A DNA stretch of 64,000 nt, taken from contig NZ_BQYL01000001.1 of assembly GCF_023706045.1 (NCBI RefSeq), forward strand, positions 496,001 through 560,000. The letters run 5' to 3'. The stretch comes from Kangiella sp. TOML190 (GTDB lineage Bacteria > Pseudomonadota > Gammaproteobacteria > Enterobacterales > Kangiellaceae). A program made the translations under genes and the position numbers. Positions 1-64,000 of the stretch are shown one piece after another; the stretch's first letter is position 1, and each line of letters starts with the position of its first letter. Under the pieces are notes generated by a model. The model did not search any database. It saw only the letters and a program-made list of their open reading frames with translations, and was not told where the DNA came from.

Positions 1-311
1 AGCCTCTTCTTGATTATACCGAGCAACTCGTTAGCGGTATGCAAGCCATCGCTAAGGAAAAAGGCGTTGCTTTTACCACCAATCATGTTGGCTCTATGTT
101 TGGCTACTTCTTTAGCGACACACCTAAAATTAGCCGTTATGCTCAAGTAGCCGCTGGCAACATGGATTATTTTAAAAGCTTCTATCATAAAATGCTGGAT
201 AACCATATCTATATGGCACCCTCTGCCTTTGAGGCTGGCTTTGTCTCTTTGCAGCATGGCGACAAAGAACTGGAACAAACCTTAGATAGTTTTAGCAAAT
301 CCCTTTTGTAA
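1..311 (+). CDS. hemL: Glutamate-1-semialdehyde 2,1-aminomutase, C-terminal part
   Basis: This is the 3' end of a gene that begins before the window; the open frame is already running at base 3 and ends with TAA at 309-311. The enzyme is a PLP-dependent aminomutase that converts glutamate-1-semialdehyde to 5-aminolevulinate, the first dedicated tetrapyrrole precursor in the C5 pathway, in the cytoplasm. The visible part has the family's C-terminal features: the NHVGSMFGYFF segment, and the YMAPSAFEAGFVS segment that is strongly conserved near the end of HemL. The PLP lysine lies upstream, outside the window. The ATG at 39 is an internal methionine and not the start. Confidence 0.93.
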   Translation, partial: PLLDYTEQLVSGMQAIAKEKGVAFTTNHVGSMFGYFFSDTPKISRYAQVAAGNMDYFKSFYHKMLDNHIYMAPSAFEAGFVSLQHGDKELEQTLDSFSKSLL

Positions 312-349
312 AATAATTAGACATAAATTTACAATTAGCCACTAGAGTC

Positions 350-390
350 TAATGCAAGCTTGCATTAAAATTTAATGCAAATTTGCATTA
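350..390. promoter_or_regulatory. Two tandem 18-bp perfect palindromes, probable operator pair
   Basis: TAATGCAAGCTTGCATTA at 350-367 and TAATGCAAATTTGCATTA at 373-390 are each perfectly self-complementary. They differ only in the central bases, and their centres are 23 bp apart. There is no T-tract and they are AT-rich, so an intrinsic terminator is unlikely. Two nearly identical dyads in front of a gene suggest paired sites for a dimeric repressor or activator. The second palindrome overlaps the first possible start codon (TTG at 383) of the following GGDEF gene. The regulator is unknown. Confidence 0.6.
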
Positions 391-2176
391 TTTGATTCTG
401 GTGAGCGCTATAAGCAATTCTGATGCTCAAGAAGCAAAAGGATTTACCAACTATTTGATTCTAGGCCTGATCTTAGTGATCTTAGGCTTGGCTAGTCATG
501 CCTACAATTTATACATCGCTTCCGAAAATGAACAGCTCAGCAATCAATACCAACAAGACTTTGCTCAATATCAGCGTGATAATGTCTACTTCTCACCGCT
601 CAACACCATCAATTGGATTGAAATTCGACAAAACGAAAATGGCTACTTTGTCACCAACCCCGATCTGATCAATGAACCTTCGCAATACAACCAAAATAGT
701 TTGCGCGCAACTCGTTACGCGGTAACCACCTTGGCGCAACTAAACGGCGTTGGGAACATCAGTGAGCAGACGGTGTTAGATTTCCTTGAGAGCCGTTACC
801 ATGAGTTTGAACAAAATAACGTCAAACTTGCCGGTTTTTCAACCCTAGAAAATACTGAAGTTGCGGTTCGCACTACCATGGACGCGATCCTGACGCTGAA
901 GCATTTGGATGCTTTTGATAAGTTAAACATTGATTGGGATGCAGTACGCCGGTTTATTCTAAAGCACCAAAATTCTGATGGCGGCTTTTGGGATCCCCAT
1001 TATCCAAAATTTGGCACCACCTCTTGTTTAAAGTGTACCTCTTTTGCATTGCGCGCTTTAGGTGCTTTAAACGAGTTTGAGGGTAAACACTTCCCCAAAT
1101 CCTTCCAGCAAAAAGTTATTCATTACGTCAAAGCAAGCTGGGATAAAAATCGCGATGCCTATTCAGCTCGACTAGGAGTTGAAGCTGAAGATAGCTACGA
1201 TATTTTTCGTGCTTTTATTATTTTTTGGAATTTGACCAATGGTAATGCCGAACTAAAGCGCAACCTTGTTTTAGAGCAGTTCCCACTCGAATCGGTCGAG
1301 GAAACCTTACAAGCACACTTTATTACCAAGGATCGAGCCTATGCTCGTAAGTGGGATGCCCAATACCCGTCAATGAAAGCAACTCACCTGATGGTCTGGA
1401 TGTATTACAACTTGGGGATGCTCGATCGACTGGATAGAAATGGCATTATCGATTTTGTATTCATCAATGAAAAAAACCCCGGCGAATATGGCGGTGACAT
1501 TTATAACACCTACTCAGCCACGGGCATTTTGACCAAGCTGGATATCAATACTGAACCCTTAAGTCCACCGCAGGAACCTCAGCTACAACATTCGATACTG
1601 CCCAACTTTCTGCCTTATTTATTGTATATATTAGCTCTTGCGACAACCTTAATATATTTCAATAAAGACAAGCGTAAATTGATCGATAAAAACTTATTGC
1701 TGGAAAATAAAGCCTTTAAAGACAAGCTTACCGGACTCCACAACCGCGAATTTATTGAGCGCGCTTACCAATACCATCAAGAAACTGATGAAGTTTTAAG
1801 CCTGATCTTGATCGACATTGATAACTTCAAAGTCATCAATGACAACCATGGTCATTTGATCGGCGATAAGGTTTTGCAAGACTTTGCCAAGCTGTTACAA
1901 ACCAGTTTGCGCTCATCCGATACTTTAGCCCGCTGGGGTGGCGAAGAATTTGCATTGCTTTGCCCCTACACCGATATGAGCTCGGCGATAGTTCTAGCAG
2001 AAAAATTACGCGAAATTGTCGCTCTGGAAGATTTCGAAAACATAGGCAAATTGACGGCAAGTTTTGGTATCAGCGCCCGTGAGCAAGACGACTCTTGGAT
2101 GCAACTATTCGAGCGCGCTGATAAAGCGGTTTACCAATCCAAACAAGCTGGCCGAAACCAAGTTTCCCATATATAA
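383..2176 (+). CDS. Diguanylate cyclase with periplasmic terpenoid-cyclase-like (alpha/alpha toroid) region
   Basis: A 597-residue membrane protein. Residues 23-40 and 406-426 are hydrophobic membrane segments enclosing about 360 residues that should face the periplasm. That region resembles squalene-cyclase/prenyltransferase helical repeats: it has a QNSDGGFW motif at 196-203 and a second glycine-rich motif, GEYGGDIYNTYSA, at 367-379. The C-terminus is a GGDEF domain with the active-site GGEEF at 519-523, preceded five residues earlier by an RxxD inhibitory site (RSSD, 510-513), so it should make c-di-GMP from GTP with product inhibition. The TTG at 383 lies inside a palindrome; a GTG at 401 is an alternative start, and neither has a good ribosome binding site. 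The cyclase assignment is firm. The toroid fold is inferred from motifs, and no cyclase activity is claimed for it. Confidence 0.85.
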   Translation: MHYLILVSAISNSDAQEAKGFTNYLILGLILVILGLASHAYNLYIASENEQLSNQYQQDFAQYQRDNVYFSPLNTINWIEIRQNENGYFVTNPDLINEPSQYNQNSLRATRYAVTTLAQLNGVGNISEQTVLDFLESRYHEFEQNNVKLAGFSTLENTEVAVRTTMDAILTLKHLDAFDKLNIDWDAVRRFILKHQNSDGGFWDPHYPKFGTTSCLKCTSFALRALGALNEFEGKHFPKSFQQKVIHYVKASWDKNRDAYSARLGVEAEDSYDIFRAFIIFWNLTNGNAELKRNLVLEQFPLESVEETLQAHFITKDRAYARKWDAQYPSMKATHLMVWMYYNLGMLDRLDRNGIIDFVFINEKNPGEYGGDIYNTYSATGILTKLDINTEPLSPPQEPQLQHSILPNFLPYLLYILALATTLIYFNKDKRKLIDKNLLLENKAFKDKLTGLHNREFIERAYQYHQETDEVLSLILIDIDNFKVINDNHGHLIGDKVLQDFAKLLQTSLRSSDTLARWGGEEFALLCPYTDMSSAIVLAEKLREIVALEDFENIGKLTASFGISAREQDDSWMQLFERADKAVYQSKQAGRNQVSHI

Positions 2177-2276
2177 ATTAGCCGCAAGTGCAAGCTTAAG
2201 ATCCTCTGCCTAAGATTGGCGGCTGGGTTGAAATGTGCTTAAATAAGGCATTATTTTTCAGACAATTCAAATCGCT

Positions 2277-3065
2277 ATGCAACTTTCTTTAAAAGGTAAA
2301 CGGGCACTCGTTTGTGGCTCAAGTCAAGGCATGGGCAAGTCCATCGCCGTTCAATTAGCTGCCCAAGGCGCCAACGTGGTATTGCTCGCCCGCAATCGAG
2401 CCAGTTTGGATGAAGTCCGAGCAGAACTCGATACTAGCCAGAACCAAAGCCACGATATTTTATTAGCCGATTTCGCCTATCCGGAGCAAGTCAAAGCCTC
2501 AGTCAGCGATTATTTAGAGTCGGGAAAAACCATCCAGATTTTGATCAACAACACGGGCGGTCCTGCGCCTGGCCCAGCCCATACCGCTGAAACTGAAAGC
2601 TTCTTAGCAGCCTTTAATCAACATCTGGTGTGTAATCACGAATTAATGAAGTTGTTACTGCCCGGTATGCAGCAAGCTCAATACGGGCGTATCGTGAATG
2701 TGATTTCGACCTCGGTTAAACAACCTCTACATGGCCTTGGAGTTTCCAATACGGTGCGCGGTGCTGTGGCCAATTGGGCTAAAACTTTGGCTAACGAGTT
2801 GGGTCAATTTAATATCACCGTTAATAACGTTTTACCCGGTGCTACCAACACCGTACGTTTAGAAAGCATTATCGAAAACAAAGCTAAGAAACAGGGAGTT
2901 TCGATTGAAAAAATGGAGCAAGAAGAAAAGTCCATCATTCCAATGAAGCGCTTTGGCGAACCCGAAGAATTTGCCAATGCGGTTGGCTTCTTATGCTCGC
3001 CCGCAGCCAGCTATATTACCGGCGTAAACTTGCCAGTCGATGGCGGCCGAACCTCTTGTTTATAA
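2277..3065 (+). CDS. SDR-family protein lacking the usual Tyr/Lys catalytic pair
   Basis: A 262-residue short-chain dehydrogenase/reductase-type protein. The Rossmann motif GSSQGMG is at 14-20 and the NNTGG motif at 91-95. The position of the catalytic serine is S144. The classic YxxxK 13 residues later is replaced by S157 and R161 (SNTVR), so the standard proton-relay chemistry looks impaired or altered. The gene precedes the aminomuconate-semialdehyde dehydrogenase on the same strand (75-bp gap), which suggests a role in the same catabolic pathway, but its substrate is unknown. FabG-like annotation would be misleading given the missing Tyr and Lys. Confidence 0.85.
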   Translation: MQLSLKGKRALVCGSSQGMGKSIAVQLAAQGANVVLLARNRASLDEVRAELDTSQNQSHDILLADFAYPEQVKASVSDYLESGKTIQILINNTGGPAPGPAHTAETESFLAAFNQHLVCNHELMKLLLPGMQQAQYGRIVNVISTSVKQPLHGLGVSNTVRGAVANWAKTLANELGQFNITVNNVLPGATNTVRLESIIENKAKKQGVSIEKMEQEEKSIIPMKRFGEPEEFANAVGFLCSPAASYITGVNLPVDGGRTSCL

Positions 3066-3140
3066 GCAAACCCTATTTGAATACAACAGCCTTGAGCCAA
3101 GCTAGCTATAAGCCCTTAGGCTCAACTGAGTAAAACTCTC

Positions 3141-4583
3141 ATGCAAAAAATTCATAATTACATTAATGGTGAAATCGTCGCTCCCGCAGCTGGCAATTAT
3201 CTTGATAATGTGGAACCAGCGACCGGTCAAATTTATAGTCTGATCGCCAATTCTGATGAACAGGATCTGGAACAAGCCGTAGCCGCGGCCGAAGCTGCTA
3301 AGAATCATTGGGGCAATAGTTCGTTAGAAAAACGTGCTGAGATTTTATGTCGTTTGGCGGACTTAATTGATGCCAACGCTGATGAACTGGCTAAAGCTGA
3401 AGCCGTCGATAATGGTAAAGCGATCACCTTTGCCAAGGCCGTCGATATCTACCGCTCCTCTGCTAATATTCGCTTTTTTGCCCATGCCGCCACCCAGTTT
3501 TCCAGCGAAAGTCATGCTATGGGTGATGTGGCCATTAACTATACTTTGCGCGATCCGATAGGGATTGTCGGCTGTATTTCTCCTTGGAATTTTCCTTTGT
3601 ATTTATTTACTTGGAAAATTGCGCCAGCACTGGCCAGCGGCAATGCGGTGATTGCAAAACCATCTGAAATCACTCCCATGACCGCTTATTTATTCTCTAA
3701 ACTTTGCATCGAAGCTGGACTGCCTAAAGGGGTTTTGAATATTCTGCATGGCACAGGAGCTGCCATTGGCGGCCCCATCACTAGCCACCCTAAAATTAAA
3801 GCGATCAGCTTTACTGGCGGCTCAGCAACCGGTGCTCATATTGCTAAAGTCACGGCAGGAATGTTCAAAAAGCTATCGTTAGAACTTGGCGGTAAAAACC
3901 CAACGTTGGTCTTTGCCGATTGTGACTTTGAAGAAACCGTCAATGAAGTGGTACGTGCAGCCTTTTCGAATCAAGGGCAAATTTGCCTGTGTGGCTCGAG
4001 AATTTATATTGAACGTTCGATTTATGACAAATTCAAAGCGGCTTTTGTAGAAAAAGTCTCGCAGCTAAAAATTGGCGATCCTTTGGATGAAACCACCCAA
4101 CATGGCGCGACCGTTTCGCAAAGCCACATGGATAAAATCCTATCTTATATTGAATTAGCGCAGCAGGAAGGTGGCACCATTTTAACGGGCGGCAAACGTC
4201 ATTTAATGGATGGTCGCTGTAAAAAGGGTTTCTTTATTGAGCCTACAGTTATCGAAGGTTTGGATAATCAATGCCGCACCAATCAAGAAGAAATTTTTGG
4301 CCCTATTTGTACTTTAATGCCGTTTGATACCGAGCAAGAAGCGCTTGAACTCGCCAACGGCACTCAATATGGCTTGGCATCCAGTGTTTGGACCAATGAT
4401 TTAAAGCGCGCCCACCGAGTCGCCAAACAGATCGAAGCTGGCATTGTTTGGATCAACTGCTGGCTACTACGCGATTTACGCACCCCCTTTGGTGGCGTTA
4501 AATCATCCGGTGTCGGACGCGAAGGCGGCCTTGAAGCCATGCGCTTTTTTACCGAACCGAAAAATGTTTGTGTGAAGTATTAA
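3141..4583 (+). CDS. nbaE: 2-aminomuconate-6-semialdehyde dehydrogenase (ALDH family)
   Basis: A 480-residue NAD-dependent aldehyde dehydrogenase of the ALDH8A1/2-hydroxymuconic-semialdehyde group. Visible residues are the oxyanion Asn in SPWNFP (N150), the general base Glu in LELGGK (E248) and the catalytic Cys in NQGQIC (C282). The C-terminal WLLRDLRTPFGG segment (R444, R447) and an Arg near 111 resemble the substrate-carboxylate arginines described for aminomuconate-semialdehyde dehydrogenase. It would oxidise 2-aminomuconate semialdehyde to 2-aminomuconate, between the ACMS decarboxylase (9419) and the deaminase (8433) of the same region. Hydroxymuconic-semialdehyde dehydrogenase is the close alternative; the kynurenine-pathway neighbours favour the amino substrate. 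Confidence 0.85.
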   Translation: MQKIHNYINGEIVAPAAGNYLDNVEPATGQIYSLIANSDEQDLEQAVAAAEAAKNHWGNSSLEKRAEILCRLADLIDANADELAKAEAVDNGKAITFAKAVDIYRSSANIRFFAHAATQFSSESHAMGDVAINYTLRDPIGIVGCISPWNFPLYLFTWKIAPALASGNAVIAKPSEITPMTAYLFSKLCIEAGLPKGVLNILHGTGAAIGGPITSHPKIKAISFTGGSATGAHIAKVTAGMFKKLSLELGGKNPTLVFADCDFEETVNEVVRAAFSNQGQICLCGSRIYIERSIYDKFKAAFVEKVSQLKIGDPLDETTQHGATVSQSHMDKILSYIELAQQEGGTILTGGKRHLMDGRCKKGFFIEPTVIEGLDNQCRTNQEEIFGPICTLMPFDTEQEALELANGTQYGLASSVWTNDLKRAHRVAKQIEAGIVWINCWLLRDLRTPFGGVKSSGVGREGGLEAMRFFTEPKNVCVKY

Positions 4584-4607
4584 GCTTTAATACTATCAGT
4601 AGATATG

Positions 4608-4685
4608 GACTCCTGCTTTCGCAGGAGTTTCTATTTTTTAGGCCAGCGATAATTTTCAAGAAATTCCTGCGAAAGCAGGAATCCA
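4608..4685. repeat. Left copy of a 78-79 bp direct repeat with internal inverted repeat
   Basis: The unit contains TCCTGCTTTCGCAGGA at its left end and its partner TTCCTGCGAAAGCAGGAA at its right end, joined by an AT-rich spacer. It is nearly identical to the copy at 5015-5093, with one T length difference and two G/A or C/T changes. Between the two copies lies only the GIY-YIG gene. The CCTGCGAAAGCAGG core is of the REP/dRS3-like type common in proteobacterial intergenic DNA. Confidence 0.85.
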
Positions 4686-4703
4686 AAGCCCTATGATTTA
4701 ATA

Positions 4704-4994
4704 CTAACTAAGAATATCCGAATATAAATCATTCCAACCAGAATTATTCTTCTCTATCAATTCTATCTTCCAAGCACGCTTCCACTTTTTTAATTGCAGC
4801 TCTCTAAGAAATGCTTCTTGTAAATCATCATAGATTTCATAATAAACCAGACTTTTTACTCTGTATTTTTTTGTAAAGCCGTCAATAAGCCCCTGCTTAT
4901 GCTCATAAACTCTTTTAATTAAATTACTGGTAGCTCCCACATACAAGGTACCCTGATATTTTGAAGCTAAAATATAAACGTATCCCTGTCTCAT
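4704..4994 (-). CDS. Small GIY-YIG nuclease-domain protein
   Basis: A 96-residue single-domain GIY-YIG protein of the YhbQ/UvrC-N-like group. The first motif is YVYIL at residues 5-9 and the second LYVGA at 17-21; the family Arg and Glu/His lie in LIKRVYEHK (about 24-32). This is the usual length for the stand-alone family. It lies between two direct copies of a 78-79 bp repeat, reads on the opposite strand to its plus-strand neighbour nbaE, and separates nbaE from the rest of the kynurenine genes. Families of this type are often found beside repeats of this kind. A role in repeat or element mobility is possible but not shown; DNA repair or processing is the other option. Confidence 0.85.
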   Translation of the reverse strand: MRQGYVYILASKYQGTLYVGATSNLIKRVYEHKQGLIDGFTKKYRVKSLVYYEIYDDLQEAFLRELQLKKWKRAWKIELIEKNNSGWNDLYSDILS

Positions 4995-5014
4995 TCTATA
5001 AACTCTTAGCCATA

Positions 5015-5093
5015 GACTCCTGCTTTCGCAGGAGTTTCTATTTTTTTAGACCAGTGATAATTTTCAAGAAATTCCTGCGAAAGCAGGAATCCA
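5015..5093. repeat. Right copy of the 78-79 bp direct repeat
   Basis: Same orientation and nearly the same sequence as 4608-4685, again with TCCTGCTTTCGCAGGA on the left and TTCCTGCGAAAGCAGGAA on the right. It sits between the start of the GIY-YIG gene (4994) and the 3' end of the DUF885 gene (5100). The inverted halves can fold into one long stem, or each half into its own short hairpin. Confidence 0.85.
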
Positions 5094-5099
5094 CAAAAG

Positions 5100-7010
5100 C
5101 TATTTAGACTTACTAGCAATCCACTTATCAATTTTCGCATTCAACACCGCCATAGGAACGGCGCCGCCCAATAAAATCAAATCGTGAAATTCTTTTGGGT
5201 CAAATTTATCGCCTAGCGCCTTGCGAGCCTTTGCGCGTTGATTCACAAGATTGATCATGCCTAATTTATAACCCAAAGCTTGCCCCGGCCAAGTCATATA
5301 GCGCTCGATTTCCGCTACTACGTCCGACTGAGCCGTACCAGTAGTCTCTGCCATATATTGAATCGCTTCTTCGCGACTCCATTTTTTAGCATGCAAGCCA
5401 GTATCCACTACTAAGCGCACCGCCCTAAACAGCTCAGCTTTAAGTCGTCCTAAATCGCCAAAGGGATCATTCTCGTACATGCCCATTTCCCAAGCGACCA
5501 ATTCGGAATAAAGCGCCCAACCTTCCACATAGGCATTATAAGGCGCAAGGCGGCGCAACAATGGCAAATCATCTTGCGCCATGTTCAACGCAATTTGCCA
5601 ATGGTGACCTGGATTGGCTTCATGATAAGTCAGTGTTTTTAAATCAAATTTTGGGTTAGCCTTCATATCGCGAAGATTAATCCAGTAAATTCCGGGCTGC
5701 GAGCCATCTAAGGATGGATTGGTATATTGGCCACCTGGCGCACCTTCTTGGCGCTCCACTGGAATACGACGAACTTCAACATCATAAGGTGGCTTGGTTG
5801 CAAATTGCTCTGGCATACGCTCGTTAATTTCTTCAATCTGCGCATTCAAATCATCCAATAATTGCTGTCGCCCCGCATCTGAATCTTCGTACAAGAAACG
5901 TGGTTCATCGTTTAATTGCGCCATGCGCGCACCAACCGAGCCATCTTCGTAGCCATTGGCTGTTAAAATCGCGTCCATTTCCGTGGTAATTCTTGCAACT
6001 TCCGCTAGACCGACCTCATGAATTTCCTCTGGCGACATGTCCGTATCGCCGAGCTGTCTCACCGCTTCGGCATAATAAGCCGCGCCATTGGGTTGTGCCC
6101 AAATCCCTGACTCGGTAGTTGCCTTATCCGATAAAGACTGCATAGTTTTAGCCAAATTTTGATAAGCCGGATAAACCACTTCTGCCATCAATTGATTCGC
6201 CTTAGCTAATAGCTTGGTTTTCTGATCGGCATCCATCGCTAACTGCTCAACTTTACTACTAAAGCTACTCACCAACGAATGCTCTTCTGGCGCTGCTTTA
6301 GTAAAACCCTTTAAAAATTTTAGCGCACCCCCAATGACCACTTTCGGCGGGATCCAACCTTTTTCAGCATCCGCTATGACCTTTTGGTTTACGCTAGCAA
6401 TCACTTCGTCAAACTGAGCCAGTCGCGCCAAGTAGTCTTCTGCGTCTTTGACTGTTTTGATTGGGTGGTTATTAGCCAGCATATTGGGTACATCAATCGC
6501 GGGACCATTAATTTGATTGACCACAAAAGCCGACTGCCCCATCCAAGAATCAATATAACCGATATCAAAGCTCGGCTCACCAGAGTAATATCGCGCAATG
6601 GAAGCCATAACTTGACGATTTTCATCCACTTTGGCATCGCTAAACTTCATACCCTTCAGCTGTTTAGCATATTCCGCTAATTCAGTGCGTAATTCCGCTT
6701 CGGCTTCCGGCGAAAAGCGCGCTATTCGATCATTAAAATAACCACCAGCATCCGCCTCAGAGACCCCAAAAGCGGTAGCGCTTAGCGGTCGCGCCTTTAA
6801 TAAAGCCACCGTCGTTTTCTGGAAAATATCCTTGAGTTTATCCAGTTGCTGTTTTTCATCCTGCTGCGCCTTTACTGTCGCCTCATCAACCACTTTCACT
6901 TCTTGAGTTTCAACCACTTGCACCGGTTGTTGCGGCTGGCTGGCTTCTTGTTCACAAGCAACGAGTGTCAAAGCAGCAGTCACTGCCATAGCGATGGTCT
7001 TTTTATTCAT
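5100..7010 (-). CDS. DUF885-family metallopeptidase-like lipoprotein
   Basis: A 636-residue protein with a lipoprotein signal (LVAC, acylated Cys19), so it is probably anchored in the outer or inner membrane facing the periplasm. Residues after about 50 match the DUF885 family. The family's HEANPGHH signature is at 463-470, resembling a zinc-metallopeptidase HExxH-type site, and EGWALYSE follows at 496-503. The family is presumed to be peptidases but the substrate is unknown. The gene is transcribed alone on the minus strand, divergent from yajQ. Confidence 0.88.
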   Translation of the reverse strand: MNKKTIAMAVTAALTLVACEQEASQPQQPVQVVETQEVKVVDEATVKAQQDEKQQLDKLKDIFQKTTVALLKARPLSATAFGVSEADAGGYFNDRIARFSPEAEAELRTELAEYAKQLKGMKFSDAKVDENRQVMASIARYYSGEPSFDIGYIDSWMGQSAFVVNQINGPAIDVPNMLANNHPIKTVKDAEDYLARLAQFDEVIASVNQKVIADAEKGWIPPKVVIGGALKFLKGFTKAAPEEHSLVSSFSSKVEQLAMDADQKTKLLAKANQLMAEVVYPAYQNLAKTMQSLSDKATTESGIWAQPNGAAYYAEAVRQLGDTDMSPEEIHEVGLAEVARITTEMDAILTANGYEDGSVGARMAQLNDEPRFLYEDSDAGRQQLLDDLNAQIEEINERMPEQFATKPPYDVEVRRIPVERQEGAPGGQYTNPSLDGSQPGIYWINLRDMKANPKFDLKTLTYHEANPGHHWQIALNMAQDDLPLLRRLAPYNAYVEGWALYSELVAWEMGMYENDPFGDLGRLKAELFRAVRLVVDTGLHAKKWSREEAIQYMAETTGTAQSDVVAEIERYMTWPGQALGYKLGMINLVNQRAKARKALGDKFDPKEFHDLILLGGAVPMAVLNAKIDKWIASKSK

Positions 7011-7087
7011 TCTTCTACCATTGAGTTATTTAAAGTGTCCTGATTATTACCAATCTGCCAGAGTTTGTCATCCAACTGGTTGCCATT

Positions 7088-7116
7088 TTACCCATTGGTT
7101 ATTTTTGGCATATAAT
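7088..7116 (+). promoter_or_regulatory. Candidate sigma-70 promoter for yajQ
   Basis: A perfect TATAAT is at 7111-7116, 31 bp before the yajQ ATG. The hexamer 17 bp upstream (TTACCC, 7088-7093) matches the -35 consensus only partly. No other strong -10 element is seen in the 137-bp gap between the divergent genes. Confidence 0.45.
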
Positions 7117-7147
7117 CGTGCCAATTCATTTATAGACGAGAAAACTT

Positions 7148-7633
7148 ATGCCTTCTTTTGATATTGTTTCTGAAGTGGATAAACACGAAATCACCAATGT
7201 AGTGGATAATGCCAATCGCGAACTTAGTACTCGCTTCGACTTTCGCGGCGTTGACGCTAGCTTTGAACTGAATGATGATGCGGTAAAAATCACCGCCGAA
7301 GCTGACTTTCAAGTGGAGCAAATGGTCGACATGCTCTACAAATGCTGCGTCAAGCGCAATATCGATACCGCAGCATTGGATATTACAGAAGAAGCCACTC
7401 ATTCGGGTAAGACATTCTTTAAAACTGCAACTTTCAAACAAGGTATCGAAAAAGACATGGCGAAAAAAATCGTCAAGACCATTAAAGAAGCCAAAATGAA
7501 AGTTCAAGCTGCCATTCAAGGCGACGAAGTACGCGTCACTGGCAAAAAACGCGACGACCTACAAAGCGCTATCGCATTACTTAAAAGCGCAGAGCTCGGC
7601 CAGCCGTTTCAGTTTAAGAACTTTAGGGATTAA
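7148..7633 (+). CDS. yajQ: YajQ-family cyclic-di-GMP/nucleotide-binding protein
   Basis: A 161-residue protein matching YajQ over its whole length, beginning [11 protein letters not shown], with the conserved RFDFRG segment near residues 29-34 and the [15 protein letters not shown] segment near 107-121. YajQ proteins have two ferredoxin-like domains and bind nucleotides or c-di-GMP; in Xanthomonas a homologue is a c-di-GMP receptor acting with a transcription factor. That effector role is family knowledge and is not shown here. The window also encodes two diguanylate cyclases. A TATAAT box lies 31 bp upstream. Confidence 0.92.
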
Positions 7634-7638
7634 ATAAT

Positions 7639-8076
7639 ATGGATATTTACTCTCTATTTTTTGGTGTCATTGGAACTATTGGAGTAATTGCCACTTTTCA
7701 TTACTCCAATAAAAAGAAGAGCGTTATAGAAAAAATGGATGATGTTCAGCGGGATATAAAACGAATAAAAAACTATTCGGCAGATAATAACAAAGAACTT
7801 ATTCGGGAAAGCTTTACAGCTGTGTTTTATTGCTTTTTTCTGATTAGTCTGCCCCTAGGACTTAAAATATTCATTCCTGTTATTTTACCGGTAGAAGTGT
7901 TAAACCCTTACTACGATATGGCTATTTCTACGTTAATGGCTATTGGTATATTAGGAGCTGCAGGTGTTTCATTTTATATGTTCAAACTACTAAAAAAGGT
8001 TAAAAAACCTAGACTTTCCATAAAAAAAGAAAAAGCTAAACTTAAATCATTGAAAAGCAAAAAGAAATCACTTTAA
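7639..8076 (+). CDS. Small three-helix membrane protein of unknown function
   Basis: I do not recognise this 145-residue protein. It has a hydrophobic segment at about 3-20, a charged, possibly coiled stretch at 27-50 (EKMDDVQRDIKRIK), two more membrane segments at about 58-84 and 93-115, and a very Lys-rich tail (118-145). It begins 5 bp after the yajQ stop codon, so it is probably co-transcribed with yajQ. Its composition is more AT-rich than that of its neighbours, which may indicate recent acquisition. No catalytic motif is visible. Confidence 0.65.
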   Translation: MDIYSLFFGVIGTIGVIATFHYSNKKKSVIEKMDDVQRDIKRIKNYSADNNKELIRESFTAVFYCFFLISLPLGLKIFIPVILPVEVLNPYYDMAISTLMAIGILGAAGVSFYMFKLLKKVKKPRLSIKKEKAKLKSLKSKKKSL

Positions 8077-8432
8077 CTTGCAAATTATCATTTAAATAGT
8101 AAATTAGTATGCATGCGCTATTTTCCTCACCAAAAAACCTCAGGTTCGATATTTGCCAGCACCTCTGGCTGCAAATGGATGTTGAACTAGCGCCCTATTT
8201 CGTCAATTTTCCATAGGCTGCATTTGCGCACGCCTATAAATCCTAGTATTTTTTATCAACTAACCAATTTTTATAGCAATCTGTAGAGGTTCAAGCTCGC
8301 TTCGAAAGAGCTAGATAAAGATGAGACGAGGCATAAGCCGCCGAAATTTAGGCGTTTACTCCAGTAAATAACAACTATTGGGAAGGCTTATAACAGAGTA
8401 TCATCGAAAGATTGCTATTTTGAGGTCATAAA
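8077..8432. other. 356-bp gene-free leader region before the kynurenine operon
   Basis: No convincing ORF. The left half contains an imperfect hairpin at 8143-8187 (GGTTC..ATTTGC.CAG facing CTG..GCAAAT..GAAC) and a small inverted repeat CCTAT/ATAGG at 8194-8217. The right half is a 146-bp structured element described separately. The region should contain the promoter of the operon that starts at 8433, but no strong -35/-10 pair stands out. Confidence 0.6.
8273..8418 (+). repeat. 146-bp structured element closed by a 10-bp inverted repeat
   Basis: ATAGCAATCT at 8273-8282 pairs perfectly with AGATTGCTAT at 8409-8418. Inside are three short hairpins: AGCTC/GAGCT (8294-8298 with 8308-8312), CGCC/GGCG (8339-8342 with 8351-8354) and TTTACT/AGTAAA (8355-8360 with 8363-8368). 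This gives a cloverleaf-like secondary structure. The closing arm ends a few bases before the GAGG ribosome binding site of the gene at 8433. It could be a miniature inverted-repeat element, or a structured 5' leader that controls the kynurenine operon. Confidence 0.5.
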
Positions 8433-8849
8433 ATGTCAGAAAAGATTGTAAGTAACTCCGCTCCCGAACCCGTAGGTTTATACCCCCACGCCCGTAAAGT
8501 TGGCAATTTATTATTTCTATCTGGCGTCGGCCCACGGCAAAAAGGCACTAAAACTATTCCTGGCGTAACTTTAGATGCCGACGGCAATATTACCGATTAT
8601 TGCATCGAAACTCAGTGTCGCAGCGTTTTTGATAATGTTCGCGCCGTATTGGAAGATGCCGGTTCAAGCTGGGACAAATTAGTCGATGTTCAGGTATTTT
8701 TAACCAATATGAAAGACGATTTTAAAACTTACAATAAAGTTTATGCAGAGTATTTTGCCGACAACCAACCTTGTCGCACCACCATTGAAATCAATTGCTT
8801 ACCAACGCCGATTGCAATTGAGTTGAAATGTATCGCGACCATTGATTAA
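8433..8849 (+). CDS. nbaF: RidA-family 2-aminomuconate deaminase
   Basis: A 138-residue member of the RidA/YjgF/UK114 family. The conserved C-terminal segment [11 protein letters not shown] and the family Glu in IAIELKC are present. RidA proteins hydrolyse enamines and imines. The branch found with 3-hydroxyanthranilate genes is 2-aminomuconate deaminase, giving 4-oxalocrotonate and ammonia. The gene is first in the run 8433-15010 and is followed after 14 bp by 3-hydroxyanthranilate dioxygenase, which supports this assignment over generic RidA. Its ribosome binding site GAGG is just upstream, next to the structured element ending at 8418. Confidence 0.88.
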
Positions 8850-8863
8850 TTGGCGGAGGATTT

Positions 8864-9409
8864 ATGAGTGATACAAAAATAACTAAATTAATGGCACCGT
8901 TTAATTTTCAGCAATGGATCAATGAGCATCGTCACCTGCTTAAACCGCCCGTGTGTAACAAGCAGGTTTTTGAGCAAGATGATTTTATTGTGATGGTGGT
9001 GGGCGGTCCTAATGGCAGGCGCGACTATCATTACGATGAAGGCCCTGAGTTTTTCTATCAACTCGAAGGCGAGATGCTATTAAAAACCATCCAAGACGGC
9101 AAAAAAGTCGATTATCCAATTAAAGCCGGCGAAGTTTTTTTATTACCGCCGCGCATCCCTCATTCGCCTGTGCGCTTTGCTGGCTCGATCGGTTTGGTGG
9201 TCGAACGCAAAAGAGTGGAAGGTGAACTGGACGGCTTGATGTGGTTTTGCGAGAACTGTGACCACAAGCTATATGAAGAAAAATTTCCGCTGACTAATGT
9301 GGAAAAAGATTTCTTCCCAGTATTTGAGCGATTTTTAGAAAGCGAAGAACATCGTACTTGTGACAAGTGTGGCAGCGTGATGCCAAAAGAAAATAAACTG
9401 GATTTATAA
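8864..9409 (+). CDS. nbaC: 3-hydroxyanthranilate 3,4-dioxygenase
   Basis: A 181-residue cupin extradiol dioxygenase that opens 3-hydroxyanthranilate to 2-amino-3-carboxymuconate semialdehyde (ACMS) with O2. The Fe(II) ligands are visible as H56 and E62 (in [15 protein letters not shown]) and H100 ([10 protein letters not shown]), matching the spacing of the bacterial enzyme. The C-terminal rubredoxin-like metal site of the bacterial form is complete, with CENC at 129-132 and CDKC at 166-169. It has a GGAGG-type ribosome binding site and lies directly before the ACMS decarboxylase that consumes its unstable product. Confidence 0.96.
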
Positions 9410-9418
9410 GGATATTGT

Positions 9419-10438
9419 ATGAACCATTTAACGATTGATATCCATACCCATATTTTGCCGGAGAATTGGCCGGATCTAAAAGCAAAATACGGTTACGGCG
9501 GCTTTGTTTCTCTCGATCACCATAAATGCGGTTGCGCCCGTATGATGGTGGACGGCAAGTTCTTCCGTGAAATTGAGGAAAATTGCTGGTCACCTGAAGT
9601 GCGAATGCACGAATGCGATCAGCATGGCGTTCATGTACAAGTGCTGTCCACGGTTCCCGTAATGTTTAACTATTGGGCCAAACCCGAACATACCTTAGAT
9701 CTATCACGTTTTTTAAATGACCATATTGCGGATATTGTTAAACGATACCCGAAACGTTTTATTGGTCTGGGTACCTTGCCGATGCAAGCGCCTAAACTTG
9801 CCATCCAAGAATTAGAGCGCTGCGTTAATGAGCTCGGCCTTGCTGGCGTGCAAATCGGTTCTCACATTAACGATTGGAACCTCAACGATCCGCATTTATT
9901 CGAAATATTCCAAGCCGCCGAAGAATTAGGTGCCGCGATATTTGTTCATCCTTGGGACATGGTCGGTAAAGAGAAAATGGAAAAGTATTGGCTGCCTTGG
10001 TTAGTCGGTATGCCTGCGGAAACTTCGCTTGCGATCTGCTCCATGATCTTTGGTGGCGTACTCGAGCGCTTGCCAAATTTGCGTATTGCCTTTGCTCATG
10101 GCGGCGGTAGTTTTCCTGGCGCATTTGGTCGCATCGAACATGCCTTTGAAGTCCGCCCTGATTTGTTGGCAGTCGATAATCCGCACCAGCCGCGCAAATA
10201 CCTTGAACAAATTTACCTTGATACGCTGGTGCATGATCCTAAAGTTTTACAATACTTGGTGGAATTGATGGGGCCGCAAAAATTAGCCTTGGGTACTGAC
10301 TATCCTTTCCCGCTCGGCGAACTCGAGCCTGGCAAGTTGATCCACTCGATGAATTTTGAGGCAGGAATCAATGATCGCCTATTACACGGTACCGCTTTAG
10401 AGTGGCTTAATTTGGATAAGGAAATCTTTTTGCCATGA
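9419..10438 (+). CDS. nbaD: 2-amino-3-carboxymuconate-6-semialdehyde decarboxylase (ACMSD)
   Basis: A 339-residue amidohydrolase-superfamily decarboxylase converting ACMS to 2-aminomuconate semialdehyde, which draws flux away from spontaneous quinolinate formation. The zinc ligands sit where expected for the bacterial enzyme: H9 and H11 (DIHTH), H177 (FVHPWD), H227 (AFAHGGG) and D294 (GTDYPFPLG). The length equals the family norm. The stop codon overlaps the start of the next gene by four bases (ATGA), which indicates translational coupling. Confidence 0.97.
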   Translation: MNHLTIDIHTHILPENWPDLKAKYGYGGFVSLDHHKCGCARMMVDGKFFREIEENCWSPEVRMHECDQHGVHVQVLSTVPVMFNYWAKPEHTLDLSRFLNDHIADIVKRYPKRFIGLGTLPMQAPKLAIQELERCVNELGLAGVQIGSHINDWNLNDPHLFEIFQAAEELGAAIFVHPWDMVGKEKMEKYWLPWLVGMPAETSLAICSMIFGGVLERLPNLRIAFAHGGGSFPGAFGRIEHAFEVRPDLLAVDNPHQPRKYLEQIYLDTLVHDPKVLQYLVELMGPQKLALGTDYPFPLGELEPGKLIHSMNFEAGINDRLLHGTALEWLNLDKEIFLP

Positions 10439-11259
10439 AATTGATCACCGAGTTAAAAGGTAAGCGTTATCAGCTGGATCTGGACAACGCCATCTCGCTA
10501 GCAATTCCAGTCAAGTTTAATGGCGAACAGCCCAATCATTTCGCATCACCCATTGCCTCAAGCCAGCCTTTAAGTGGCGGTGGTTTTATTGGCGATACCA
10601 AGCAAGGCGGCAGTTGTAATGTGGATCAAATTAAAATGGTTCCGCACTGCAATGGCACTCATACCGAGTCGATTCATCATATAGTGGATGAACCCATTTC
10701 GATTGGCGCTATTCATTCTAATAGTATTAGCCACTGTTTAGTGCTCAGCGTTACTCCCAAAACTGCCATACAAAGCCAAGACTCTTATATCCCCGAATTA
10801 GCCGATGATGATCACGTAATTGATTTGGCAACGCTCCAGCAGCAACTGGCAGGCGTTGATATTAGTAGTATCCAAGCCTTGGCCTTTCGTACTCTACCCA
10901 ATCAGGATCACAAACTTTCCGTGATCTATTCTGAGCAGGCGCAGCCACCATTTTTTACCCGCGAAGCGATGCAATTTATTAGTGACTTACCGATTAATCA
11001 CTTGTTAGTGGATTTTCCTTCCTTGGATAAAATGTATGACCAAGGGCATTTGAGTAACCATCATACTTTTTGGAAGCTTGAAGCAGATAGCCATCAATTA
11101 TCTGATGGCGCCAAGCTTGAGCGCACGGTAACCGAAATGATTTATATCAGCGATCAGGTTAGCGATGGTTTCTATGCGCTGAGTTTGCAGTTGCCCGCTT
11201 TTGAGCTTGACGCAGCGCCCAGTCGCCCACTGCTCTACCCTTTAATTGAATTGACCTAA
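10435..11259 (+). CDS. Cyclase-family metal hydrolase, probable kynurenine formamidase
   Basis: A 274-residue protein of the cyclase superfamily, to which bacterial kynurenine formamidase (KynB) belongs. The metal-binding signature appears as HCNGTHTESIHH at 71-82, a variant of the family HxGTHxDxPxH. The rest is divergent and about 60 residues longer than typical KynB, so I leave the symbol blank. Its place between ACMSD (4-bp overlap) and kynureninase (11-bp gap) makes hydrolysis of N-formylkynurenine to kynurenine plus formate the best inference. No other formamidase is seen in the window. Confidence 0.75.
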   Translation: MKLITELKGKRYQLDLDNAISLAIPVKFNGEQPNHFASPIASSQPLSGGGFIGDTKQGGSCNVDQIKMVPHCNGTHTESIHHIVDEPISIGAIHSNSISHCLVLSVTPKTAIQSQDSYIPELADDDHVIDLATLQQQLAGVDISSIQALAFRTLPNQDHKLSVIYSEQAQPPFFTREAMQFISDLPINHLLVDFPSLDKMYDQGHLSNHHTFWKLEADSHQLSDGAKLERTVTEMIYISDQVSDGFYALSLQLPAFELDAAPSRPLLYPLIELT

Positions 11260-11270
11260 AAGAATTTATT

Positions 11271-12578
11271 ATGACCACTTTTTCACAAGAATTATTTTCT
11301 CAGGAATACGCCCGCCAATTAGATGCGCAAGATCCAATTAGTCATCTGCGTGACGAATTTCATATTCCAAAGCAAGCCAATGGCGAGGATGAAATTTACT
11401 TTTGTGGTAATTCGCTTGGCCTACAACCCAAGCGTACTCAAGAGTATTTAAACTACGAGTTAAGCCAGTGGCAAAAACTTGGCGTTAAAGGTCACTTTTC
11501 GGGTGATTTCCCATGGATGCCTTATCACGAATTTCTGACCGAAGAGTCCGCTAAGTTGGTCGGCGCCAAAAAGTCAGAAGTGGTTTGCATGAACTCCTTA
11601 ACCGCCAATTTACACTTTATGATGGTCTCATTTTATCGACCAACAGCCAAGCGCCATAAGATCCTTATTGAAGATCATGCCTTTCCCTCGGATCACTATG
11701 CGGTGGAGTCACAACTTCGTTACCACGGACATGATCCGAAAGAGTCTATGTTGCTCGCAACTCCGCGAGATGGTGAGCCAACCTTGCGCACCGAGGATAT
11801 TCTAAAGCTAATCGCCGAGCAAGGGGATGAAATTGCCTTAATCATGCTACCCGGTGTTCAATATTACACTGGGCAAGTCTTAGACATGCAAGCCATCACC
11901 AAAGCAGGTCATGCCAAGGGCTGTAAGGTTGGCTTTGATCTAGCGCATGCGGCGGGCAATATCCCCATGCAACTGCATGATTGGAATGTGGATTTTGCTG
12001 CTTGGTGTTCTTATAAATATTTGAATTCAGGGCCGGGGTCAGTGGCAGGCTGCTTTGTGCATGAAAAACACCACAATGCAGAAGATTTTTTAAATAATGA
12101 ATTACCGCGATTTGCTGGCTGGTGGGGACACGATAAAGAATCGCGCTTTCGGATGGAAAATAATTTTATGCCCATTGAATCGGTCGAATCTTGGCAGCTC
12201 TCCAACCCACCGATTCTTTCTTTGGCCGCTATTCGGGCGTCACTAGACACCGTTAAACAGGCTGGCGGGATCCAAGTCCTGCGAACAAAAGGCATTAAGC
12301 TTGCCGCTTACTTGCGCCAATTGTTAGAGCAAGAGTTAAGCCAAGATATCACCATTTTAACGCCCAAGGAAACTGCTGCTTCCGGTTGTCAATTATCCTT
12401 AGTGGTAGATTTGCATGGGCTGGACAGCAAAACCGTTTTTGATCGGATCGAAGCTGCGGGAGTAACTTGTGATTTCCGTTATCCGAATGTGATCCGTGTT
12501 GCGCCAGTGCCTTTGTATAATTCTTTTGAAGACTGCTATAAGTTTGTGACCATCTTAAAAAGCAGCTTGGAGGCCTAA
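11271..12578 (+). CDS. kynU: Kynureninase
   Basis: A 435-residue PLP fold-type I enzyme that cleaves kynurenine or 3-hydroxykynurenine to (3-hydroxy)anthranilate plus alanine. The PLP lysine is K249 in WCSYKYLNSGPGS; the Asp that contacts the PLP nitrogen is D223 in GFDLAHAAGN. The N-terminal FCGNSLGL motif of kynureninases is at 44-51. With a monooxygenase next to it and a 3-hydroxyanthranilate dioxygenase in the operon, 3-hydroxykynurenine is the probable substrate. It is separated from kmo by only 3 bp. Confidence 0.97.
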   Translation: MTTFSQELFSQEYARQLDAQDPISHLRDEFHIPKQANGEDEIYFCGNSLGLQPKRTQEYLNYELSQWQKLGVKGHFSGDFPWMPYHEFLTEESAKLVGAKKSEVVCMNSLTANLHFMMVSFYRPTAKRHKILIEDHAFPSDHYAVESQLRYHGHDPKESMLLATPRDGEPTLRTEDILKLIAEQGDEIALIMLPGVQYYTGQVLDMQAITKAGHAKGCKVGFDLAHAAGNIPMQLHDWNVDFAAWCSYKYLNSGPGSVAGCFVHEKHHNAEDFLNNELPRFAGWWGHDKESRFRMENNFMPIESVESWQLSNPPILSLAAIRASLDTVKQAGGIQVLRTKGIKLAAYLRQLLEQELSQDITILTPKETAASGCQLSLVVDLHGLDSKTVFDRIEAAGVTCDFRYPNVIRVAPVPLYNSFEDCYKFVTILKSSLEA

Positions 12579-12581
12579 CTC

Positions 12582-13958
12582 ATGATTGCTGCAACACTTG
12601 ATAAAAACATCACTATCGTTGGCGCAGGCTTAGTCGGTTCACTGATGGCGATTTATTTGGGACAACGCGGCTATCAAGTCACCGTTTTTGAAAAACTTCC
12701 TGATATCCGCAAAGAAAAAATTCCCGCAGGACGCTCAATCAATTTAGCGTTAGCCAATCGCGGTATTCGACCTCTACAACAAGTGGGCATCATGGATAAA
12801 GTCGAAAAGCTATTAGTTCCGGTTAAAGGTAGAATGCTGCATGATATTGAAGGAAAATTGCAATTTCAATCCTATGGCCAAAGACCAGAAGAAGTAATCT
12901 ATTCGGTGTCGCGAGCTGGCTTGGTGAGTTTGTTGCGTGATGAAGCTGAAGCGACTGGCAAGGTGGTTTTTCATTTTAAACATAAGGTTGATGATATTGA
13001 TTTCGAACAAAATATACTCAGTGTGCATGATTGGCTTAACGATACTTATCAACAGCATCACTGCGATATTTTGTTAGGAACCGATGGGGCAGGCTCTAAG
13101 GTGAGACGCTTAATGGAGTCAAAGGAACTGGGTGAATTTAGTTCAGAGTTATTGGCACATAATTATAAAGAACTCACTATTCCCGCCGAGGAAGCGGGCA
13201 GCTATCTTATCGAAAAGTCTGCTTTGCATATATGGCCTCGAGGTGGCTATATGTTAATGGCGCTACCTAATCTCGAAGGCGACTTCACAGTCACCTTATT
13301 TATGCCCAAAGGTGGCGAGTCCAGCTTCGAGCAATTGACGGATAAAGCTTCTGTGGATGACTTTTTCAAACAAAACTTTTGTGATGCTTACGATTTGATC
13401 CCAAATCTGAGCGATTTGTTTTTTGAAAACCCTACAGGCATTTTAGGCACAGTCCGCAGTACCAATTGGTATTACAAAAACACCCTTATTTTTGGCGATG
13501 CGGCTCATGCGATCGTTCCTTTTCATGGCCAAGGCATGAACTGTGGCTTTGAAGACTGCTCGGAACTCAACTCGATGCTTAACCGCTTCCAAGACGATTG
13601 GCAACAAGTAATGCCAGCCTTTGAGCAAGCTCGAATTGCCAATGCCAATGCTATCGCCGATATGGCTTTAGAGAATTATGTTGAAATGCGCGACTCAGTC
13701 CGCGATCCTAAATTTCATCTAAAAAAGGCTATCGCTTTCGAGTTAGAAAAAAAATATCCCAATCAGTTTATTCCGCGCTATTCGATGGTGATGTTCCATC
13801 ATATCCCCTATGCAATGGCGCAATCTCGGGGTGAGGCTCAGGCCAACATTTTGCAACAATTAGCCGCTAATATTGACTCGGTAGATAAGGTAGACTGGTC
13901 ACATGCCCAACAACTGGTTTTAGAACTAGAAACCATTTCAGCGGAGTATTTGCCATAA
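12582..13958 (+). CDS. kmo: Kynurenine 3-monooxygenase
   Basis: A 458-residue FAD-dependent aromatic hydroxylase that makes 3-hydroxykynurenine from kynurenine, NADPH and O2. The Rossmann FAD motif GAGLVG is at about 14-19, and the second FAD motif with the KMO-typical FGDAAHAIVPFHGQGMNCGFEDC region lies near 300-325. The stop codon overlaps the ATG of the M28 peptidase by one base (TAATG). Possession of this gene plus ACMSD and aminomuconate enzymes defines the aminomuconate (meta-cleavage) branch rather than the anthranilate branch. Confidence 0.97.
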   Translation: MIAATLDKNITIVGAGLVGSLMAIYLGQRGYQVTVFEKLPDIRKEKIPAGRSINLALANRGIRPLQQVGIMDKVEKLLVPVKGRMLHDIEGKLQFQSYGQRPEEVIYSVSRAGLVSLLRDEAEATGKVVFHFKHKVDDIDFEQNILSVHDWLNDTYQQHHCDILLGTDGAGSKVRRLMESKELGEFSSELLAHNYKELTIPAEEAGSYLIEKSALHIWPRGGYMLMALPNLEGDFTVTLFMPKGGESSFEQLTDKASVDDFFKQNFCDAYDLIPNLSDLFFENPTGILGTVRSTNWYYKNTLIFGDAAHAIVPFHGQGMNCGFEDCSELNSMLNRFQDDWQQVMPAFEQARIANANAIADMALENYVEMRDSVRDPKFHLKKAIAFELEKKYPNQFIPRYSMVMFHHIPYAMAQSRGEAQANILQQLAANIDSVDKVDWSHAQQLVLELETISAEYLP

Positions 13959-15010
13959 TGAAAAAACTACTAACCTGCCTCACCGCCTTAAGCATAGGCG
14001 GTTTAGCACTAAGCGCCTGCGCTACCAACGCACCTGCTACCCAACCAAGTTCTTCATCAAAACTGCAGTCCAGTCTAAGCGCTGAGCAAATGATGGCTTA
14101 CCTGACGGCTGATAACAAATTAGGGCGCGCAACTGGCTCGGCGCCCATGGTAGAAATACAACAATGGCTAGTAGAGCAGTTCGAGCAAATAGGTATTAAA
14201 CCTTTACCAAAAGCTAGTTCACTAATCCAAAGCTTTGAGGCCAAAACTAAACAGGGCAATGTTCAGGCTGCTAATATTATTGGTTATTTAGACTGCCGCT
14301 GTGACAATGAACGTTATTTTGTCATTGGCGCTCACTACGATCACGTTGGGGTTAATCCAAAACTAGAAGGCGATCAGATTTTTAATGGTGCTGATGATGA
14401 TGCCAGTGGTGTGGTTGCTTCGTTACTCATCGCACGCGAGCTGGCTAAAGCCGAAAAACTACCTTTTAATATCATTATTGCTGCTTGGGACGCCGAAGAG
14501 TTAGGCTTACAAGGATCAAAATATTTTGTGCAAAACCCATTAGTCGATCTTAGCAAAATTGAATCTGGCGTAATGTTCGAACTGGTAGGCTCCAAGAGTG
14601 AGAAAAATACGGCTTGGATGACCGGCTTTGCTTATTCCTCTTTATACCCTATTTTAAAGCAACAAATGGCTCAACAGGGTTGGCAACTAGGCGAAGATCC
14701 CTTCGCTCAACAAATGTTATTTTTGCGTTCTGATAATGCCGCTTTCGCCTTGATGGACTTGAGTCGTGAGAAAAGAGAGCAAGTATTCCGTCAAGGCCAA
14801 AAAGCCGATATTCAAGGTATTCCAATGCACGCCATCTCCATTTGGAAAGGCCAGCAACATTATCATCAAGTGAACGATGATATGAGCGTGATTGATATTG
14901 AAAATCTGACGAACTTCTCCAAGGCAGTAGCCGAGGCGATTAAAAACCTACCTGAAAACATTCAAGTAGAATGGTTAGAGAATCCGTATTTTAATTTTAA
15001 ACGTCCCTAG
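13958..15010 (+). CDS. M28-family zinc peptidase lipoprotein
   Basis: A 350-residue exported protein with a lipobox (LSAC, Cys21). The M28 metal-binding motifs are visible: GAHYDHVG (H126), NGADDDASG (the bridging Asp near 146-147), WDAEELGLQGS (E180/E181) and the late His in QQHYHQVNDD. The family includes aminopeptidases and carboxypeptidases acting in the periplasm. It is coupled to kmo by TAATG overlap, so it may supply tryptophan from peptides or simply be co-transcribed; this is inference. A bidirectional terminator follows. Confidence 0.9.
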   Translation: MKKLLTCLTALSIGGLALSACATNAPATQPSSSSKLQSSLSAEQMMAYLTADNKLGRATGSAPMVEIQQWLVEQFEQIGIKPLPKASSLIQSFEAKTKQGNVQAANIIGYLDCRCDNERYFVIGAHYDHVGVNPKLEGDQIFNGADDDASGVVASLLIARELAKAEKLPFNIIIAAWDAEELGLQGSKYFVQNPLVDLSKIESGVMFELVGSKSEKNTAWMTGFAYSSLYPILKQQMAQQGWQLGEDPFAQQMLFLRSDNAAFALMDLSREKREQVFRQGQKADIQGIPMHAISIWKGQQHYHQVNDDMSVIDIENLTNFSKAVAEAIKNLPENIQVEWLENPYFNFKRP

Positions 15011-15025
15011 TGTCATTTAGTCGAT

Positions 15026-15052
15026 AAAAAGAGCTTATTAAAAGCTCTTTTT
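15026..15052. terminator. Bidirectional intrinsic terminator
   Basis: AAAAAGAGCTT at 15026-15036 pairs perfectly with AAGCTCTTTTT at 15042-15052 around a 5-base loop. It has a T-run on either strand and lies between two converging genes (the M28 peptidase ending at 15010 and the HIT gene ending at 15055). Confidence 0.85.
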
Positions 15053-15054
15053 GT

Positions 15055-15483
15055 TTATTGATAGCTCTCAAAATTTTTTACATTAGAAAAAAGCTTGCCT
15101 AATCTTTGCTTGAGTTGTGTTAGCTCCTCTTCCGAATAAGGCGTTGCAGGATAAGCTCCCCAGACTGGCGCTGGCCAAGCTTTATCCGATTGATAGCGCA
15201 CTATATGATGAATGTGCAATTGCGAAACCACATTACCCAAAGCAGCGATATTCATTTTATCGCCAGCAAACTCTTGCATTAAAAGCTGAGCAACATCGTT
15301 CGACTCGCCCGCTAGAATGCTTCTTTGCTCATCATTAAGTTGGGAAATTTCTGTTGTATCTTGGACTTTTGGAACCAAAATTATCCACGGATACTGACTA
15401 TCATTCATGAGCAACAATCGGCATAAAGCTAAGTCACCGATCGGCACTGTATCGCTTGCCAGTCGCTTATCTAATTCAAACAT
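15055..15483 (-). CDS. HIT-family protein
   Basis: A 142-residue histidine-triad protein, a probable nucleotide hydrolase or transferase. The catalytic triad motif is QLHIHHIV near residues 89-96. The ATG at 15483 is chosen over the upstream one at 15498 because it overlaps the mrcB stop as TAATG, the usual sign of translational coupling, and because the family starts at about this point (MFELD). The substrate is not predictable. The terminator at 15026-15052 closes the transcript. Confidence 0.85.
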   Translation of the reverse strand: MFELDKRLASDTVPIGDLALCRLLLMNDSQYPWIILVPKVQDTTEISQLNDEQRSILAGESNDVAQLLMQEFAGDKMNIAALGNVVSQLHIHHIVRYQSDKAWPAPVWGAYPATPYSEEELTQLKQRLGKLFSNVKNFESYQ

Positions 15484-17756
15484 TAATAGGCTCCACAATT
15501 GGCTTTTTCAGTTGGCGCTTTGCCGTAACTAAAAGGAATACTCGCCGTTCGTTGACAACCGTCACCGGCTAACTTACCACTATTCAAATCGATCAATTGC
15601 CACTCGATTTCCGGTTGGTAACCCAATTTTAATGACTCCGTATTCACTCCTTCAAAAATATCCACAAAAACTGGCAAGGCCGCCGTAGAGCCGCTGATAT
15701 TGGCAGACTGATTATCATCACGCCCAACCCAAACTACGCCTAGGTGCTGCTCGCTAAAGCCGACAAACCAAGAGTCTTTTAAATCGTTAGTGGTGCCAGT
15801 TTTTCCTGCAAACTGAGTCCAAGGTATGCGCTGCTTGAGCTGCTTGGCAGTGCCAGTTTTAGCCACTTCCATCAGGTTGGCCTTGATCAAATAATTGTGA
15901 ATATCGCTCATCACCATTTCAGCATTAATTGGATAGCGCTCCAGCAGTTGCCCTTTGTTATTGGTGACTGCCTCGATAGCCGAAGGTCTAATTTTTAAAC
16001 CGCCGCTGGCTATAGTTTGATAAAGTTCAGTCAGTTCAAGCGGCGATAATTCTAAAACGCCCAATGGTAAGGCATCTAAAGCCCGGACGTCTTTGGCACC
16101 CGCTTGTTCAATAAAGTCTGCAACCGTATCTAGCCCCACCTGCTGCCCCAGCTTGATGATAGGGATATTGTAAGATCTAGTCATCGCCTCAAATAAAGTC
16201 ACATTACCATGAAATTTATTATCATAATTTTTGGGTTGCCAACTTGAGCCATCTCTTTGTTTCAAGCTAATCGGACTATCTTGAACCATACTATTCAATT
16301 GCATATTAGGCTTTTTATTAAGTGCCGCCGCTAACACAAATGGCTTAATCACCGAACCAATTTGTCGTTTCGCATCAAGCGCTCGATTAAAACCGGAAAA
16401 ACCCTCTTTACGGTCGCCAACCAAGGCTAAAATTTTACCGCTGTTAGCTTCTGTTATTAGCATTGCCGTTTGTAGGCTACCTGCTTTTATCCCACGTTGC
16501 TTTTCAATTTGGCTAACCGAACTGTCAATCCGCTTTTCTAAATAACGCTGAGTAACTGGATCGAGACTGGTAAAGATTCTCAAACCTTCCGAGTTTAACT
16601 CTTCTTCTGAATAGTTTTGTTTCAATTGGCGTTTGACCAAATCCATAAAAGCCGGAACTTTTGATAAACGAAGCTTCGGTTTTTTTACTACTGCCAAAGT
16701 AGTAACAATTTGTTCTTGGTATTCTTGTTCGGTTAAATAACCCGCTTGTTGCATCAAGGATAAAACCAAGTTGCGGCGCTTTATGGCACTCTCAGGTTTA
16801 CGATAAGGATCAAAAGAAGAAGGTCCTTTTAAGATTGCCACCAGTAACGCCGATTGCGCTGGTGTTAAATTTGATATGTCTTTGTCAAAGAAATAGTGAC
16901 TAGCAAGCCCTACGCCATGAATAGCGCGGTTGCGCTCTTGACCAAAAAACACTTCGTTGAAGTAGGCCTGCAGAATCTCGTCTTTTTCATACCGAACCTC
17001 TAAAATAACCGACATGATCGCTTCACGGAATTTACGCCACAAGCTTCTTTCGCGCGTTAAGAAATAGTTTTTGACCAGTTGCTGAGTAATGGTGCTGCCA
17101 CCGTGAGCACGGCCGTCATTATTCAGGTTATACCAAACGGCGCGCGCAATACCCTTAAAAGAGATCCCCATATGATCGTAGAAATCTCTATCTTCAGTAA
17201 CCAACAAAGCTTGCTTTAAACTTTCTGGAACTTGTTCCAACTTGACCAACAAACGATCTTCTTGATGATTGGGGTAAATTTGACCTATTAACAATGGATC
17301 GAGGCGGGCAAATTGAAGCGGCTCACCATTTACATGATCGCGCAACTGCGCCACCTTGGCACCTGACAAATTAAAAGCGACTTCACTAGCTTCAAAGGCT
17401 TCATCCCAGAATTTAAAAGGGCGTACATAGATATAAAAATAATCGCCGTATTGCTCGTAATCACCAGGTCGGGTTGCTTTAACCGTCTTACGATAACCTA
17501 AAAGCTCCAGCTCTTGCTTTAGGCGAGTAGGAGTTAAGGATTTGCCTTCGGCTAATTCTAGCGGCTGCGAATAAACTTTTGCGGGCAACTGCCAGCGCTT
17601 GCCTTCAAACTGCTTTTTAATCTGTGCATCTGAATAGATCACTAAAATGAATAAGAATGCACTAGCAAGCAGAATCAGCTTCCAAAATAAGCTTTTAAAT
17701 TTTTGCCGCCATGTTTTTTGCGATTTGGCTTTATTTTTTGACTTCTTAGCTGTCAT
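15483..17756 (-). CDS. mrcB: Penicillin-binding protein 1B, bifunctional peptidoglycan synthase
   Basis: A 757-residue class A PBP anchored by one N-terminal membrane helix (about 24-42) after a basic cytoplasmic tail. A UB2H-like region follows, then the glycosyltransferase domain with the catalytic Glu in EDRDFYDH (E188) and the STITQQLVKNYF motif (221-232). The transpeptidase domain has SVIK with the acylated Ser at S468 and a late KTGTTNDLKDSWFVGF motif. It polymerises and crosslinks peptidoglycan in the periplasm. UB2H and length favour PBP1B over PBP1A. Confidence 0.93.
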   Translation of the reverse strand: MTAKKSKNKAKSQKTWRQKFKSLFWKLILLASAFLFILVIYSDAQIKKQFEGKRWQLPAKVYSQPLELAEGKSLTPTRLKQELELLGYRKTVKATRPGDYEQYGDYFYIYVRPFKFWDEAFEASEVAFNLSGAKVAQLRDHVNGEPLQFARLDPLLIGQIYPNHQEDRLLVKLEQVPESLKQALLVTEDRDFYDHMGISFKGIARAVWYNLNNDGRAHGGSTITQQLVKNYFLTRERSLWRKFREAIMSVILEVRYEKDEILQAYFNEVFFGQERNRAIHGVGLASHYFFDKDISNLTPAQSALLVAILKGPSSFDPYRKPESAIKRRNLVLSLMQQAGYLTEQEYQEQIVTTLAVVKKPKLRLSKVPAFMDLVKRQLKQNYSEEELNSEGLRIFTSLDPVTQRYLEKRIDSSVSQIEKQRGIKAGSLQTAMLITEANSGKILALVGDRKEGFSGFNRALDAKRQIGSVIKPFVLAAALNKKPNMQLNSMVQDSPISLKQRDGSSWQPKNYDNKFHGNVTLFEAMTRSYNIPIIKLGQQVGLDTVADFIEQAGAKDVRALDALPLGVLELSPLELTELYQTIASGGLKIRPSAIEAVTNNKGQLLERYPINAEMVMSDIHNYLIKANLMEVAKTGTAKQLKQRIPWTQFAGKTGTTNDLKDSWFVGFSEQHLGVVWVGRDDNQSANISGSTAALPVFVDIFEGVNTESLKLGYQPEIEWQLIDLNSGKLAGDGCQRTASIPFSYGKAPTEKANCGAY

Positions 17757-17783
17757 TGAATTTGACGAGAAAATGATAATAAG

Positions 17784-17840
17784 GCCATATTAACAAAGTC
17801 CTTACGACTTTGTTATCACTGGATCATGATGAAATATGGC
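17784..17840 (-). terminator. Hairpin region after the TPR-GGDEF gene, possible terminator or regulatory stem
   Basis: TAACAAAGTC at 17791-17800 pairs perfectly with GACTTTGTTA at 17806-17815 around CTTAC. A second inverted pair, GCCATAT (17784-17790) and ATATGGC (17834-17840), encloses it. It lies in the 87-bp gap between the GGDEF gene and mrcB. There is no clear T-run, so termination is not certain. Confidence 0.4.
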
Positions 17841-17843
17841 AAA

Positions 17844-19613
17844 TTATTGCTTTTGAGAAACCTGCAATACTTGATTCTTACCAGCAGCCTTGGCCTGATA
17901 CATAATTCTATCCGCATCGGCGATTAACTCTTGCAGTTGATGCCCCGAAACCTTGCTAGTAGTCACACCAAAACTGGCTGAAATTTTGAATATATGCCCT
18001 GAATCAGAAGTATCAATGGCTTCAATCGCCTGACGGCTCGCTTCAGCAATTTGTACCGCTTTAGTTAAATCGCAGTTAGGTAGCATGATGGCAAACTCTT
18101 CGCCGCCCAAACGCCCCACGATATCATTACTGCGCCAACATGGGCGGCAAACTTCAACCGCTTTCTTAAGCACCCAATCACCGACCAAGTGGCCATAATT
18201 GTCATTGACCGACTTAAACCCATCCATGTCGAACAAAATAAAGCTTACTTCATGTTCAGCGTTTTTACTCAGCTCAAGCGTTTTGCGTGATACGTAATAA
18301 AAATGATGACGAGAACTCACTCCTGTTAAAACATCAATTTCCGACTGGCGCTTTAACTTAACATGATTTCGTTTAACCCGATAAGCCCAGAACGCTAAAG
18401 TCGCAAGAAAGAAGGTCAGCAATAAAACAATAAGCTTATGATTCTTTGCCTCCTGCTTGGCAAGATCTTGCTCAAGTTTTAATACTTCGTTTTGTTTGTT
18501 GAGCAATTTAATTTCTTTTATCTTTTCACTAGTTTGCTGCTTTACGTATTGATAGGCAAATTGCTTAGCAGTTATATCATCTATATAAGCATTCTCTGCT
18601 TCGGTATATTTCTTATGATATTCTAGCGCGTCACTATACTGTCCATTGACTTCGCTAATTAAAGACAAATAATAAAATGCATCAACTACTGATTTCGAAA
18701 ATGATGCATCCGACATATTTTCTAAGGCCAATTTGGCATGCTTTTGAGATGCATCGTAATTGTTTAAGTTGAAATGGGCTGTAGATAATAAGCTGTTATA
18801 TTCTGATATAAGCCTAGTATATTTGGTATCACCAACCTCGGCTTCTAAACCAGAGAGCAATTCCACAACTGTTTTGTTATCTCCCAAACTAAGGTGATAC
18901 TTTGCCTCCGTCGCTAAAATATGATTAGCTATTACCTTTTCGTTTGCCTGATAACATTTATTCCTATCTTTTTTGAACGCACCCGAATCGAAATTCAATG
19001 TTTCCAAATAAAAATGTGCTTCTTTTATTAAATGAAGAGCTACACATTGATTTCTTTCTGCTTTTGCTTCTCTTAGCAGAATATTTGCATATTTAAGTGC
19101 TTCCGAATGCATACCTACTTGGTTATAAAAAATCGCTGCCACGCCCAAACCATGCTCGCGAACCTCGGTATTCTGAAGTTTGTCTAATTGCTTTAAGTCC
19201 GATTCTAATTGCTGGAGTCCAAGGGTGTATTTTCTTTGTAGAGCATATATATTGACAAGAGAAGTCCCTGTTCGAAAATTTAGGTCTAAATTCTTACTTT
19301 CACTTAGGACTTCTGTGTATAAACTTATAGCTTTTTCATACTGCCCTAAGTATCCACTCATATAGCCTTCTAAATACTTAAGATAAAGGCGCTCTTCATC
19401 TGTTAGTTTGGATTCATGTGCAGATATATCTTTTAAAATTTTTATTGCTCTTTGAGGATCTGAGCTTCTTAGACTATCAGCTGTTTTTAAAATATGCGAA
19501 AACTCTTCAGCTTTAACAGTAGCGTTAAGTGAAGTAAAACCAATAAAAACGAACAAACCCCATATGTATACATATGGGGTTTTTAGAAAACAGAACCTTA
19601 AAGCTTTATGCAT
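17844..19613 (-). CDS. TPR-repeat diguanylate cyclase translated from the borosin precursor stop codon
   Basis: A 589-residue protein. It has an N-terminal signal or membrane segment (about 12-33), a long helical TPR-like region (about 40-345) likely in the periplasm, a coiled stretch, one membrane helix (about 392-412) and a C-terminal GGDEF domain. The active site is GGEEF at 503-507, with an RxxD inhibitory site (RSND) five residues before it, so it should synthesise c-di-GMP. Its ATG directly follows the TAA of the 79-residue small protein (TAAATG) and no ribosome binding site is visible, implying translational coupling. A 28-bp palindrome lies about 31-58 bases into the gene. The TPR domain might sense a ligand or partner made by the same operon; this is speculation. 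Confidence 0.9.
   Translation of the reverse strand: MHKALRFCFLKTPYVYIWGLFVFIGFTSLNATVKAEEFSHILKTADSLRSSDPQRAIKILKDISAHESKLTDEERLYLKYLEGYMSGYLGQYEKAISLYTEVLSESKNLDLNFRTGTSLVNIYALQRKYTLGLQQLESDLKQLDKLQNTEVREHGLGVAAIFYNQVGMHSEALKYANILLREAKAERNQCVALHLIKEAHFYLETLNFDSGAFKKDRNKCYQANEKVIANHILATEAKYHLSLGDNKTVVELLSGLEAEVGDTKYTRLISEYNSLLSTAHFNLNNYDASQKHAKLALENMSDASFSKSVVDAFYYLSLISEVNGQYSDALEYHKKYTEAENAYIDDITAKQFAYQYVKQQTSEKIKEIKLLNKQNEVLKLEQDLAKQEAKNHKLIVLLLTFFLATLAFWAYRVKRNHVKLKRQSEIDVLTGVSSRHHFYYVSRKTLELSKNAEHEVSFILFDMDGFKSVNDNYGHLVGDWVLKKAVEVCRPCWRSNDIVGRLGGEEFAIMLPNCDLTKAVQIAEASRQAIEAIDTSDSGHIFKISASFGVTTSKVSGHQLQELIADADRIMYQAKAAGKNQVLQVSQKQ
19555..19582 (-). promoter_or_regulatory. Perfect 28-bp palindrome inside the 5' end of the GGDEF gene, candidate attenuator
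   Basis: The arms 19555-19568 and 19569-19582 are exact reverse complements (AAACCCCATATGTA facing TACATATGGGGTTT). In the minus-strand transcript the stem is followed within a few bases by a U-rich stretch (GUUCGUUUUU). It begins about 30 bases after the GGDEF start codon. It could act as a partial terminator, an RNA-processing or stabilising stem, or a protein-binding dyad that sets precursor expression above that of the cyclase. Confidence 0.5.
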
Positions 19614-19853
19614 TTAGGCAATAGATCTGATATCTTCAGACTCTTCAGAGTCATCATCCTCGTCATCTTCAGCAGGCATTAAAATAGCATATATGTTATC
19701 ACTCAAACTTAAACTTTTTAAGTTACCTGATGATATTTCATCAAGTAAAGCTTCATCTAAACCATGCTTTACCGCTAAATCTAGAAGTTCTTCTTTTGAT
19801 ATTAACTCTCCTCGTACCCCAGCTTCTTCAAGAAACTTTATTATATTAGCCAT
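19614..19853 (-). CDS. Probable split-borosin precursor peptide (SonA-like)
   Basis: A 79-residue acidic protein. Residues 1-50 look like a small helical leader or recognition domain (KFLEEAGVRGELISKEELL, then HGLDEALLDEISSGNLKSL). A short hydrophobic segment follows, NIYAILMPA at 53-61, then a very acidic stretch (62-74) and the tail IRSIA. Split borosin precursors have a helical binding domain plus a C-terminal core that the partner enzyme N-methylates; here 53-61 is the candidate core. The gene has a strong AGGAG site 7 bases before its ATG, lies 43 bp after the methyltransferase gene, and its stop abuts the GGDEF start. A Nif11-type leader was considered, but the neighbouring SonM-like enzyme favours the borosin reading. 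Confidence 0.75.
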   Translation of the reverse strand: MANIIKFLEEAGVRGELISKEELLDLAVKHGLDEALLDEISSGNLKSLSLSDNIYAILMPAEDDEDDDSEESEDIRSIA

Positions 19854-19896
19854 CTTTTTCTCCTATTTTAGTAACTAGGCCTTATTTGACACTATA

Positions 19897-20649
19897 TTAG
19901 TGGTTGCTGTCAATTAACCTCTTACATGGCGGAATGACTAGCGTGCTATTCATAGTAAAACATGCTTCAGCCAAGTCTAAAAGCTTAACCTTTTCTTCTC
20001 GAATAGAGCTAATCTTTAAAAGGCGAGCTTCGTATATTATAACCTCATGACTAAGAGGATAATAACGAGATAATATTTTTACTAACATCTCAATATTTTT
20101 TTTATTAGTAGAAAATGCTTCAGACCTAAAATCCCCAGCCAAACCAATTTGCCAAAGTATTAATAGAGCACTAGTATCAACTTTACGCTCATACTTCATA
20201 AACTGACTAGTTTCGAAATGTTGGCAGCCCGTCTCGCCAGGATCTAAACATAGGTCAGCATAAAGGCATGCCTCCGCAGATATACCTGGCTCCATATAAG
20301 CTTTAAAGCCCTCTCTTTTTGCTATTTCGATAGCTTTCCTTGGAGATAAAGCAAAAACACACGGATGACCATAAAATGCACCACAGACTTTCATGCCGGC
20401 CCTGACTCCTTCAAGTAAGGCCTCCGTCATTTCACGATAAGTTTCCTGTCTAGGTTTCCCTGCCTTGTAGAATTTTTGTAAACTGATTACGTGAGTATTG
20501 AGGCTTTCCACCCACTGCTCTACTAATTTACTGGATGCTGCTACAAATACGATATCGGCACTTTCTACTTGGTACTTTGCCGCAGGGGTAATATGAGCCC
20601 CTAGCGTCATCCCTAAACCCACACAAACCAATTGACCGCCACTAGACAA
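19897..20649 (-). CDS. Borosin-type peptide alpha-N-methyltransferase (SonM-like, tetrapyrrole-methylase fold)
   Basis: A 250-residue SAM-dependent enzyme of the tetrapyrrole-methylase superfamily. It starts with the GGQLVCVGLGMTLG strand-loop, has the YGHPCVFA segment at 93-100 and the EPGISAEACLYADL segment at 120-133. R67 and Y71 have the four-residue spacing of the catalytic Arg/Tyr pair described for fungal borosin methyltransferases. By memory of the family it resembles Shewanella SonM, which methylates backbone amides of a separate precursor. No corrin or siroheme genes are nearby and it is too short for RsmI. The TTG start at 20649 is supported by GGAG about 9 bases upstream and overlaps the GNAT stop by 8 bp. 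The adjacent 79-residue protein is the likely substrate. Confidence 0.85.
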   Translation of the reverse strand: MSSGGQLVCVGLGMTLGAHITPAAKYQVESADIVFVAASSKLVEQWVESLNTHVISLQKFYKAGKPRQETYREMTEALLEGVRAGMKVCGAFYGHPCVFALSPRKAIEIAKREGFKAYMEPGISAEACLYADLCLDPGETGCQHFETSQFMKYERKVDTSALLILWQIGLAGDFRSEAFSTNKKNIEMLVKILSRYYPLSHEVIIYEARLLKISSIREEKVKLLDLAEACFTMNSTLVIPPCKRLIDSNH

Positions 20650-21118
20650 GCTTTTTTCTCCAATACTGCCATTTGTTGCACTCCTTAAATTTAGAAAAAC
20701 CTAATTTTACAACTAAATTTAAGGATGCAAGATGCTCTTGTTTAAATCTAACATTAATGACTTTTGCATTTAAATGTTCTTTCCCAAAGCTCATTAACGC
20801 TGACATAACCTCTGTTGCCAAACCTTTGCGTTGTTTAGCTTCTTTAAGCACCGTCCCCATTTGAAAGGAGCCTTCTCTAGACTCTTTAATTAAAGAAACA
20901 AAACCATAAGCTTGTTTTTCACTTCCCTGTATCAACCACAACTTACTTTCAGAATTACTCAAAAACTGAGACCAAGCTGAGTCAAGTTGCTCACCAGTCC
21001 AGGGACGACCAATCCATTTCATTACTGCTTCATCAGAAAACAGCCTGTAAAAAAATTCTTGTTCTTCGCTTGTAACGGGCTTTAACACACACCTTTGCGT
21101 AACTATCACTTTAGCCAA
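20642..21118 (-). CDS. GNAT-family N-acetyltransferase (RimJ/RimL type)
   Basis: A 158-residue acetyl-CoA-dependent acetyltransferase. The acetyl-CoA loop appears as QRKGLATEVM near 91-100, followed by a segment common in RimJ/RimL relatives (NVRFKQEHLASLNLVVKLGF). The start is a TTG at 21118 inside the pepB stop region, and the 3' end overlaps the methyltransferase by 8 bp, so it is tightly embedded in this operon. Possible roles are acetylating the borosin product or giving self-protection; both are inference, and it may act on another amine. Confidence 0.85.
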   Translation of the reverse strand: MAKVIVTQRCVLKPVTSEEQEFFYRLFSDEAVMKWIGRPWTGEQLDSAWSQFLSNSESKLWLIQGSEKQAYGFVSLIKESREGSFQMGTVLKEAKQRKGLATEVMSALMSFGKEHLNAKVINVRFKQEHLASLNLVVKLGFSKFKECNKWQYWRKKLV

Positions 21119-22379
21119 TTAACTGTCTTGCAATACTTCTAAAACCTTGTCCAGTGCCACCTGCAGACCATTTTTTGGTAGCACTGTCGTTATAGGCCGC
21201 GGCGAGATCTAGATGGACCCAGCCTTTACCTTGATCGCGGACAAACCTCGATAAGAAACCCGCTGCATTGGAAGCGCCGCCCGGGCCGCCACCCTTTACT
21301 GCACGACTATTGGCAGTATCGGCAAAATTAGAGGGGCATTTGTTGGCATGGAAAGTCTCTAGCGGTAAAGGCCAGTGGCGCTCATTTTCAGCCTGAGCAG
21401 CAGTTAAAAAATCACTCCGCGCATCGTCATCAAGCGCAAACACCGCATTATAATCTTCGCCCAAAGCGGTTACAGCGGCACCGGTTAGAGTCGCAGCATT
21501 AATAATCGTTGGCGCGCCAGACTCTGACGCTAGTAATAAGCCATCGGCCAATACAATACGCCCTTCCGCGTCGGTATTCTGAATTTCAACAGTAACGCCA
21601 TTGGGATAGGTCAAAATATCGCCGAGTTTGTAAGCATGCCCACTTATCAGGTTTTCCGCACAGCATAAATACAGATGCACTGGCTTATCCAGCCCACGCA
21701 AAATGGCTAAACCTAAAGCTCCAGTAACTGTGGCTGCACCGCCCATATCTGCTTTCATGTGTAGCATGCCAGTGCTGGGTTTGATGCTGTAGCCACCGCT
21801 ATCAAAGGTAATGCCCTTGCCAACTAAGGCCGCGCTTGGAGTAGGATTGTCCAGTTCAGTGGGGTTAAATACTAATTTTAACAAGGCAGGTGGACGGGTG
21901 CTGCCACGGCCTACTTCCCAGGTACCAATATGGCCCGCTTCGGCTAAATCTTCACCAGCAACAATTTCATAGCTCACCTGCTCAGGCGCTAAGCTTTGGA
22001 TAAATTCAGCTGCTTCTTCAGCCAACACCTGCGGCGCCAACACTTCCGGCGTTTCATTAACAATCGAGCGCATCCAGCGACTAACTTGCACTCGGCTATC
22101 CAGCTCGTGGCTATCCTCATCGACGAGTTCAGCATAAGCAATTTGCGTATCCACTTTAGGATCGTAAGAGCCTTGAAAAAATCCCCATTGAGCTTCCAGC
22201 GACCAATCACCTTGCAACTCAAAATCGGATACTCCGTTGGCGACCAGTTTACGTGCTGCCATTTGGATCGCTTCGGCCTCCAAGCTATGGATGGTCGCAC
22301 TGTTATCGCCATAGCTGATCAGATTGCCTTGCCAAACGTTGGTTGCTTCTTGCTCGGATAGAAAAACTTGTAAGCTCAT
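21111..22379 (-). CDS. pepB: M17 leucyl-aminopeptidase family, peptidase B
   Basis: A 422-residue cytoplasmic metallo-aminopeptidase. The M17 metal-site motifs are clear: GKGITFDSGG, then MKADMGGAA, and the signature NTDAEGRIVLADGL. Length and N-terminus fit PepB rather than the longer PepA. It normally trims N-terminal residues in peptide turnover. An AAGGA site precedes the ATG. Its stop overlaps the GNAT start by 8 bp, so it is at the head of, or upstream in, the borosin operon. A role in leader removal or product trimming is possible but the gene may be plain housekeeping. Confidence 0.92.
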   Translation of the reverse strand: MSLQVFLSEQEATNVWQGNLISYGDNSATIHSLEAEAIQMAARKLVANGVSDFELQGDWSLEAQWGFFQGSYDPKVDTQIAYAELVDEDSHELDSRVQVSRWMRSIVNETPEVLAPQVLAEEAAEFIQSLAPEQVSYEIVAGEDLAEAGHIGTWEVGRGSTRPPALLKLVFNPTELDNPTPSAALVGKGITFDSGGYSIKPSTGMLHMKADMGGAATVTGALGLAILRGLDKPVHLYLCCAENLISGHAYKLGDILTYPNGVTVEIQNTDAEGRIVLADGLLLASESGAPTIINAATLTGAAVTALGEDYNAVFALDDDARSDFLTAAQAENERHWPLPLETFHANKCPSNFADTANSRAVKGGGPGGASNAAGFLSRFVRDQGKGWVHLDLAAAYNDSATKKWSAGGTGQGFRSIARQLIG

Positions 22380-22453
22380 AAAATTCCTTAATTCTGTATT
22401 GCTGGGAGGCTATTTAGTTAAACCGCATTTATTCAAACGTTATGTGTTAAACA

Positions 22454-23068
22454 CTATTTATTGAACAAGTGTCCCAGCTTGGATTGCTTGGTGGAGAGAT
22501 AACCTTGATTATGCGGATTTTCGCCAAACTGCAAGGCAACCCGCTCGGAAACGTCAATCCCCGCTTCGATCATGGAGCTGACTTTACGCGGATTGTTGGT
22601 CATCAAACGAATTTGCTCAATTTCCAATTGCTGTAAAGCCTTAGCCGCCACCTTAAAATCACGCTCATCAGCGCCAAAGCCTAAATGTTCATTGGCTTCG
22701 ACCGTATCCATGCCTTGATCTTGCAACGAATAAGCACGGATCTTATTGGTTAAGCCAATGCCGCGACCTTCTTGGCGTAAATAAAGCAAAACCCCAACAC
22801 CCGCTTCGGCAATTTTTTGCAGCGCCGCATTCAGCTGAAAACCACAGTCACAGCGCAAACTAAAAAGCGCATCGCCAGTTAAACACTCCGAATGGATCCG
22901 AGTTAAGACCGCCTCGGCTTGTTGCCATTGTCCCAGAGTCAAAGCCACATGCTCTTTACCATCGCCCAGATCGAGCGCGTGGATGGTAAAATCCGCGTAA
23001 GGGGTGGGGAGCTTGGCTTGCAAGCGACTATTGTCCGTCATCAATTGGTTAAATCTTTGGTTGCTCAA
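22454..23068 (-). CDS. ribA: GTP cyclohydrolase II
   Basis: A 204-residue enzyme catalysing the first step of riboflavin synthesis, opening GTP to 2,5-diamino-6-ribosylamino-pyrimidinone phosphate, formate and pyrophosphate. The zinc-binding Cys cluster is visible in [20 protein letters not shown], and the active-site stretch in [17 protein letters not shown]. The length is that of the stand-alone RibA, without a fused DHBP-synthase domain. It is 74 bp upstream of pepB on the same strand. Confidence 0.95.
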
Positions 23069-23134
23069 ACTTTAATGGCGTTATTTTACACTAGCGTTAG
23101 CAAAGTATCAGTAAAAGTATCCGCCAAAGCTTGG

Positions 23135-23965
23135 CTAATTCTCAATAAAATCAGCAACATCGCGCCAAAATTGCGGCCAATCGTCTGGAATATCATTGTG
23201 CCCGCCCGAATACACCTTATGTTTGGCATCTTTGGCCACTGCTAATAATTTACCCAACGAGGCAAAAGGCACGATTTTGTCCTTATCGCCATGAATGAGA
23301 TACGACTTGCCATTAAACTTAGCCAGCTGAGTAAGGTTATCGAAAGGATCTTTAATCAAAAAAGGCGGTAGCCAGCGCTCTTTGGCCAAATCCTTAACGC
23401 TGGAATAAGTGGACATTAGTACCAGTCGGCGCGGTTGGTTCGATTCACCCGAATCAGTATCAATCGCACCGTCAAATAACGACAGAATGGCGCCACCGCC
23501 CATAGAGCGGCCGATCAAAGTGATATTGTTTGGATCAAGTTGCGGCTGCTGAAAAATCCAGCGATAAGCAATCGCCATGCATTCTTTGATCGACTGATAG
23601 CTGGGCTTGCCTTGCGAGCGGCCATAACCGGGATATTCCACTAACACCACCGCGAAACCGCGGTTACGCATAAAGTCCATGCTTGGCGCCCAAGAGTCCA
23701 TAATATTACCATTGCCATGAGCCAACATAATCACCGGCGCTGGCAGCTCCGCGGGCTTTAAGCTCGGCAGGTAAGCAATTTCAAATATCCCTTGGGAAAA
23801 CTGCAATTCAATCAATTCGCCGCCAGAATCTTTAATTAACTGTTCGTTAGCCGGTGGCAGTTCGTGCAGCGGAAACAGGAGTTTTCTTTGCAATAGATAA
23901 AATATGCTGGTGTAGACGGCATAACCAAAAGCCAACAAAGCAACCAGTATTATTAATGACTTCAT
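23135..23965 (-). CDS. Membrane-anchored alpha/beta hydrolase
   Basis: A 276-residue alpha/beta-hydrolase-fold protein with one N-terminal membrane helix (about 3-24). The oxyanion HGNGN motif is at about 83-87, the nucleophile elbow GRSMGG has Ser154, the acid is in HGDKDKIVPF and the catalytic His in GGHND near the C-terminus. It resembles the YfhR/ABHD12-13-like group of membrane-tethered serine hydrolases. The substrate is unknown. It precedes ribA on the same strand with a 66-bp gap. Confidence 0.85.
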   Translation of the reverse strand: MKSLIILVALLAFGYAVYTSIFYLLQRKLLFPLHELPPANEQLIKDSGGELIELQFSQGIFEIAYLPSLKPAELPAPVIMLAHGNGNIMDSWAPSMDFMRNRGFAVVLVEYPGYGRSQGKPSYQSIKECMAIAYRWIFQQPQLDPNNITLIGRSMGGGAILSLFDGAIDTDSGESNQPRRLVLMSTYSSVKDLAKERWLPPFLIKDPFDNLTQLAKFNGKSYLIHGDKDKIVPFASLGKLLAVAKDAKHKVYSGGHNDIPDDWPQFWRDVADFIEN

Positions 23966-24160
23966 ATTCGCAGAATGTTCCCTAATTGTTATTCGCTATG
24001 ATTCTTAGAGTGCTCAAACCTACTTACCTAAAGCTACCCACTTAAACAACCACAGCGGTTGCGTCGCAAAGCATTATTGGTAGAATTTAACTCTAATGGC
24101 GACTATCGCATATTTAACGCGCATTAGAAAAGCCTTTGTTGGTTGCAAAGAGGAAACCCT

Positions 24161-24490
24161 ATGTCACACATTTGTATGGTCACGGATATTGAAGACGGCC
24201 AAGCCAAGGCTTATCCGCACCCCAACCCTAATCAAGAGCGCACCCTAATTGTGGTTCGCCGTGGCTTGGAAGTGTACGGCTATATTAATCGCTGTCCGCA
24301 TGCCGGAACCGATCTCAATTGGCAAGAAGATCAGTTTATGACCGACGACGAGGCCTATCTGATGTGCTTTACTCATGGCGCCCTATTCGAGCCAGAAACC
24401 GGTAATTGTGTCGCAGGGCCTTGCGCTGGGGCGCGTTTGTCTGACGTTAAGTTGGAAGTCGAAAACGGCAAGGTGTTTGTAGCCGAATAG
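24161..24490 (+). CDS. Rieske [2Fe-2S] protein
   Basis: A 109-residue single-domain Rieske ferredoxin. The cluster ligands are C45 and H47 (CPHAG) and C69 and H72 (CFTHG). The ATG at 24161 is preferred over a TTG at 24143 because AGAGGA lies at proper spacing before it. Such proteins transfer electrons to oxygenases or reductases, or act as small NirD-like subunits. No partner oxygenase is adjacent, so its client is unknown. Confidence 0.88.
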   Translation: MSHICMVTDIEDGQAKAYPHPNPNQERTLIVVRRGLEVYGYINRCPHAGTDLNWQEDQFMTDDEAYLMCFTHGALFEPETGNCVAGPCAGARLSDVKLEVENGKVFVAE

Positions 24491-24539
24491 CGCTTTTCAT
24501 CAATCTCTGCCCTACTCATCCTTTTCACGGAGCGAATTC

Positions 24540-25124
24540 ATGAACAAATTATTACTGGCTAAAATTGCCCTAACCCTAGCCATTATCGCTATCGTTATTA
24601 GCTACACCGTTTATAACTTGAGCAAAACGCCCACCAGTTCAGCGCCGCCAGTGGTGGTTAAAGCAAAGGCTGCCACAAAAACTAAAGCGGAAAAACCGGT
24701 ACTTTCAAGCCAAGCTAAAAACCAACAGCAAACATCAGAAGCTAATGAACCGCAGGAAATTCAGTCGCAAGAAATCAAAAAAGCTAAACCCAATCGCTTT
24801 GGGCAAAACAGTGACAAAGTCTTAGCAGATTTCAAGTCTGAGCCAGTACTGGATGCCAGCTGGGCCTATACTCAAGAGCAACTACTGTATAATTTAATTA
24901 CGCAAGAGATTTACCCAAACGAAGGCATTAAAGTTGCTGATGAATTAACAGTAGAATGTAAATCCGAGACCTGCCTCGTATCCACCAAACTGGAATCCTT
25001 TGAGCAAGTGGAGAAGTTTTATGGCGCCCTGATTGGGTATGGACAAAACAAAGGTTATGAATTTGCCCCTGTGAAAATGAGCCCTGAAGAAACGATTTTT
25101 TCCGTTTATCCGCCGAAGCCATAA
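24540..25124 (+). CDS. Membrane-anchored periplasmic protein of unknown function
   Basis: I do not recognise this 194-residue protein. Residues 7-28 are a membrane anchor or uncleaved signal. Residues 30-85 are a low-complexity Ala/Lys/Gln/Glu linker, and 95-194 look folded, with two cysteines in ECKSETC (136-142) that could form a disulfide. It follows the Rieske gene by 49 bp and has a GGAG site before its ATG. Confidence 0.65.
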   Translation: MNKLLLAKIALTLAIIAIVISYTVYNLSKTPTSSAPPVVVKAKAATKTKAEKPVLSSQAKNQQQTSEANEPQEIQSQEIKKAKPNRFGQNSDKVLADFKSEPVLDASWAYTQEQLLYNLITQEIYPNEGIKVADELTVECKSETCLVSTKLESFEQVEKFYGALIGYGQNKGYEFAPVKMSPEETIFSVYPPKP

Positions 25125-25131
25125 GTTAATA

Positions 25132-25157
25132 GGCTCCGGCTTTCGCAGGAGTTTCTG
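25132..25157. repeat. Partial copy of the CCTGCTTTCGCAGGAG repeat
   Basis: GGCTCCGGCTTTCGCAGGAGTTTCT matches the left end of the units at 4608 and 5015 with small changes (CTCCGG for CTCCTG). The right half of the unit is absent. It lies between the hypothetical gene and sfsA, without an associated GIY-YIG gene. Confidence 0.65.
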
Positions 25158-25174
25158 ATCTCAAAAAATAAATT

Positions 25175-25924
25175 ATGAAATTCTCATCCCCGCTGCTAGC
25201 AGCAACTCTAATCAAGCGCTACAAACGTTTTCTAGCGGATGTTCGCCATGCTCAACTGGGCGAATTTACTGTTCATTGTCCTAATACCGGCTCCATGAAA
25301 AACTGCTGGTCGGAGGGCGATAGGGTTTATTTGCTCGACTCGCAAAACCCTAAGCGCAAATACCAATACACTTGGATTTCCAGCCATATTAAAGCGACTG
25401 ACTCTCAAGATCAGCATTGGTTATGTCTCAACACTCATCTAGCCAATCCAATCGTGGTGGAAGGGATTAACAATGGAGTAATCGAAGAGCTACAAAGCTA
25501 CTCGTCGATCCAACAAGAAATAAAATATGGCGAGGAAAATAGCCGCATAGATTTGTTACTCACCGCTAATAACAAACCCGACTGTTATGTAGAAATTAAA
25601 ACCGTGACCCTGCTTGAAGCAACGGTTGACGGCAAAGCGCTGGATCAAGGTCATGGTTTTTTCCCCGATGCAGTGTCTACTCGCGGGCAAAAGCATTTAC
25701 GCGAGCTTACCACCCTGGCTCAAGCAGGCCATCGAGCAGTTTTGTTGTTTTTAGTGCAGCATTCGGGCATCAAATCGGTCAGTCCCGCCGCCCATATCGA
25801 TCCTCAATATGCCCAATTATTAGGCCAAGCGCTTGATGCTGGGGTTGAAATCCTTTGCTACCGCACCCATATCAGCCCCGCAGAAATAATTCTGCAAGAT
25901 TCATTGCCATTTATTTTTAAATAA
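25175..25924 (+). CDS. sfsA: SfsA-family nuclease-like protein
   Basis: A 249-residue protein matching SfsA along its length, including VHCPNTGSMKNC near residues 34-45 and the VEIKTVTLLE segment (about 140-149), which resembles a restriction-endonuclease-type catalytic E-x-K. SfsA was named for stimulation of sugar fermentation in E. coli; its fold suggests nucleic-acid binding. It is often encoded near dksA, as here, where dksA follows after 176 bp. Confidence 0.93.
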   Translation: MKFSSPLLAATLIKRYKRFLADVRHAQLGEFTVHCPNTGSMKNCWSEGDRVYLLDSQNPKRKYQYTWISSHIKATDSQDQHWLCLNTHLANPIVVEGINNGVIEELQSYSSIQQEIKYGEENSRIDLLLTANNKPDCYVEIKTVTLLEATVDGKALDQGHGFFPDAVSTRGQKHLRELTTLAQAGHRAVLLFLVQHSGIKSVSPAAHIDPQYAQLLGQALDAGVEILCYRTHISPAEIILQDSLPFIFK

Positions 25925-26100
25925 ATCAATGATTTAGGACATGAAGCGGTAAATTTGTCGATTTTTTCGAAAATAGCGCTTTTCAATTGTCATTGAGAGG
26001 GATAATATCCCTGTTTGCTATTTTAAGTCTTGCCCGCAACAGAGGCGACAATAACTAGCCAGAAGTGACTGTTTTACCATTTTTATGGAGCATTGATTAG

Positions 26101-26544
26101 ATGCCAAGAAAAAAAGCTGCAACTAATGCAACCCTAGAAAAACTAGGAATTAAGCCTTACTCCGAGAAAAAAGGCGAAGATTACATGAACGATGCTCAGT
26201 ATGAGCACTTTCGTACCATTTTAGACACTTGGAAAAAGCAATTGATGGAAGAAGTGGATCGCACTGTGCATCACATGCAAGATGAAGCGGCCAACTTCCC
26301 TGATCCAGTGGATCGCGCTTCCCAAGAAGAAGAATTTTCTTTAGAGCTGCGCACTCGTGATCGCGAACGCAAGTTGCTCAAGAAAATCACCCAATCGATC
26401 ATCAAAATTGATGATGAAGAATACGGTTTCTGCGAATCTTGCGGTATCGAGATCGGTATTCGCCGTCTAGAAGCGCGTCCAACTGCAGAAATGTGTATCG
26501 ACTGCAAAACCCTTGACGAAATTAAAGAGCGTCAATACGGTTAA
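26101..26544 (+). CDS. dksA: RNA polymerase-binding transcription factor DksA
   Basis: A 147-residue DksA. The coiled-coil tip has the DxxDxA motif as DPVDRA (68-73), which reaches the polymerase secondary channel. The zinc finger has four cysteines at C111, C114, C132 and C135. It works with ppGpp to repress stable RNA promoters and activate amino-acid promoters. A GGAG site lies 9 bases before the ATG. The gluQ gene follows after 23 bp, the common dksA-gluQ pair. Confidence 0.97.
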   Translation: MPRKKAATNATLEKLGIKPYSEKKGEDYMNDAQYEHFRTILDTWKKQLMEEVDRTVHHMQDEAANFPDPVDRASQEEEFSLELRTRDRERKLLKKITQSIIKIDDEEYGFCESCGIEIGIRRLEARPTAEMCIDCKTLDEIKERQYG

Positions 26545-26567
26545 TTCCAAAGCGAACCCAAAGGCCA

Positions 26568-27422
26568 ATGACTCCAAGTAAACCCGTTATTGGCCGCTTC
26601 GCGCCCTCGCCTTCTGGCCCACTCCATTTTGGCTCGCTCATCGCTGCCGTTGGTTCCTATCTAATTGCTAAAGCCAATGGCGGAAAATGGTTAGTGCGGA
26701 TTGAAGATATAGATCCGCCGCGCGAAGTTGCTGGCGCTGCCGATCAGATTTTACGCCAGCTAGAAGCCTTTGGCTTTGAATGGGATGGCGAAGTGCTTTA
26801 CCAAAGCACTCGGCTCGACCGCTATGAAGAAATCCTTAACGATTTAAAACTGCAAGATCTGGTTTATGCCTGTGATTGCACTCGTAAACAAATCTTTGCT
26901 CAGCGAGAAGATCGAATCTATACCAATGTTTGCGCTGATAAGAATTTAGCAGCGACTAAAATTGATGATGTGGCATGGCGAATGCGTCATGGAAAAGCTG
27001 ATTACTCTTTTAATGATGGTATTCAAGGCCATTGCCAATTTGATCAATCCATTTACGACGAAGATTTTATTATCAAACGCAAAGATGGCCTTATAGCCTA
27101 TCAATTAGCGGTAGTAGTCGATGATATTGACCAAGGGATTAACCAAATCGTCCGTGGTCTAGATATTCTTGATTCAACACCGCGTCAATTAAGGCTATAT
27201 GAAGCTTTAAAGGCAACACCACCTGACTATTATCATCTGCCATTAGCATTGGATAAAAACGGCGATAAACTTTGCAAACAGCATGGTGCAAAAGCTATAG
27301 AAGCTGAAAATGCTAGTGAGCTATTGATTAAGGCGTTAGAGTTTTTGGGGTATGGTGTTGAAGCGTGCTCACAGGATTCTATCCCTCAAGAAATATTACT
27401 AAATGCTATACCAAGAGTTTAA
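26568..27422 (+). CDS. gluQ: Glutamyl-Q tRNA(Asp) synthetase
   Basis: A 284-residue truncated glutamyl-tRNA-synthetase paralogue that attaches Glu to queuosine 34 of tRNA(Asp). It has the class I signature as PSPSGPLHFGS at 13-23 (HIGH equivalent), a partial zinc site (CDC near 105-107) and no anticodon-binding domain. The pairing with dksA is conserved in gammaproteobacteria. The final 30 codons and the following gene are noticeably more AT-rich. Confidence 0.95.
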   Translation: MTPSKPVIGRFAPSPSGPLHFGSLIAAVGSYLIAKANGGKWLVRIEDIDPPREVAGAADQILRQLEAFGFEWDGEVLYQSTRLDRYEEILNDLKLQDLVYACDCTRKQIFAQREDRIYTNVCADKNLAATKIDDVAWRMRHGKADYSFNDGIQGHCQFDQSIYDEDFIIKRKDGLIAYQLAVVVDDIDQGINQIVRGLDILDSTPRQLRLYEALKATPPDYYHLPLALDKNGDKLCKQHGAKAIEAENASELLIKALEFLGYGVEACSQDSIPQEILLNAIPRV

Positions 27423-27450
27423 CTAAAAGTTTGAATATAAGGAGAGTGAG

Positions 27451-28038
27451 TTGAGTTATTCTTACTACGTTTATGCACTAAAAGATCCTAGAACAAACCC
27501 AGCACAGATATTTTATATTGGCAAAGGCACTGGTAGCCGCTCATCTGATCACATTACACAAATAGATAACACTCAAAAAGGAATGTTTATACAAGAAATT
27601 TTAAATGAAGGTCATCAAGTTATAATCTCAACATTAGTGAATAACTTAACTGAGAGCCAAGCTCTAAAGATTGAGTCAGAGTTGATAGCAAGTTTTGGCA
27701 CAGTCAATACAGGTGGTTGCTTATATAATACTGTTATCCCTAAAGGGCTAGACCGTAAAATCCAAAAAAATATAAATGTACCTAACGGCATATTGGAAAA
27801 AGCCCAAATAGGACTAAATCTTTTAAAAGACAGTATAGAAGAGCTTTCAAAAACCAACCCTACAGGTATTACCAATTCAGATGCAGCACACTACTTAGGT
27901 TTGCAAAGTGATAATGAAGGCAAACAAAAAGATTATTTGACTTATAGTATCCTAGGAATACTATTAAAAGAAAATCGAGTGATTAGTATTAAAAAAGGTA
28001 ACAAAAGAAAGTATCAGCATATAAGTCATCATAATTAA
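27451..28038 (+). CDS. LEM-3-like GIY-YIG domain protein
   Basis: A 195-residue protein. Residues 1-110 resemble the LEM-3-type GIY-YIG domain: YYVYAL at 5-10, IFYIGKG at 20-26, and a later Glu-containing helix (SQALKIESELIASFG). The C-terminal part (110-195) is unrecognised and charged. The start is TTG at 27451, with AAGGAGA 5 bases upstream. It is AT-rich and sits between gluQ and pcnB, normally close neighbours, suggesting acquisition by transfer. It might be a nuclease of selfish or defence type; function unknown. Confidence 0.75.
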   Translation: MSYSYYVYALKDPRTNPAQIFYIGKGTGSRSSDHITQIDNTQKGMFIQEILNEGHQVIISTLVNNLTESQALKIESELIASFGTVNTGGCLYNTVIPKGLDRKIQKNINVPNGILEKAQIGLNLLKDSIEELSKTNPTGITNSDAAHYLGLQSDNEGKQKDYLTYSILGILLKENRVISIKKGNKRKYQHISHHN

Positions 28039-28109
28039 TAATCAAGCAAGGCATTATTTCCATTCCCAAGCATGCTATTATTCGACGCATATCTCAAAAT
28101 TTACTTTAA

Positions 28110-29387
28110 ATGACTAATCCAAACCAAAGTATTATCCCACGCGATCAGCATAGCGTTTCTCGCGATTTTATTAGCGACAATGCGCTGAAGGTTTTGTATC
28201 GCCTGCATAAAGGTGGCTATCAAGCCTTTTTAGTGGGCGGCGGTGTGCGTGATATTTTGTTGGGTTTGCGACCAAAAGATTTCGATATTGCAACCGATGC
28301 GACGCCAGAGCAGGTAAAAAAACTATTTCGTAACTGCCGCATTATTGGCCGTCGTTTTCGCTTGGCCCATATTTTGTATGGTCGCGATATTATCGAAGTT
28401 GCCACTTTCCGCGCCCATTGTGACGATAATATTGAACAAGGTGCCGATGGCATGATAGTGCGGGATAATGTGTATGGCACTGTTGAAGAAGACGCCATTC
28501 GTCGCGACTTCACGGTTAATGCGCTCTACTACAATATTGCCGACTTTAGTATCCACGATTATTGCGGCGGCCTTGCGGATTTGGAAAAGCGGCAATTGAA
28601 AATGATTGGCGATCCTGTCGAGCGTTATCGAGAAGATCCGGTGCGCATGCTAAGAGCGGTTCGTTTAGGTTGTAAATTAAACCTGACTATCGAGCAACAA
28701 ACTGCTAAACCGATTGCCGAATTAGCTCAGCTTTTAGAAGGCGTTCCAGCGGCGCGCTTGTGGGAAGAATATAAAAAAATGTTCCTCTCTGGCAAAGGCC
28801 AGCGCACTTTTAACCAGCTTAAGCATTTCGGCTTGCTGCCCTATTTATTTCCGCAAACCAGCAAAGCTATGGCAGAAAACGATGACTTTGCCGAATTGGT
28901 CACCATTGCTTTAGAAAATACCGACAGCCGTCTACGCGACGATAAAACCGTCAATCCAGCTTTTTTACAAGCTGTAATGCTATGGCAACCGCTACTCGAT
29001 AAAACCGAAAAGCTGGTCGCAAAAGGCATGGGCTTTAACGATGCTTTTTACAAAAGTATGAATCCGGTAATTAACCAGCAAAGCCAAACGGTTTCGGTGA
29101 TGCGCCGCTATGCTGGAGTCATTCAAGATATATGGGCGCTGCAAATTCGCCTGAAAACCAATTATGGTAAGCGAGTTTGGAGCCTTTTGGAACATCCGCG
29201 TTTTCGCGCCGCCTATGATTTTTTGTTGTTGCGAGCCGAAATCGACCCAAGCCACCAGCGACTGGCAGATTGGTGGACCGAGTTTCAGGAAGCCAGCCGC
29301 GAGCAGCGTCTAAAAATGCTGGCAAAAAGTAAGTCAAAAGGCTCGAAACGCCGTCCGCGCAAACGCAAAAGTCGAGCAAATCATTAA
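28110..29387 (+). CDS. pcnB: Poly(A) polymerase I
   Basis: A 425-residue class II nucleotidyltransferase that adds poly(A) tails to RNA 3' ends and so targets them for decay. The catalytic region has GGGVRDILLG followed by KDFDIATDATPEQ (the metal-binding DxD), then the RRFRLAHI motif that is used to separate it from CCA-adding enzymes. The basic tail (KSKGSKRRPRKRKSR) is typical. Its stop overlaps the folK start as TAATG. Confidence 0.95.
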   Translation: MTNPNQSIIPRDQHSVSRDFISDNALKVLYRLHKGGYQAFLVGGGVRDILLGLRPKDFDIATDATPEQVKKLFRNCRIIGRRFRLAHILYGRDIIEVATFRAHCDDNIEQGADGMIVRDNVYGTVEEDAIRRDFTVNALYYNIADFSIHDYCGGLADLEKRQLKMIGDPVERYREDPVRMLRAVRLGCKLNLTIEQQTAKPIAELAQLLEGVPAARLWEEYKKMFLSGKGQRTFNQLKHFGLLPYLFPQTSKAMAENDDFAELVTIALENTDSRLRDDKTVNPAFLQAVMLWQPLLDKTEKLVAKGMGFNDAFYKSMNPVINQQSQTVSVMRRYAGVIQDIWALQIRLKTNYGKRVWSLLEHPRFRAAYDFLLLRAEIDPSHQRLADWWTEFQEASREQRLKMLAKSKSKGSKRRPRKRKSRANH

Positions 29388-29929
29388 TGGCAAGCGACAT
29401 GCATATCGCTTATATCGGACTTGGCTCTAATCTTGATAACCCCATCCAACAAGTCACAAGGGCTTTATTGGAACTCGATCAACTTAGCAATTCTTATTTG
29501 TTGGCTTATTCCAGCTTGTATCAATCTAAAGCCATGACTTTGGATGATCATTCTGCGGACCTTGATGAGCTGCAACTGGATTATATTAATGCAGTCGCTA
29601 AATTAGCGACTGCGCTAGAACCCTTGCAATTACTGGATATGCTGCAAGCTATTGAAAATGCACATGAAAGGGTCCGTAAAAAACGTTGGGGCGCACGCAC
29701 ATTAGATTTGGATATCTTGCTCTACGATCATACAATCATCACTAGTGACGAGTCTGACAACCGATTGATAGTGCCACATTATGGGCTGCCAGCACGTGAT
29801 TTTGTATTGTTACCTTTGGCTGAAATCAGTCCTAATTTGGTATTGCCCGACGGTAGCGAGCTAGCGGCGCTTATACACAATTGTGAGCAGTCGTATTTAA
29901 AACAACTCGATTTACAACAATTAGATTAA
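29387..29929 (+). CDS. folK: 6-hydroxymethyl-dihydropterin pyrophosphokinase
   Basis: A 180-residue HPPK that transfers pyrophosphate from ATP to 6-hydroxymethyl-7,8-dihydropterin in folate synthesis. The GLGSN motif is near the N-terminus and RWGARTLDLDILLYD, with the paired Mg-binding aspartates, lies at about 101-115. It overlaps pcnB by one base and is followed by a kinase and the pantothenate genes, the usual gammaproteobacterial arrangement. Confidence 0.96.
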   Translation: MASDMHIAYIGLGSNLDNPIQQVTRALLELDQLSNSYLLAYSSLYQSKAMTLDDHSADLDELQLDYINAVAKLATALEPLQLLDMLQAIENAHERVRKKRWGARTLDLDILLYDHTIITSDESDNRLIVPHYGLPARDFVLLPLAEISPNLVLPDGSELAALIHNCEQSYLKQLDLQQLD

Positions 29930-29942
29930 CCGGAGACTATTG

Positions 29943-30617
29943 GTGAGCGCAGATCATCAAAACTCAAATCAAGCTAACCCAATTCCACACCGCTTTATCG
30001 CAGTCGAGGGGCCTATCGGCGTGGGAAAAACCACGCTGGCAAAAAAACTGGCGGAAGTGTTAGGTAGTGAACTGATTTTAGAACAAGCTGAAGAAAATCC
30101 TTTTTTAGAACGGTTTTATCAAGATCCCAAAACTGGGGCACTGCCAACTCAGCTGTACTTTTTATTCCAACGAGTGCGCCAGTTGCAAGAGGTGCGCCAG
30201 TCGGATATGTTCAGCCCAGTTCGAGTGGCTGATTATCTGATTGAAAAAGATCGCTTGTTCGCCCGCTCGACGCTCGACGCTGACGAGTTGCGATTATACG
30301 AGCAGGTGTATGATAATTTAACCATCGATTCGCCGAAACCGGATCTCACTATTTACCTGCAAGCTTCTGTTGATGTTCTCAACAACCGTATTCGCAAACG
30401 CGGTCGCACCATTGAATCGCCAATCACTAAAGATTATTTGAAAAAGATCTGCGATGCCTATACTGATTTCTTTTACTATTACGATGAATCGCCATTACTT
30501 ATCGTCAATGCTTCAGGCTTGGACTTGGTGGAAAATGAAAACGATTTTAGTTTATTGTTAGAGCAGATCGCGAAAACTACTCGTGGTAAAAACTACTTTA
30601 ATCCGCATCCGGCTTAA
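29943..30617 (+). CDS. Deoxynucleoside kinase family protein
   Basis: A 224-residue kinase of the dCK/dGK family with the P-loop GPIGVGKTTLAK near the N-terminus, a DYLIEKDRLFA segment and an arginine-rich lid (RIRKRGRTIE). It would phosphorylate deoxynucleosides for salvage. A GTG at 29943, seven bases after GGAG, is preferred to the TTG at 29940. This gene commonly lies between folK and panB. Substrate preference cannot be read from sequence. Confidence 0.88.
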   Translation: MSADHQNSNQANPIPHRFIAVEGPIGVGKTTLAKKLAEVLGSELILEQAEENPFLERFYQDPKTGALPTQLYFLFQRVRQLQEVRQSDMFSPVRVADYLIEKDRLFARSTLDADELRLYEQVYDNLTIDSPKPDLTIYLQASVDVLNNRIRKRGRTIESPITKDYLKKICDAYTDFFYYYDESPLLIVNASGLDLVENENDFSLLLEQIAKTTRGKNYFNPHPA

Positions 30618-30650
30618 AGCACTGCTCAGTTTTTTTTTGGAAACAAATTT

Positions 30651-31445
30651 ATGAAAAAGATCACCATTAGCCATCTTGAAAAACTAAAAAAACAAGGTGA
30701 AAAATTTTCTTGTCTCACGGCTTATGACGCTACCTTTTCGGAGGTGATCTCCGAGGCAGGGGTTGAGATGATTCTGGTTGGCGATTCACTAGGCAATGTT
30801 ATTCAAGGCCAAGAAACTACGGTTCCCGTGACCCTAGAAGATATGGAGTACCATATTGCTTGCGTGGCTAATGCCAGCCCAAATTGCTTGATTATGGGCG
30901 ATTTGCCTTACATGACCTATTCCACGCCGGAACAGGCTTACGATACCGCTGCGGCGATTATGCAGGCAGGCGCGCAAATGGTAAAACTCGAAGGTGGTGA
31001 GTGGCTTTACGCAACCATTGCCGGCCTAACCGAGCGAGGTATCCCAGTCTGTGCTCATTTAGGTTTAACCCCTCAGTCAGTTGATGCCTTAGGCGGTTTT
31101 AAGGTGCAAGGGCGCGATGATAAAACCGCCTCGAAAATGTTGCTGGATGCCAAGGCGTTACAAAAAGCTGGCGCTCGCATGTTAGTGCTCGAATGTGTGC
31201 CGAGCAAGCTGGCAAAACTAATTAGTGAGTCCTTAAGCATTCCGGTTATGGGGATTGGCGCTGGGGTTGATGTGGACGGTCAGGTGCTGGTGCTACACGA
31301 TATGCTCGGCATTTCACCTTTTCAGGTGAAATTTGTGCGCAACTTTATGGCCGAAGCTAATGGCTCAATTCAAGATGCCATTGCCTTGTATCATAACGAA
31401 GTTAAAGAGCAGAATTTTCCAGCAGAAGAGCATAGTTTCGAGTAA
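30651..31445 (+). CDS. panB: 3-methyl-2-oxobutanoate hydroxymethyltransferase
   Basis: A 264-residue enzyme that makes ketopantoate from 2-oxoisovalerate and methylenetetrahydrofolate, the first pantothenate step. It has family segments TAYDATFSEV, VGDSLGNVIQG (metal-binding Asp) and the C-terminal GIGAGVDVDGQVLVLHDMLG. The length is normal. It is followed by panC after a 95-bp gap holding a REP-like inverted repeat. Confidence 0.96.
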   Translation: MKKITISHLEKLKKQGEKFSCLTAYDATFSEVISEAGVEMILVGDSLGNVIQGQETTVPVTLEDMEYHIACVANASPNCLIMGDLPYMTYSTPEQAYDTAAAIMQAGAQMVKLEGGEWLYATIAGLTERGIPVCAHLGLTPQSVDALGGFKVQGRDDKTASKMLLDAKALQKAGARMLVLECVPSKLAKLISESLSIPVMGIGAGVDVDGQVLVLHDMLGISPFQVKFVRNFMAEANGSIQDAIALYHNEVKEQNFPAEEHSFE

Positions 31446-31457
31446 GTTTTTATACCC

Positions 31458-31528
31458 TCATTGCGAGAAATTTGCGACCAACCAATCAGCTTACTAAGAT
31501 TGCCGCGCTCATGCTTCGCTCGCAATGA
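31458..31528. repeat. REP-like inverted repeat between panB and panC
   Basis: TCATTGCGAG at 31458-31467 is the exact reverse complement of CTCGCAATGA at 31519-31528, enclosing about 50 bases that include GCTTCGCT. This resembles the CATTGCGAG-type repetitive extragenic palindromes seen in many proteobacteria. It may form an mRNA stem between the two genes. Confidence 0.6.
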
Positions 31529-31540
31529 CTGAGAAACAAT

Positions 31541-32383
31541 ATGATTATTGTAAACACCATCAAAGAGCTACAAACTGAATTAACTAGCCACCGGCAGGAT
31601 GGCAAGCGAATTGGTTTTGTGCCGACCATGGGAAATCTGCACCAAGGTCATCTCAGCTTGGTGGAAGTGGCAAAAAGGCATTCTGATATTGTAGTAGTCA
31701 GTTTATTCGTCAACCCCACCCAGTTTGGCCCAAACGAAGATTTTGACTCTTATCCAAGAACGCTGGATGCCGATTGTGATAAACTTAAAAACCAAGGTAC
31801 TGATATCGTATTTGCTCCAGCTACCGACGAAGTCTATCCCAAGTGGCCTAACATCACTTCGGTGCATGTAGCCAAACTCGGCAAAAACCATTGTGGGGCT
31901 TCGCGTCCAGGGCATTTTGATGGTGTCACCACCGTTGTTTCAAAGCTGTTTAATATGGTCCGTCCTGATTGCGCGGTGTTTGGTGAAAAAGATTTCCAAC
32001 AAATTAGCATTATTCGGCGCATGGTTTCCGATCTCAACTTCCCGCTTGACATTATCGGTGCGCCAATCGTACGCGAAGCCAATGGTTTAGCCATGAGCTC
32101 GCGCAATGGCTATTTATCTACCGAAGAAAAAGATCACGCCAGCAACATCTATAAAACCCTATTATGGGCAAAGTCTGAGATTGAAAACGGTCGCCACGAT
32201 TTTCGTCAATTAGAAACCGAAGCCAAGCAAAGACTAACCGAGTTAGGCTTTGTACCCGATTATTTTAATATCGCCAACCAAGAAACTTTAGCGCTGGCGC
32301 AAGAGCAGGATTCACAGCTGGTTATTTTATTGGCTGCTTTTATGGGAAAAGTGCGTTTGATTGATAATATAAAAATTAAGTAA
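31541..32383 (+). CDS. panC: Pantothenate synthetase
   Basis: A 280-residue ATP-dependent ligase that joins pantoate and beta-alanine. Class I-type nucleotide-binding motifs are present: PTMGNLHQGHLSLV (HIGH-like), FGEKDFQQ and GLAMSSRNGYL (KMSKS-like). The aspartate decarboxylase gene panD, often next in order, is not present here; a 37-codon ORF with a good ribosome binding site follows instead. Confidence 0.96.
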   Translation: MIIVNTIKELQTELTSHRQDGKRIGFVPTMGNLHQGHLSLVEVAKRHSDIVVVSLFVNPTQFGPNEDFDSYPRTLDADCDKLKNQGTDIVFAPATDEVYPKWPNITSVHVAKLGKNHCGASRPGHFDGVTTVVSKLFNMVRPDCAVFGEKDFQQISIIRRMVSDLNFPLDIIGAPIVREANGLAMSSRNGYLSTEEKDHASNIYKTLLWAKSEIENGRHDFRQLETEAKQRLTELGFVPDYFNIANQETLALAQEQDSQLVILLAAFMGKVRLIDNIKIK

Positions 32384-32391
32384 GGAGAAAT

Positions 32392-32505
32392 ATGCCAAGA
32401 CGGTTAACCACCACCCCAAAAGCAACCCATCAAACTTTAAAAAATGTATCTTATGAAAGTAGAGTCATCAGTTGGCTGATGCATTCCACAAACTGTAACC
32501 TTTAA
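32392..32505 (+). CDS. Possible 37-residue small protein after panC
   Basis: An ATG at 32392 lies just after AAGGAGA, which overlaps the panC stop, and opens 37 codons to TAA at 32503-32505 (MPRRLTTTPKATHQTLKN...). I recognise no family. The strong ribosome binding site at operon spacing is the main support. It may also be a degenerate remnant of a gene that once followed panC. Confidence 0.35.
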   Translation: MPRRLTTTPKATHQTLKNVSYESRVISWLMHSTNCNL

Positions 32506-32559
32506 AGATTACTGAAATTCAATTATCCTGACTCAACAGAATTCGTTATGAGGTCTTTA

Positions 32560-34503
32560 ATGTCTGCAAGTAAAACCTATCCAATTCGCACCATTCCAGC
32601 ACATAAGCCGCACATTGATGAAGAAACTTATCAGCGGATGTATCAACAATCCATCGAGAATCCGGAGCGTTTTTGGACTCGCATGGCGAATGAGTTTGTG
32701 GAATGGTTTGAACCTTGGCATACGCTCTCGGATATTGATTATCACAAAGCTAAAATTAAATGGTTCGAAGGCGCCAAGCTTAATGTGAGTTACAACTGTA
32801 TTGATCGTCATTTAACTGATAAAGCCGAACAAACGGCCATTATTTGGGAAGGCGATGAACCTGATCAGCAAAAATATATTTCCTATCAAGAACTTCACGA
32901 TGAAGTTTGTCGTTTCGCTAACGCCTTAAAATCTCTTGGGGTTACAAAAGGCGATCGGGTGTGTATATATATGCCGATGATCCCCGAAGTAGCTTATGCC
33001 ATGTTAGCTTGCGCGCGCATTGGCGCTGTTCATTCGGTGGTCTTTGGCGGTTTTTCGCCTGAAGCTTTAAAAACCCGAATTTTGGACAGTGATTGCCAAG
33101 TGATCATCACGGCCGACGAAGGTATTCGCGGTGGCAAGAAAATTCCTTTAAAAGCTAATACCGACCAAGCACTTGAAGACTGCCCCAACGTACATACGGT
33201 GATGGTAGTGAAGCACACCAATAAAACTACCAGCTGGTTTGGTAATCGGGATGTGGATTATAACCAGCTTAGACTGGAAATGGAGACTGATTGCCCGCCG
33301 GAAATTATGGATGCCGAAGATCCCTTATTTATTCTCTATACTTCTGGCTCTACCGGTAAGCCCAAAGGTGTCTTACACACTTCTGGCGGTTATATTTTAT
33401 ATGCTGCCATGACCCATAAATACGTGTTTGATTATCATGAAGGCGATATTTATTGGTGTACCGCGGATGCCGGTTGGATCACCGGCCACTCCTATATTTT
33501 TTATGGCCCACTTGCCAATGGCGCTACAACGCTAATGTTCGAAGGTGTGCCCAATTATCCTAATGCTTCGCGTTTTTGGGATGTCGTGGATAAACATAAG
33601 GTTAATATTTTTTATACCGCGCCAACCGCTATTCGCGCTTTAATGGCGCTCGGCGATGAGCCAGTAAAATCGACTTCGCGCCAGTCCTTGCGCGTTTTGG
33701 GAACCGTTGGCGAGCCGATTAATCCTGAAGCTTGGGAGTGGTACGATAAAGTGGTAGGCGAGCAGCGTTGTCCGATTGTCGATACTTGGTGGCAAACCGA
33801 AACCGGTGGTATTTTAATCTCACCGTTACCGGGCGCAACGCCACTTAAGCCAGGGTCAGCAACCAAACCGTTTTTTGGGGTGCAACCTGCGATCTTGGAT
33901 AAAGACGGTAAAGAGGTACTTGACGACGAGCATGGCGAAGCCAGCGGTAGTTTAGTGATGAAAGTCTCTTGGCCCGGGCAAATGCGTGGAGTTTATGGTG
34001 ATCAGCAGCGCTTCTTCGACACCTATTTCTCGCAGTTTGCAGGCTACTATTTTACAGGCGATGGCGCGCGCCGTGATGCCGATGGTTTTTACTGGATCAC
34101 TGGCCGCATGGATGATGTGCTGAATGTTTCTGGGCATCGCCTCGGCACTGCCGAGATCGAAAGTGCTTTAGTGTTGCATCCGGCAGTGGCCGAAGCCGCC
34201 GTTGTCGGTTATCCGCACGAGATCAAAGGCCAAGGGATCTATGCTTATGTCACCCCCATGACGGGCACAACAATGTCTGATGAGCTTATGGCGGAATTAA
34301 TTGCGTATGTTGCTAAAGAAATTGGCCCTATTGCTAAGCCCGATAAAATTCAATGGGCGCCTGGTTTGCCAAAGACCCGTTCAGGCAAAATTATGCGGCG
34401 TATTCTACGCAAGATTGCCGAGAACGAATTGGAGAATCTAGGCGATACCTCGACTCTTGCGGAACCGTCGGTAGTTGAAGAATTAATTACTAATCGACTC
34501 TAG
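32560..34503 (+). CDS. acs: Acetyl-CoA synthetase
   Basis: A 647-residue AMP-forming enzyme that activates acetate to acetyl-CoA through acetyl-adenylate. Visible motifs are [11 protein letters not shown] (ATP loop, near 260), the WWQTETGG core and the C-terminal [11 protein letters not shown], whose Lys is the usual acetylation site that switches activity off. The ATG at 32560 is preferred over that at 32548 because GAGG lies at good spacing before it and the family N-terminus fits. It converges with the DUF1853 gene. Confidence 0.95.
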
Positions 34504-34509
34504 TTTAAT

Positions 34510-35340
34510 CTAGGAAACAGCTTGAACGCGAAGCTGGGCTTTGTCTAACCAGTCTTGATTTACCACAAAGCCCCGCATCACTTCTATTCCATCTTTTACG
34601 GCTACAATTTTTTGTAAGCTAAAACCCTCAAAATCGAACGCCACTGGCAAGAGTTCATTAAGATCAGCATTGGATACTTCGGCTAACCAATAAAAACGCG
34701 GCAATTGATACCAATGGTAATCGGTCGACTCTATTAATTGGGATAAGTCTGTATATTCGATCCAAAAGCCTTTCAGGTGTTGTTCATTTACTTGTTTCGG
34801 ATAGCAAAAACTTTGCTCGACAAAGCTTGTCCATGGATAAAATAAGCGGCCTCGTGTTAACAGCCGTTTTTCATTCACGATAATACCTTTACCCGACAAC
34901 CAGGGTTTAACTGCAGGCTGCTCCGACAGTTGCAACTGATGCTGAAACAATCGTTGATATTTATTATCAAAGCGATCTTTTAGATTAGGGCCAACCCAAT
35001 CTGATAGCGAAGATCCTATGCCAATGTTTAAATAAAACTTTACCGCAAGCTCGCAATGAATAATTTGATTTTGATATTTGATAATAGAATCGAACTCACC
35101 AAGGGTTTGTTTATCAATAATAATTTGTAGGTTTTGCTCGAGGCTTTCAATGCTTGAACTGGTCGTTAACAAATTAAACCAGAGTTGTTCAAAATAAATG
35201 CCGAGTCGATGGGTCTTTTCAAATTCAAAGTTACGCTTAGCGATTAATAGATCCAGCAAGGGTTGCACGCTGCTAGTCGCATCTAAGGCTAATAATTCAG
35301 GGCTATCAAGTAACCATTGTTGATCGGCGTGAAATCGCAT
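34510..35340 (-). CDS. DUF1853-family protein
   Basis: A 276-residue cytoplasmic protein matching DUF1853 in its layout: RLGIYFEQLWFNLL near 45-58, then LGEFDSIIKYQNQIIHCELAVKFYL (about 79-103), a pattern reminiscent of restriction-endonuclease-like cores (D...E.K). Its function is unknown. It is the last gene on the minus strand before acs, six bases from the acs stop. Confidence 0.82.
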   Translation of the reverse strand: MRFHADQQWLLDSPELLALDATSSVQPLLDLLIAKRNFEFEKTHRLGIYFEQLWFNLLTTSSSIESLEQNLQIIIDKQTLGEFDSIIKYQNQIIHCELAVKFYLNIGIGSSLSDWVGPNLKDRFDNKYQRLFQHQLQLSEQPAVKPWLSGKGIIVNEKRLLTRGRLFYPWTSFVEQSFCYPKQVNEQHLKGFWIEYTDLSQLIESTDYHWYQLPRFYWLAEVSNADLNELLPVAFDFEGFSLQKIVAVKDGIEVMRGFVVNQDWLDKAQLRVQAVS

Positions 35341-35371
35341 TATTAATTTTCTAAGAAAATTTTATCCTAAC

Positions 35372-35399
35372 AAAAAAAGCCACCTTAATCATGGTGGCT
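35372..35399 (-). terminator. Intrinsic terminator of the cpxP/spy-like gene
   Basis: AGCCACC (35378-35384) pairs with GGTGGCT (35393-35399), and on the minus strand the stem is followed by seven T residues (35372-35378). It lies 56 bp after the stop of the LTxxQ-family gene. Confidence 0.8.
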
Positions 35400-35454
35400 A
35401 TAAAGTTAATTTCACGTGGAAATTAATGGGTAGTATTTTGCTAACTCAGTGGCG

Positions 35455-35937
35455 CTAGCCAGTTTTATCGCTGTTGCGGTATTCTTTTTTAAGGGCGCGC
35501 ATTTTTTGGCGTTTTTCCCTCTTATGGGCCTTCATTTCATCAAGCTTTACTCGCTGCTCATCGGTCAAGATGGCACGGAACTCTTTCCCAGCGGCATGTT
35601 TTTGCGCTAGCTTATCCGCTTTCAGGTCTGCTTCTTGTTGTAATAGACTTCTTAGACGACCTTGATCTAAAACCTCTTGCTGCATCACTTCACGGATTTG
35701 CTTATTTAGATCAGCCATCCGCGCTTTGTTCGCTTGCAGCTGTGCCTTGCGCTGCCCTTTATTGGCAGCAACTTGCGCTTTTTGCTCCTCGGTTAACTCA
35801 AGCTTTTTATAAAGATGCTCTTTGTGATGCATCTTTTTATGGTGTTTATGCATAGGACCAGCAACCGCACTCATAGACATAGCACCAGCAGATGCTAATA
35901 GTGCTGCTGCAATCGATACTTTTCTAAGTTTATTCAT
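35455..35937 (-). CDS. CpxP/Spy-type periplasmic LTxxQ protein
   Basis: A 160-residue exported protein. It has a signal peptide (about 1-26, ending AVA-G), a His/Lys-rich segment that may bind metal, and two LTxxQ-type motifs, LTEEQ and LTDEQ. It is mostly helical and highly charged. CpxP and Spy are periplasmic adaptor/chaperones. The ATG at 35937 is chosen because GGAG precedes it. It is divergent from the cpxR/cpxA pair with GTAAA boxes between them, so control by CpxR and feedback on CpxA are likely by analogy. Confidence 0.85.
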   Translation of the reverse strand: MNKLRKVSIAAALLASAGAMSMSAVAGPMHKHHKKMHHKEHLYKKLELTEEQKAQVAANKGQRKAQLQANKARMADLNKQIREVMQQEVLDQGRLRSLLQQEADLKADKLAQKHAAGKEFRAILTDEQRVKLDEMKAHKREKRQKMRALKKEYRNSDKTG

Positions 35938-36079
35938 AAGGGACTCCATTAATAACTAGGTATCTTAATAACAAGATATTGTGCACTAAGCGACTTCTAA
36001 CCTAGTGGACATTATTCCACTCAAAGAAATCACTTATCGTTTGGTATGATTTACTATACCCAGTTCTGTCTTACAGTGG

Positions 36080-36106
36080 GTAAAGTTTCAGTAAAAGTCC
36101 TGTAAA
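36080..36106. promoter_or_regulatory. Three GTAAA boxes in 11-bp phase, probable CpxR operator
   Basis: GTAAA occurs at 36080-36084, 36091-36095 and 36102-36106, each separated by six bases. The known CpxR site is GTAAA-N(4-8)-GTAAA. The array lies in the divergent region between the cpxP-like gene (start 35937) and cpxR (start 36205), fitting control of one or both promoters. Confidence 0.7.
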
Positions 36107-36204
36107 TGTCGCTGACTAATCTTTACATTCAGCCGGTGCGTTTATGCTGTAAATTCATGATATTATTGATTTAGTTATGATTATTTTTACGTTATGGAAG
36201 TTTT

Positions 36205-36903
36205 ATGGCTCGATTATTGTTAGCCGATGATGACATTGAACTTTGTCAGCTACTTAGCGAATATTTAGGCAACGAAGGCTTCGGCATTGAGCTAGCCCAT
36301 GATGGCGCCAGCGCTGCTAAATTAATTTTGAATCAAGAATTTGACCTGATGGTACTGGACGTAATGTTACCGAACCTGAACGGTTTTGAAGTGCTTAAAG
36401 AAGTACGCAAAGAATCTCAGATCCCGATTTTAATGCTCACCGCCCGTGGCGATGAAATTGACCGGATTGTAGGGTTAGAGCTTGGCGCCGACGATTATAT
36501 TGGCAAACCCTGCAATCCGCGCGAACTGACAGCCCGAATTCGTTCCATTTTACGGCGCACTGAAAATATTTATCAGGCTAAAAATAAAAAACTTGAATCG
36601 ATCCATATCGCCGATGTTTATATCAACCCGGCGGCACGCGAAGTGTTACAAGATAATGCCACCGTCAAGCTCACCGCAACTGAGTTTGACATTTTATATC
36701 TATTGATGTCGCAAGCTGGACAACTGGTGGATCGCGATCAACTGTCCGAATCTTGCCTTGGCCGTAAGCTAGAGCCTTATGATCGCAGCATTGATATGCA
36801 CATCAGTAATCTTCGCCGCAAACTGGGAACCGATGACAAAGGTGATGAGCGGATTAAAACAGTTCGAGGAGTTGGCTACCAATATGTTGCCCTCGATTCG
36901 TAG
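36205..36903 (+). CDS. cpxR: OmpR-family response regulator CpxR
   Basis: A 232-residue two-component regulator. The receiver domain has the acidic pocket LLADDDIE near 5-12, phosphorylation site D52, T79 and K101. The C-terminal winged-helix DNA-binding domain spans about 135-230. The cpxP-like gene and GTAAA boxes upstream and the CpxA-like kinase downstream support CpxR, the envelope-stress regulator. Its 3' end overlaps the kinase start by 20 bp. Confidence 0.9.
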   Translation: MARLLLADDDIELCQLLSEYLGNEGFGIELAHDGASAAKLILNQEFDLMVLDVMLPNLNGFEVLKEVRKESQIPILMLTARGDEIDRIVGLELGADDYIGKPCNPRELTARIRSILRRTENIYQAKNKKLESIHIADVYINPAAREVLQDNATVKLTATEFDILYLLMSQAGQLVDRDQLSESCLGRKLEPYDRSIDMHISNLRRKLGTDDKGDERIKTVRGVGYQYVALDS

Positions 36904-38296
36904 GTTAGCGCGCCCCAACCTATTCTGGAAAATCTTTTTGTGGTTTTGGTTAGCCACCTTAATCGTGTTGGCAAGTCTGGTATTTCTGTATAGTTTTACC
37001 GAGCAAGACAGTCGTCAAGTTCCCATTGAGCGGAAAGAGCTTATCGAGCTGAGAAAAACCGCCATCATGATCCAACAAAAACGCCTGCTTGATGAATACC
37101 AAGACTTGATGCTACTGCAACCTAAAAAAGCGTTAAAACTGCTAGAAAATACCTTCATTCTAGATAAATACGGCAAAGATTTATTCGAGCGAGATGTCCC
37201 CGAAGCTATTTACAAACTGCGTGCTTTTAATAAAAGAACTCATAAGATCGCGGCAGTAGTGAATAACAATATTAGTTATTATGGTCCCGAGGTTGTATAC
37301 AATCGCGGAAAGCACTACCAATTGTATTTGAGCAAAAAAAGCCAACAACATTTTTACAGCGTACTGGCCTATATCTATCACTCCACCTCGATCTGGAACA
37401 TTCTCGCCACGCTAGTTATTAGCGCCTTGGTCTGTTTTGGCCTTGCTTGGTACCTCACCAAACCAATCCATCAATTACAAAAAGCTACTCGTGATTTTGC
37501 TTCTGGAAATTTACGAGCAAGAGCTAAAAACTTTATCGGCAAAAGGCATGATGAGTTTGCTGATTTAGGCGAAGACTTTGATCGAATGGCTGATAAAATT
37601 GATCAAATGATACACTCGCAAAAACGCCTGTTAAGCGATGTGTCGCACGAGTTGCGCTCACCGCTAACCCGCATGCAGATCGCTTCTGGATTAGCCTTAA
37701 ATAAAGCCACCGACGATAATCGTAAACATTTAGAGCGGATCGAACTGGAAATTGAGCGACTGGATGACATGATTGGCGAACTGCTGCAAGTAGCGGCTTT
37801 AGAACGTGGTCATTATTATGAAGAAAAATCCAGCTTTGTTCTAAATAATTTGATTTACGTACTTGTTCAAGATGCCCAATTTGAAGCCAACGCTAACGCT
37901 AAAGGAGTGATTTTCAATGCCAATGAAGACATTGAATTTTACGGCTATTATGGGCTAATCGCGCGGGCGGTGGAAAATATTTTACGCAATGCCATTCGTC
38001 ATACGGAAAAAAATACTCAGGTTACGGTAAACCTGAGCCAAAATGGAAATGCGATTGACATTACCATTCAAGATCAAGGTCCTGGTGTTAACGGACTGCA
38101 TATCGATAAAATTTTCGAACCTTTCTATCGACCAACTGAAGCCCGCGAACGAACTTCTGGTGGTACCGGTTTAGGGTTGGCCATTGCCAAACGAGGGATT
38201 GAAGCGAATGGAGGAAAGATCTTAGCCATTAATGGTACCGAGTGCGGCCTGGATAAAGGCTTGAAAGTTACCATTGTTCTTCCCAAATCGAACTAG
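36884..38296 (+). CDS. cpxA: Envelope-stress sensor histidine kinase CpxA
   Basis: A 470-residue sensor kinase. A membrane helix (about 13-36) is followed by a periplasmic domain, a second helix (about 163-187) and HAMP, a dimerisation domain with the phosphorylated His in SDVSHELRSPLTRMQ, and an ATPase domain with N (NILRNAIRH), G1 (DQGPGV) and G2 (GGTGLGLAI) boxes. The ATG at 36884 is chosen instead of the far upstream 36779, which would overlap cpxR by over 120 bp. It should phosphorylate CpxR upon envelope stress. Confidence 0.9.
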   Translation: MLPSIRRLARPNLFWKIFLWFWLATLIVLASLVFLYSFTEQDSRQVPIERKELIELRKTAIMIQQKRLLDEYQDLMLLQPKKALKLLENTFILDKYGKDLFERDVPEAIYKLRAFNKRTHKIAAVVNNNISYYGPEVVYNRGKHYQLYLSKKSQQHFYSVLAYIYHSTSIWNILATLVISALVCFGLAWYLTKPIHQLQKATRDFASGNLRARAKNFIGKRHDEFADLGEDFDRMADKIDQMIHSQKRLLSDVSHELRSPLTRMQIASGLALNKATDDNRKHLERIELEIERLDDMIGELLQVAALERGHYYEEKSSFVLNNLIYVLVQDAQFEANANAKGVIFNANEDIEFYGYYGLIARAVENILRNAIRHTEKNTQVTVNLSQNGNAIDITIQDQGPGVNGLHIDKIFEPFYRPTEARERTSGGTGLGLAIAKRGIEANGGKILAINGTECGLDKGLKVTIVLPKSN

Positions 38297-38311
38297 CAGC
38301 CAAGTCTGCCG

Positions 38312-38974
38312 CTAATCAATTTTGGCAAATAGCAACATAATCGCTAGACCGATTAAGAATGCGCCTAGAATACGATCGATCCAATAGCCGTAATTGGCGA
38401 AAAAGCCACGAACTTTTTGCTGGCTTAACAGAAAAGATAAGCTCACAAACCAAGCCGCAGTCGCAAACGCCATCCAGATCCCGTACACCAGCTGAATCTT
38501 GATTGGAGTGCTAGTACTGATGATGCTGGTAAATAAAGAAAAGAAAAATAAAGTTGCTTTAGGGTTAAGTACATTGGTCATGAAACCTTGGCGAAATGCT
38601 TTAGACAGTGGCATTTGTTGCTGGCTAGGCTTATCATTTTGTTTAGAATTTGGGGACGATTTTTGCGCTCGAATCGCTTGCAAACCGATATAACCTAAAT
38701 ACAAAGCACCAGCGATCTTGATGCTGGTAAACAACCATGGAGTACTTTTGATCAAGGCACCAACGCCAACTAAGGCAATCGCCACGTGTACCAAAATAGC
38801 CAAGCCAATCCCTATACTCGTGACTATGGCCGGACGACGACCAAAAATTAAACTTTGCCGCATTACAATTGCAAAATCAGGACCGGGGCTAGCCACTGCC
38901 AACAAATGAGCCGAAGCAATCAGCAAAAACTCTTGCCAATAATTATCAAATAGGCTTTGAATTAACTCCACCAT
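38312..38974 (-). CDS. LysE/RhtB-family exporter
   Basis: A 220-residue inner-membrane protein with six predicted helices. The family segment ASPGPDFAIVMRQSL (about 29-43) and the FMTNVLNPKATLFF segment (about 130-143) are those of LysE/RhtB amino-acid exporters. The exported amino acid cannot be inferred. Its start overlaps the DedA stop by one base. Confidence 0.9.
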   Translation of the reverse strand: MVELIQSLFDNYWQEFLLIASAHLLAVASPGPDFAIVMRQSLIFGRRPAIVTSIGIGLAILVHVAIALVGVGALIKSTPWLFTSIKIAGALYLGYIGLQAIRAQKSSPNSKQNDKPSQQQMPLSKAFRQGFMTNVLNPKATLFFFSLFTSIISTSTPIKIQLVYGIWMAFATAAWFVSLSFLLSQQKVRGFFANYGYWIDRILGAFLIGLAIMLLFAKID

Positions 38975-39735
38975 TAGCTGATCACCTGCCAGATTTTCTG
39001 ACTAAGCTCAAGCATCAAGGGGCCATACCGAGTTTGGGTCAAAAAGACAATCACACCCAGCAATAATACCGGCATAAGCGCAAACACCAACTTTCGCCGA
39101 CTTGCCAATACAGTTGATGCTTGTCTTGCGCGGTAAGCATCAATTAAAAAACGCCCCATTAGCCATATCGCCGAAGCGATGGCAACCACGCAACCAAGCA
39201 AAATCCATATTTCTTGCTTCTCAAAAGTCAAAGCGGCTCCAACCACTACTCCAGGCATCAAATAGACCGGCGCCCAAATTAGGGTCGCTAGCACCACCGC
39301 GCTAATAAAGCGTTTAAAAACCATATCAAGCAAACCAGCAATCAGCGATATTACTGCACGGATAGGGCCAATAAATTGACCAATAAGGATACTCGCAAAG
39401 CCATGACGTTTAACAAAACTTTCGGCATTATCCAGCAACTTTTGATGCCGACCCACCCAAGCACTTTGGTGCAGTCTGTCCTTAAAGTAAAAGCCCACGC
39501 CATAGGATACCAGCTGACCCAATACCGCTCCTGAAAAACTTGAAAGCGCCATTAACCAAAAATTTAAGTGGCCATTACCAATAAGAGTGCCTACCCCAAC
39601 CAATAAAAGCCAGCCAGGAACCGCTAAACCAATAATCGCCAAGGACTCAAGAAAAGCAATAGCAAACACCGCCAAGCCTGCCCAATAAGGGTTAGCGGAA
39701 ATCCAGTCTAAGAGGTTTGAGACAAATTGTTCCAT
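38974..39735 (-). CDS. DedA-family membrane protein
   Basis: A 253-residue multi-pass inner-membrane protein with the DedA/SNARE-associated pattern, including the family signature in GQFIGPIRAVISLIAGLL (about 121-138) and an N-terminal EsLAIIGLAVPG segment. DedA proteins are implicated in lipid-carrier recycling and proton-motive-force maintenance. It is upstream of, and overlaps, the LysE-family gene. Confidence 0.9.
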   Translation of the reverse strand: MEQFVSNLLDWISANPYWAGLAVFAIAFLESLAIIGLAVPGWLLLVGVGTLIGNGHLNFWLMALSSFSGAVLGQLVSYGVGFYFKDRLHQSAWVGRHQKLLDNAESFVKRHGFASILIGQFIGPIRAVISLIAGLLDMVFKRFISAVVLATLIWAPVYLMPGVVVGAALTFEKQEIWILLGCVVAIASAIWLMGRFLIDAYRARQASTVLASRRKLVFALMPVLLLGVIVFLTQTRYGPLMLELSQKIWQVIS

Positions 39736-39861
39736 GGCCGCATCATGAACAAAATTATTGTTAATGTCGAGTATTTCCTAAAGCGGACGATTAAATCATT
39801 CTTGCCAAATTTTTAGCAGTCGTTTATCGTGCTAAACATTAGAAAACTCGAGAAAATAGCG

Positions 39862-40305
39862 ATGAGTGACCAATATAAAACCATTATCCAACAGCGCCAA
39901 CCGCAAGAAGTGGAAATCTTTCAAAATATCCACCCAAACGTTGAGCCGCCAAAGCTTGATGCCAATCAACTTAATGCCAACCAAGCGGTCAACGACTACC
40001 GTTCTTCAGGAGAGTTGATTCGTAGTCTCGCCAATACCATACGCCTATGGCGACAAAACACTCCAGCCGATGCACAACCGGCGATTACGGCTATTTTGTC
40101 CGGCGGTATGCAAATTAGCGTCACTCGCCTGGCCCAAGAATCTTTTCACGGAATACGCATAGAAGGCCACGTTGGCGGCAATCCTTGCATGCTACTGACC
40201 CACCAATCGAATGTGCAATTGCTGTGCTATATTGAAAAAATAGCGGAAGAAGTTCCAGAAAGAACTATTGGCTTTATCGTCGATGGAAAGGAAACCCAAG
40301 AATAA
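39862..40305 (+). CDS. Conserved-looking hypothetical protein
   Basis: I do not recognise this 147-residue soluble protein. The N-terminal third is polar and probably flexible (Gln/Asn-rich, about 1-60). The second part (70-147) looks folded, with a beta-rich pattern around RIEGHVGGNPCMLLTH. An ATG at 39862 with GAG upstream is chosen over a GTG at 39829. Its composition is like that of its neighbours. It stands alone on the plus strand. Confidence 0.6.
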   Translation: MSDQYKTIIQQRQPQEVEIFQNIHPNVEPPKLDANQLNANQAVNDYRSSGELIRSLANTIRLWRQNTPADAQPAITAILSGGMQISVTRLAQESFHGIRIEGHVGGNPCMLLTHQSNVQLLCYIEKIAEEVPERTIGFIVDGKETQE

Positions 40306-40346
40306 CCTGCGGTTGAGCCGAATTTAGTTTCCTTAAATGCTTTACT

Positions 40347-41042
40347 CTAAATGGCTTGCTGTAAATCCAAACTCAGCAAGCTATCGTTTAATTCATCATT
40401 CAGCAACATAACGTTAACATCACAGGGCTCGGCCAAATTCTGCAACTGCTGCTCGATCTCCTGCGCGTCTACCGCAAACTCGCTGCAAACTGAAACTTGA
40501 GCGGTAAATTGCTCCCTGCCTTTTGCATCACGCTGCGTCTGCTGTTTCAAGGATTCAATGACCAAGCGGTTTTGATTCAACAGCTGTAACATTTTCAACT
40601 GAAACTGCGATTGCTGACGCCCCCAAATTTCAAAATCAAACCGCAACCTCTGGCTTTGCCCGTCCGCCTGCGGCTGAATAATATGGTGCACCTGATAATG
40701 GCAATAGTCGCTTTCTAAGCTTTTGATACAAGCAATAAAAGGTTGCACATACATTTGCTTGAGAGCGATATGAAATACCCCTGAAAAGTGTTTTCCCACT
40801 CGGCTAAAACTTTTACTCAAGAACTCGCCCTTAAAGCGATAAAGAATCTCAGCAAGAGTTAACACAATCGGTTCTTGCTCTTTACCTTGAACGGTGACCA
40901 CGATCTGCTTGTCTTGCGGCTCTTTTTGCCCATCAGCATTAAGCCCGACTGCCACCTTTTCAGCAGTTTTTGTCAGAGGATCCTTCGCTCGGCGGCCATC
41001 ATCTTGATTGTCTTGTTTGCCCATCAAGTGCTTTTGTTTCAT
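40347..41042 (-). CDS. Hypothetical cytoplasmic protein
   Basis: I do not recognise this protein, 231 residues from the ATG at 41042; a TTG at 41105 and an ATG at 41024 are alternatives. The first about 60 residues are charged and Lys/Asp-rich, and the rest is Gln-rich with a mixed alpha/beta pattern. There is no signal peptide or membrane segment. It converges with the gene at 39862 and is divergent from the M48 gene. Confidence 0.6.
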   Translation of the reverse strand: MKQKHLMGKQDNQDDGRRAKDPLTKTAEKVAVGLNADGQKEPQDKQIVVTVQGKEQEPIVLTLAEILYRFKGEFLSKSFSRVGKHFSGVFHIALKQMYVQPFIACIKSLESDYCHYQVHHIIQPQADGQSQRLRFDFEIWGRQQSQFQLKMLQLLNQNRLVIESLKQQTQRDAKGREQFTAQVSVCSEFAVDAQEIEQQLQNLAEPCDVNVMLLNDELNDSLLSLDLQQAI

Positions 41043-41130
41043 TATTATTACCACATATTGGGTTATCCACCTGTCAAAACTACAAGACTTATGGTTATTT
41101 TTCAACCAATTCTGTTAGCTTTTCTGTAAA

Positions 41131-41160
41131 TTTGCTAACAATTGTCAAACTTTTGCTAAC
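41131..41160 (+). promoter_or_regulatory. TTTGCTAAC direct repeat before the M48 lipoprotein gene
   Basis: TTTGCTAAC occurs at 41131-41139 and 41152-41160, two helical turns apart (21 bp), with GTTAGC inverted at 41114-41119. It is upstream of the M48 gene in a 180-bp divergent gap, so may be an activator or repressor site. No known consensus is matched. Confidence 0.3.
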
Positions 41161-41222
41161 TGATTGTTTCTATTGCTGATTATCGCTAGACTAAAATAAT
41201 AGCCACAATGACCGGAGTTTGT

Positions 41223-42026
41223 ATGAACCGTTTTTTGTTAGTCGCTTTTATTGCCAGCCTAGTATCGGCCTGCGCTACCTCGCCGACTGGCCGCAGTCAG
41301 GTAATTCTGTACCCTGAGTCGCAAATGAACCAAATGGGTTCGGCCGCCTTTACTTCGATGAAGAAAAGCCAAAAAGTCGATACCGATGCTCGAAACAACC
41401 AATACGTCAATTGTATCGTTGATGCGCTTATTCCAGTGTTAATTGAAGAAGCACCAGCAACTAAAAATCTTAATTGGGAAACCAATGTGTTTGTGGACGA
41501 TACGCCTAACGCTTTTGCCTTGCCCGGTGGCAAAGTAGGAGTACATACAGGCGTGTTCAAGGTCGCCACTAATGCCGACCAGTTAGCTTCGGTGATTGGT
41601 CATGAAATAGGTCACGTCTGGGCGCGTCACGGTAACGAGCGTGTCTCACAAAACACCTTAGCGCAAACAGGAATGCAGCTGGCTGCTATCGCGGCAGGCG
41701 AACCCACCGCCGAAAAGCAACAGCTGTTAGGATTGCTAGGGATGGGAGCACAAGTGGGTGTTTTATTACCTTTTAGTCGCCAACACGAAACCGAAGCCGA
41801 TCAAATTGGGCAAAAACTTATGGCCAGAGCTGGCTTTGATCCCCGAGCAAGCGTAGTGGTTTGGCAAAACATGTCCAAATTAGGCGGTAAAAAACCTCCA
41901 GAATTTTTATCGACTCACCCAGCGAACCAAACCCGCATTAACCAGTTAAATGCGCGGATGCCAGAGTCCCTTAAACTTTATCAACAAGCTAGAGCACAAG
42001 GCAAAAGACCTAATTGCAAACGCTAG
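41223..42026 (+). CDS. M48-family metalloprotease lipoprotein
   Basis: A 267-residue exported zinc protease. It has a lipobox (VSAC) near residue 17 and the HEIGHVWARH site, with a downstream Glu in ETEADQIG as third ligand. It resembles LoiP/YggG and BepA-like quality-control proteases of the outer membrane, without TPR repeats. The ATG at 41223 with GGAG upstream is preferred to that at 41208. A strong terminator follows. Confidence 0.9.
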   Translation: MNRFLLVAFIASLVSACATSPTGRSQVILYPESQMNQMGSAAFTSMKKSQKVDTDARNNQYVNCIVDALIPVLIEEAPATKNLNWETNVFVDDTPNAFALPGGKVGVHTGVFKVATNADQLASVIGHEIGHVWARHGNERVSQNTLAQTGMQLAAIAAGEPTAEKQQLLGLLGMGAQVGVLLPFSRQHETEADQIGQKLMARAGFDPRASVVVWQNMSKLGGKKPPEFLSTHPANQTRINQLNARMPESLKLYQQARAQGKRPNCKR

Positions 42027-42050
42027 CCCTATAGTATTAACTTACAAAAA

Positions 42051-42075
42051 AGCCGAGCAATTGCTCGGCTTTTTT
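42051..42075 (+). terminator. Intrinsic terminator of the M48 protease gene
   Basis: AGCCGAGCAATTGCTCGGCT (42051-42070) is a perfect 20-bp palindrome followed by five T residues. It lies 24 bp after the M48 stop and before the convergent GST gene. Confidence 0.9.
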
Positions 42076-42096
42076 GGGATTCGTCTGCCATAAACT

Positions 42097-42765
42097 CTAT
42101 TGAGACAGCGCGACCAAATAACCATCGCGTTCATAAAAAGATTCGATATACAGCTCAGTAAAATCATCCACAACCGACTTGTTCACCTCATCTAAACTCA
42201 ACATATTGTCGCGCCATTTACACAACTTTTTAAAATCTTCCAAGGAGTCCTCGCCAGTTTCATCAGCTAACATTTGACTGCGCATTAAAAACGGCGCAAA
42301 GGCGGAATCGACTAGACTAAACGAGTCGCCTGCAAAAAAACCTTGATCGCCTACTTGATGTTCAAGATGCGCTAGCTTTTTAGCTAGGTCAGCTTGAATT
42401 TGGCGGAAAGTTTGCTCACGACGCGCTTGTGTTAACTGATGCTGAGCATTATTTAAACTACTACTAAACTCTATCCAAGCCCGATATTGAGCTTTCAATA
42501 AAGGATCTTGTGGTAATAGAGGAGCGCCATTGGTTTCGTCCAAATATTCATTGATTACTGCCGACTCAAACAACACCTCTTCGCCAACCCGCATTAATGG
42601 CACCTTACCCAATGGAGAAATTTTCAAAAACCACTCTGGCTTTTTCGCCAAGTCAATATATTCAATGGTGTAATCAATTTTTTTATGCAACAAGGTAATT
42701 ACTGAGCGTTGTACAAATGGACAAAGCTTAAAACTAACTAGTATGGGTTGATCAATTTTGCTCAT
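42097..42765 (-). CDS. Glutathione S-transferase family protein
   Basis: A 222-residue protein with an N-terminal thioredoxin-like GST domain (CPFVQRS near 14-20 as the thiol/glutathione site, then GKVPLM and ESAVINEYLDE) and an all-helical C-terminal domain. The Cys in the active position suggests an Omega/Beta-type enzyme with thioltransferase chemistry. The ATG at 42765 has AGGA upstream, which decides against 42786. Confidence 0.88.
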   Translation of the reverse strand: MSKIDQPILVSFKLCPFVQRSVITLLHKKIDYTIEYIDLAKKPEWFLKISPLGKVPLMRVGEEVLFESAVINEYLDETNGAPLLPQDPLLKAQYRAWIEFSSSLNNAQHQLTQARREQTFRQIQADLAKKLAHLEHQVGDQGFFAGDSFSLVDSAFAPFLMRSQMLADETGEDSLEDFKKLCKWRDNMLSLDEVNKSVVDDFTELYIESFYERDGYLVALSQ

Positions 42766-42867
42766 AATTTCCTGGGCGATAGCCAATTTTTAACTAATGT
42801 AAATCTAATATTGGATAATTGCAACTTAGGCCGTCAGCAAACTTAGAAAATCATTTTAATCGGCTAT

Positions 42868-42891
42868 AAAAAAAAGCGGCTTACGCCGCTT
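42868..42891 (-). terminator. Intrinsic terminator of the SlyD-like gene
   Basis: On the minus strand AAGCGGC (42885-42891) pairs with GCCGCTT (42874-42880) around GTAA and is followed by a run of T residues (42868-42875). It lies just after the stop codon of the isomerase gene. Confidence 0.88.
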
Positions 42892-42900
42892 CAGTATTGA

Positions 42901-43383
42901 TTAGTGCTGATGGCCGCCTTCACCATGCACATGACCATGAGCTAACTCTTCATCACTCGCAGCACGAATTTCTTTTACCGTTACATCGAAGACCAATTCA
43001 ATACCAGCCAATGGATGATTGCCATCAACCGTCACTTGTTCGCCTTCAACTTTAGTTACGGTTATCAGCTGTGGACCATTCGGAGATTCGGCATGAAACT
43101 GCATACCAGCTTCAATTTTATCCACACCCTGAAATGCTGATACAGGCACTTCTTTAACGAACTCTTCATTACGTTGGCCGTAGGCATCTTCTGGTGCAAC
43201 GGTCACTTGCAACTGCTCACCAACGCTTTTACCCAGCAACGCCGACTCTAAACCAGGAATGATATTCTGGAAGCCACATAAAAAAGCCAAAGGTTCGTTA
43301 CCTTCGGAAGTGTCCACCAACTGGCCTTCCGCGGTAGTCACGGTGTAATCAATTAAAGCCACGTTATTTTTTTCGATCTGCAT
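42901..43383 (-). CDS. slyD: FKBP-type peptidyl-prolyl isomerase with His-rich tail (SlyD type)
   Basis: A 160-residue protein with the short SlyD-type FKBP domain (the LVDTSEGNEPLAFLCG segment and GLESALLGK) and an inserted chaperone flap domain (about 70-130). The tail GHVHGEGGHQH is histidine-rich and should bind Ni or Zn, as in SlyD. It is a cytoplasmic folding factor and metal-binding protein. The tail is shorter than in E. coli SlyD. It is a single-gene unit with its own terminator. Confidence 0.88.
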   Translation of the reverse strand: MQIEKNNVALIDYTVTTAEGQLVDTSEGNEPLAFLCGFQNIIPGLESALLGKSVGEQLQVTVAPEDAYGQRNEEFVKEVPVSAFQGVDKIEAGMQFHAESPNGPQLITVTKVEGEQVTVDGNHPLAGIELVFDVTVKEIRAASDEELAHGHVHGEGGHQH

Positions 43384-43701
43384 ATTTGCCTCGTTTGGTT
43401 AAGTTTAAAAGCTTAATAAAGCGCTTGGTTACTCTTAACTAAACGCACAACAATAAAGCCATCAGTTGTTTTTTATTTTTTAAGAGGCTGTAACCTCTAA
43501 TCTACCTATAGTCTAGAAAACCGATAAATTTAAACATTAAGATTTTTCCAACTATGGTGCTACTTGGTAGCCAAAATATAAACCGCAAAGAAGGATTTTT
43601 ATTCGAGTAGGCGACCAAAAATTTTATTAGGCAAGGAGCGTATATAAATACATGACCAACTAATCAAATTTTTAGCAAAACAATGGAATAAAAAGGCCTT
43701 T
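43384..43701. other. 318-bp gene-free region between lipA and slyD
   Basis: No convincing ORF or RNA gene is seen. It is AT-rich. A short stem AGAGG/CCTCT is at 43483-43498. The sequence AAAAAGGCCTTTTT (43690-43703) overlaps the lipA stop codon and may form a weak terminator for the minus-strand lip operon. The slyD promoter should lie near 43390-43480, but no clear box stands out. Confidence 0.5.
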
Positions 43702-44679
43702 TTAGGATATTTTTTTCCCAGCAGCTTGCTGATCCGCATGGTACGAGGACCGCACCATAGGCCCACTAGCCACATTCGTAAAGCCTAACTCTTCCGCAAT
43801 TCGGCCTAGCTCATCAAACTCTTTTGGCGGCATAAAACGCATCACCGGATGATGATACTTACTCGGCTGTAAATACTGACCCAATGTCAACATATCCACC
43901 CCGTGCGCGCGTAAATCTTTCATCACTTCGATAATTTCTTCATTGGTTTCACCCAAGCCAATCATTAAACCCGATTTGGTTGGAATTCCAGGATAGCGCT
44001 CTTTAAATTGCTTAAGTAGATCCAGCGACCATTGATAATCCGCGCCGGGTCGTGCTTGCTTATAGAGTCTCGGCACGGTTTCTAAATTGTGGTTAAACAC
44101 ATCTGGCAGACCATCGACCATCAGATCCAAAGCTTTTTCCATACGCCCCCGAAAATCAGGTACCAACACTTCGATTTTCAGCTCTGGATTTTGCTCACGC
44201 GCAACTCGTACGCACTCGGTAATATGAGCCGAACCACCATCACGCAAATCATCACGATCCACAGAGGTGATCACCACATATTTTAAACCCATGGATTTAA
44301 CCGAATCGGCCAAGTTTTGCGGCTCTTCCGGATCAAGCGGCAAAGGACGACCATGTGCCACGTCACAAAACGGGCAACGGCGAGTACAAATGTCGCCCAT
44401 AATCATAAAAGTGGCAGTGCCGTGACCAAAACACTCTGGCAGGTTTGGACAAGAGGCTTCTTCGCATACCGTGTGTAACTTATTGTTACGCAACATATCT
44501 TTGATTTTGGTAATTTGATTACCGTTTGGCAGCCGCACTCGGATCCAGTCCGGTTTACGCGGCATTTCTTCGGTCGGAACGATTTTAATTGGGATCCGCG
44601 CCATCTTATCTTCGGCACGCATTTTCTGACCAGGAATGACTTTACCCGTCACTCGTCCTTTCTTCACTTGTTCGGACAT
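43702..44679 (-). CDS. lipA: Lipoyl synthase
   Basis: A 325-residue radical-SAM enzyme that inserts two sulfurs into protein-bound octanoyl groups to make lipoate. The auxiliary [4Fe-4S] cluster motif is [12 protein letters not shown] and the radical-SAM motif is CTRRCPFC. The C-terminal Ser-rich RSSYHAD segment is present. It follows lipB in the same operon, the standard gammaproteobacterial order. Confidence 0.97.
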
Positions 44680-44689
44680 GCAATTCTCT

Positions 44690-45361
44690 TTAGGCTTGGG
44701 CCGCTGCTAATGATGGCAAACCGGCGCTTTCAAGGCGCTTAGTATACCCTAATTTGTCACACAATTGATCGATCAGATCCGGCTTAATCCGCTCAAGATC
44801 CTCTGGTCCACCCTTGCTGGCGATCTGGGTCATGACCATATCTTGGTAGCCGCAAGGATTGATTCGGGCAAATGGCTCTAGATCCATATTGACATTAAGC
44901 GCTAGGCCGTGAAAGGACTTACCTTTACGAATGCGCAAACCTAGGGAGCAGATTTTCTCACCATCGGTATAAACGCCTGGCGCATCGGCTCTTGGCGCAG
45001 CTTCGATACCGTATTTAGCCAACATATCGACAATCGCATTTTCTATTCCTGAAACCAGATCCCTTGGCCCCATATTCTTGCGACGTAAATCAATCATAAA
45101 ATAAGCCACTTGCTGGCCTGGGCCGTGATACGTCACTTGACCGCCACGATCGACCTGAACCACCGGAATATCGCCCGGAAATAAAACGTGCTCAGCCTTA
45201 CCAGCTTGACCTTGAGTAAAAACCGGATCATGCTCCACCAGCCAAATTTCATCGCCAGTTTCCGCATCGCGATTATCAGTATAAGCCTGCATGGCCTTCC
45301 ATACGGGCACATAATCTTGTCGTCCCAATTCACGGATAACAACGGTATTTTCTATCGACAT
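44690..45361 (-). CDS. lipB: Octanoyltransferase
   Basis: A 223-residue enzyme that moves octanoate from acyl carrier protein to lipoyl domains, providing the lipA substrate. Family segments are [18 protein letters not shown] and the late [19 protein letters not shown], with the catalytic Cys in PCGYQDM and Lys in the conserved SLGL-R region. It is 10 bp before lipA. Confidence 0.96.
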
Positions 45362-45401
45362 AAGCTTTCTCTTAACGGTTTTACCGACTACTGCAACGCA
45401 A

Positions 45402-45671
45402 CTAGAGCGTCATTTTTACCCCATCAACGGTAAAAACGTCTTTATACAAAGCATCTACCTGCTCTTTATTTTCAACTCGAATGTTAAAAGATAAAGAAAC
45501 GTAGTTACCATTGCGACTAAGTTGCGAGCTAGGCGAATAATCGTTAGGCGCATGACGATTGACCACTTCGGCCACTTCCATATCGATCCCTTCGCGATTC
45601 ACTGCCATCACTTTAAAGCAAATGTCCGCGGGGAATTGCCATAACTCGTCTCTGTCGTAATTTTGATCCAT
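45402..45671 (-). CDS. ybeD: YbeD/UPF0250-family protein
   Basis: An 89-residue protein of the DUF493/YbeD family, an ACT-like small fold, with the typical [16 protein letters not shown] start and a VDALYKDV segment near the end. Its position between dacA and lipB is conserved, though here the D-amino-acid aminotransferase gene is inserted. The ATG at 45671 with AGGT upstream is chosen over GTG at 45680. Function unknown, perhaps regulatory. Confidence 0.9.
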
Positions 45672-45775
45672 AAGGGTCACCTAACTTTTATTACTATTAC
45701 CAATTACTATCAGCAATCACTATCATTTAGTTAACCAGAGTAACTGGCTAGCCGTTATAGGTTACCGATTTTTTG

Positions 45776-46663
45776 CTAACTCAAAGGATTAAACCCTTGA
45801 TATAAATCATTTTTTAGCTGCTGGTAAGCCTCAAACAGCTGTTGCCAAACAGGTCCAGCTCGACCAGTCCCAATATTAACATCATTTAACTCAACCACAG
45901 GGCGGATTTCCTTATTCGTGCTGGTTAACCAAATTTCATCTGCCGTTGCCAGCTCTGATTCAGAAATTAACCGCTCTTGGGTACTAAAACCCAATTCCTT
46001 GGCTAACCATAATACAAACTCGCGGGTTACGCCTGCTAGAATCTCAGCATCTAAGGGTGGCGTGATGATCTGCTGACCTTTCACCATAAACAGATTACTG
46101 GCGGTAGCTTCAACCGCATAACCATTTCGCACTAATATGGTGTCATCCTTACCATTTTCAAGCGCTTCTTGCAGCAGCAGACAATTGGCTAACAAGCTGG
46201 TGGATTTAATGTCACAACGATGCCAACGAATATCAGTTCGAGTGATAGCGGTTACTGCGACTACGGCCGCCAAATCCTTTATATTGGCTTGTAACTGAAT
46301 CTCAGGCAGCGGCGTGACCATAGCCAAAATAGTTGGCTTTGGGCTTTGCGTTAATAGGTGTTGTCGCACGGGATCGACGCCACGAGTTACTTGTAAATAC
46401 AAGGTGGCATTGACTAATTCGTTAGCTTCTAATAATCGCAAGGCGATCTGTTGCCAATTCGCTAAAGATATAGATAAGGGCAAATGGATCGCGGCTAAAC
46501 TTTGGTTCAACCTACTAATGTGCTGTTCAAAGCGAAAGTACTGTCCGTTATAAGCCGGAATAACTTCATAAACGCCATCGGCAAATAAAAAGCCCCGATC
46601 CATTACTGAGATCTGGGCTTGTTTACTATCAAGGTATTCGTCGTTTAGGTAAACTATCGACAT
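45776..46663 (-). CDS. dat: D-amino-acid aminotransferase
   Basis: A 295-residue PLP fold-type IV transaminase. VMDRGFLFADGVYEVIP near the N-terminus and the PLP Lys in WHRCDIKSTSLLANCLL are those of D-alanine transaminase; the late TSTNKEIRPVVELN segment also fits. It would interconvert D-alanine and D-glutamate and their keto acids for cell-wall synthesis. It lies directly downstream of dacA, which releases D-alanine, a functional fit. Branched-chain or aminodeoxychorismate enzymes are less likely. Confidence 0.9.
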   Translation of the reverse strand: MSIVYLNDEYLDSKQAQISVMDRGFLFADGVYEVIPAYNGQYFRFEQHISRLNQSLAAIHLPLSISLANWQQIALRLLEANELVNATLYLQVTRGVDPVRQHLLTQSPKPTILAMVTPLPEIQLQANIKDLAAVVAVTAITRTDIRWHRCDIKSTSLLANCLLLQEALENGKDDTILVRNGYAVEATASNLFMVKGQQIITPPLDAEILAGVTREFVLWLAKELGFSTQERLISESELATADEIWLTSTNKEIRPVVELNDVNIGTGRAGPVWQQLFEAYQQLKNDLYQGFNPLS

Positions 46664-46687
46664 ATCATGTTATTCACTAATGACGCT

Positions 46688-47884
46688 TTAGAACCACAGC
46701 TTAACCGAGTCCCACATACGACCGAAAAAACCAGCTTCTTGCACCGCTTCGAGCGCGACCATTGGCATTTTCTTAACGACTTTGCCATTGACCTTAAAGG
46801 TCACTTCACCAACCTTCTGCCCTTTTGCGATCGGCGCAATCAACTCAGGAGTCAACACATAGTTAGCCTTTAAATTAGCTTTATCACTTTTAAGTAAGCT
46901 AATGGTGGCATCTTCGGCTAAACCTGCCGCAAACTCGTTTTCCTCACCTTTCCATACCCGAACTTTTTTTAGCGTTTTACCGCCCTCAAAAGGCGTGACA
47001 TTGGTGTAAAAACGGAAACCATAATTTAGCAGTTTACGGCTTTCACTGGTTCGTTTGGCATTGGAATCCGTACCCATAACCACTGCAATTAAGCGAGTTT
47101 CATCATTAACTGCTGAAGAGACCAAACAGTAGCCCGCCTCTTCGGTGTGGCCAGTTTTCAAACCATCGACTTGCAAACCTTGGTCTTTGAGCAAGTCGTT
47201 ACGGTTTTGCTGAGTAATACCGTTATAACGGTACTCTCGTTCAGAATACAGCGCATAGTCCGCCGGAAAATCCTCGATTAAGGCGCGTGATAAGACAGCA
47301 AGATCCTTAGCCGTAGTCAGGTGTCCCTCATCGGGCAGACCGGTACTGTTTTCATAATGAGTCGATTTCATGCCCAAACGTTTCGCATGAACATTCATCA
47401 GTTCAGCAAAAGCATCTTCCGTGCCAGCGATATGCTCAGCCATGGCAATGCTGGCATCATTACCGGATTGAATCACAATCCCTTTCAATAAATCATCGAC
47501 CAAAACGTATTTGTTAACTTCGACAAACATCAAAGAAGAACCTTTAAGCTTAGGGTTTTGCGCCCAAGCATTTTCGCTAATCAAGACCTTGTCATCGCTC
47601 TTTATAGCGCCTTTTTCTAATTCATCGGAGATAATGTAACTGGTCATGATTTTGGTGAGGCTGGCCGGCGGCAAGGGTTCGTCTGCATTGTTTTGCACCA
47701 ACACCTGCCCCGTTTCATAGTCCATCAACAAAAAAGACTTGGCTTCAATATTCGGTAAGGCGGGAGAGGCCGCCATTAAAGGTGAACTGACTAGTAAAGC
47801 ACTAAAAATAGCAACACCAGTAACCGCTAAAAAAGAGCCTAGGTTTTCTTTCATAGTACGATTTAATTTGGTACGAATGGACAT
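46688..47884 (-). CDS. dacA: D-alanyl-D-alanine carboxypeptidase (PBP5/6 type)
   Basis: A 398-residue low-molecular-mass PBP. It has an N-terminal signal, the acylation motif SLTK, SGN in IQSGNDASIAM, KTG in DGLKTGHTEE, a C-terminal beta domain and an amphipathic terminal helix (GFFGRMWDSVKLWF) for membrane attachment. It trims the terminal D-Ala from peptidoglycan stem peptides in the periplasm. Confidence 0.95.
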   Translation of the reverse strand: MSIRTKLNRTMKENLGSFLAVTGVAIFSALLVSSPLMAASPALPNIEAKSFLLMDYETGQVLVQNNADEPLPPASLTKIMTSYIISDELEKGAIKSDDKVLISENAWAQNPKLKGSSLMFVEVNKYVLVDDLLKGIVIQSGNDASIAMAEHIAGTEDAFAELMNVHAKRLGMKSTHYENSTGLPDEGHLTTAKDLAVLSRALIEDFPADYALYSEREYRYNGITQQNRNDLLKDQGLQVDGLKTGHTEEAGYCLVSSAVNDETRLIAVVMGTDSNAKRTSESRKLLNYGFRFYTNVTPFEGGKTLKKVRVWKGEENEFAAGLAEDATISLLKSDKANLKANYVLTPELIAPIAKGQKVGEVTFKVNGKVVKKMPMVALEAVQEAGFFGRMWDSVKLWF

Positions 47885-47895
47885 AAATTTCTCGA

Positions 47896-48759
47896 TTATT
47901 CTGTCACTAATTTAGGGGTTGAACCTAAATCGTATTGACGCAATTGTTGTAAAATGGATTCCGCCGTTGAGCCATCGCCCAATGGACCAATTCTCACTCG
48001 ATTTAGAGTCATTCCCTGCGAATTTTTAAATGGTGTTACTTTGATCGGTTGCTGAAAAAACTCGCGCAATCTCGCTGCTAAGGTATCGGCTCGTAGCGCA
48101 TCGCTAAAAGCACCCACCTGAACAAACAATCCTGGAGTCGAATTTTGCTCTTTAATCGGCGGGATCACCAATTCGCCACGCTCATAAGTCGCGCCAACGC
48201 CAGTCGAGCGCGGTGAAGCTAATACTTGCACTTCCACTCGAGCAGTGCCTTTATCGTCATAACCCAATTTTTTCGCCGCAGCGTAAGACAAATCAATCAA
48301 GCGGTTTTTAACAAAAGGCCCACGATCATTGACTTTGACCACCACCGTTTTACCCGTATCAATATTGGTTACTCGCGCATAGCTCGGTAAAGGCAAGGTT
48401 TTATGGGCGGCAGTGAACTGATACATGTCATAAATTTCGCCCGACGAGGTACGGCGGCCATGAAACTTTTTACCGTACCAACTGGCGACACCCACATCGA
48501 TATAACCGTCTGCGGAATCTAACACATGATAAACCTTACCATCTTGCTCATAATAAGGCGGATTACCGTAGCGGCTTTTATTTTCTACCCTTGGTTTAGG
48601 CTCTCTTGGCGTTTTATTGCTAAACGAACGATCCGAGTCGCTTGGCGCCGAGTCAGGAATACTTCGATCTAATGGCTCTTGGCTACCTGGACTTTGAATG
48701 TCGGTGGTCGCGCAAGCCGATAGCAAACTCACAGCAAAAATTAAGTAGAGCTTTTTCAT
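47896..48759 (-). CDS. rlpA: Septal-ring lytic transglycosylase RlpA
   Basis: A 287-residue lipoprotein (lipobox LLSAC, Cys16) with a double-psi beta-barrel domain (GVASWYGKKFHGRRTSSGE..., about 90-185) and a C-terminal SPOR domain (about 205-285) that binds denuded glycan at the septum. RlpA cleaves peptidoglycan strands lacking stem peptides in some species. It overlaps mltB by four bases. Confidence 0.93.
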   Translation of the reverse strand: MKKLYLIFAVSLLSACATTDIQSPGSQEPLDRSIPDSAPSDSDRSFSNKTPREPKPRVENKSRYGNPPYYEQDGKVYHVLDSADGYIDVGVASWYGKKFHGRRTSSGEIYDMYQFTAAHKTLPLPSYARVTNIDTGKTVVVKVNDRGPFVKNRLIDLSYAAAKKLGYDDKGTARVEVQVLASPRSTGVGATYERGELVIPPIKEQNSTPGLFVQVGAFSDALRADTLAARLREFFQQPIKVTPFKNSQGMTLNRVRIGPLGDGSTAESILQQLRQYDLGSTPKLVTE

Positions 48760-49796
48760 GATTTAACCTTGGCTGTTTTGTCTTGGTTAGCGGTCTCTAG
48801 GCTTTGCTCATAAGCCGCTTTAATTTCTTGGCTTAACTGATGAACCGCCATAGCATACATGGGGCTGCGATTATAACGGGTTATGACATAAAAGTTGTGA
48901 AATCCAACCCAATTATCGACTCCATCTTTTTGCTTAAAATGATAAATTCCGGCTTTTTGATCGCGACTAGGTACGCTGGTAAATTCTATTTGAGCAACTT
49001 TAAGGGTATCCACATCAAACTTGGGTTTAAGCTGATCATTGTGAAATTGACTCGAAAGGTTTGGTTCTAAGTTCGGCAAAAATTCCGCCACCGGTTCATC
49101 CATAAGCCACTTATGTAATTTAAAATAATTAGCAACGCTACCGATAGCATCGACAGGATTTTCGAACAAATTTATCTGCTCGTCGCCATCAAAATCTACC
49201 GCATAATGGCGATAAGACGTTGGAATAAATTGTCCCATCCCCATAGCGCCAGCATAAGAGCCTTTATGTTTAGCCAGATCCCAGCCCTGCTCTCTAGCCA
49301 ACAAGAAATACTGTTCTAATTCACCTGCGAAAAACTTGGCGCGTTTAGGATAATGGAAAGCTAAAGTGCTAATGGCATCAATGACAGGGAAGCTGCCTTG
49401 AATACGACCATAGAAAGTTTCTACGCCTATAATCGCTACTATCACTTCAGCGGGCACCTGAAACTCCTGTTCCGCTCTTTGCAGAGTATCTTGGTGCTCT
49501 TGCCAGAACTCGACCCCTTTATTAATACGTTTCTGACCCAAAAATATAGGTCGGTATTGATACCAATCTTTTCCTTCGGCTGGACGACTCATGGCATCGA
49601 GGATAGCCTGACGTTTTTCTGCTTGCTGCAAGGCTAGCGCCACATAGTCTTCGGTGAAACCGTGTTTTTGTGCCATAAAAGAGGCAAAATCTTTGGCGTT
49701 GGTCGGAGCCTTGTCAGCCACAGCCTTATCAGCGGCAACCGCTGAAGCAGTTACTAGACTTGAAATTAAAGCAAAAGAGAAAAGATGTTTTATCAC
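48756..49796 (-). CDS. mltB: Membrane-bound lytic transglycosylase B family protein
   Basis: A 346-residue periplasmic muramidase with a cleavable signal (about 1-20) and no lipobox. The catalytic Glu is in IIGVETFYGRIQGSF and GAMGMGQFIPTSYRHYAVD is the family signature. The start is a GTG at 49796 with AAGGA upstream. It makes 1,6-anhydro-muropeptides. The position next to rodA and rlpA is typical. Confidence 0.92.
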   Translation of the reverse strand: MIKHLFSFALISSLVTASAVAADKAVADKAPTNAKDFASFMAQKHGFTEDYVALALQQAEKRQAILDAMSRPAEGKDWYQYRPIFLGQKRINKGVEFWQEHQDTLQRAEQEFQVPAEVIVAIIGVETFYGRIQGSFPVIDAISTLAFHYPKRAKFFAGELEQYFLLAREQGWDLAKHKGSYAGAMGMGQFIPTSYRHYAVDFDGDEQINLFENPVDAIGSVANYFKLHKWLMDEPVAEFLPNLEPNLSSQFHNDQLKPKFDVDTLKVAQIEFTSVPSRDQKAGIYHFKQKDGVDNWVGFHNFYVITRYNRSPMYAMAVHQLSQEIKAAYEQSLETANQDKTAKVKS

Positions 49797-49806
49797 TGTT
49801 GTTTCC

Positions 49807-50940
49807 TTATCGGGAATGTAAACGTCGGTGGGTACGAATAGACATTAAGATACCAAAACCTACCAGCAAGGTCACCATCGAAGTACCGCCATAACTGACT
49901 AGCGGTAATGGTAAACCAACCACTGGCAATAAGCCGCTAACCATGCCTATATTGACAAATAAATATACAAAAAACGTTAAAGTAATCGCCGCCCCAAGCA
50001 AGCGGCTAAAGGTATCCTGCGCCTGTAGGCTGATCTGCAAACCGCGCACAATAACCAATAAATAAAGCACCAATAACAGTATCACGCCCATCAAACCAAA
50101 TTCTTCGCCTAACACTGCGAAGATAAAATCGGTATGCCGCTCGGGCAAAAATTCCAATTGGGATTGGGTTCCATTAAGCCAACCTTTGCCAGTAACCCCG
50201 CCGGAGCCAATGGCGATTTGCGATTGGATAATATGATAACCAGCGCCGAGCGGATCACGCTCCGGATCTAAAAAGGTCAGCACTCGACCTTTTTGGTACT
50301 CTTTCATCCCAAAAAACCACATAAGTGGCGCTATCACCAGCAGCGCAAGCGCCGCAGCGGTTACATAACGCCAACGAATACCTGCAAAAAAGATAACAAA
50401 CAAACCCGACGAAGCAATTAAAATCGAAGTACCTAAATCCGGTTGTAGCATAATCATAATGGTTGGTATCAAGACCAAAATCAATCCCATCAAAAGCTGC
50501 TTAAAACTCGGCGGTAGCGGTTTTTCCGCAAAATACCAGGCAACCATCACCGGCATCGCCAACTTCATAATTTCCGAAGGCTGAAAGCGGATCCCGATAT
50601 TAATCCAGCGTTGAGCACCTTTGCTTGATTCTCCAAACAATAGTACCGACAACAAAAATGCAAGCCCAACCACAAACAGCAGTGGCGACCAAAATTTTAG
50701 GATCCGAGGCGGAATTTGCGCCACCACAAACATCACACCACAGCCAAAACCAAGCCGCACCAACTGGCGCTTGACTAAACCCAAGTCTTCGCCACCCGCA
50801 CTGTAGATCACCATCAACCCAAAGCTCATCAAAAACAATAAGCTGATTAACAAGGGCGTATCAATATGCAGACGCCACAACAGACTTCGTCCTGCTTTGT
50901 GAGTATTGCTAACGCCATGTTGACCTAAGGGCTTAATCAT
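49807..50940 (-). CDS. rodA: SEDS peptidoglycan glycosyltransferase RodA
   Basis: A 377-residue inner-membrane SEDS protein with about ten membrane helices. It has family segments QPSEIMKLAMPVMVAW, LQPDLGTS and the C-terminal LPLPLVSYGGTSM. RodA polymerises glycan strands for cell elongation with PBP2. It overlaps mrdA by four bases (ATGA), which fits the obligate partnership and translational coupling. Confidence 0.97.
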   Translation of the reverse strand: MIKPLGQHGVSNTHKAGRSLLWRLHIDTPLLISLLFLMSFGLMVIYSAGGEDLGLVKRQLVRLGFGCGVMFVVAQIPPRILKFWSPLLFVVGLAFLLSVLLFGESSKGAQRWINIGIRFQPSEIMKLAMPVMVAWYFAEKPLPPSFKQLLMGLILVLIPTIMIMLQPDLGTSILIASSGLFVIFFAGIRWRYVTAAALALLVIAPLMWFFGMKEYQKGRVLTFLDPERDPLGAGYHIIQSQIAIGSGGVTGKGWLNGTQSQLEFLPERHTDFIFAVLGEEFGLMGVILLLVLYLLVIVRGLQISLQAQDTFSRLLGAAITLTFFVYLFVNIGMVSGLLPVVGLPLPLVSYGGTSMVTLLVGFGILMSIRTHRRLHSR

Positions 50941-52874
50941 TTAGCTTGCTCCGACTTATCGGCAACAGCCAATTGCGCCCGTTCTTTATTCAGATCCAAA
51001 TAAAACTCCATAAGCTGCCGCGCAATTGGGGCGGCATTACCACCGCCACCGCCAGCATTTTCCATCACCACTGCGATGGCAATTTGTGGCTGCTCATAAG
51101 GCGCATACCCTACAAAAAGCGCATTGTCTCGATACTTATCTTCCACACTCTCCGCATCATAAGTTTCATCTTGAGCGATACTCTTAACCTGTCCAGTACC
51201 GGTTTTCCCGGCTGCGGTAAAGTCGGCGCCATCAAATGCTGTCTTAGCAGTACCATAAGGCGGCTTGGTGACCTCATGCATTGCTTCTTTAATAATATCC
51301 AACCAATGACCATCGCCCGCCTCGATTTGCTCGTGCGCCATCACCGGCACATTCGCGTCAAGCTTGCTGCCCTCAGCAAAATTTTTGACCAACTGTAAGT
51401 TAAACCGAATACCATCGTTGGCTAATACCGCAATTGAATTGGCAAGCTGTAGCGGAGTAGCCGTCCAAAAACCCTGACCAATCCCGATATTGACTGTATC
51501 GCCCATATACCAGGGCTCTTTACGCATTTCTTTTTTCCATGCTCGCGACGGCATAATGCCAATTTTTTCTTCCACAATATCAATACCAGTTTTCTCGCCA
51601 AAGCCAAACTGTCGCATACCTTCACTAATTTTGTTGATGCCAATTCGGACTGATAAATCATAGAAAAAGGTGTCACAAGATTGCACGATGGAATCAAACA
51701 CATCCATAGTGGCGGCGTGCCCCCATGGTTTCCAATCGCGGTAACGGTGATCATTATTGGGCAACGAAAACCAACCCGGATCGCGCACTCGAGTTTTCTC
51801 CGTAATCACCCCTTGTTGCAAGCCAACCCAAGCCAGATGCGGCTTAATGGTCGAAGCTGGGGCATAAGTCCCCTGCACCGCACGATTGTAAAGTGGTCGA
51901 TCTTTGGACTGGATCAAAGCCGAATAATCACTCGACGATATCCCCCCCGTGAATAAATTCGGATCATAAGCAGGCTGGCTAACTAGCGCTAAAACTCCGC
52001 CCGTAGCGGGATCGACAGCCACCACCGCGCCTCTAACTTTTGACTCTTTTAAGGTTTGATAGGCTTTTTGCTGGAGGCGATAATCCATGTGCAAATATAG
52101 GTTCTTGCCCGCCACTGGTTCTGTTCGTTCTAGCACCCGAACAATACGTCCACGCACATCCGTTTCTACTTTTTCTTCACCCACTTGCCCATGCAGTATA
52201 GCTTCATAAAAACGCTCCAAGCCTAACTTGCCCATTTTATTTGTAGCAGCGTAATTTTTAACCTGAGAAAAATCTTGGCTCTCTTGTGCTTTTGCTTGCA
52301 TCTTATCCACATCGTCTTTAGTGATCGCAGCCATTCGGCCAATAGCATGCACCAACTCTTCGCCGTGTGGATAATAGCGCTCTAAACGTGCCTCAATCGA
52401 GACCCCTGGAAATTGATGTCGATTAACCGCAAACAATGCCACCTGCTGTTCGGTTAACTTACTCTTAATGGGATAAGACTTATATTTAGAGCGGAACTTG
52501 ATCTGCTCTTTAAATTCATCCAGCTGTTTTTTATCAATATCCAATAACTGACTCAAGCGCTCTAAAGTCGACTCCATATTTTTTCGACCCACGGTATTGG
52601 GAGTCACTTCAAGAGTAAAAATCGAGCGATTCTCAGCAAGTAAAATACCATTACGATCGAAGATTAAACCGCGGATTGGCGCCACAGGCCTGACTTGTAT
52701 TCGGTTGTTTTCGGATTGAGTTTGATAGGTTTCGTAGTTAATCACTTGCAGTTTAAATTGCCGAAACAACAAGACCAGCAACAAGCCCACTACGATAATT
52801 AAAGCGATAACCGAGCGCGCATAAAATACGGAAATTTCACGGCCATAATCTTTTATCGCTTGCTTTTTATACAT
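50937..52874 (-). CDS. mrdA: Penicillin-binding protein 2
   Basis: A 645-residue class B PBP, the elongasome transpeptidase. One N-terminal membrane helix (about 18-38), a PBP dimerisation domain, then the transpeptidase with acyl-Ser in YAPASTIKP (near 330), SCDTFFYDL and KTGTGQVKS. It crosslinks glycan made by RodA. It is the first gene of the rod pair and follows rlmH after 18 bp. Confidence 0.96.
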   Translation of the reverse strand: MYKKQAIKDYGREISVFYARSVIALIIVVGLLLVLLFRQFKLQVINYETYQTQSENNRIQVRPVAPIRGLIFDRNGILLAENRSIFTLEVTPNTVGRKNMESTLERLSQLLDIDKKQLDEFKEQIKFRSKYKSYPIKSKLTEQQVALFAVNRHQFPGVSIEARLERYYPHGEELVHAIGRMAAITKDDVDKMQAKAQESQDFSQVKNYAATNKMGKLGLERFYEAILHGQVGEEKVETDVRGRIVRVLERTEPVAGKNLYLHMDYRLQQKAYQTLKESKVRGAVVAVDPATGGVLALVSQPAYDPNLFTGGISSSDYSALIQSKDRPLYNRAVQGTYAPASTIKPHLAWVGLQQGVITEKTRVRDPGWFSLPNNDHRYRDWKPWGHAATMDVFDSIVQSCDTFFYDLSVRIGINKISEGMRQFGFGEKTGIDIVEEKIGIMPSRAWKKEMRKEPWYMGDTVNIGIGQGFWTATPLQLANSIAVLANDGIRFNLQLVKNFAEGSKLDANVPVMAHEQIEAGDGHWLDIIKEAMHEVTKPPYGTAKTAFDGADFTAAGKTGTGQVKSIAQDETYDAESVEDKYRDNALFVGYAPYEQPQIAIAVVMENAGGGGGNAAPIARQLMEFYLDLNKERAQLAVADKSEQAK

Positions 52875-52892
52875 GCTCTCTTACTAAACGTC

Positions 52893-53363
52893 TTATTCGC
52901 GATGATAGGGATGATTCACGGTAACCGACCAAGCCCGATACAAACTCTCGGCAATCACTACTCTTACCAAAGGATGTGGAAAAGTTAAGGCTGACAATGA
53001 CCACTTCTGATTAGCCCTTTGCAAACACTCAGATGATAGACCTTCTGGCCCGCCCACCAAAAGAACAATACTGGGATGATGTTGTTGCCAATGTTCGATC
53101 TGCTTGGCTAAATCAGGGGTGCTCCAGCTCTTGCCTAAAACGTCTAACGCTACCACCCAGTCACTGCTCGAAATCTTGTCAAGAATGGCTTTGCCTTCTT
53201 GCTGTTTAATCTTTTCCAGATCCGAATTCTTGCTTCTTTTGGCAGCAGTAACCTCGACAAGTTCCAATTTAAAATCACGTGGGAATCGTTTGGCGTACTC
53301 ATGATAACCGGCTTCTACCCAAGCAGGCATTTTCTGACCTACCGTAATTAAACGAAGCTGCAT
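52893..53363 (-). CDS. rlmH: 23S rRNA (pseudouridine1915-N3)-methyltransferase
   Basis: A 156-residue SPOUT-family methyltransferase. The knotted SAM-binding region is visible as LLVGGPEGLS and the C-terminal HPLVRVVIAESLYRAW...NHPYHRE. It methylates pseudouridine 1915 in helix 69 of the large subunit. The neighbouring rsfS, also a ribosome factor, is conserved. Confidence 0.97.
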   Translation of the reverse strand: MQLRLITVGQKMPAWVEAGYHEYAKRFPRDFKLELVEVTAAKRSKNSDLEKIKQQEGKAILDKISSSDWVVALDVLGKSWSTPDLAKQIEHWQQHHPSIVLLVGGPEGLSSECLQRANQKWSLSALTFPHPLVRVVIAESLYRAWSVTVNHPYHRE

Positions 53364-53377
53364 ATAACTAGAAGGGA

Positions 53378-53749
53378 TTAGTGGGAGTTACTGGCACTTT
53401 GCTCGTGCAAATCATGTCGCTCATGCCACTTGGGATCCCACAATTTTTCCAATTGATAGAAGTCGCGGGTTTGCGGCAACATAATGTGCGCAACCACATC
53501 ACCGAGATCTACCAAGACCCATTCCGCCACATCATCACCTTCGATACCTAGCGGTTGTAAACCCTGATCTTTTACCGCTCGGATGAGGTTATGAGCGATA
53601 GATTTTACATGACGATTGGAGGTTCCGCTGCAGATCACCATTAGATCAGTAATCGAGCTGGTGGCTTTAACATCAAGAATCTTAATATCTTTGGCTTTCA
53701 GTTCTTCCAGTTGGTCAATAACCAACTCTTTTAATTGCGCTGTTTGCAT
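53378..53749 (-). CDS. rsfS: Ribosomal silencing factor RsfS
   Basis: A 123-residue Iojap/RsfS protein with KAKDIKILDV, DLMVICSGTSNRHVKSIA and GDDVAEWVLVDLGDVVAHIM, the hallmark stretches. It binds L14 of the 50S subunit and blocks joining with 30S under starvation. It is 14 bp upstream of rlmH. Confidence 0.96.
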   Translation of the reverse strand: MQTAQLKELVIDQLEELKAKDIKILDVKATSSITDLMVICSGTSNRHVKSIAHNLIRAVKDQGLQPLGIEGDDVAEWVLVDLGDVVAHIMLPQTRDFYQLEKLWDPKWHERHDLHEQSASNSH

Positions 53750-53781
53750 TCGTTACTTAACTTAACTCTTTGTTTTCGGTT

Positions 53782-54459
53782 TCACGGCCTTTCGGTTGGC
53801 TTTTGCAACTGACTTTCGCGGTATAAACCATGGGTTTCAATATAAGACAGTATAACATCTGGCACTAAAAAACGTGGTGATTTTCCGCACTTTATTTGCT
53901 TTCGAATATAAGTCGATGAAATATCCAATTGTGGCATCTGGTAAAAGCCAATCTTGCCATGGCTAAAGTCGCTAATCTGCTTAAAATCCTTTACAGCGCT
54001 GGCCAGATACAGATCGGCAACCGCGCCTTGCGTCGGCAGTTCACTCGAAGGACGCCCAATCACTAAAATATTCGTGAGTTGCAACAATTGCTGCCATTGA
54101 TACCAGCTATCGAGCTTGGCAAAAGCATCCGTACCCATTAAAAACACCAAGCTGGCATCAGCGCCAATTTCCGTACGGATCTGCTCAAGCGTGACCACGC
54201 TGTAGCTCGGCGCTTCTCGTTTAAGCTCGCGGCTATCGATCGCTAGTTCAGGAATAGGCTCCAGCACCAACTGCAGCATTTCAATACGCTGCTGCGGCGT
54301 GGCGGCAGGTTCAATCCGATGAGGTGGATAAGCTGCTGGTAATAGACTAATTCGTGCCTGCGGAAATTGATTAAGCATTTCTTGCGCCATTCGCAAATGA
54401 CCAAAATGCACCGGATCGAAGGTGCCGCCTAAAATGATGTGTAAATCTGATTTCGCCAT
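53782..54459 (-). CDS. nadD: Nicotinate-nucleotide adenylyltransferase
   Basis: A 225-residue nucleotidyltransferase with GGTFDPVHFGHLRMA at the N-terminus (HxGH motif) and the C-terminal SSTYIRKQIK motif. It converts nicotinate mononucleotide to deamido-NAD in NAD synthesis. It is adjacent to holA and rsfS in the usual order. Because the kynurenine genes here divert ACMS from quinolinate, NAD must come from another route. Confidence 0.96.
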   Translation of the reverse strand: MAKSDLHIILGGTFDPVHFGHLRMAQEMLNQFPQARISLLPAAYPPHRIEPAATPQQRIEMLQLVLEPIPELAIDSRELKREAPSYSVVTLEQIRTEIGADASLVFLMGTDAFAKLDSWYQWQQLLQLTNILVIGRPSSELPTQGAVADLYLASAVKDFKQISDFSHGKIGFYQMPQLDISSTYIRKQIKCGKSPRFLVPDVILSYIETHGLYRESQLQKPTERP

Positions 54460-54472
54460 CTCTATCTAATAT

Positions 54473-55564
54473 CTATAGCCCAAGGGATTTTTTCATATCC
54501 GCCATCGACTGGACTTTACCACTGGAAGCCTTATCCGCCGGACGACTCTGCTGGCGACGAGATGCTGCCCGAAAAGGATTGCTTCCCGCGATTAAACTGA
54601 TCACGTAAGCCAACTCTAACCAAACGTCGCCATCGGCTTGGCCTTTAACCGATTTATCGATAAAGCTTAAGCGTTGCAGTAGGGCATACCATTTCTTCTT
54701 GCTACCCTTAGTAAACGCCGCCTGCATAATTTTTTGCCGCTTAGCCCACAGCCGTGCGCCTTGCATGACTTGCTGCATACTAGCGCCAGCTTCAACCTGT
54801 TCAGCCCAGCCCGCGAGTAGCTGACACTCACGCGTTAGCTGATTTACCAGAGGTAAAGGATAAACCCCTTCGGCTTGCAAACTATTGAGCATCCGCAAAG
54901 CGCGAGGGGCCTGCCCTAGCAAGCAAGCATCGGATAATTCGTAAATGGAAAAACGGGCGTTTTGACCAACAAAAGCTTGGATATTATCACTGGTGACTTG
55001 ATGTCCATTGGCTAACAAGGCCAACATATTGAGATCCTGGTGCGCCGCTAACAAGTTACCTTCCGAGCGTTCGATCAGTGCCTGAATAGCACTTTGATCG
55101 AGTTTGACTCCGGCTTGACGCGCTCGAGCTTGCAGCCAACCAGCCATTCTTTCAGCAGGTATTGGCCAAACCTCAACCACTAAACCGGCTTTTTCAATTG
55201 CTTTATACCAGCCAGATCGTTTTTCATTAGCAAGCTTGGGCGCAACCAACAATAAGACATCTTGCGAGCCAGACTCGATAAATTCTTGAATGTATTCACC
55301 AAAGGCTTTTTTAATCGACTTTTCAAAACGCCACTCGAGTAGTCGTGATTCGGCAAATAACGACATGGTGCCAGCTTGTTCGGTTAGTGGATTACGATTA
55401 CCAGATTCTTCAATGATTTGCCGCTCTATGATCCCTTGCGATTTTACAAAATGACGAATTTTATCAGCAGCTTCGATCTTTTGGAAAGGCTCGTCGCCAG
55501 CGACCAAATAGACAGGCTTAAGGCCTTTTAAGTTTTGTTCCAGCTGCTCTAAATATATTTTCAA
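54473..55564 (-). CDS. holA: DNA polymerase III delta subunit
   Basis: A 363-residue clamp-loader subunit. The N-terminal LKPVYLVAGDEPFQKIEAADKIR and the later LLAAHQDLNMLALL segments fit HolA's three-domain AAA+-like form without a working Walker motif. It opens the beta clamp. Its place between lptE and nadD is standard. The C-terminus has a basic extension (SRRQQSRPADK). Confidence 0.94.
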   Translation of the reverse strand: MKIYLEQLEQNLKGLKPVYLVAGDEPFQKIEAADKIRHFVKSQGIIERQIIEESGNRNPLTEQAGTMSLFAESRLLEWRFEKSIKKAFGEYIQEFIESGSQDVLLLVAPKLANEKRSGWYKAIEKAGLVVEVWPIPAERMAGWLQARARQAGVKLDQSAIQALIERSEGNLLAAHQDLNMLALLANGHQVTSDNIQAFVGQNARFSIYELSDACLLGQAPRALRMLNSLQAEGVYPLPLVNQLTRECQLLAGWAEQVEAGASMQQVMQGARLWAKRQKIMQAAFTKGSKKKWYALLQRLSFIDKSVKGQADGDVWLELAYVISLIAGSNPFRAASRRQQSRPADKASSGKVQSMADMKKSLGL

Positions 55565-55604
55565 AGGTTACTCATTGCTGCTAATCATCGATACCAAACA
55601 AAAA

Positions 55605-56108
55605 CTATTGCGTTTTAGCTATTTGTAGCAGCAAACGACTGATCACTTGTTGCTGCATATCTAGAATCAAACGACGTTTTTCCACTTCCTGCCCCGTTTC
55701 CAGGTTTCGGTTAAAAGCATACTCGCGACGACTCGACAAACTTTGTAGGGGCGCTAAATCCGACTCATAGTTCTGATTCTTGGCTGCCAGTCGATAATCC
55801 AAGGTAAATATCAACTCCACCTCACTGGCACGTCCTTGACTGTCGCGCGCCACCACTCGTTCATCGACCTGATAGCCCACAACCGCCAGTTGTAGATCGG
55901 CCGCTGCAGCATCTTTAACCCACTGACCACCCTGAGTTTCTAGGCGTTGAGTCAAGGCACGTTCAAAGTCTTCATTAGGGGTCTGTGTTAATAGCCAAAC
56001 TTTGGTCTGGTGCAAATCAAACCCGCTGCCACGCAGATGGAAGCCACAAGCAGCAAGCATGGTGCTTGTAAGCAACAAAAAACTCAAAGCCCATTTCTTT
56101 GTCGTCAT
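55605..56108 (-). CDS. lptE: LPS-assembly lipoprotein LptE
   Basis: A 167-residue outer-membrane lipoprotein (lipobox LAAC, Cys21, then GFHLRG). The GFHLRG start and the VDERVVARDSQGRASEVEL stretch are characteristic of LptE, which plugs the LptD barrel and guides LPS to the cell surface. It follows leuS with a 31-bp gap and precedes holA, the conserved order. Confidence 0.93.
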   Translation of the reverse strand: MTTKKWALSFLLLTSTMLAACGFHLRGSGFDLHQTKVWLLTQTPNEDFERALTQRLETQGGQWVKDAAAADLQLAVVGYQVDERVVARDSQGRASEVELIFTLDYRLAAKNQNYESDLAPLQSLSSRREYAFNRNLETGQEVEKRRLILDMQQQVISRLLLQIAKTQ

Positions 56109-56139
56109 TTACCCTAAGATCCTTAACATGCCTAGATTG

Positions 56140-58740
56140 TTAGTTAGCTACAATATTAACCAATTTACCCGGAACTACAATCACCTTACGCACGGTTTGT
56201 CCTTCCGTAAAATTTTTAATCTTGTCATCATTTAGCGCTAACTGCTCCACCTCGTCTTTAGTCGCAGAAGCCGCCACCGTTATCTTGGCGCGCACTTTGC
56301 CATTGACCTGCACCACGATCAGTTTCTCATCTTGCACCATGGCCGCTTTATCCGGCACAGGCCAAGTCGCGTTGACCACATCCGTAGTATGGCCTAATGC
56401 GGTCCATAATTCCGAACAAATATGCGGCGTGATCGGCGACAGTAATAGCACTGCAGCTTCCAGCGCTTCCTGTAATACCGCTCGATCTTGCGCGCTGGAC
56501 TCTTCAGCTTTAGCCGCCTGATTGAGCAATTCCATCACCGCGGCAATCGCCGTATTAAAAGTATAGCGGCGCTCATAATCGTCAGAAACTTTAGCAATGG
56601 TTTCGTGGGTCTTACGGCGCAAAGCTTTTTGCTCGCCATTCAAACTAGCAACCTCTATCGCCGAAACCGCACCTTTTTGGATATGACTATGAACCAGCTT
56701 CCACAAACGGCGCAGGAACTTTAACGAACCTTCTACCGCCGAGTCTTGCCATTCCAAGGTTTGATCCGGTGGTGAAGCAAACATGGTGTAAAGACGCATG
56801 GTATCAGCACCGTATTTATCCACCATCGATTGGGGATCGATGCCGTTATTTTTCGACTTGGACATTTTGGTCATGCCAGCATGAATCACCTCTCGACCGC
56901 TAGCATCGACCGCTTTGCTCACCGCTCCCTTATCGTCACGCTCAAGGATTTCAACCTCAAGTGGCGAAACCCACTGACGAGCACCCTTTGCATCTACATA
57001 ATAAAAAGCATCGGCCAACACCATACCCTGACATAATAGCTTTTTCGCCGGCTCATCAGAATTAACAAACCCCGCATCGCGCAGCAATTTATGGAAGAAA
57101 CGGAAATACATCAAATGCATGGTGGCGTGTTCGATCCCGCCAATATACTGATCCACCGGCAGCCAATAATTGGCGCGCTCGGGATCTAAAATACCTTCAT
57201 CAAAATCAGGGCAGCAATAACGCGCGTAATACCAGCTCGACTCCATAAAGGTATCGAAAGTATCAGTTTCACGAATTCCTTCGAGGCCGTTAACTTGAGT
57301 TTTTTGCCATTCTTTATCGGCAATCAAAGGGCTGGTCACACCGTCCATCTTGACATCTTCCGGCAACCTTACTGGTAGCTGGTCGTCTGGCGCCGGCACT
57401 ACTGAACCATCTTCCAAATTAACCATCGGGATCGGAGCGCCCCAATAGCGTTGGCGCGACACGCCCCAATCTCTAAGCCGGTAATTGACGGTCTTATTGC
57501 CCTTATTCTCGACTGATAGTTTTTGTGCAATAGCCTCGAAAGCCTCAGCAAACGCCATACCATCAAACTCGGCAGAGTTAAATAACAACCCTTTTTCCAC
57601 ATAAGCTTGTTGCGAAATATTCAATTCTGAACCATCGGCAGGCTTAATCACCGGCTTAATATCAATCTTATATTTAGTGGCAAATTCATAATCGCGCTGA
57701 TCGTGCGCTGGCACAGCCATCACGGCGCCAGTGCCGTAATCCATTAACACAAAGTTCGCCACCCACACCGAAACCGGCTCGCCAGTGAGCGGATGGGTTA
57801 CCGTTAACCCCGTATCCATGCCTTTCTTTTCCATGGTCGCCATTTCCGCTTCGGAAACCTTGCTATTGCGGCACTCGTCAACAAAGTCTTGCAACTTAAG
57901 GTTATTTTCAGCAGCCAAAGTTGCTAACGGATGCGCCGCAGCCACCGCCACATAAGTCACTCCAAATAAAGTATCTGGGCGGGTGGTATAGACCCGAAGC
58001 TTATCCTCAGCATAACCATCAATAGCAACCGCAAAATCCAGTTCAACCCCTTCGGAGCGGCCAATCCAATTTTTCTGCATGGTTTTAACCATCTCAGGCC
58101 AACCATCCAGCGTCTCTAAATCATTTAGCAGCTCTTCGGCATAAGCGGTAATTTTTATAAACCACTGCGGAATTTCTTTTTGTTCCACTGGCGTATCGCA
58201 GCGCCAGCAAGCACCATCCACCACCTGCTCATTAGCCAGAACCGTTTCATCGTTAGGACACCAATTAACCGACGAAGTCTTTTTATAAACCAAACCTTTT
58301 TCATACAACTTGGTAAAAAACCACTGCTCCCAGCGATAATATTCTGGAGTACAAGTCGCCAGCTCCCGATCCCAATCGTAAGCAAAACCCAGCATTTGCA
58401 GCTGACCTTTCATGTATTCGATATTTTCGTAGGTCCAAGGTGCTGGCGATGCATTATTCTTCACCGCCGCATTTTCCGCCGGCAAACCAAAAGCATCCCA
58501 ACCAATTGGCTGCATCACATTTTTGCCTCGCATACGCTGAAAGCGAGAAATCACATCACCAATGGTGTAGTTACGCACATGCCCCATATGCAAACGGCCA
58601 CTCGGATAGGGAAACATACTTAAGCAGTAGTATTTTTCCTTATTCGCATCTTCAATCGCTTTAAAGGTTTTATTTTTAGCCCAATTGGCTTGGACTTTGG
58701 CTTCAATCTCAGCCGGCTGATAATGTTCTTCTATGTGCAT
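56140..58740 (-). CDS. leuS: Leucyl-tRNA synthetase
   Basis: An 866-residue class Ia synthetase. The HIGH motif is in [14 protein letters not shown] (near 44-57), the CP1 editing domain is present (about 220-420, with [16 protein letters not shown]), and KMSKS appears as [11 protein letters not shown]. An ATG at 58740 is chosen over TTG at 58755, as the family starts at about MHIEEHYQP. It charges tRNA(Leu) and hydrolyses misacylated products. Confidence 0.97.
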
Positions 58741-58870
58741 TTGCTTAAAAATCAATGAGTTAACTAGCGCAAAGAATGATAGATCACACCAGTTTAAAGT
58801 TCAAAATATAAGCGGCAAGGATACCTTAGCTGGTCGCCCACAACAACCTAAAATCAAGGCACTCGGGGAT

Positions 58871-60415
58871 TTAACGCGGCCTTGATCGCAGGAAAGAGTT
58901 AAGGCCTAACGTCAGAACTAAAATCAAACAAATCACGGCCAAAGGCCAGTAACCAAACTGACCAAAAATAGTGTACCTTTGGGTCAAAGGCATTAGCCCT
59001 GCTAACTCGGTGGTAACAAAGCGTGGCTCTTGATCGATGACTTGTCCATAATGATTAATCAAAGCCGTGATACCGTTATTGGTGCCGCGAATAACGGGCA
59101 AACCATTTTCAATCGCCCGCATTTGTGCCATTTGGAAATGCTGCAAAGGACCCCAAGAAGTACCAAACCAAGTATCGTTGCTGATGGTCAAAATCGCTTT
59201 CGGCTTCGCCTTGCCACCAGCAGTTTCAGACTTACTGGAAAGCCGCTGGATCAGGTTAGAAAAGGCAATTTCGTAACAAATCGCTGGTATAAGATAGGCT
59301 TTGTCAGTTTCAAAACCGCTTTGCTTAGCGTCACCCGGAGTAAAGCTCGACATGGGCAGGTCGAAAAAATCGATCAGGCCGCGAAATAGCGATTGCATCG
59401 GCACATATTCGCCAAAAGGTACCAGCTGTTGCTTACGGTAATCCACCTGCTGTTGACCGAGCATTTTGATCCCCGCGTAATAGATCTGGCTAGCTTCAGG
59501 ATCGGGCCGTAGCGGAATCCCCGTAATAAAAGTTGAACCAGATTCTTGGGCTTTTGTACTCAAATCGTCAAGCAAGAAATCTACCTGACTGTCCATCGCT
59601 GGGATCGCTGCTTCCGGCCAAACGACTAGATCAGCGCCCCAATAATTTTCCGTTTGTTGCAAAAGGCCGTTAACGATTGGAGCAAAATACTCGGGATTCC
59701 ATTTTTGATGTTGATCGGTATTTGGCTGCACTAGCGCCACAGTTAAAGCGCCTTTTTGCTCAATTTTGCCGCTAATGCCCCACCAAGACAGCCCCAGCCC
59801 AATCACTGCGTAAACGATAAAGCCCAACATAGCGGCGGAGTTTATCCGGCGATTGGCGAGCGCTTCGGCTAATAAAATCGCTAAGGGTACTAAATATAGC
59901 GTCAGACCGTGCACCCCTAGCAAAGAGCCGATACCAGCAAAGGCTTGTCCAGTCTGGCTATAGCCCACAAATAGCCAAGGAAAAGAAATGAAGCTGTAGC
60001 TTTGAAACAGATCCAGCGCTAACCATAACAGGCTGAAAGCGATAAGCTGGCCGCTCAAGGAAAACTTAGCGCCAAAACGCCGATGGGCCCAAGCTAAAAA
60101 AGCGAACAGTAGCGATAGAATGGCGATAAATAAGAGGGTTAGAAACACCGCTAATGGCGGCGACGCATTGCCAAAAGTATTGATTGAAACGTACACCCAA
60201 GAAATGCCAACCCCAAACAGGCCAAAACCGTAACAAAAACCAATTTTAGCAGCGCAGCGCGAGGCCTGTTGTTTTAGCAGCAGCCAAAAAGCAGCGATCG
60301 AAATTAACGCTAAAAACCACCAATTAAGCGGCGCAAAAGCCAATGGATAGAGTGCACCCGCGATTAAGGCACCCAAGTATCGCCACCAGCTGGATTGTGA
60401 GCTTTGCTTCATCAA
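58871..60415 (-). CDS. lnt: Apolipoprotein N-acyltransferase
   Basis: A 514-residue inner-membrane enzyme with eight predicted helices and a periplasmic nitrilase domain. The catalytic Glu is in VVWPEAAIP, Lys in QQLVPFGEYVP region and Cys in IPAICYEIAF. It adds the third acyl chain to lipoproteins, of which this window encodes several. It is 11 bp after the corC-type gene, the usual pairing. Confidence 0.96.
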   Translation of the reverse strand: MMKQSSQSSWWRYLGALIAGALYPLAFAPLNWWFLALISIAAFWLLLKQQASRCAAKIGFCYGFGLFGVGISWVYVSINTFGNASPPLAVFLTLLFIAILSLLFAFLAWAHRRFGAKFSLSGQLIAFSLLWLALDLFQSYSFISFPWLFVGYSQTGQAFAGIGSLLGVHGLTLYLVPLAILLAEALANRRINSAAMLGFIVYAVIGLGLSWWGISGKIEQKGALTVALVQPNTDQHQKWNPEYFAPIVNGLLQQTENYWGADLVVWPEAAIPAMDSQVDFLLDDLSTKAQESGSTFITGIPLRPDPEASQIYYAGIKMLGQQQVDYRKQQLVPFGEYVPMQSLFRGLIDFFDLPMSSFTPGDAKQSGFETDKAYLIPAICYEIAFSNLIQRLSSKSETAGGKAKPKAILTISNDTWFGTSWGPLQHFQMAQMRAIENGLPVIRGTNNGITALINHYGQVIDQEPRFVTTELAGLMPLTQRYTIFGQFGYWPLAVICLILVLTLGLNSFLRSRPR

Positions 60416-60426
60416 AGGATTAGGTT

Positions 60427-61290
60427 TTATTCTTGCGGTTCAAGCGCTTTAACTTTGAGTAAGTGGATCCGTCGTTCGTCAGCATTTACCACCGTGAATT
60501 GATAATTCCCCATGGTAATACTTTCGCCTCGTTGCGGCATATGACCAAATTGATTCACCACCAAGCCACCGATAGTATCGAACTCTTCATCGGAGAACTT
60601 TGCAGCCAACTCTTCGTTAAAATCTTCGATTTCGGTTTGCGCCTTAACCATAAAGTCGCCATTGGTATGCGGTTTAATGTTGCCTTCGTCTTCATCAATA
60701 TCAAACTCATCTTCAATGTCACCCACGATCTGCTCCAAGACATCCTCAATCGTGACCAAACCTGAGACGCCGCCATATTCATCAACCACGATCGCCATAT
60801 GATTACGGTTTAAGCGAAACTCTTTTAACAACACGTCCAGTCTTTTACTCTCTGGCACTATCACTGCTGGTCGCAAAATATCTTTAATATCAAATACTTG
60901 CTTTTCGGATTCGGATAAATTGACGCTGTTTTCGGCAGCGTACACCAGCAACTCTTTGGCTAACATAATGCCTTCAATATCGTCGCGGTCTTCGCCAAAT
61001 ACCGGATAACGCGAGTGTTTGGTTTCAGCCACCATCGGTAAAATTTCATTCAGCTTGGCATCTTCATGGATCGCGCTCATCTGTGAGCGCGGCACCATAA
61101 TGTCACGAACCTGCATTTCGGCTACTTGCAACACCCCTTCCATCATGGAAAGCGAATCATCTTTAATGAGTTGGTCTTCTCGAGCGCTGCGTAACACTTC
61201 GACCAGATCTTGACGATCTTGCGGTTCGGATTGGAAAATTTGTGTGATTTTGTGAAAAAAGTTTCTCGACGGAGGTTTATCGTCGTTCAT
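60427..61290 (-). CDS. ybeX: CorC/YbeX-family CBS-domain protein
   Basis: A 287-residue cytoplasmic protein with two CBS domains (about 60-190: VRDIMVPRSQMSAI, then HMAIVVDEYGGVSGLVTIEDVLEQIVGDIEDE) and a C-terminal CorC_HlyC domain (about 205-285). It is linked to magnesium/cobalt efflux and ribosome function by family work. Its place between ybeY and lnt is conserved. Confidence 0.94.
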   Translation of the reverse strand: MNDDKPPSRNFFHKITQIFQSEPQDRQDLVEVLRSAREDQLIKDDSLSMMEGVLQVAEMQVRDIMVPRSQMSAIHEDAKLNEILPMVAETKHSRYPVFGEDRDDIEGIMLAKELLVYAAENSVNLSESEKQVFDIKDILRPAVIVPESKRLDVLLKEFRLNRNHMAIVVDEYGGVSGLVTIEDVLEQIVGDIEDEFDIDEDEGNIKPHTNGDFMVKAQTEIEDFNEELAAKFSDEEFDTIGGLVVNQFGHMPQRGESITMGNYQFTVVNADERRIHLLKVKALEPQE

Positions 61291-61358
61291 GGAAAGTTAT
61301 TTTTTTGCCTCTATAAATGGTAAATAATTCATGTTTAAACACTAAAAGCGGGATCTAT

Positions 61359-61877
61359 CTAAACCACTTCATAAGGATTTGCGATCCCCAAACTGTCTAG
61401 GGTCTCTATTTCCAGAGACTCCATCTGTTGCGCCTCTGTTTCCGTTATATGATCGTAGCCCAATAAATGCAAGCTACCGTGTATCAGCATATGCGCCCAA
61501 TGCTCAAGAGCCTCTTTATTTTGCGCTTTAGCTTCTTTTTCAACTACTTGCGCGCAAATCACCAGATCACCTAATATCGAAAGCGCCATCGACTCCATAC
61601 CAGGCATCGGCTCGAAAGGAAAAGACAATACATTAGTCGCTTTATCCTTGCCGCGATAGGCTAAATTGAGCTGCTGACTTTCCGCTTCATCAACAATCCT
61701 CACGGTAACTTCCAAAGGATAGTTTTGATTTGCAGATTTATCGACTGATGCCTCTACAGTTTGCATCTGATGTCGCAAAGCCGTGCTCAACCAATGTTCG
61801 GCCTGCGCTTGAGAAGGGATCTCGGCAAGATCGGTAGCGACTTGATAATCTATCGCGACTAGCTCGGAGCTGCTCAT
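61359..61877 (-). CDS. ybeY: Endoribonuclease YbeY
   Basis: A 172-residue metal-dependent RNase of the UPF0054 family. The zinc-binding signature [11 protein letters not shown] is present near the C-terminus. It takes part in 16S rRNA 3'-end maturation and ribosome quality control. Its ATG overlaps the in-frame stop of the ybeZ 3' segment (ATGA at 61877-61874), showing that the downstream part of ybeZ is in the proper operon arrangement. Confidence 0.96.
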
Positions 61878-62915
61878 GATGACTTCTTATCGGTATTAAC
61901 GCCAGTCTTGGTATCAGTACCATTAGCGCCGCTTTGATGAGCATCGTCAGCATCTTTTTCAAAAGCTTCATAGGCCTGAACAATGCGTTGCACCACGGGA
62001 TGGCGCACCACATCTTGCGATTGGAAAAAGGTGAAGCTGATAGAATCAACGTCTTTAAGGACATTGATCACATGGCGCAAGCCGGAGGCGCTGACCGCGT
62101 GGCAAATCCACTTGGGTAATGTCGCCCGTGATTACAGCTTTAGAATTAAAGCCGATACGCGTTAAAAACATCTTCATCTGCTCAGGAGTGGTGTTCTGAC
62201 TTTCGTCTAAAATGACAAAAGCATCGTTTAGAGTACGACCGCGCATATAAGCTAGTGGCGCCACTTCGATCACGTTGCGCTCCATCAACTTAGCGACCTT
62301 ATCAAAACCAAACATTTCGTATAAGGCATCGTACAAGGGGCGCAAATAAGGATCAACTTTTTGCGCTAAATCACCCGGCAGAAAACCCAAACGCTCGCCC
62401 GCTTCCACCGCCGGACGAGTTAATAAAATTCGTCTGACCTGCTGTTTTTCCCAAGCATCCACCGCGCTGGCAACCGCCAAATACGTTTTGCCCGTCCCCG
62501 CAGGGCCAATACCAAAGGAAATATCATGATGTTTAATCGCCTGAATATAATGCTTTTGGTTAGGGCTTCTGGGCTTGATCAAACCGCGCTTAGTTATCAA
62601 TTTAACATCATCGCTGGCGGGCGTTGTCGCCAAAGCTTGCTCGGCCATCACCTCTTGAATCGCTAAATGCACATCGGCGCTGTCGAGATCTAAACTTTTC
62701 TTGGTTTGCTGATACAAAGATTCCATTGCCTGACGCGCAGCGCCAGCATTTTTGGCTTCACCAATCACCTGCACCTGATTCTCGCGCACATTAATCTCCA
62801 CCCCGAGGCGACGCTCGAGATGTTTTAGGTGTTCATCCAAATAGCCCAGCAAAGCCGATAAACGGGCGTTATCGGCAGGCAAGAGATCGAATGATTGGGA
62901 ACTTAATTCCGACAT
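61874..62915 (-). pseudogene. ybeZ: PhoH-family ATPase YbeZ, interrupted by an apparent one-base frameshift
   Basis: The N-terminal part (62915-62093) reads through the P-loop GPAGTGKTYLAVASAV, the VILDESQNTTPEQMKMFLTRIG segment and GDITQVDLPRGQ. There it leaves the family frame and stops at 62055 after RLRLAPCDQCP. The expected continuation (SGLRHVINVLKDVDSISFTFF..., to the stop at 61874) is in another frame. Removing one base near 62090 joins both into a 346-residue protein, the usual YbeZ length. The 3' segment ends with a normal ybeY overlap. This may be a sequencing or assembly error, or a true recent mutation; programmed frameshifting is not typical of the family. PhoH proteins are ATPases linked to RNA metabolism with YbeY. 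Confidence 0.85.
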
Positions 62916-62967
62916 AGATACAATCCTAATTCCGTTTGCTACTAACGATTAGTACCAACACTAACCC

Positions 62968-64000
62968 CTAATAAATTTTACCATCGGCAATAAATTCACC
63001 GCGCAAAGAGTTAGGAAAAGCATCGCTAATATCCACTTCAACGAATTTGCCGATGACCGAATGCGGCGCCACGAAATTCACGATACGGTTATTTTCAGTA
63101 CGCCCACGCAGCTCCATCGGATCTTTCTTCGAAGGCCCTTCCACCAAAACCGTTTGTCGAGTGCCGACCATATTACGGCTAATGGAAAATGCTTGTTGGT
63201 TGATGCGTTGTTGCAACAAACTCAAACGCTGCTTTTTCGTCTCTTCCGGCGTATCGTCGACTAGATCTGATGCTGGCGTACCAGGACGAGCGCTATAAAT
63301 AAAGCTGAAAGAGTGATCGTAACCAATATCAGCAATCAAGTTCATGGTATCTTCAAAATCACCATCTGTTTCGCCAGGAAAGCCGATAATAAAATCTGAA
63401 GACATGGAAATATTGGGGCGAATTTTACGCAATTTGCGGATCTTCGACTTGTATTCCAACGCTGTATGGCCACGCTTCATCATGGCGAGCACTCGATCAG
63501 AACCCGATTGTACTGGCAAGTGTAAATGACTGACCAATTCAGGCACTTCGGCGTAAACGTCAATCAAGCGCTCAGAAAATTCCACCGGATGCGAGGTGGT
63601 ATAACGAATTCGATCAATACCATCAATCGCCGCCACATAAGTGATTAATTCTGCTAAATCGGCTTTATGACCTTCATGCGTAATACCGCGATAGGCATTA
63701 ACATTTTGGCCCAACAAATTAATTTCGCGAACCCCTTGTGCGGCCAATTGCGCACACTCTGCCAACACATCATCAAACGGACGGCTGACTTCTTCACCGC
63801 GGGTATAGGGTACTACGCAGAAAGAACAGTATTTGGAACACCCTTCCATCACCGAAACAAAAGCGGTTGGTCCTTCGGCGCGAGGCTCTGGCAAGCGATC
63901 AAATTTCTCGATTTCAGGGAAGCTGATATCCAGCACTACCTTTTTTTGACCTGAAGCTTGCTTGATCATTTCAGGTAAGCGATGCAAGGTTTGTGGCCCA
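62968..64000 (-). CDS. miaB: tRNA-2-methylthio-N6-dimethylallyladenosine synthase, C-terminal part
   Basis: The gene enters at the window end; the frame is open through 64000 ([12 protein letters not shown] is typical internal MiaB sequence), so the start lies beyond. The radical-SAM CxxxCxxC is in [19 protein letters not shown], followed by the radical-SAM barrel and a C-terminal TRAM domain (near [23 protein letters not shown]). MiaB adds a methylthio group to i6A37 of tRNAs. The N-terminal MTTase domain is mostly outside the window. Confidence 0.96.

Follow-up and report, generated by a model that had tools for sequence, protein, structure and literature searches.

A putative diguanylate cyclase of Kangiella sp. 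TOML190 with a predicted prenyltransferase-like periplasmic toroid

We analyzed a stretch of 64,000 nucleotides from Kangiella sp. TOML190 (contig NZ_BQYL01000001.1, positions 496,001 to 560,000; hereafter the window), near the start of which lies a 597-codon open reading frame (ORF) on the plus strand (383-2176). The ORF encodes, in this order, a short N-terminus, a transmembrane (TM) helix, about 360 residues, a second TM helix and a GGDEF domain. An earlier note on this DNA had reported the motifs QNSDGGFW and GEYGGDIYNTYSA between two membrane helices, ahead of the GGDEF domain, and both are present in the ORF as described. Immediately upstream is the end of a gene that we take to be hemL, and two perfect 18-bp palindromes lie at the boundary between the genes. 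Elsewhere in the window, a small ORF on the minus strand (4704-4994) presumably encodes a protein of the GIY-YIG endonuclease type. The features of the locus are collected in Table 1.

The reading frame given in the earlier note stands, but TTG 383 is probably not its start. This codon sits within the second palindrome, and the product of GTG 401 begins MSAIS..., in line with the MSRIV... encoded from the ATG start of the closest orthologue (L002). Judged from the palindrome and the orthologue alignment, GTG 401 appears to be the better start, and all residue numbers are counted from it.

The C-terminal domain matches PF00990 with an E-value of 6.3e-40 and, with its GGEEF motif and RxxD-type site, marks the protein as a putative diguanylate cyclase. 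NCBIfam gives a match for the GGDEF part only and nothing for the periplasmic part, while Pfam by itself already picks up both domains (PF00432 and PF00990). By a simple hydropathy rule, the region matching PF00432 is flanked by two hydrophobic helices in 23 of 24 copies of the protein; under the same rule L101 has a third, borderline hydrophobic segment.

Table 1. Features of the toroid-GGDEF locus in the window, and the candidate regulator gene
Feature	Position	Strand	Basis or remark
Upstream neighbour, end of presumed hemL	3..311	+	C-terminal motif just upstream of the toroid gene in 15/15 Kangiella copies
Perfect 18-bp palindrome TAATGCAAGCTTGCATTA	350..367		Candidate operator
Perfect 18-bp palindrome TAATGCAAATTTGCATTA	373..390		Candidate operator
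Gene for putative toroid-GGDEF diguanylate cyclase	401..2176	+	Preferred GTG start; ORF from TTG 383; orthologue starts
TM segment 1, residues 19-37	455..511	+	Hydropathy; within helix 11-60 of full-length model
Predicted periplasmic alpha/alpha toroid, residues ~62-384 (~320 aa)	584..1552	+	PF00432; AlphaFold2 model; fold and profile matches to RabGGTase beta
QNSDGGFWDP, third repeat	968..997	+	Q, N, D, G, G, F, W and D invariant in 24/24
S-M-K, fifth repeat	1370..1378	+	Ser324 and Lys326 invariant; best-fitting place of RabGGTase beta Asp238/Cys240 (C-terminal hhalign)
GEYGGDIYNTYSA, sixth repeat	1481..1519	+	Asn369 at likely place of His290 (fold-alignment end points, gapless last helix assumed)
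TM segment 2, residues 399-417	1595..1651	+	Hydropathy
Single long helix from membrane to GGDEF domain, residues 404-438	1610..1714	+	Full-length model
GGDEF domain	1715..2161	+	PF00990 and TIGR00254
RSSD, RxxD-type inhibition site	1910..1921	+	Motif, five residues before GGEEF
GGEEF active-site motif	1937..1951	+	Motif
Cro/CI-type HTH gene, 140 residues	L037:4446-4865 = G000:C1:1733445-1733864	-	

Fold and sequence kinship of the periplasmic domain

The region between the TM helices matches PF00432 (Prenyltrans) with an E-value of 3.2e-11; its score of 43.6 bits exceeds the curated cut-off of 26.5 and places the match well above chance. All eight further family members scanned also exceed the cut-off (nine of nine with the window protein, of 25 copies). 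AlphaFold2 predicts a six-hairpin alpha/alpha toroid for this region, with a pLDDT of 94.4 and a pTM of 0.91 when it is modeled alone (16 sequences); the full-length model has a mean pLDDT of 89.6 and a pTM of 0.64 (14 sequences). The description of the region as terpenoid-cyclase-like in the earlier note is thus borne out both by the Pfam match and by the predicted fold. A fold unrelated to alpha/alpha toroids, which would have spoken against that description, was not what the structure comparison returned: the best PDB matches are beta subunits of protein prenyltransferases.

In Foldseek, beta chains of Rab geranylgeranyltransferase (RabGGTase) occupy the top rows of the list for the toroid model (E 1.5e-8), which has 85 matches at or below 0.001. 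Squalene-hopene cyclases begin at rank 31, behind the prenyltransferases, and the toroid-shaped GH76 mannanase 4v1r follows at rank 44 (E 3.4e-5). VIA-align gives RabGGTase beta a Z-score of 28.8, with 280 of 320 residues aligned at an rmsd of 2.5 Å and 16% identity, and farnesyltransferase beta scores of 22.8 to 25.4; no squalene-hopene cyclase is found among the 50 matches listed. The models therefore allow a sharper statement than that of the earlier note, namely that the periplasmic domain appears to be more similar to the beta subunit of a protein prenyltransferase than to a squalene cyclase.

Similarity of fold by itself is no proof of function. A kinship that goes beyond shape is likely, because the Pfam match is joined by a profile match: searched against PDB sequences, the family profile finds RabGGTase beta with a whole-sequence E-value of 1.6e-10, a value summed over repeat stretches of which the best single one reaches 0.045, and a terpene cyclase/mutase with an E-value of 0.0014. 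This search superseded one with the single sequence, which had returned only chains of CD109 (E 0.38 and 0.49).

Conserved barrel mouth and the prenyltransferase active site

Thirty-nine positions of the toroid are invariant in 24 of 24 sequences. Most of these (32 of 39) fall where the chain enters the six inner helices, in loops and initial helix turns, a zone comprising 161 of the 323 positions that we call the mouth; the hypergeometric p of about 1e-5 for this enrichment is a guide only, since the sequences are related and the zone was drawn after alignment. Both the zone and the roles of inner and outer helices were assigned from the order of helices in the toroid model, also after alignment. 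Every one of the 18 invariant polar residues lies in the mouth, and eight of the invariant mouth residues are charged (Asp88, Glu92, Arg105, Arg157, Asp161, Asp193, Asp198, and Lys326).

Prenyltransferases have their active site at the corresponding end of the barrel. The conserved mouth is the main ground on which we propose a putative ligand site, although some of the conserved glycine and aspartate residues may have a structural role. The earlier note had suggested a hydrophobic ligand or a glycan; with mouth residues that are polar, and in part charged, a ligand of polar or amphipathic character would be at least as good a fit.

A barrel mouth can also bind a protein, the toroidal thioester domains of complement-type proteins are protein-binding, and the toroid could be a docking module for a periplasmic or outer-membrane partner protein in place of a receptor for a small ligand. 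The size of the domain and its conserved mouth would suit such a role, the only PDB matches of the single sequence were to CD109, even if at the E-values given above, and the short flanks of the gene show no partner gene common to Kangiella and other genera, which fits a partner encoded elsewhere. We nevertheless regard docking as unlikely, although it is the alternative that survives best: prenyltransferases are far ahead in both the fold and the profile searches, and the invariant residues cluster in the loops of a mouth, subject to the helix roles assigned from the model.

The mouth was compared with the active site of RabGGTase beta, for which the available excerpt of PMC9141697 names Asp238, Cys240 and His290 as zinc ligands and Arg232 and Lys235 as the residues that bind diphosphate. 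The residue letters at these positions were confirmed against the chain sequence. When the C-terminal part is aligned with hhalign, Asp238 falls on Ser324 and Cys240 on Lys326, at the mouth end of the toroid; with the last helix taken as gapless, as the end points of the fold alignment (345/305) suggest, His290 comes to lie on Asn369. These best-fitting columns hold serine in 24 of 24 sequences, lysine in 24 of 24, and threonine, serine or asparagine in 9, 8 and 7 of 24. G-INS-i and L-INS-i place the first two ligands three residues later, on Ala327 and His329 (a column of 20 His, 3 Tyr and 1 Arg), and the third on Ser372. E-INS-i has aspartate at the first zinc place only, in a mixed register. 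The full triad is kept in none of the five MAFFT variants, nor in the hhalign alignments.

We preferred a sequential register on two grounds: the fold alignment connects the two proteins at both termini (model 23..345 to chain 16..305), and G-INS-i and L-INS-i likewise proceed one repeat at a time, though with single zinc residues three positions away from their places in hhalign. A whole-length hhalign alignment with rat RabGGTase beta, in which the register is shifted by one repeat, was set aside. Since the triad is absent from every alignment made, we reject membership in the zinc prenyltransferases; membership in the superfamily stands. A zinc or disulfide role for a CxxC motif was likewise dropped, the first cysteine being present in 8 of 24 sequences and the second in 15 of 24. 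The pattern DxDDTA/S, which stands for the catalytic DxDD acid motif of squalene-hopene cyclases, is absent from the ORF, but it makes a weak test, occurring in just 3 of 27 other PF00432 loci.

The residues that bind diphosphate bear on whether the toroid is still an enzyme, with an altered active site whose substrate might be, for example, a glycan or an isoprenoid carrier of the periplasm, and with turnover coupled to the cyclase. Under hhalign Arg232 is matched by Arg316, which would favor such an activity, as would the invariant polar and charged residues where prenyltransferases have their active site and the presence of the GH76 mannanase in the Foldseek list. However, the column of Arg316 is mixed (16 Arg, 7 Glu, 1 Leu), Lys235 has no matching lysine and falls on Gln321, and G-INS-i and L-INS-i put glutamine and serine at the two places, the register of the loop being uncertain. 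With the zinc triad kept in none of them and no alpha subunit fused in the ORF, we consider an enzymatic toroid improbable, a little more so than docking. A fixed link to a GGDEF domain is also more usual for a sensor.

Distribution of the family and its upstream palindromes

Toroid matches were found in 15 of 20 Kangiella genomes, whereas the 41 other genomes searched from the family and order have none. With profiles built on the toroid and not the GGDEF domain, five of 369 genomes of the class are positive, namely that of Kangiella sp. TOML190 itself and G191, G358, G408, and G122, and the order of G408 has 7 positives in 195 genomes (G408 included). The orders of G122 and G191, with three genomes searched in each, have two and one. 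No match beyond the genome of origin was found in a phylum sample of 398 genomes, no relatives were found on plasmids at an E-value of 1e-3, and none of 39 pattern matches on viral contigs is a relative. A profile search of the five match-less Kangiella genomes and four others returned nothing, a negative result that carries little weight by itself; G003 is 86% complete.

In all, we collected 25 distinct copies, 15 from Kangiella and ten from other members of the class. Although the wide searches used the toroid alone, both GGEEF and RxxD are present in every one of the 23 complete copies; the copy in L102 runs off the end of its contig, and that in L012 (G010) has an in-frame stop where sister species have intact copies. 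A search of 229 genomes of the class for PF00432 gave matches in 27 genomes at 31 places. At the 30 loci examined, GGEEF occurs in frame in three, all of which belong to the toroid-GGDEF family, and 19 of the other 27 lie in frames of 650-700 residues, presumably squalene-type cyclases. The toroid-GGDEF cyclases are thus a small, conserved family.

A tree of 23 copies has two Kangiella groups and a single group of the nine non-Kangiella copies (support 100/100). Group A has seven Kangiella copies, including the window gene (support 84/81); group B, with eight copies of which seven were aligned, has support of 100/100, a long branch (1.61), and is without the GEYGG and Cys motifs. The two groups (L001-L007 and L008-L015) occupy the same hemL locus and are about 36% identical. 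With midpoint rooting, group A lies closer to the non-Kangiella copies than to group B.

The hemL motif that precedes every Kangiella copy was not seen upstream of the ten other copies, of which L048 and L101 offer only 44 and 467 upstream bases. As these neighborhoods differ, the toroid and the GGDEF domain seem to have stayed together across them. Selection on sensing may nevertheless be weak in part of Kangiella, given the long branch and lost motifs of group B, its interrupted copy and the five match-less genomes.

The palindromes ahead of the window gene recur in the genome. The pattern TAATGCAANNTTGCATTA has 17 genome sites with at most two mismatches against one for the reversed control, and four other Kangiella genomes have 8-11 sites against 0-1. 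Sites on G000:C1 include 2311, 1733883/1733905, 1852555, 2294513, and 842886, among others. Thirteen of the 17 sites, in 11 stretches, were examined: 12 are intergenic and one (L043) lies within the beginning of an ORF; the second palindrome of the window counts as intergenic only with translation starting at GTG 401. In other genomes, two sites likewise fall within the beginning of a predicted gene.

One palindrome pair stands 19 bp ahead of the 140-residue HTH gene, whose product matches PF13443 with an E-value of 2e-4, exactly at the cut-off. The gene is present in 12 of 13 Kangiella genomes searched and is preceded in 12 of 12 by two sites 22 bp apart, with 0-3 mismatches in the first and 1-6 in the second; it looks autoregulated. 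Single palindromes precede a gene for a DUF3391/HD-domain protein, which we take to be of the HD-GYP type, and a TPR-GGDEF gene. Together with the HTH and toroid genes these possibly form one regulon, in which the HTH protein would be the regulator that recognizes the palindromes. Other palindromes precede genes without a clear link to c-di-GMP.

Palindrome control of the toroid gene appears to be lineage-specific, since the upstream regions of its orthologues vary in the presence and type of palindrome. L002 and L007 have one site each with two mismatches, L003-L006 have no site within four mismatches, and group B has none except a four-mismatch match in L011. Ahead of the toroid gene in L004 and L005, the place of the TAATGCA type is taken by a different palindrome with a AAGTCAAATTTGACTT core. 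The half-site CAAGTCAA of this palindrome recurs in L059-L062, where it makes up one of the two halves of the second site upstream of the HTH gene. One regulator may therefore read both halves.

Perfect palindromes upstream, five match-less Kangiella genomes and one interrupted copy might suggest that the toroid is a structural relic and that transcription alone sets the output of the cyclase, but this is very improbable given that 39 invariant positions across 24 divergent sequences indicate strong constraint.

Proposed function and comparison with known systems

We consider it probable that the protein is an inner-membrane diguanylate cyclase in which a prenyltransferase-beta-like toroid without the zinc triad has been reused as the periplasmic input domain, a sensor for a ligand. 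What was computed is the order of the domains, the predicted fold and sequence kinship of the toroid, the absence of the zinc triad, the conserved polar residues of the loops and the GGEEF and RxxD motifs; the toroid most likely descends from the prenyltransferase/terpenoid-cyclase fold and serves as a periplasmic sensor that binds a ligand.

A periplasmic molecule, or the end of a peptide or glycan, would bind in the toroid's mouth, the site at which prenyltransferases accommodate their substrates. This might shift both membrane helices, and the continuous helix between the membrane and the GGDEF domain could relay this shift to paired GGDEF domains, whose pairing would be needed for synthesis of c-di-GMP. 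By acting at the RxxD site, c-di-GMP would then keep its own production in check. In Kangiella sp. TOML190, the Cro/CI-type HTH regulator, by binding the two palindromes, probably sets transcription of the gene. A narrower version, to which we give little credence, has the toroid as a periplasmic receptor for an isoprenoid-linked molecule of the envelope, such as the undecaprenyl-phosphate carrier or its product. If it were true, c-di-GMP output would report the state of cell-envelope synthesis.

The earlier note had called the architecture unusual, and this judgment is upheld: no description of a GGDEF domain combined with a prenyltransferase/terpenoid-cyclase toroid was found in the open-licence papers searched, nor any paper on a Kangiella diguanylate cyclase. 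One paper mentions GGDEF as well as prenyltransferase and terpenoid cyclase, and in its available excerpts the two are separate topics.

Many enzymes of c-di-GMP metabolism carry sensor domains without a known ligand. For a sensor whose fold is that of a well-studied enzyme, the search would have a definite starting point in the barrel mouth and its 18 invariant polar residues. Such a sensor would also show clearly that the core of an enzyme can be put to new use in receiving signals, here with a fold best known from protein prenylation in eukaryotes.

We know of no fusion between a squalene-hopene cyclase and a GGDEF domain. Domains of the CD109/alpha-2-macroglobulin type are likewise toroids in shape. 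Their match to the Kangiella protein, over query residues 80-210, is weak and at chance level (E 0.38), and prenyltransferases are far closer to the toroid. Squalene-hopene cyclases (PDB 8paj and 8pak; 342-347 residues) belong to the same toroid superfamily and are of similar length, with Foldseek E-values of 1.7e-5 to 2.7e-5. RabGGTase beta (PF00432; PDB 6o60_B and 1dce_B) shares the same six-hairpin alpha/alpha toroid and a kinship at the level of profiles. In contrast to it, the Kangiella protein is bacterial, predicted to be periplasmic, tethered to the membrane and fused to a GGDEF domain, and has no zinc ligands in the alignments made. In its overall plan the protein resembles YedQ, a membrane diguanylate cyclase of the Cache type that, in the available excerpt of PMC4822843, is likewise membrane-bound with an extracytoplasmic input domain. 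However, the input domain of YedQ described there has a Cache fold, whereas that of the Kangiella protein is predicted to be an all-helical toroid.
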